DNA of 10,828 nt, taken from Propionibacteriaceae bacterium. Its GTDB lineage: Bacteria > Actinomycetota > Actinomycetes > Propionibacteriales > Propionibacteriaceae. Where the stretch lies: positions 1 through 10,828 of the forward strand of contig WRGV01000026.1 in NCBI GenBank assembly GCA_009787035.1, in the 5' to 3' direction. Shown one piece after another: positions 1-10,828 of the stretch. How positions within the stretch are numbered: position 1 is the first letter of the stretch; every line of letters starts with the position of its first letter. The notes under the pieces are model-generated. The model searched no databases, had not been told where the DNA came from, and was given only the letters and a program-made list of their open reading frames with translations. Both the position numbers and the translations under genes were made by a program.

Positions 1-812
1 GCATTCGGGCCTGGATAGACCATCCAGCAGCGCTCCCAATGAGGGTTCAGTCGCGAGACCAGCACGCAGGGACGGTCCAGCGGCAGCTTGGAGCTCTGGA
101 TTGTTTCGCCATCGACCAACTCGGGCATGGCACCCGCGTCGAATGCGGGCAGTGAGTAGTGCTCGACCGGTCCGGCGGGACGAGTCTGACTACTCTCCAT
201 GGCCGCAGCGATTACCGACAGCGGCACCGCACCCCTGCTCGTCGCTGCCACCGATCGTGCCAAGTCTTCCAGGATGGCCACCTGTGTGCGGTCGGTTTCG
301 ATGAGGTCGTCGAGGGAGCCGAGGACGGCGGCGATCCGGCGCTGCTCTGGTAGGGGTGGGAACCGCACAGGTACCTCCCGCACGTCAGCGACATTGAGGT
401 GAGCCACCGTAGAGCCTGCCGAGCGGTCGGCCATCCATTGCTGAGCGTCACGGCCCAGTAGATAGCCGTGCAAGAAGCCATTATTGATCTGCGCAGTCTT
501 TACGCGGACGAGAACGGTGCGCTGACCGAGACAGGTGGGCATCTGAGGATTCACTTGCGCAACCTGCCCGACAGGGGCTTCCCGAGCGAGCACAAGGTCG
601 CCGCCTCTGAGGACGGCTCGGCGGCTCCATGATTCGAAGGTGTCGTGCGTAACCCTCTTGGCGGTGGCGTAGTTGATCCGACCGTCGATCAGGTCGGGTG
701 TCCCCACCGAGTAGGCGTATTCCTGACCGATCGGTGCTTCTGGCGCGGTCTTGTGTTCGCAGTCGACAACGTCCGCCAAATCTCCGAGCGGCGCCTCAGC
801 CCACTCACTCAT
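1..812 (-). CDS. hsdS: Type I restriction-modification specificity subunit HsdS (3' end beyond left edge)
   Basis: This is the DNA-recognition subunit of a type I restriction-modification enzyme; it binds the bipartite target and positions HsdM and HsdR. The reading frame is open from the ATG at 812 to the left edge, giving 270 complete residues. Residues 1-150 form the first target-recognition domain. They end in the typical motif GSTVAHLN (133-140) and the family signature FPPLPEQRRI (151-160), followed by the helical spacer to about 187. A second recognition domain starts near 215 (VEHYSLPAFDAGAMP, later LVSRLNP) and is cut by the window edge. The start is fixed by an 8-nt ATGAGTGA overlap with the end of hsdM, so the two are translationally coupled. 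No frameshift is visible. The recognition sequence cannot be predicted. Family membership is clear; completeness is unknown. Confidence 0.94.
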   Translation of the reverse strand, partial: MSEWAEAPLGDLADVVDCEHKTAPEAPIGQEYAYSVGTPDLIDGRINYATAKRVTHDTFESWSRRAVLRGGDLVLAREAPVGQVAQVNPQMPTCLGQRTVLVRVKTAQINNGFLHGYLLGRDAQQWMADRSAGSTVAHLNVADVREVPVRFPPLPEQRRIAAVLGSLDDLIETDRTQVAILEDLARSVAATSRGAVPLSVIAAAMESSQTRPAGPVEHYSLPAFDAGAMPELVDGETIQSSKLPLDRPCVLVSRLNPHWERCWMVYPGPN

Positions 813-2412
813 CGCCGACCACCAGGCTATTTAGCGCTGCCAGCACTTTCTCCTGGAGTTCCGCGCGCTGGGCGAAACCCTGGCGTACCTCGTCCCGAAG
901 CCGGGCGATCTTCTCGTCCAACGGTTCGCCGTCGTCCTCGACCTGCTCAGAACCCACGTACCGGCCGGGTGTCAGCACGTAACCGTTCTCCGCGATCTCG
1001 GCGGTCTTGACGACGCGGCAGAAGCCCGGCACGTCGTGATACGCCACAGCGGGATCACCCGTGCCGCGCCAGGCGTGGTACGTCCCGGCGACGCGGGCGA
1101 TGTCCTCGTCCGAAAACGTCCGCAGGGTGCGCGTTTCCATATGTCCCAAGTTGCGGGCGTCCAGAAACAGCGTCTCGCCTTGCCGGGGCCGCGTCTCGGC
1201 GCCGTTGCGCACGGCGCGCTTGTTCTTGGTCAGGAACCACAGGCACACGGGAATCTGCGTGCCGTAGAACAGCTGCGGCGGCAGGGCGACGATGCACTCG
1301 ACGACGTCCGCGCTCACCATGGCGCGTCGGATGTCCCCCTCGCCGTTCTGCTGGCTCGACAGCGACCCGTTGGCGAGCACCGTCCCGACGGTGCCGGTCG
1401 GTGCGCAGTGCCACAGGAAGTGCTGCAGCCACGCGTAGTTCGCATTCTGGACGGGCGGTGCGCCGTAGACCCAACGCGGGTCGGTGCGCAGCCGCTCCCC
1501 ACCCCACTTGGAGTCGTTGAATGGCGGGTTGGCTAGCACAAAGTCGGCCTTGAGGTCGGGGTGCGCGTCGGCATGGAACGAGTCACCCCACTGCGCGCCC
1601 AGGTTGCCCTCGATGCCGCGCACGGCCAGGTTCATCTTGGCCAGCCGCCAGGTCGTCGGGTTCGACTCCTGTCCGAAAACCGAAATGTCGTTGCGCACGC
1701 CGCCGTGTGCCGCGACGAACTTATCGGCCTGCACGAACATGCCGCCCGACCCGCACGCCGGGTCGAGCACCCGGCCGTGGTACGGCTGCAGCATCTCGAC
1801 CAGCAGCTGCACCACCGGACGCGGCGTGTAGAACTCGCCGGCCTTCTTGCCCTCGCGCCCGGCGAATTGTCCCAGGAAGTACTCGTAGACGCGCCCCAGC
1901 ACGTCCAGATCCTTGAATTCGGACGAGGCGAGATCCTGCCGGCTGAACGTGTCGATCAGCCCGCCGATGGCCTCCGGCACAAGTTCGCGCTGCGTGTAGT
2001 TCTTCGGCAGCACCCCGCGCAGCGTCGGGTTCTCGCGCTCGATGGCCTCCATCGCGTCGTCCACCCGCTTGCCGATGTCGGGCAGCTTCGCGGCCGCGCG
2101 CAGATCTTCCCAGCGGTGATGCTCCGGCACCCAGAACACGCCCTCGGCGGTGTATTCGTTGCGGTCCTCCAGCACCGAGCGTTTCGCCTCGTCGGTGGGC
2201 ATGAAGTAGTCGGACGACGACGGGTCGTTCACCAGCCGCGCCAGTTCGTCGCGGCGCACGGTGAACGTGTCCGACACGTACTTCAAGAAGATCAGCCCGA
2301 GCACCACGTGCTTGTAGCTGGCCGAATCCATCTTGCCGCGCAGCTCGTCCGCGGCGTCCCACAGCGCGGCCTCCAGCGGCTTGGGTGTCTGCGGCTTGGT
2401 CTTCCTTGGCAC
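805..2412 (-). CDS. hsdM: Type I restriction-modification DNA methyltransferase subunit HsdM
   Basis: HsdM is the N6-adenine methyltransferase of the type I complex; with HsdS it methylates host sites using S-adenosylmethionine. The 535-aa product has an N-terminal HsdM_N helical domain (about 14-160), then GEFYTPRPV (192-200). The SAM-binding motif is VLDPACGSGGMF (about 215-226), and the catalytic motif IV is NPPF (295-298). A charged C-terminal helix (about 495-525) is the usual contact to HsdS. Length is normal for the family. I chose the GTG at 2412 because an AAGGAG Shine-Dalgarno sequence lies 4 nt upstream (2417-2422 on the plus strand). The frame stays open to an ATG at 2487, but those extra 25 residues do not resemble HsdM. 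Transcription runs towards hsdS and starts in the gap shared with the toxin-antitoxin operon. Confidence 0.97.
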   Translation of the reverse strand: MPRKTKPQTPKPLEAALWDAADELRGKMDSASYKHVVLGLIFLKYVSDTFTVRRDELARLVNDPSSSDYFMPTDEAKRSVLEDRNEYTAEGVFWVPEHHRWEDLRAAAKLPDIGKRVDDAMEAIERENPTLRGVLPKNYTQRELVPEAIGGLIDTFSRQDLASSEFKDLDVLGRVYEYFLGQFAGREGKKAGEFYTPRPVVQLLVEMLQPYHGRVLDPACGSGGMFVQADKFVAAHGGVRNDISVFGQESNPTTWRLAKMNLAVRGIEGNLGAQWGDSFHADAHPDLKADFVLANPPFNDSKWGGERLRTDPRWVYGAPPVQNANYAWLQHFLWHCAPTGTVGTVLANGSLSSQQNGEGDIRRAMVSADVVECIVALPPQLFYGTQIPVCLWFLTKNKRAVRNGAETRPRQGETLFLDARNLGHMETRTLRTFSDEDIARVAGTYHAWRGTGDPAVAYHDVPGFCRVVKTAEIAENGYVLTPGRYVGSEQVEDDGEPLDEKIARLRDEVRQGFAQRAELQEKVLAALNSLVVGDE

Positions 2413-2452
2413 AGCGCTCCTTCGCTCGGATCCAGTGACGATTGTTCCATCC

Positions 2453-2481
2453 CGGTGGCATCTGGCGTACGCGAGCCACCG
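2453..2481. promoter_or_regulatory. Nested palindrome in the hsdM / antitoxin divergent promoter region
   Basis: The 116-bp gap 2413-2528 separates hsdM (minus) from the antitoxin gene (plus). It contains 7-bp inverted arms CGGTGGC (2453-2459) and GCCACCG (2475-2481), with a perfect 8-bp palindrome GCGTACGC (2465-2472) between them. On the minus strand TTGGCG (2492-2487) lies 17 nt from TACGCC (2469-2464), a weak -35/-10 pair for hsdM that the palindrome would cover. An operator bound by the neighbouring helix-turn-helix protein is an inference. Confidence 0.4.
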
Positions 2482-2528
2482 TCTCACGCCAATTTTCGTT
2501 TTGGCCGTTTCCGTGACAGGATCGCCGC

Positions 2529-3047
2529 ATGAGCATGACGACAGTGGATCGCACCCAAGAGACGGTGCTGCCTCCCAGCGATCCGAGCCTCATCAAAGAT
2601 ATCGAAACGTTCCTGGCCGCTCATGGGCATGCTCGCATTATCGCGCCGGACGGCACGAGCACAGCCATTCCGGACGAGGTCTACGGTGTGTTGCAGCTGG
2701 TGGCCCAGGCGATGTCGCGAGGATCTGCGGTGACGGTCGCGCCGGTGTCCATGAAGCTGACGACGAGCCAAGCGGCTGACATCCTGGGCGTTTCTCGGCC
2801 GACGCTCGTGCGGCTCCTTGAAGACGGTGCCATTCCGTATGAGCAGCCGCGTCGGCACCGTCTGCTCCGTTTGGATGATGTGCTGTCCTACAAGCAGAGC
2901 CGAGGCGACCACCGCCGCGAGATCCTGGCCGAGGTGACAAGGCAGGCGGTTGCCGACGGACTCTACGACGACGATACGTTTGACATGTACGTGGACGCGC
3001 TGGATGAGGCCAGGCACACCGAGGCTGGGCACGCGCGGGAACCGTGA
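2529..3047 (+). CDS. Excisionase-type helix-turn-helix protein, probable antitoxin of the PIN toxin
   Basis: A 172-aa DNA-binding protein. Residues about 76-122 form a MerR/excisionase-family winged helix-turn-helix domain: KLTTSQAADILGVSRPTLVR (76-95), then a wing and the LRLDDVLSYK helix (113-122). The N-terminal part (1-72) is helical and unassigned. The acidic tail (about 146-161) is the kind of segment that could contact a basic toxin. The gene is directly followed by a PIN nuclease gene with an overlapping start, the usual order antitoxin then toxin. In such pairs the antitoxin binds the nuclease and represses its own operon; here that role is inferred from gene order and domain type. 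The ATG at 2529 has AGGA at 2518-2521, 7 nt upstream. ATG codon 3 is an alternative start. Confidence 0.86.
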   Translation: MSMTTVDRTQETVLPPSDPSLIKDIETFLAAHGHARIIAPDGTSTAIPDEVYGVLQLVAQAMSRGSAVTVAPVSMKLTTSQAADILGVSRPTLVRLLEDGAIPYEQPRRHRLLRLDDVLSYKQSRGDHRREILAEVTRQAVADGLYDDDTFDMYVDALDEARHTEAGHAREP

Positions 3048-3643
3048 TGTTCTCCGCCTTCCTCGACGCGAACGTCCTGGTGCCGGTCACGTTGACCGAC
3101 ACCATTCTCCGCTGCGCTGAACGAGACGTTTTCAAGCCGTTGTGGTCGGAGCAGGTGTTTCGCGAGGCACAACAGGCGATCCGCAGGGTCAGACCTGAGC
3201 TTTCGCCTGCCCGCGTCAGCTATCGATTCGACTGCATGACCGACTCGTTCCCATCGGCGTGTGTCACAGGCTATGAAGGGCTCATGGATGGGGTGGCACT
3301 GCCAGACCCTGCGGACCGTCACGTCGTCGCGGCGGCCATGAGGTCAGGGGCAGATCTGATCGTCACCCGGAACCTCAAGGACTTCCCTGAGGCCCAGTTG
3401 GTGTCGGTCGGGCTTGAAGCCGTGGATCCGGACTGTTTCTTGCAGGACATGCTCGATCTCGACCCGAAGGCCGTTCACTGGGCTGTGGCTAGTCAGGCTC
3501 TGGATGCGGGCAGTCCTCCGCGAACCGAGAGTGACATTCTGGCCGCACTGAGCCGGATCGGGCTCGTTGGTTTCGCTGCCGACTATCGGATGCGCTTCCT
3601 CACCCCCGCTGAGCAGCCCGATCCACGAACCGCTCAGCATTGA
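3044..3643 (+). CDS. PIN-domain (PIN_3 type) ribonuclease, probable toxin
   Basis: A 199-aa protein of the PIN_3 family, metal-dependent ribonucleases that are often toxins of type II toxin-antitoxin systems. Visible family features are FLDANVLV (6-13, first acidic residue D8), the conserved WSEQVFREA (34-42, E41), PDPADRHVVAAA (87-98, acidic D88 and D91), and VTRNLKDFP (107-115, D113). These supply the expected acidic metal site. A C-terminal extension (about 130-199) is typical of this subfamily. The start is a GTG at 3044 in a GTGA overlap with the antitoxin stop; the ATG at 3047 (TGATG) is equally possible. Either way translation is coupled to the antitoxin. The 3' end overlaps the convergent thioesterase gene by 44 nt. 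The toxin role rests on family and context; RNA target unknown. Confidence 0.88.
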   Translation: MMFSAFLDANVLVPVTLTDTILRCAERDVFKPLWSEQVFREAQQAIRRVRPELSPARVSYRFDCMTDSFPSACVTGYEGLMDGVALPDPADRHVVAAAMRSGADLIVTRNLKDFPEAQLVSVGLEAVDPDCFLQDMLDLDPKAVHWAVASQALDAGSPPRTESDILAALSRIGLVGFAADYRMRFLTPAEQPDPRTAQH

Positions 3644-4040
3644 CGACGACGCGGGTATGGACGCCGCGCCCGACCAGTCCGGCGCTGTCGGCGGCGCTGA
3701 CCTCGAAGTCGATCTGTCGCCCGGACACGGCGGTGACCGTGGCCGTGGCCGTCACCGAACCACCGACCGGGGTGGCAGCGGTGTGTTCGAGGTCGATGCG
3801 CGTGCCCACCGACGTACATCCCTCGCCCAACGCCCCAGCCAGGCACAGACACGCCGCCTGTTCGCACAACCCGATCAGCACGGGGGTCGCCAACACCGGC
3901 AGGTCTCCGCTGCCGACCGCCTGTGCCGTGTCGGACGGCGTCACGGTCGCCGTCACGCTGGCCGTTACGCCGACGGCGAGATCGGTTCCCGGGGCGTGGG
4001 GACGCCGTCCGTCGCCCGCCGTGTGCTCGTTGTCGCCCAT
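3600..4040 (-). CDS. FlK-like hotdog-fold acyl-CoA thioesterase
   Basis: A 146-aa single hotdog-domain protein of the family that includes the fluoroacetyl-CoA thioesterase FlK. The catalytic residues described for FlK (Thr42, Glu50, His76) match T52, E60 and H86 here with a constant offset of 10, in LPVLATPVLIGLCEQ (47-61) and RIDLEHTAATPVG (81-93). The C-terminal strand VVVNAERFVDRA is also typical. It probably hydrolyses a short acyl-CoA; the substrate cannot be read from sequence, and the FlK match does not show use of fluoroacetate. I chose the ATG at 4040 because a purine-rich GGGAGAGGGG lies just upstream; the frame extends to 4088 without family similarity. It is divergent from the MFS exporter gene and overlaps the convergent PIN toxin gene by 44 nt. 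Confidence 0.87.
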   Translation of the reverse strand: MGDNEHTAGDGRRPHAPGTDLAVGVTASVTATVTPSDTAQAVGSGDLPVLATPVLIGLCEQAACLCLAGALGEGCTSVGTRIDLEHTAATPVGGSVTATATVTAVSGRQIDFEVSAADSAGLVGRGVHTRVVVNAERFVDRAAQRG

Positions 4041-4054
4041 GTGTGCCCCTCTCC

Positions 4055-4079
4055 CGGGGTCGTCCGAACAACGACCCCG
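4055..4079 (-). promoter_or_regulatory. 9-bp perfect hairpin in the thioesterase leader
   Basis: Arms CGGGGTCGT (4055-4063) and ACGACCCCG (4071-4079) pair perfectly around a 7-nt loop. In the thioesterase transcript the hairpin ends right next to the Shine-Dalgarno sequence, so it may affect ribosome access. As DNA it could be a repressor operator in the divergent thioesterase/MFS gap. No T-run follows on either strand, so a terminator is unlikely. Confidence 0.45.
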
Positions 4080-4097
4080 CCGGGTCAAGCCCCTTGT

Positions 4098-4238
4098 TCA
4101 CAGCGTATAATAGTCATCAGGTGTTGGGTTGTTGAGCGCGCGAATCACCATTGCGGCGAGTCTGCCCCCTGGTCCTGGATCGGCGTAATACGGATTCTGC
4201 GCGATGATCCGACCGGACACCACACGCAGAGCAACCAT
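4098..4238 (-). CDS. Possible 46-aa small protein upstream of the thioesterase gene
   Basis: A short open frame runs from an ATG at 4238 to a TGA at 4098-4100, ending 57 bp before the thioesterase start. The product contains RIIAQNPYYADPGPGG and ends NNPTPDDYYTL. The composition is more protein-like than the opposite strand, but G/C at third codon positions is only about half, unlike neighbouring genes. No Shine-Dalgarno sequence is visible. If real, its 3' end would cover the TATTATA element, and the gene would head a small operon with the thioesterase. I do not recognise the protein, and it may be chance. Confidence 0.2.
   Translation of the reverse strand: MVALRVVSGRIIAQNPYYADPGPGGRLAAMVIRALNNPTPDDYYTL
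4106..4112. promoter_or_regulatory. Bidirectional -10 element between the thioesterase and MFS genes
   Basis: TATAATA reads as TATAAT on the plus strand (4106-4111) and as TATTAT on the minus strand (4111-4106). It is the best sigma-A -10 match in the gap. Plus-strand initiation near 4118 would give the MFS gene a leader of about 150 nt containing a short ORF. Minus-strand initiation near 4099 would give the thioesterase gene a leader of about 58 nt containing the hairpin. I see no good -35 hexamer in either direction. Confidence 0.45.
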
Positions 4239-4266
4239 GAACAAAAGAATGTCGATAAAACGCTGA
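4237..4266 (+). CDS. Nine-codon upstream ORF before the MFS exporter gene
   Basis: The ORF encodes MNKRMSIKR and stops 2 nt before the chosen MFS start. It uses AGA, ATA and AAA, codons expected to be rare in a genome this GC-rich, within an A-rich island (4237-4271). The MFS start has no Shine-Dalgarno sequence of its own, so coupling to this ORF is possible. Its own ribosome site is weak (CAGAG at 4227-4231). A regulatory leader-peptide role is inference. Confidence 0.3.
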   Translation: MNKRMSIKR

Positions 4267-4268
4267 AT

Positions 4269-6053
4269 ATGACACAGACGATGACGCACACAGAACCAAC
4301 CGGTCAGACCGGCGCCGAACAGTCGGCCAGTCAACCCACCACCCCGGTGAAGCGCAAGGGCGTCGACTACAAGTGGATCGCACTGTCGAACACGACGCTG
4401 GGCGTTCTGTTGTCGGCGACGACCAGCAATATCATGCTGATCTCGCTGCCGGCGATCTTCCGCGGGATGAACGTGAATCCGCTGTCGTCGGGCGGTGTGA
4501 ACTACATGCTGTGGATGCTCATGGGCTTCACGGTCGTCACCGCGACGCTGCAGGTCACGTTCGGCCGCCTGTCCGACATGTTCGGACGAGTCCGGCTCTA
4601 CAATCTGGGTTTCGCCGTTTTTACGGTGGCGTCCATTCTGCTGTATTTCACCCCTGATTTCGTGCCATCGGGCGGTGGCAGCACGGGCCTGACGTTGCTC
4701 ATCATTTTCCGCCTGCTGCAGGGCGTGGGTGCGGGCTTCCTGTTCGCCAACAGCATGGCGATCATCACGGACGCTTTCCGCGCCACCGAGCGTGGCATGG
4801 CGCTGGGCCTCAACCAGGTCGCCAGCATCGGCGGCACGCTGCTGGGCCTCATCCTCGGCGGCATTCTGTCGGCCATCGACTACCGTCTGGTCTTCCTGGT
4901 GAGCGTGCCGATCGGCCTGTTCGGCACGGTGTGGGCGTACGTCAAGCTGAAGGAGCAATCCAAGCCTGACAGGGGGCAACGCATCGACTGGCTGGGCAAC
5001 GCGACGTTCGCGATCGGCCTGACGATCCTGCTGCTGGGCCTGACGACGGCCATCCAGCCGTACGGCGGCTCGACGATGGGCTGGAGCAACCCGCTCGTGC
5101 TCACCGGCATCTTCGGCGGCATCGTGCTGCTGATCGCCTTCGCGATCATCGAACTGCGCGTCGATCAACCGATGTTCCATCTGCGGCTTTTCCGCATCCG
5201 CGCCTTCGCCTGCGGCAATATCAGCCTGTTCCTGTCGTCGATCGCCCGCGGCGGCCTGCAATTCATTCTGGTCATCTGGCTGCAGGGCATCTGGCTGCCG
5301 CTGCACGGCTACAGCTTCGAATCGACGCCGCTGTGGGCGGGCATCTACATGTTGCCGATGTCGGCCGGATTCTTCGTCGCCGGCCCGGTGTGCGGACGCC
5401 TTTCCGACCGCTACGGCGCCCGCTGGTTTGCCACCGGCGGCATGGTTCTATCGGCCATCGGATTCCTCGCCTTGAACCTGTTGCCGTTTGACTTCAAGTT
5501 CGTCGGATTCTTCTTCATCCTGTTGATCCTGGGCCTGGGCATGGGAATGTTCGCCGCCCCCAACAGCAGCGCAATCATGAACTCGGTGCCCAATGCCGAC
5601 CGCGGCGCGTCGTCCGGAATGCGCTCGACATTCCAAAATGCCGGCATGTCGCTATCCATGGGCCTTTATTTCACGATTCTGATCATCGGCATGTCGCACC
5701 ATCTGCCGTCGGTGCTGCAAGGCGGACTGCTCAATGCCGGCGTCCCGGCCGTCCAGGCCGACCAAATCGCGCACATGTCGCCAACCGCCGCCCTGTTCGC
5801 CGCATTCCTGGGCTACAACCCGATGAAGACGCTGATTCCCGACAATGTGATGAGCGCCCTGCCGCAGGCGACACAGCACACGCTGCTGTCCAACTCGTTC
5901 TTCCCGGACGCGATCGCCCCGGCCGTCATGTCCAGCCTGCACATCGCCTTCTGGATCAGCGTCGGTCTGTCGGTCATCGCCGCGGTCGTGTCGTTCATGC
6001 GCGGCGGCCGTTACGTCTACAGCGAAGACAAGTCGCACGCCCACAAGCACTGA
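4269..6053 (+). CDS. DHA2-type MFS exporter with 14 predicted membrane helices
   Basis: A 594-aa major facilitator of the drug:H+ antiporter-2 class, proton-driven exporters of the cytoplasmic membrane. After a polar 35-residue N-terminus, helix 1 lies at about 37-64. The family's loop motif A is present as GRLSDMFGRVRL (99-110) and again in the second half as GRLSDRYGARW (376-386). Motif-C-like helix 5 is at 180-200 (LNQVASIGGTLLGLILGG). The DHA2 segment PNSSAIMNSVPNADRGASSG (431-450) is clear. A larger loop (about 480-550) precedes the last helix, and the tail is His-rich. Substrate unknown. I chose the ATG at 4269; the ATG at 4281 is an alternative, and neither has a Shine-Dalgarno sequence. 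The frame is open far upstream, but that part is not protein-like. It is divergent from the thioesterase gene. Confidence 0.95.
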   Translation: MTQTMTHTEPTGQTGAEQSASQPTTPVKRKGVDYKWIALSNTTLGVLLSATTSNIMLISLPAIFRGMNVNPLSSGGVNYMLWMLMGFTVVTATLQVTFGRLSDMFGRVRLYNLGFAVFTVASILLYFTPDFVPSGGGSTGLTLLIIFRLLQGVGAGFLFANSMAIITDAFRATERGMALGLNQVASIGGTLLGLILGGILSAIDYRLVFLVSVPIGLFGTVWAYVKLKEQSKPDRGQRIDWLGNATFAIGLTILLLGLTTAIQPYGGSTMGWSNPLVLTGIFGGIVLLIAFAIIELRVDQPMFHLRLFRIRAFACGNISLFLSSIARGGLQFILVIWLQGIWLPLHGYSFESTPLWAGIYMLPMSAGFFVAGPVCGRLSDRYGARWFATGGMVLSAIGFLALNLLPFDFKFVGFFFILLILGLGMGMFAAPNSSAIMNSVPNADRGASSGMRSTFQNAGMSLSMGLYFTILIIGMSHHLPSVLQGGLLNAGVPAVQADQIAHMSPTAALFAAFLGYNPMKTLIPDNVMSALPQATQHTLLSNSFFPDAIAPAVMSSLHIAFWISVGLSVIAAVVSFMRGGRYVYSEDKSHAHKH

Positions 6054-6060
6054 CCGAACA

Positions 6061-6110
6061 GTCCGGACGCCCGTGCGGACGGACGACGCGCCGACGCCCG
6101 CGGTGGCGTT
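6061..6110 (+). terminator. Weak hairpins after the MFS gene, possible terminator
   Basis: Just after the MFS stop there are two short inverted repeats: GTCCG/CGGAC (6061-6065 with 6076-6080) and ACGCC/GGCGT (6094-6098 with 6105-6109, followed by TT). Neither has a proper T-run. They may help end the exporter transcript, but the call is weak. The rest of 6054-6175 shows nothing except the promoter hexamer described separately. Confidence 0.22.
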
Positions 6111-6161
6111 CCAGCCCCGCTGTCAGCAGCGAATGCCCGGATGTGCGGCGAAGCCGGGTGG

Positions 6162-6167
6162 TAGCAT
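6162..6167 (+). promoter_or_regulatory. -10 hexamer for a leaderless start of the repeat-rich surface protein gene
   Basis: TAGCAT lies 8 nt before the ATG at 6176. There is no Shine-Dalgarno sequence in between, so transcription would begin at or within a base or two of the start codon. Confidence 0.4.
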
Positions 6168-6175
6168 CCTGAGCT

Positions 6176-6832
6176 ATGGGCGTCGCGCAGCTGTCAAGAA
6201 CCGCCAGGTCTGACTGGCGGCGCACGGCTGTCATCGTCGTGCTCATCGCGGCGCTGGCCGCGGCGGCGGGCATCGTCATCTGGATGACCAGCCGCGCCAC
6301 ACCGCCGCCCGCCACCAATGCCGACCCGGCAGGCAACGCCCAGGCGCCCGTCCTGGCCGCGCCGCCACCGGCGTCCTCTGTGGCAGTGTGGGCCAGCCTG
6401 TCGCCCATTTCGACACTGCCGGGTTCGAGCGCGTCGACCGATTCGCCCGCCAGCCCCAGCGCGACGACGGCATCGTCCAGCTCCACCCAGCCGGCCGGCA
6501 ACACGGCGAACAGCACGGCCTACGTCCCGCCGAACCAGAACCAGGCGGGGAACCAGAACCAGGCGGCCAATCAGAACCAGCCGGCCACCCAAAACCGGCC
6601 GGCCACCCAGAATCAGCCGGTCAAGACCACCGCCAAGGCGCCGGCAACGACGAAAGCCGCGACGACCAAGCCGCCGACCACCAAGCCCGCCGAGTCGTCC
6701 ACCACCAAGCCGGTCGACGTCCCGACCACGTCGCAGCCGACGACCGAATCCGTGCCGACGACGTCCGACGGCCAAGGCGAGACGACGGGCAACGGCGAGG
6801 GTGGCGAGCAGGAAGCCGGTCAGAACGGCTGA
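6176..6832 (+). CDS. Signal-anchored, Pro/Thr/Gln-rich low-complexity surface protein
   Basis: A 218-aa protein with a short basic N-terminus (RTARSDWRR, 8-16) and one hydrophobic helix (about 18-37). The rest is an entirely low-complexity exported region. No lipobox cysteine and no clear signal-peptidase site are visible, so it is probably anchored by its N-terminal helix with the tail outside. The tail holds Ala/Pro/Ser-rich sequence (40-118), five hexapeptide repeats of QNQxxx type (121-150), a Thr-Thr-Lys-Pro segment (151-180) and an acidic Gly-rich end. Such tails resemble wall-spanning or glycosylated stalks. It matches no family I recognise. Opposite-strand frames are also open here, an effect of the skewed composition. 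The 3' end overlaps the convergent RNA methyltransferase gene by 13 nt. Confidence 0.72.
   Translation: MGVAQLSRTARSDWRRTAVIVVLIAALAAAAGIVIWMTSRATPPPATNADPAGNAQAPVLAAPPPASSVAVWASLSPISTLPGSSASTDSPASPSATTASSSSTQPAGNTANSTAYVPPNQNQAGNQNQAANQNQPATQNRPATQNQPVKTTAKAPATTKAATTKPPTTKPAESSTTKPVDVPTTSQPTTESVPTTSDGQGETTGNGEGGEQEAGQNG
6536..6625 (+). repeat. Five tandem 18-bp units encoding QNQxxx hexapeptides
   Basis: Units of 18 bp starting with CAGAACCAG or close variants repeat five times, encoding QNQAGN, QNQAAN, QNQPAT, QNRPAT and QNQPVK. Differences between units are mostly single substitutions. The array lies in frame, so a gain or loss of units would change stalk length without a frameshift. Confidence 0.85.
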
Positions 6833-7476
6833 GGGTGCTGCAGCGCCCAGTGGTACATCGCGATCGCGGCGGCCGCCCCGGCATTGAGTGAGCGCGTCGA
6901 TCCGTGTTGCGTGATGGCCACGAGCCGCTCGCATACGTCCACCATCGCGCGCGTGAGGCCCGGGCCCTCGGATCCGAACACCAGGCAGCAGGCTTCGGGC
7001 AGTGCGGACGTCTCCAGCGGCACGCAGCCGGGCAGGTTGTCGACCCCGATCAGCGCGAGCTGATGGTCGGCGCACCAAGTTGCCAGCGCGGCTTCGTCCT
7101 CATGGTGCGTGACGTGCAGATAACGGTCGGTCACCATCGCGCCGCGACGGTTCCAGCGGCGCCGTCCCACGATGTGCACGCCGGCGACGTTGAACGCGTT
7201 GGCCGTGCGCACGACCGAGCCGATGTTGAAGTCGTGCTCCCAGTTCTGGATGGCCACGTGCAACCCGGCGCGGCGGGTGTCCAGATCGGCGACGATCGCC
7301 GCGACGCTCCAGTAGCGGAAGCGGTCGGCGACGTTGCGCCGGTCGCCGTTCGCCAGCAACTCCGGGTCGAGCCGCGGGTCGTCCGGCCACGGCTGCGGGC
7401 AGGGCCCGACGCCCGGATCGGACAGCGCCGCGATGTCGTCCTCGCTGAGCAGCGCGCGGGAAGCAGTGTCGTCCAT
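6820..7476 (-). CDS. SpoU/TrmH-family RNA 2'-O-methyltransferase
   Basis: A 218-aa SPOUT-class methyltransferase that transfers a methyl group from SAM to the 2'-OH of a ribose in tRNA or rRNA. All three SpoU motifs are present: motif 1 NIGSVVRTANAF (84-95, with the conserved Arg90), motif 2 FGSEGPGL (167-174) and motif 3 STRSLNAGAAAAIAMY (193-208). The last two build the trefoil knot that binds SAM. A short N-terminal extension (1-70) precedes the domain; there is no L30e-like substrate domain. The target nucleotide cannot be assigned. The ATG at 7476 has no Shine-Dalgarno sequence but lies 7 nt after a TAACCT -10 hexamer, consistent with leaderless expression. It is divergent from the DedA gene, with 26 bp between starts. 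Confidence 0.95.
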   Translation of the reverse strand: MDDTASRALLSEDDIAALSDPGVGPCPQPWPDDPRLDPELLANGDRRNVADRFRYWSVAAIVADLDTRRAGLHVAIQNWEHDFNIGSVVRTANAFNVAGVHIVGRRRWNRRGAMVTDRYLHVTHHEDEAALATWCADHQLALIGVDNLPGCVPLETSALPEACCLVFGSEGPGLTRAMVDVCERLVAITQHGSTRSLNAGAAAAIAMYHWALQHPQPF

Positions 7477-7482
7477 GGTTGG

Positions 7483-7489
7483 TAGGTTA
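7483..7489. promoter_or_regulatory. Bidirectional -10 element between the RNA methyltransferase and DedA genes
   Basis: TAGGTTA gives TAGGTT on the plus strand (7483-7488) and TAACCT on the minus strand (7489-7484), offset by one base. The minus-strand hexamer is 7 nt from the methyltransferase ATG (leaderless). The plus-strand hexamer is 14 nt from the DedA ATG, giving a leader of about 6-9 nt. The gap is only 26 bp, so both promoters must sit here. Confidence 0.5.
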
Positions 7490-7502
7490 CCGTTGTAGCA
7501 CC

Positions 7503-8213
7503 ATGAACGCGCTCAACGACCTTGTCGCAAACGCCGGCCTCGTGCCGATGCTGCTGCCCGCCTGGCTCAACCCTGAACACATCATCAACGCCCTCGGCAA
7601 CTGGGCGCTGTGGGGCGTGGCCGTCATCGTCATGATCGAATGCATCTTCTTCCCGATCCTGCCCGGCGACTCGCTGCTGTTCACCGTCGGCATGTTCGTG
7701 TCGCTGGGCAGCATCCACTTCGGCGGCCTGGCCAGCGGCTGGGTGCTGCTGATCTGCATCGTCGTGCTGATCATCGCCGCCATCGCCGGCAACATCGGCG
7801 GCTACTGGTTGGGCAGCCTGATCGGGCCGCCCATCTTCAAACCCCGACCCGGGCTGGTCGGACGCATCTTCAACCCCGTCTACGTGGACAAAACCCACGC
7901 CTTCTTCGAGAAACACGGCAACCAGGCGCTCATTTTGGCCCGCTTCGTGCCCGTCGTCCGCACCTTCGTGACGATCATCGCCGGCGTGTCCAAGATGGGC
8001 TTTCGCATGTTCATCCACTACACCGCCATCGGCGGCGTGATCTGGGTGGCCGTCGTCACCGTGCTCGGATACTTCCTCGGCCAGGTGCCGTTCATCCATA
8101 ACAACATCGAGGCCGCGCTGGTGCTGATCGTGCTGATCTCGGTCATCCCCATGGTCATCGAGTACCTGCGGCACCGCAAGGAGAACGCCGCGCAGCCCGA
8201 GGCCGCCGAGTAG
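7503..8213 (+). CDS. DedA-family membrane protein (VTT/SNARE-associated domain)
   Basis: A 236-aa integral membrane protein of the DedA family. Members act in membrane homeostasis, and some are flippases recycling undecaprenyl phosphate or phosphatidylethanolamine. The four charged residues reported as essential in E. coli YqjA (E39, D51, R130, R136) have counterparts: E46 in a helix, D56 in PILPGDSLLF (51-60), and R147 and R153 in LARFVPVVRTF (145-155). The re-entrant-loop regions and the closing GGVIW (177-181) are typical, and two hydrophobic segments (about 175-195, 203-220) end the protein. Length is normal. I chose the ATG at 7503; an upstream in-frame TTG at 7479 lies inside the promoter region. 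There is no Shine-Dalgarno sequence, so the transcript is probably near-leaderless. The tRNA-Glu gene lies 72 bp downstream. Confidence 0.95.
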   Translation: MNALNDLVANAGLVPMLLPAWLNPEHIINALGNWALWGVAVIVMIECIFFPILPGDSLLFTVGMFVSLGSIHFGGLASGWVLLICIVVLIIAAIAGNIGGYWLGSLIGPPIFKPRPGLVGRIFNPVYVDKTHAFFEKHGNQALILARFVPVVRTFVTIIAGVSKMGFRMFIHYTAIGGVIWVAVVTVLGYFLGQVPFIHNNIEAALVLIVLISVIPMVIEYLRHRKENAAQPEAAE

Positions 8214-8246
8214 GGACGGACGCCGCGGCCCGGCCCGGGTGCCGAG

Positions 8247-8277
8247 TTGGGCCACAGGCGCATGCGTCCACTACCAT
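8247..8277 (+). promoter_or_regulatory. Probable promoter of the tRNA-Glu gene
   Basis: TTGGGC (8247-8252) and TACCAT (8272-8277) are separated by 19 nt and end 8 bp before the tRNA. The -10 hexamer fits TANNNT; the -35 match and spacing are imperfect. Initiation would fall just before the tRNA 5' end. Confidence 0.45.
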
Positions 8278-8285
8278 GGGACCGC

Positions 8286-8358
8286 GTCCCCATCGTCTAG
8301 CGGCCCAGGACTCAGCCCTTTCAAGGCTGCAACGGCAGTTCGAATCTGCTTGGGGATA
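8286..8358 (+). tRNA. tRNA-Glu (anticodon UUC)
   Basis: A full cloverleaf of 73 nt. The acceptor stem pairs GTCCCCA (8286-8292) with TGGGGAT (8351-8357), the first pair being G-U. The D arm is at 8295-8311. The anticodon stem CAGCC/GGCTG (8313-8317, 8325-8329) closes the loop CTTTCAA, giving anticodon TTC at 8320-8322. The T stem is GGCAG/CTGCT with loop TTCGAAT (8339-8345). A at 8358 is the discriminator base, and CCA is not encoded. The tRNA feeds translation and, in actinobacteria, tetrapyrrole synthesis. Its 3' end abuts the structured element at 8359. Confidence 0.97.
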
Positions 8359-8469
8359 CTGGGTTTGTGCCTGGCGTCGTTGCAGCCGCCCTTGCCTACC
8401 TGGCGTAGGCGCCGCCCCGCGTTGGATCGCGGGGTCGGGCGTCTGTCGCCTCGCCAGACGCAAACCCAG
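8359..8469 (+). ncRNA. Y-shaped structured RNA candidate directly 3' of tRNA-Glu
   Basis: The outer helix pairs 8359-8376 with 8452-8469: 16 Watson-Crick pairs, one G-U and one mismatch out of 18. The same register continues inward through a partly paired zone to a 5-bp helix CGCCC/GGGCG (8387-8391 with 8437-8441). The top carries two hairpins: GCCTAC/GTAGGC (8394-8399, 8405-8410, loop of 5) and CCCCGCG/CGCGGGG (8415-8421, 8428-8434, loop of 6). No T-run follows, so it is not a standard terminator, and no good coding frame crosses it. It would be co-transcribed with the tRNA and freed by tRNA 3' processing. I do not recognise it as a known RNA family; it could also be a palindromic mobile-element remnant. 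Confidence 0.42.
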
Positions 8470-8499
8470 GTGAGTCACGGGCCTGGTCGGCGGCTGCCC

Positions 8500-8575
8500 G
8501 GGACAAACTTGCTTCTCGGACCTCGGAATCGGCCGAAAATCGCCGATTTCGCGGTCTCAGCATCCTGTTTGTCCC
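8500..8575. repeat. Long one-register hairpin with 9-bp perfect outer arms
   Basis: Arms GGGACAAAC (8500-8508) and GTTTGTCCC (8567-8575) are perfect. Pairing continues inward in the same register through scattered pairs, then GACC/GGTC (8519-8522, 8553-8556) and a 10-pair helix 8524-8533 with 8542-8551 that has one G-U. The 8-nt loop is at 8534-8541. About 28 of 34 positions pair. It lies between the tRNA-linked element and the lipoprotein promoter. It could be a terminator without a T-run, a small RNA, or a miniature inverted-repeat element. Confidence 0.4.
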
Positions 8576-8603
8576 TCCGGTGGGCCCTGAGCCGCCTCGT
8601 TCG

Positions 8604-8609
8604 TACACT
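8604..8609 (+). promoter_or_regulatory. -10 hexamer of the lipoprotein gene
   Basis: TACACT at 8604-8609 fits TANNNT and would give a leader of roughly 37 nt. That leader contains a good Shine-Dalgarno sequence (GGAGAGGG, 8642-8649) before the GTG start. No -35 match is clear. The non-protein stretch 8214-8652 otherwise holds the tRNA and the two RNA structures listed. Confidence 0.35.
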
Positions 8610-8652
8610 GAAGGGGTAGTCAGAGGGGGCGCAACGCCAGCGGAGAGGGTGC

Positions 8653-9129
8653 GTGGTGACGGTGACGGGCCGGACACGGGTGTGCGCAGCCATGTGCGTG
8701 CTCGCTGTGTCGGCGCTGGTGGCGTGTGGGACAACCACACCGGCAGCGCCGGGCGTTTCACCATCGGTCAGCGCGGCGCCGGTGACGACGCCAACGCCAT
8801 CGGTGCCCACTACCATGGGGCGGCTGGTCGGCGGCGTGTACACGGTGGGCGGCCCGACACAGCCCGCGACGGCCACGCCGATGCCGGCCCCGACGCCGCG
8901 CCCGATAGCAGCGACGGTGATCGCGATGCCTCAGGGCGGCACCAACGGCCAGGGCTACGAGACGACCTGCGCAGCCGACGGGTCGTACAGCCTGACACTG
9001 CCGCCAGGCACCTACGACGTGAGTGCGACGTTCGGCGCCCAGGACACGGGCCTGCACGCAACTCCGCGACAGGTGACCATCACGGCCGGCTCCACGACCC
9101 AGGTTGATCTGTCGTTCTACGTCCCGTGA
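8653..9129 (+). CDS. Exported lipoprotein with a prealbumin-like (carboxypeptidase-regulatory) domain
   Basis: A 158-aa protein. The N-terminus is a lipoprotein signal peptide: basic start (TGRTR), hydrophobic core, and lipobox LVAC with the lipidated Cys at 25. It should be anchored to the outer face of the membrane. A Thr/Pro/Ala-rich linker (about 26-90) follows. The C-terminal part (about 95-158) reads like a carboxypeptidase-regulatory or transthyretin-like beta-sandwich repeat: AADGSYSLTLPPGTYDVSAT, then HATPRQVTITAGSTTQVDL. This class often binds wall or carbohydrate partners; no specific ligand can be named. The start is the GTG at 8653, with GTG 8656 an alternative; GGAGAGGG at 8642-8649 supports both. 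It stands alone, downstream of the tRNA and RNA structures. Confidence 0.87.
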   Translation: MVTVTGRTRVCAAMCVLAVSALVACGTTTPAAPGVSPSVSAAPVTTPTPSVPTTMGRLVGGVYTVGGPTQPATATPMPAPTPRPIAATVIAMPQGGTNGQGYETTCAADGSYSLTLPPGTYDVSATFGAQDTGLHATPRQVTITAGSTTQVDLSFYVP

Positions 9130-9131
9130 AG

Positions 9132-9140
9132 TTATCCACA
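9132..9140 (+). promoter_or_regulatory. Isolated DnaA box
   Basis: TTATCCACA is a perfect match to the high-affinity DnaA box and starts 3 bp after the lipoprotein stop codon. No other strong boxes surround it, so it is not an origin by itself. It could be a DnaA binding or titration site, or a chance match. Confidence 0.4.
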
Positions 9141-9145
9141 CCCCT

Positions 9146-9177
9146 CCAGCCATTGTCGGTGCCCACCGTTAGGCTGG
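9146..9177 (+). terminator. Possible terminator of the lipoprotein gene
   Basis: CCAGCC (9146-9151) pairs with GGCTGG (9172-9177), with CGGTG/CACCG (9157-9161, 9164-9168) able to pair inside. The hairpin is followed by CTTTC, only a short T-run. The position right after the stop codon fits a terminator. Confidence 0.33.
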
Positions 9178-9255
9178 CTTTCATCGGGCCTCGCGTGCTG
9201 CCCGGTGGATCGGAAGCCCGTGACGAGGGAGAGCTGGGATGGAAGATGGCGTGAC

Positions 9256-9843
9256 ATGTCTGGCTACGCGGGCATGGTGGGCGACATTGTCGATGTGTTC
9301 GAGCGGGCGCGTCGGGCGGCCGCTCGGAGCGTCAACACTGCGATGACGGCGGCGTACTGGCTCGTAGGTCGCAGAATCGTGGAGGAGGAGCAAGGAGGCG
9401 CCGAACGGGCAGAGTACAGGGCCGGGCTACTGAGGCGTCTCGCATCTGACCTGACGGAGCAGCTGGGGCGCGGGTTCAGTCGCCAGAACCTCCAGCAGAT
9501 GCGGCAGTTCTACCTCTTGTGGCCGCTACAGAAGATTTGCCAGACGGCGTCTGGCAAATCCGAGATCATGGTGATCGACCAGGTGGGGCCAGAGGTTGGT
9601 GTAGGCGGCGCTGCCGGTGCCCTCGCACTTCCAGACTGGGTGAAGGATGGTGAGAATCCGCCGATGGGGTTGATCGTCTGCGCAGAACAGGGTGCGGATG
9701 AGGTGCGCTACTCGCTGGAGTCCATCGGCGACCCTGTCCTGGCTACGCAGTACAGGCTCGCGTTGCCCGATGAGCGCATACTCGTCGGTGAACTGGTCCG
9801 CACGCGGACAGAACTGGAACGCCGATCGACACGAATGCCGTGA
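9256..9843 (+). CDS. DUF1016 (YhcG-type) family protein lacking its nuclease core
   Basis: DUF1016 proteins have a helical N-terminal domain and a C-terminal PD-(D/E)XK nuclease-like domain, and often sit near restriction systems. This 195-aa product keeps the N-terminal domain (1-103: AYWLVGRRIVEEEQGGAERA at 33-52, GRGFSRQNLQQMRQFYLLWP at 71-90). It also keeps the extreme C-terminus (129-190: VKDGENPPMGLIVCAE and YRLALPDERIL). It is well short of the roughly 330-370 aa usual for the family. The central part with the catalytic D..ELK-type residues is absent, replaced by an unrelated segment (104-128). The frame stays open, so the deletion is in frame or selected. I chose the ATG at 9256 as the family-like start; an in-frame GTG at 9205 would add 17 residues. 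Probably inactive as a nuclease. It converges on the YbaK/EbsC gene with a 5-bp gap. Confidence 0.85.
   Translation: MSGYAGMVGDIVDVFERARRAAARSVNTAMTAAYWLVGRRIVEEEQGGAERAEYRAGLLRRLASDLTEQLGRGFSRQNLQQMRQFYLLWPLQKICQTASGKSEIMVIDQVGPEVGVGGAAGALALPDWVKDGENPPMGLIVCAEQGADEVRYSLESIGDPVLATQYRLALPDERILVGELVRTRTELERRSTRMP
9534..9560. repeat. Perfect 12-bp inverted repeat inside the DUF1016 gene
   Basis: GATTTGCCAGAC (9534-9545) and GTCTGGCAAATC (9549-9560) are exact inverted copies separated by GGC. The repeat encodes ICQTASGKS at the join between the N-terminal domain and the lost core. From memory, this linker in other DUF1016 proteins often contains ICQT-SGK-like stretches, which would make it a recurring element of the family. 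Confidence 0.9.
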
Positions 9844-9848
9844 CGGGA

Positions 9849-10382
9849 TCAGCCGACGGGGCGGGTGAGGTCGTCCACCAGCTCGGCGGTGGGCAGGCTG
9901 AGCAGATCGGCGCCGGTGAGGATCAACTTCGAACGCCGCACGCCCGATCCGATCATGATTTCGGGCAGGCTGGCGATGCTGTCGTCGAGCCAGATGGGCC
10001 AGGCGGGGCCGAGGCCGACGGGTGTGATGCCGCCGTATTCCATGCCCGAGCTGGCGACCGCGTCGTCCATCGGCAGGAACGACGCCTTGTGCACATCCAG
10101 GCGCTTGCGGACGACGCCGTTGACGTCCACGCGATGGGAGCCCAGCACCATGCAGCAGGCCTGGTGCACGACGCCTTCGCGCTTGCCGGCGACCAGGACG
10201 GCGTTGCCCATGATGTCCAGCGGCAGCTCGAATGCCTCGCACAGCGCTTCGGTGTCAGACAGGCGGGGGTCGATCTCGATGACCTGGGCCGTGGGCAGGT
10301 ATGTCCGCACGGCATCGAGGGTCGCGGGGGCCAGGAGCTCGGGGCGATCGACGGCCGGCTCCGGCCGGAATTGGTCGAACAT
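9849..10382 (-). CDS. YbaK/EbsC-family aminoacyl-tRNA deacylase-like protein
   Basis: A 177-aa single-domain protein of the YbaK/ProX superfamily, which hydrolyses mischarged tRNAs in trans, for example Cys-tRNA(Pro). Family features are VLVAGKREGVV (62-72, with the Lys expected at the active site), the helix after VRKRLDVHKASF (91-102), EYGGITPVGLG (115-125), the Gly-rich loop that binds the tRNA end, and IGSGVRRSKLIL (144-155). The specificity is not evident. The ATG at 10382 lies 8 nt after a TACACT hexamer (10396-10391). The purine run GGAAG is too close to the ATG to act as a normal Shine-Dalgarno site, so leaderless expression is likely. The frame extends upstream to 10481, but that part is not similar to the family. 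Confidence 0.93.
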   Translation of the reverse strand: MFDQFRPEPAVDRPELLAPATLDAVRTYLPTAQVIEIDPRLSDTEALCEAFELPLDIMGNAVLVAGKREGVVHQACCMVLGSHRVDVNGVVRKRLDVHKASFLPMDDAVASSGMEYGGITPVGLGPAWPIWLDDSIASLPEIMIGSGVRRSKLILTGADLLSLPTAELVDDLTRPVG

Positions 10383-10390
10383 GCTTCCAC

Positions 10391-10396
10391 AGTGTA
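10391..10396 (-). promoter_or_regulatory. -10 hexamer for a leaderless start of the YbaK/EbsC gene
   Basis: On the minus strand TACACT is separated from the ATG at 10382 by 8 nt, placing the likely transcription start within a base or two of the start codon. The remaining gap up to 10505 shows no gene or structure that I can support. Confidence 0.42.
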
Positions 10397-10505
10397 GGCG
10401 ACCGAAGGTGTCGTCGGTGGGGGGCGTCGTTCTTCGGGACGACCGTGCGCAGCAGCACCGAGGAAGCATTGGCTTTCGCATGTCCTGGCTGCGGGCATGC
10501 GACCG

Positions 10506-10828
10506 TCACTGCGGAGCAGCAGCGACGGGCCCTGCGCCTGGATCGTCGTCGACGGGGTCGAACGCGACCTGTGGCTGACGCCCCGTTTGTGCTGCCAGTG
10601 CCCGCACTGCCGCAGCCATCTGGGCGTCGTGCGTCAAGACCGGCAAAGATCCGAGAGCGTTGGCGGTGGCCAGGTGAATCGCGTCGGCTGTGCGAATGAT
10701 CGCTGGAAGCAGCACTGCGTCGTCGAGGATGGCCCGGGTGATCTCGACGCGGTGGACGCGGTCGAGCCACATCCGCGCCAGCGTCCAGTCGGCCTCGCTG
10801 CCATTGCGAAGATGCATATTGCGTAGCG
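10506..10828 (-). CDS. PIN-domain protein, VapC-like (5' end beyond right edge)
   Basis: The frame is open to the right edge, so only the C-terminal part is visible (about 106 residues; an internal Met lies at 10817). It carries the VapC signature RTADAIHLATANALGSLPVL followed by THDAQMAAAVRALA. The Asp in TADAIHL and the Asp in LTHDAQM are two acidic metal ligands of the PIN ribonuclease fold. The Pro/Ala-rich tail after about 80 visible residues is not part of the domain. VapC proteins are usually toxins that cut tRNA or rRNA; the matching antitoxin would lie upstream, outside the window. The opposite strand has open frames with Cys pairs here, but the PIN match is far stronger. Confidence 0.78.
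   Translation of the reverse strand, partial: LRNMHLRNGSEADWTLARMWLDRVHRVEITRAILDDAVLLPAIIRTADAIHLATANALGSLPVLTHDAQMAAAVRALAAQTGRQPQVAFDPVDDDPGAGPVAAAPQ

Follow-up and report, generated by a model that had tools for sequence, protein, structure and literature searches.

The window analysed here, a stretch of 10,828 nucleotides, is contig C26 of a Propionibacteriaceae genome of 2.14 Mb in 393 contigs, with an estimated completeness of 81%. It carries, next to a tRNA-Glu gene, a strongly folding palindromic element, and the features of this locus are the following:

8286–8359, plus strand: tRNA-Glu, anticodon TTC (ARAGORN 8286–8359; Rfam RF00005 8286–8358, 53.5 bits)
8359–8469, plus strand: Y-shaped palindromic element, almost certainly a divergent copy of a dispersed family (fold, BLAST to contig C78, covariance model R2)
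8359–8391, plus strand: left trunk arm, partner of 8437–8469, starting at the tRNA end (MFE structure)
8379–8395, plus strand: family core motif GTTGCAGCCGCCCTTGC (exact 17-mer)
8393–8411, plus strand: hairpin A, the apical hairpin common to the family (fold; alignment with the C78 copies)
8414–8435, plus strand: hairpin B, an extra arm (fold; gap in the alignments to C78a and C78b)
8437–8469, plus strand: right trunk arm with GGGCGTCTG and CGCCTCGCC, which read GCGTCTG and CGCCTTGCC in the family (fold; alignment)
8500–8575, no strand assigned: second palindrome GGGACAAAC...GTTTGTCCC (−43.5 kcal/mol for 8495–8584)

On the plus strand, 8359–8469 has an MFE of −73.9 kcal/mol against −47.8 ± 3.6 kcal/mol for 200 dinucleotide shuffles (z −7.36), none of the 200 folding as low, and the Y-shaped structure proposed in a preliminary description of this DNA, which had named the comparison with shuffled sequence as a possible refutation, is therefore real. 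As was also described, the trunk runs in a single register (coordinates summing to 16828) from the pair 8359/8469 to the pair 8391/8437, with 28 of its 33 positions paired and the other five being symmetric mismatches, and the hairpins at 8393–8411 and 8414–8435 complete a three-way junction. The second of these hairpins, placed between the apical hairpin and the right arm, has no counterpart in C78, was not seen in the other own-genome copies printed, and is the reason why the window copy is Y-shaped. The start of the trunk was likewise correctly placed, at or directly after the last base of tRNA-Glu (8358 by Rfam, 8359 by ARAGORN). This tRNA-Glu has no encoded CCA (ATAC is followed by TGGG), and the element starts at the CCA position; CCA would have to be added to this tRNA, whose precursor would bear a very stable 3′ trailer. 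CCA is encoded behind tRNA-Glu in three of the four congeners read (G002, G004, and G005) and not in G006. The second palindrome lies directly downstream of the element and lacks the family core, so it stands outside the family count; its seeds gave scattered matches over the fetched loci, apart from the window's own re-fetched copies.

In a BLAST search of the own genome, the element matched contig C78 at 92% identity along 37 nt (E 1.1e-8) and had weaker matches on C78 and C98. The copies share the core GCGTTG...CGCCTTGCC, written more fully as GTTGC(A/G)G(C/T)CGCCCTTGC, and a layout of core, variable apical hairpin, GGCGG..CG..CGCCTTG, and outer arms, the latter varying from copy to copy, yet being complementary within each copy. 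In the window we find the core GTTGCRGYCGCCCTTGC, the apical hairpin, and the paired arms. With up to three mismatches, the 17-mer core has one match in the window against 0.07 expected; in the whole genome it occurs exactly five times (window, C78, and three times on C98) and once with one mismatch, and at up to three mismatches it is not enriched (43 places vs. 62 for the backward control). These looser matches have no weight alone, being fewer than those of the control, and membership therefore rests on the exact matches, BLAST, and the structure models. Elsewhere, at least 117 stretches of the contig collection contain the exact 17-mer, with unrelated phyla among those listed, and we treat them as chance; around the one match inspected in a Propionibacteriaceae record (L120), the sequence is unlike the element.

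Two covariance models were built, R1 from ten copies and R2 from 32. Each lists 48 places in the own genome, R1 at E 1 or better with a few weak or reverse-strand copies, and R2 with 45 of them at E < 0.01, the training copies matching by construction. The window copy, used in neither model, matches R2 over 8360–8468 with 31.2 bits and E 0.001. The family is short, protein-free, bounded by terminal inverted repeats, and present in many copies, as MITEs are. We hold it as nearly certain that the window stretch is a member of this dispersed palindrome family. The earlier remark that no known family was recognized holds for Rfam, given that only the tRNA in the window reached the gathering threshold, and that three matches at six loci with other copies were all far below their gathering scores.

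The pairing of the arms is constrained. RNAalifold on the 32 copies gave 21 pairs, 18 of them with double changes, and 88.5% of the cells pair in the extended structure; double-change cells number 213 vs. 71 ± 8 in shuffles, and covariation is 0.527 vs. 0.192 ± 0.013 in shuffles and at most 0.107 with a slid partner, these counts not being independent events because the copies within the genome are related and partly mosaic. The covariation that the preliminary description had looked for behind tRNA-Glu in related genomes exists, then, among the copies within one genome and not among the tRNA-Glu trailers of relatives.

Several own-genome copies stand in tandem arrays with periods of about 81–126 bp, on C78 (L039/L257), C54 (L192/L255), C196 (L199), and C8 (L253), and on these contigs mosaic copies combine identical arms with different apical hairpins. 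A further array on C98 (L040, 457–760) has three copies 83 bp apart directly behind tRNA-Thr (457–530), the later ones without a matching left arm. In part of the own-genome copies, a weakly conserved tail like NNTGTCCGTAGGG follows 3′ of the palindrome, and a mini-hairpin like AGGCTTCGCCT is found in the 3′ flanks of several copies; tail and mini-hairpin are possibly remnants of a longer right arm.

The placement of the family relative to genes was counted over 45 places, namely 42 printed copies plus those on C326, C4, and C33, the third copies of the C54, C78, and C98 arrays and the weak matches on C47, C211, C58, C256, C257, and C269 being outside this census. After setting aside seven later members of tandem arrays, five places at contig edges, and C244 (a weak match within coding-like sequence, E 0.22), 32 assessable first copies remain. 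As many as 28 of them start on or shortly behind the stop that ends a long upstream ORF, including C65 and C231, which pass a looser ORF test and fail the stricter GC3 limit; the stop triplet forms the first three bases of the palindrome in 22 copies and starts 3–14 nt before it in six. Two more follow tRNAs, tRNA-Glu in the window and tRNA-Thr on C98, and the last two, C2a and C8c, are unanchored, C2a being so counted with a 98-codon frame ending 36 nt upstream. All 30 gene-end copies have one and the same polarity, with the window copy, directly behind tRNA-Glu, among them.

By a strict test (100 codons, GC3 0.78, within 5 nt), no gene stop was found at the right end of any copy. A looser scan finds frames with GC3 0.43–0.77 ending at most 1 nt from the right end in eight copies (C111, C2b, C54b, C8a, C176, C38, C268, and C309), of which C111 is borderline with 110 codons and GC3 0.77; these frames were not counted as genes because either end of the palindrome supplies a stop of its own. 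Among the 25 upstream proteins considered, which exclude those of C4, C33, C326, and C2a, 20 match an NCBIfam family at E 1e-10. Most of these families are ordinary ones: DnaN, GuaB, CrgA, LCP, methylmalonyl-CoA mutase, L9, S9, thymidine phosphorylase, NrdJ, ketol-acid reductoisomerase, Mfd, PRPP synthase, GlnE, pyruvate phosphate dikinase, serine dehydratase, Ung, and thymidine kinase. Several of these proteins reach the last position of their profile (DnaN 367/367, S9 130/130, Ung 225/225), and therefore those genes are not truncated; the element sits on the stop codon of dnaN and behind rpsI.

The family is also found beyond this genome. In six congeners, R2 gave four weak matches in G002 and none at E 0.1 in the other five, and in the taxonomic family, 10 of 198 genomes, the own one included, match at E 0.001, with longer palindromes (about 165–180 bp) around the same core and, in some genomes, locus-specific arms. 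R1 found matches at E 0.01 in nine of 57 relatives, only weak ones besides the own genome. In the class, probably Actinomycetes to judge by the Streptomyces matches and by CrgA and NapA-like neighbors, the gapped core pattern TGGCNGCGTTG..CGCCTTGCCA occurs in 23 of 394 genomes, again counting the own one, and one match of its backward control was seen (G555). One of the 23, G440 (L321), looks like chance, with no palindrome in its fold. By eye, the inverted repeat at L339 seems to reach into the last codons of two convergent ORFs.

BLAST against plasmids with the window, G342, and G238 elements, and against phages with the G233 element, found no match; a Streptomyces copy, in turn, finds 67 places in 43 plasmid records (its own included), all of them Streptomyces. 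Twelve Streptomyces elements were folded, nine with gene annotation and three without usable annotation, H3 being outside this set. Five of the nine annotated elements start on the stop codon of a CDS (H1, H2, H10, H30, and H34) and four lie off stop codons (H29, H31, H32, and H33). At H10 and H30, the other end of the element is the stop codon of the convergent gene, and at H1 the convergent stop lies slightly beyond the element end.

In the genome G238, the terminal inverted repeat TNAGAGCGYGTNTGAGATC occurs at 103 places with up to two mismatches (control 0) in elements of about 66, 91–97, and 164–170 bp. Identical 3-bp flanks were found in 10 of the 20 G238 elements with both ends in view, and 33 of the 40 flanks read TNA. 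In Streptomyces, TA stands at both ends in 8 of the 12 folded elements, by eye, with ends such as TA-GGGGGTGTCG...CGACACCCCC-TA. Ends such as GAGCGTGTTTGAGATC, flanked by TNA, and GGGGGTGTCGTTTGGATC, flanked by TA, resemble in end and target alike those of the IS5 family, to which they may belong. In the own genome, no direct target duplication was found at the TGA copies, where a left TGA meets a right TCA, so that the triplet belongs to the palindrome and not to a direct duplication; in the TAG copies, with CTAG at both ends, inverted and direct repeats are indistinguishable, and neither TA nor TNA flanks the window copy. The own genome also presents signs of mobility in its tandem arrays and in the same arms found at different loci, given that the arm sequence TAGCCACGACG, stop triplet included, recurs at several loci with unrelated genes.

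By inspection, no transposase with matching ends was identified among the ORFs beside lone repeats at seven G238 loci, nor a mobilizer at 17 further lone-repeat loci of G238 inspected for end repeats only, nor a transposase among the CDS at the four Streptomyces loci that have both gene annotation and lone ends; the H31 element, though, has an IS110 transposase gene at a distance of about 460 bp. The lone ends of G238, where an autonomous IS was sought, are variants, deletion forms (66 and about 91–97 bp), N-gaps, and one interrupted copy. At L401 and L402 of G238, assembly N runs fall within element copies, as if the hairpin breaks the assembly, and at L377 (G238:C57), near 2201, an element is interrupted by the sequence TGTCCAGTTTTTCGTGT, presumably resembling an IS256-type end.

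Putting these features together, the reading we favor, and consider somewhat probable, is that the stretch is a copy of a non-autonomous transposable palindrome (MITE-like) of high-GC actinobacteria that targets TA/TNA. A transposase acting in trans would direct its insertion to TA/TNA; among such sites, the one that a GC-rich genome tolerates would often be a stop codon, and the insertion would re-create the stop codon so that the gene survives. Since TAG, TAA, and TGA all contain TA or TNA, and the duplication would restore the stop, this is a simple account of the stop-codon position, and it also gives an account of the convergent cases, in which neither gene loses its stop. At tRNA genes, the element would start at the mature 3′ end, the window copy would have acquired its second hairpin, and a co-transcribed element would form a 3′ hairpin that may, incidentally, protect the transcript or terminate it. 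Among the options of the preliminary description, a palindromic element using the tRNA as landing site came closest, the palindrome belonging indeed to a dispersed family, but the tRNA is not the usual site, the other copies being mostly at protein-gene stop codons. The poor fits to transposition are the complete polarity, an own genome without direct repeats, and the mobilizer not found. Symmetric DNA transposition would not give one polarity in 30 of 30 copies, and this counts against it; either the short own-genome copies have a different origin, for example as internal segments of longer elements that became fixed at gene ends, or a single polarity is retained by selection on the 3′ end. 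Because of the inverted triplets, this complete polarity, and the window copy without a TA/TNA flank, we hold the transposition mechanism lower than membership in the family.

In a rival reading, the primary role is at the RNA level, with the element working as a 3′ hairpin for termination, exonuclease block, or tRNA/mRNA 3′ processing, and with selection for this role keeping its arms paired and fixing its polarity and position. The gene 3′-end position and complete polarity of the anchored copies, the strong covariation, the long hairpins between convergent genes in Streptomyces, and the better fold of the window copy as sense strand (−73.9 vs. −69.2) all speak for it. So do three column pairs with a conserved U-G in 79 of 96 cells, which otherwise fit no strand account given. 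However, no terminator-like site with a T-run was found at 8150–8700 (0 found, 0.3 expected), and the strands behave in the 32 copies differently from what RNA pairing predicts: there is no sense-strand wobble excess over the stems (outer helix, G-U 8 vs. A-C 26; inner helix, 26 vs. 23), and just 7 of the 32 are more stable as sense strand, the antisense folding better in most. The lack of a G-U excess over A-C favors a DNA-level cause, or neither strand in particular. Neither can the family be a general terminator, because it occupies only 45 places in 2.1 Mb and has none at E 0.1 in five of the six congeners. We give the RNA role a clearly lower chance than the transposable palindrome, as an unlikely alternative.

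Slightly more doubtful still is a broader idea, in which a class-wide system puts a conserved folded core, within interchangeable complementary arms, in one fixed polarity at stop codons and at the ends of tRNAs, where it is actively targeted or kept as a portable 3′-end module and is not passive debris. Such a module could work in RNA end formation, or could belong to a folded-strand insertion mechanism reading the stop triplet.

We consider it improbable that the palindromes arise by DNA-level palindrome correction, through template switching or hairpin-primed copying, spreading outward from the core and halted by selection on reaching coding sequence. It would explain the stop-codon boundary without any insertion there, and the pairing at the left boundary agrees with it: 25 of 34 copies have a pair or wobble at position 0 and 6 of 33 at position −1 (9 of 43 copies, partial, broken, or at contig edges, being left out), so that pairing covers the stop codon, reaches one base into the upstream gene (the final base of its last codon), and goes no further. 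The missing strand-specific wobble excess and the locus-specific arms of some genomes also speak for it. Nevertheless, the TAGCCACGACG arms recur with their stop triplet at several unrelated genes, so the arms travel with the element, and the direct 3-bp flanks of G238 (10/20) speak against correction as well.

A function specific to tRNA-Glu, as a new small RNA or as a regulatory trailer, has the start at the tRNA end and the very stable fold in its favor but is very improbable, and neither of the two RNA proposals of the preliminary description, a small RNA released by tRNA processing or a trailer controlling tRNA maturation, is supported as such a function. The same family stands mostly behind protein genes, and once behind tRNA-Thr; tRNA-Glu is not followed by the element in the four congeners read (G002, G004, G005, and G006), G001 and G003 having given no tRNA match and so lying outside this comparison; no G-U excess is present; and no sigma-70-like promoter came up at 8150–8700 in a consensus scan, which carries less weight where GC is high. 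A different hairpin, AAATGCC...GGCATTT, stands behind tRNA-Glu in G006 (L044, C60). Finally, integron-type attC recombination sites, whose motifs are RYYYAAC and GTTRRRY in this order, are also hairpins of similar length folded as single strands directly after genes, and the antisense fold is the better one in most copies, but 0 of 42 copies have the two motifs in order on either strand and many neighbors are housekeeping genes, leaving this identity practically negligible.

A repeat family common to many actinobacteria and placed on or behind gene stops would affect 3′ ends, and also assembly, terminator prediction, and claims of new RNAs beside tRNAs. The rule we offer is that a TA/TNA-targeting palindrome would accumulate at the stop codons of GC-rich genomes, its insertion restoring them.

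With regard to known systems, the family resembles intrinsic terminators in having a GC-rich hairpin right behind genes, and differs from them in lacking a T-run at 8150–8700, in being much longer, and in being dispersed with a shared core; with no site of hairpin plus T-run in that part of the window, the window copy does not fit this identity. MIRU are actinobacterial repeats that overlap stop codons and form tandem arrays without being palindromic; as far as this general description goes, our family is like MIRU in stop-codon overlap and arrays and unlike it in palindromy. The IS5-family insertion sequences make TA/TNA target duplications, and the likeness to them consists of the ends and TA/TNA flanks only, no transposase having been found in the loci inspected. 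By title and abstract, none of the literature found on palindromes or MITEs at the stop codons of actinobacteria or of Streptomyces describes the family, which may be in print elsewhere, and the core strings gave only matches unrelated by title.

The REP/BIME sequences, associated with RAYT transposases, have a GT(A/G)G head and, in a published table, lengths of about 20–40 (PMC2817692). The family is like REP in being a GC-rich imperfect palindrome, in its arrays, and in its extragenic position, and many of its copies have a foot, (G/C)T(A/G)(G/A), similar to the head at the base of the REP hairpin. The family is longer (about 85–170 bp vs. roughly 20–40), and its foot base-pairs and is not conserved, unlike the REP head. 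The foot varies by locus (CTAG, GTAG, CTGA, GTGA, CTGG in the window, and others), so that membership in REP fails on the conserved GT(A/G)G head.

The closest match is to bacterial MITEs such as Correia/NEMIS, RUP, and YPAL/RU-2, which are palindromic, protein-free, intergenic, RNA-folding sequences of less than 200 bp, the targets of YPAL being reported to span or adjoin dyad symmetries (PMC2229807). Compared with these MITEs, our family is GC-rich, its core is common to genomes whose terminal repeats differ, its own-genome copies sit on the stop codon with one polarity, and no partner transposase was identified. The description of a MITE fits except for the target duplication in the own genome and the missing mobilizer: the family is likewise shorter than 200 bp, palindromic, without protein, dispersed between genes, and RNA-folding, and in the G238 relatives it is MITE-like in its inverted repeats and identical 3-bp flanks.
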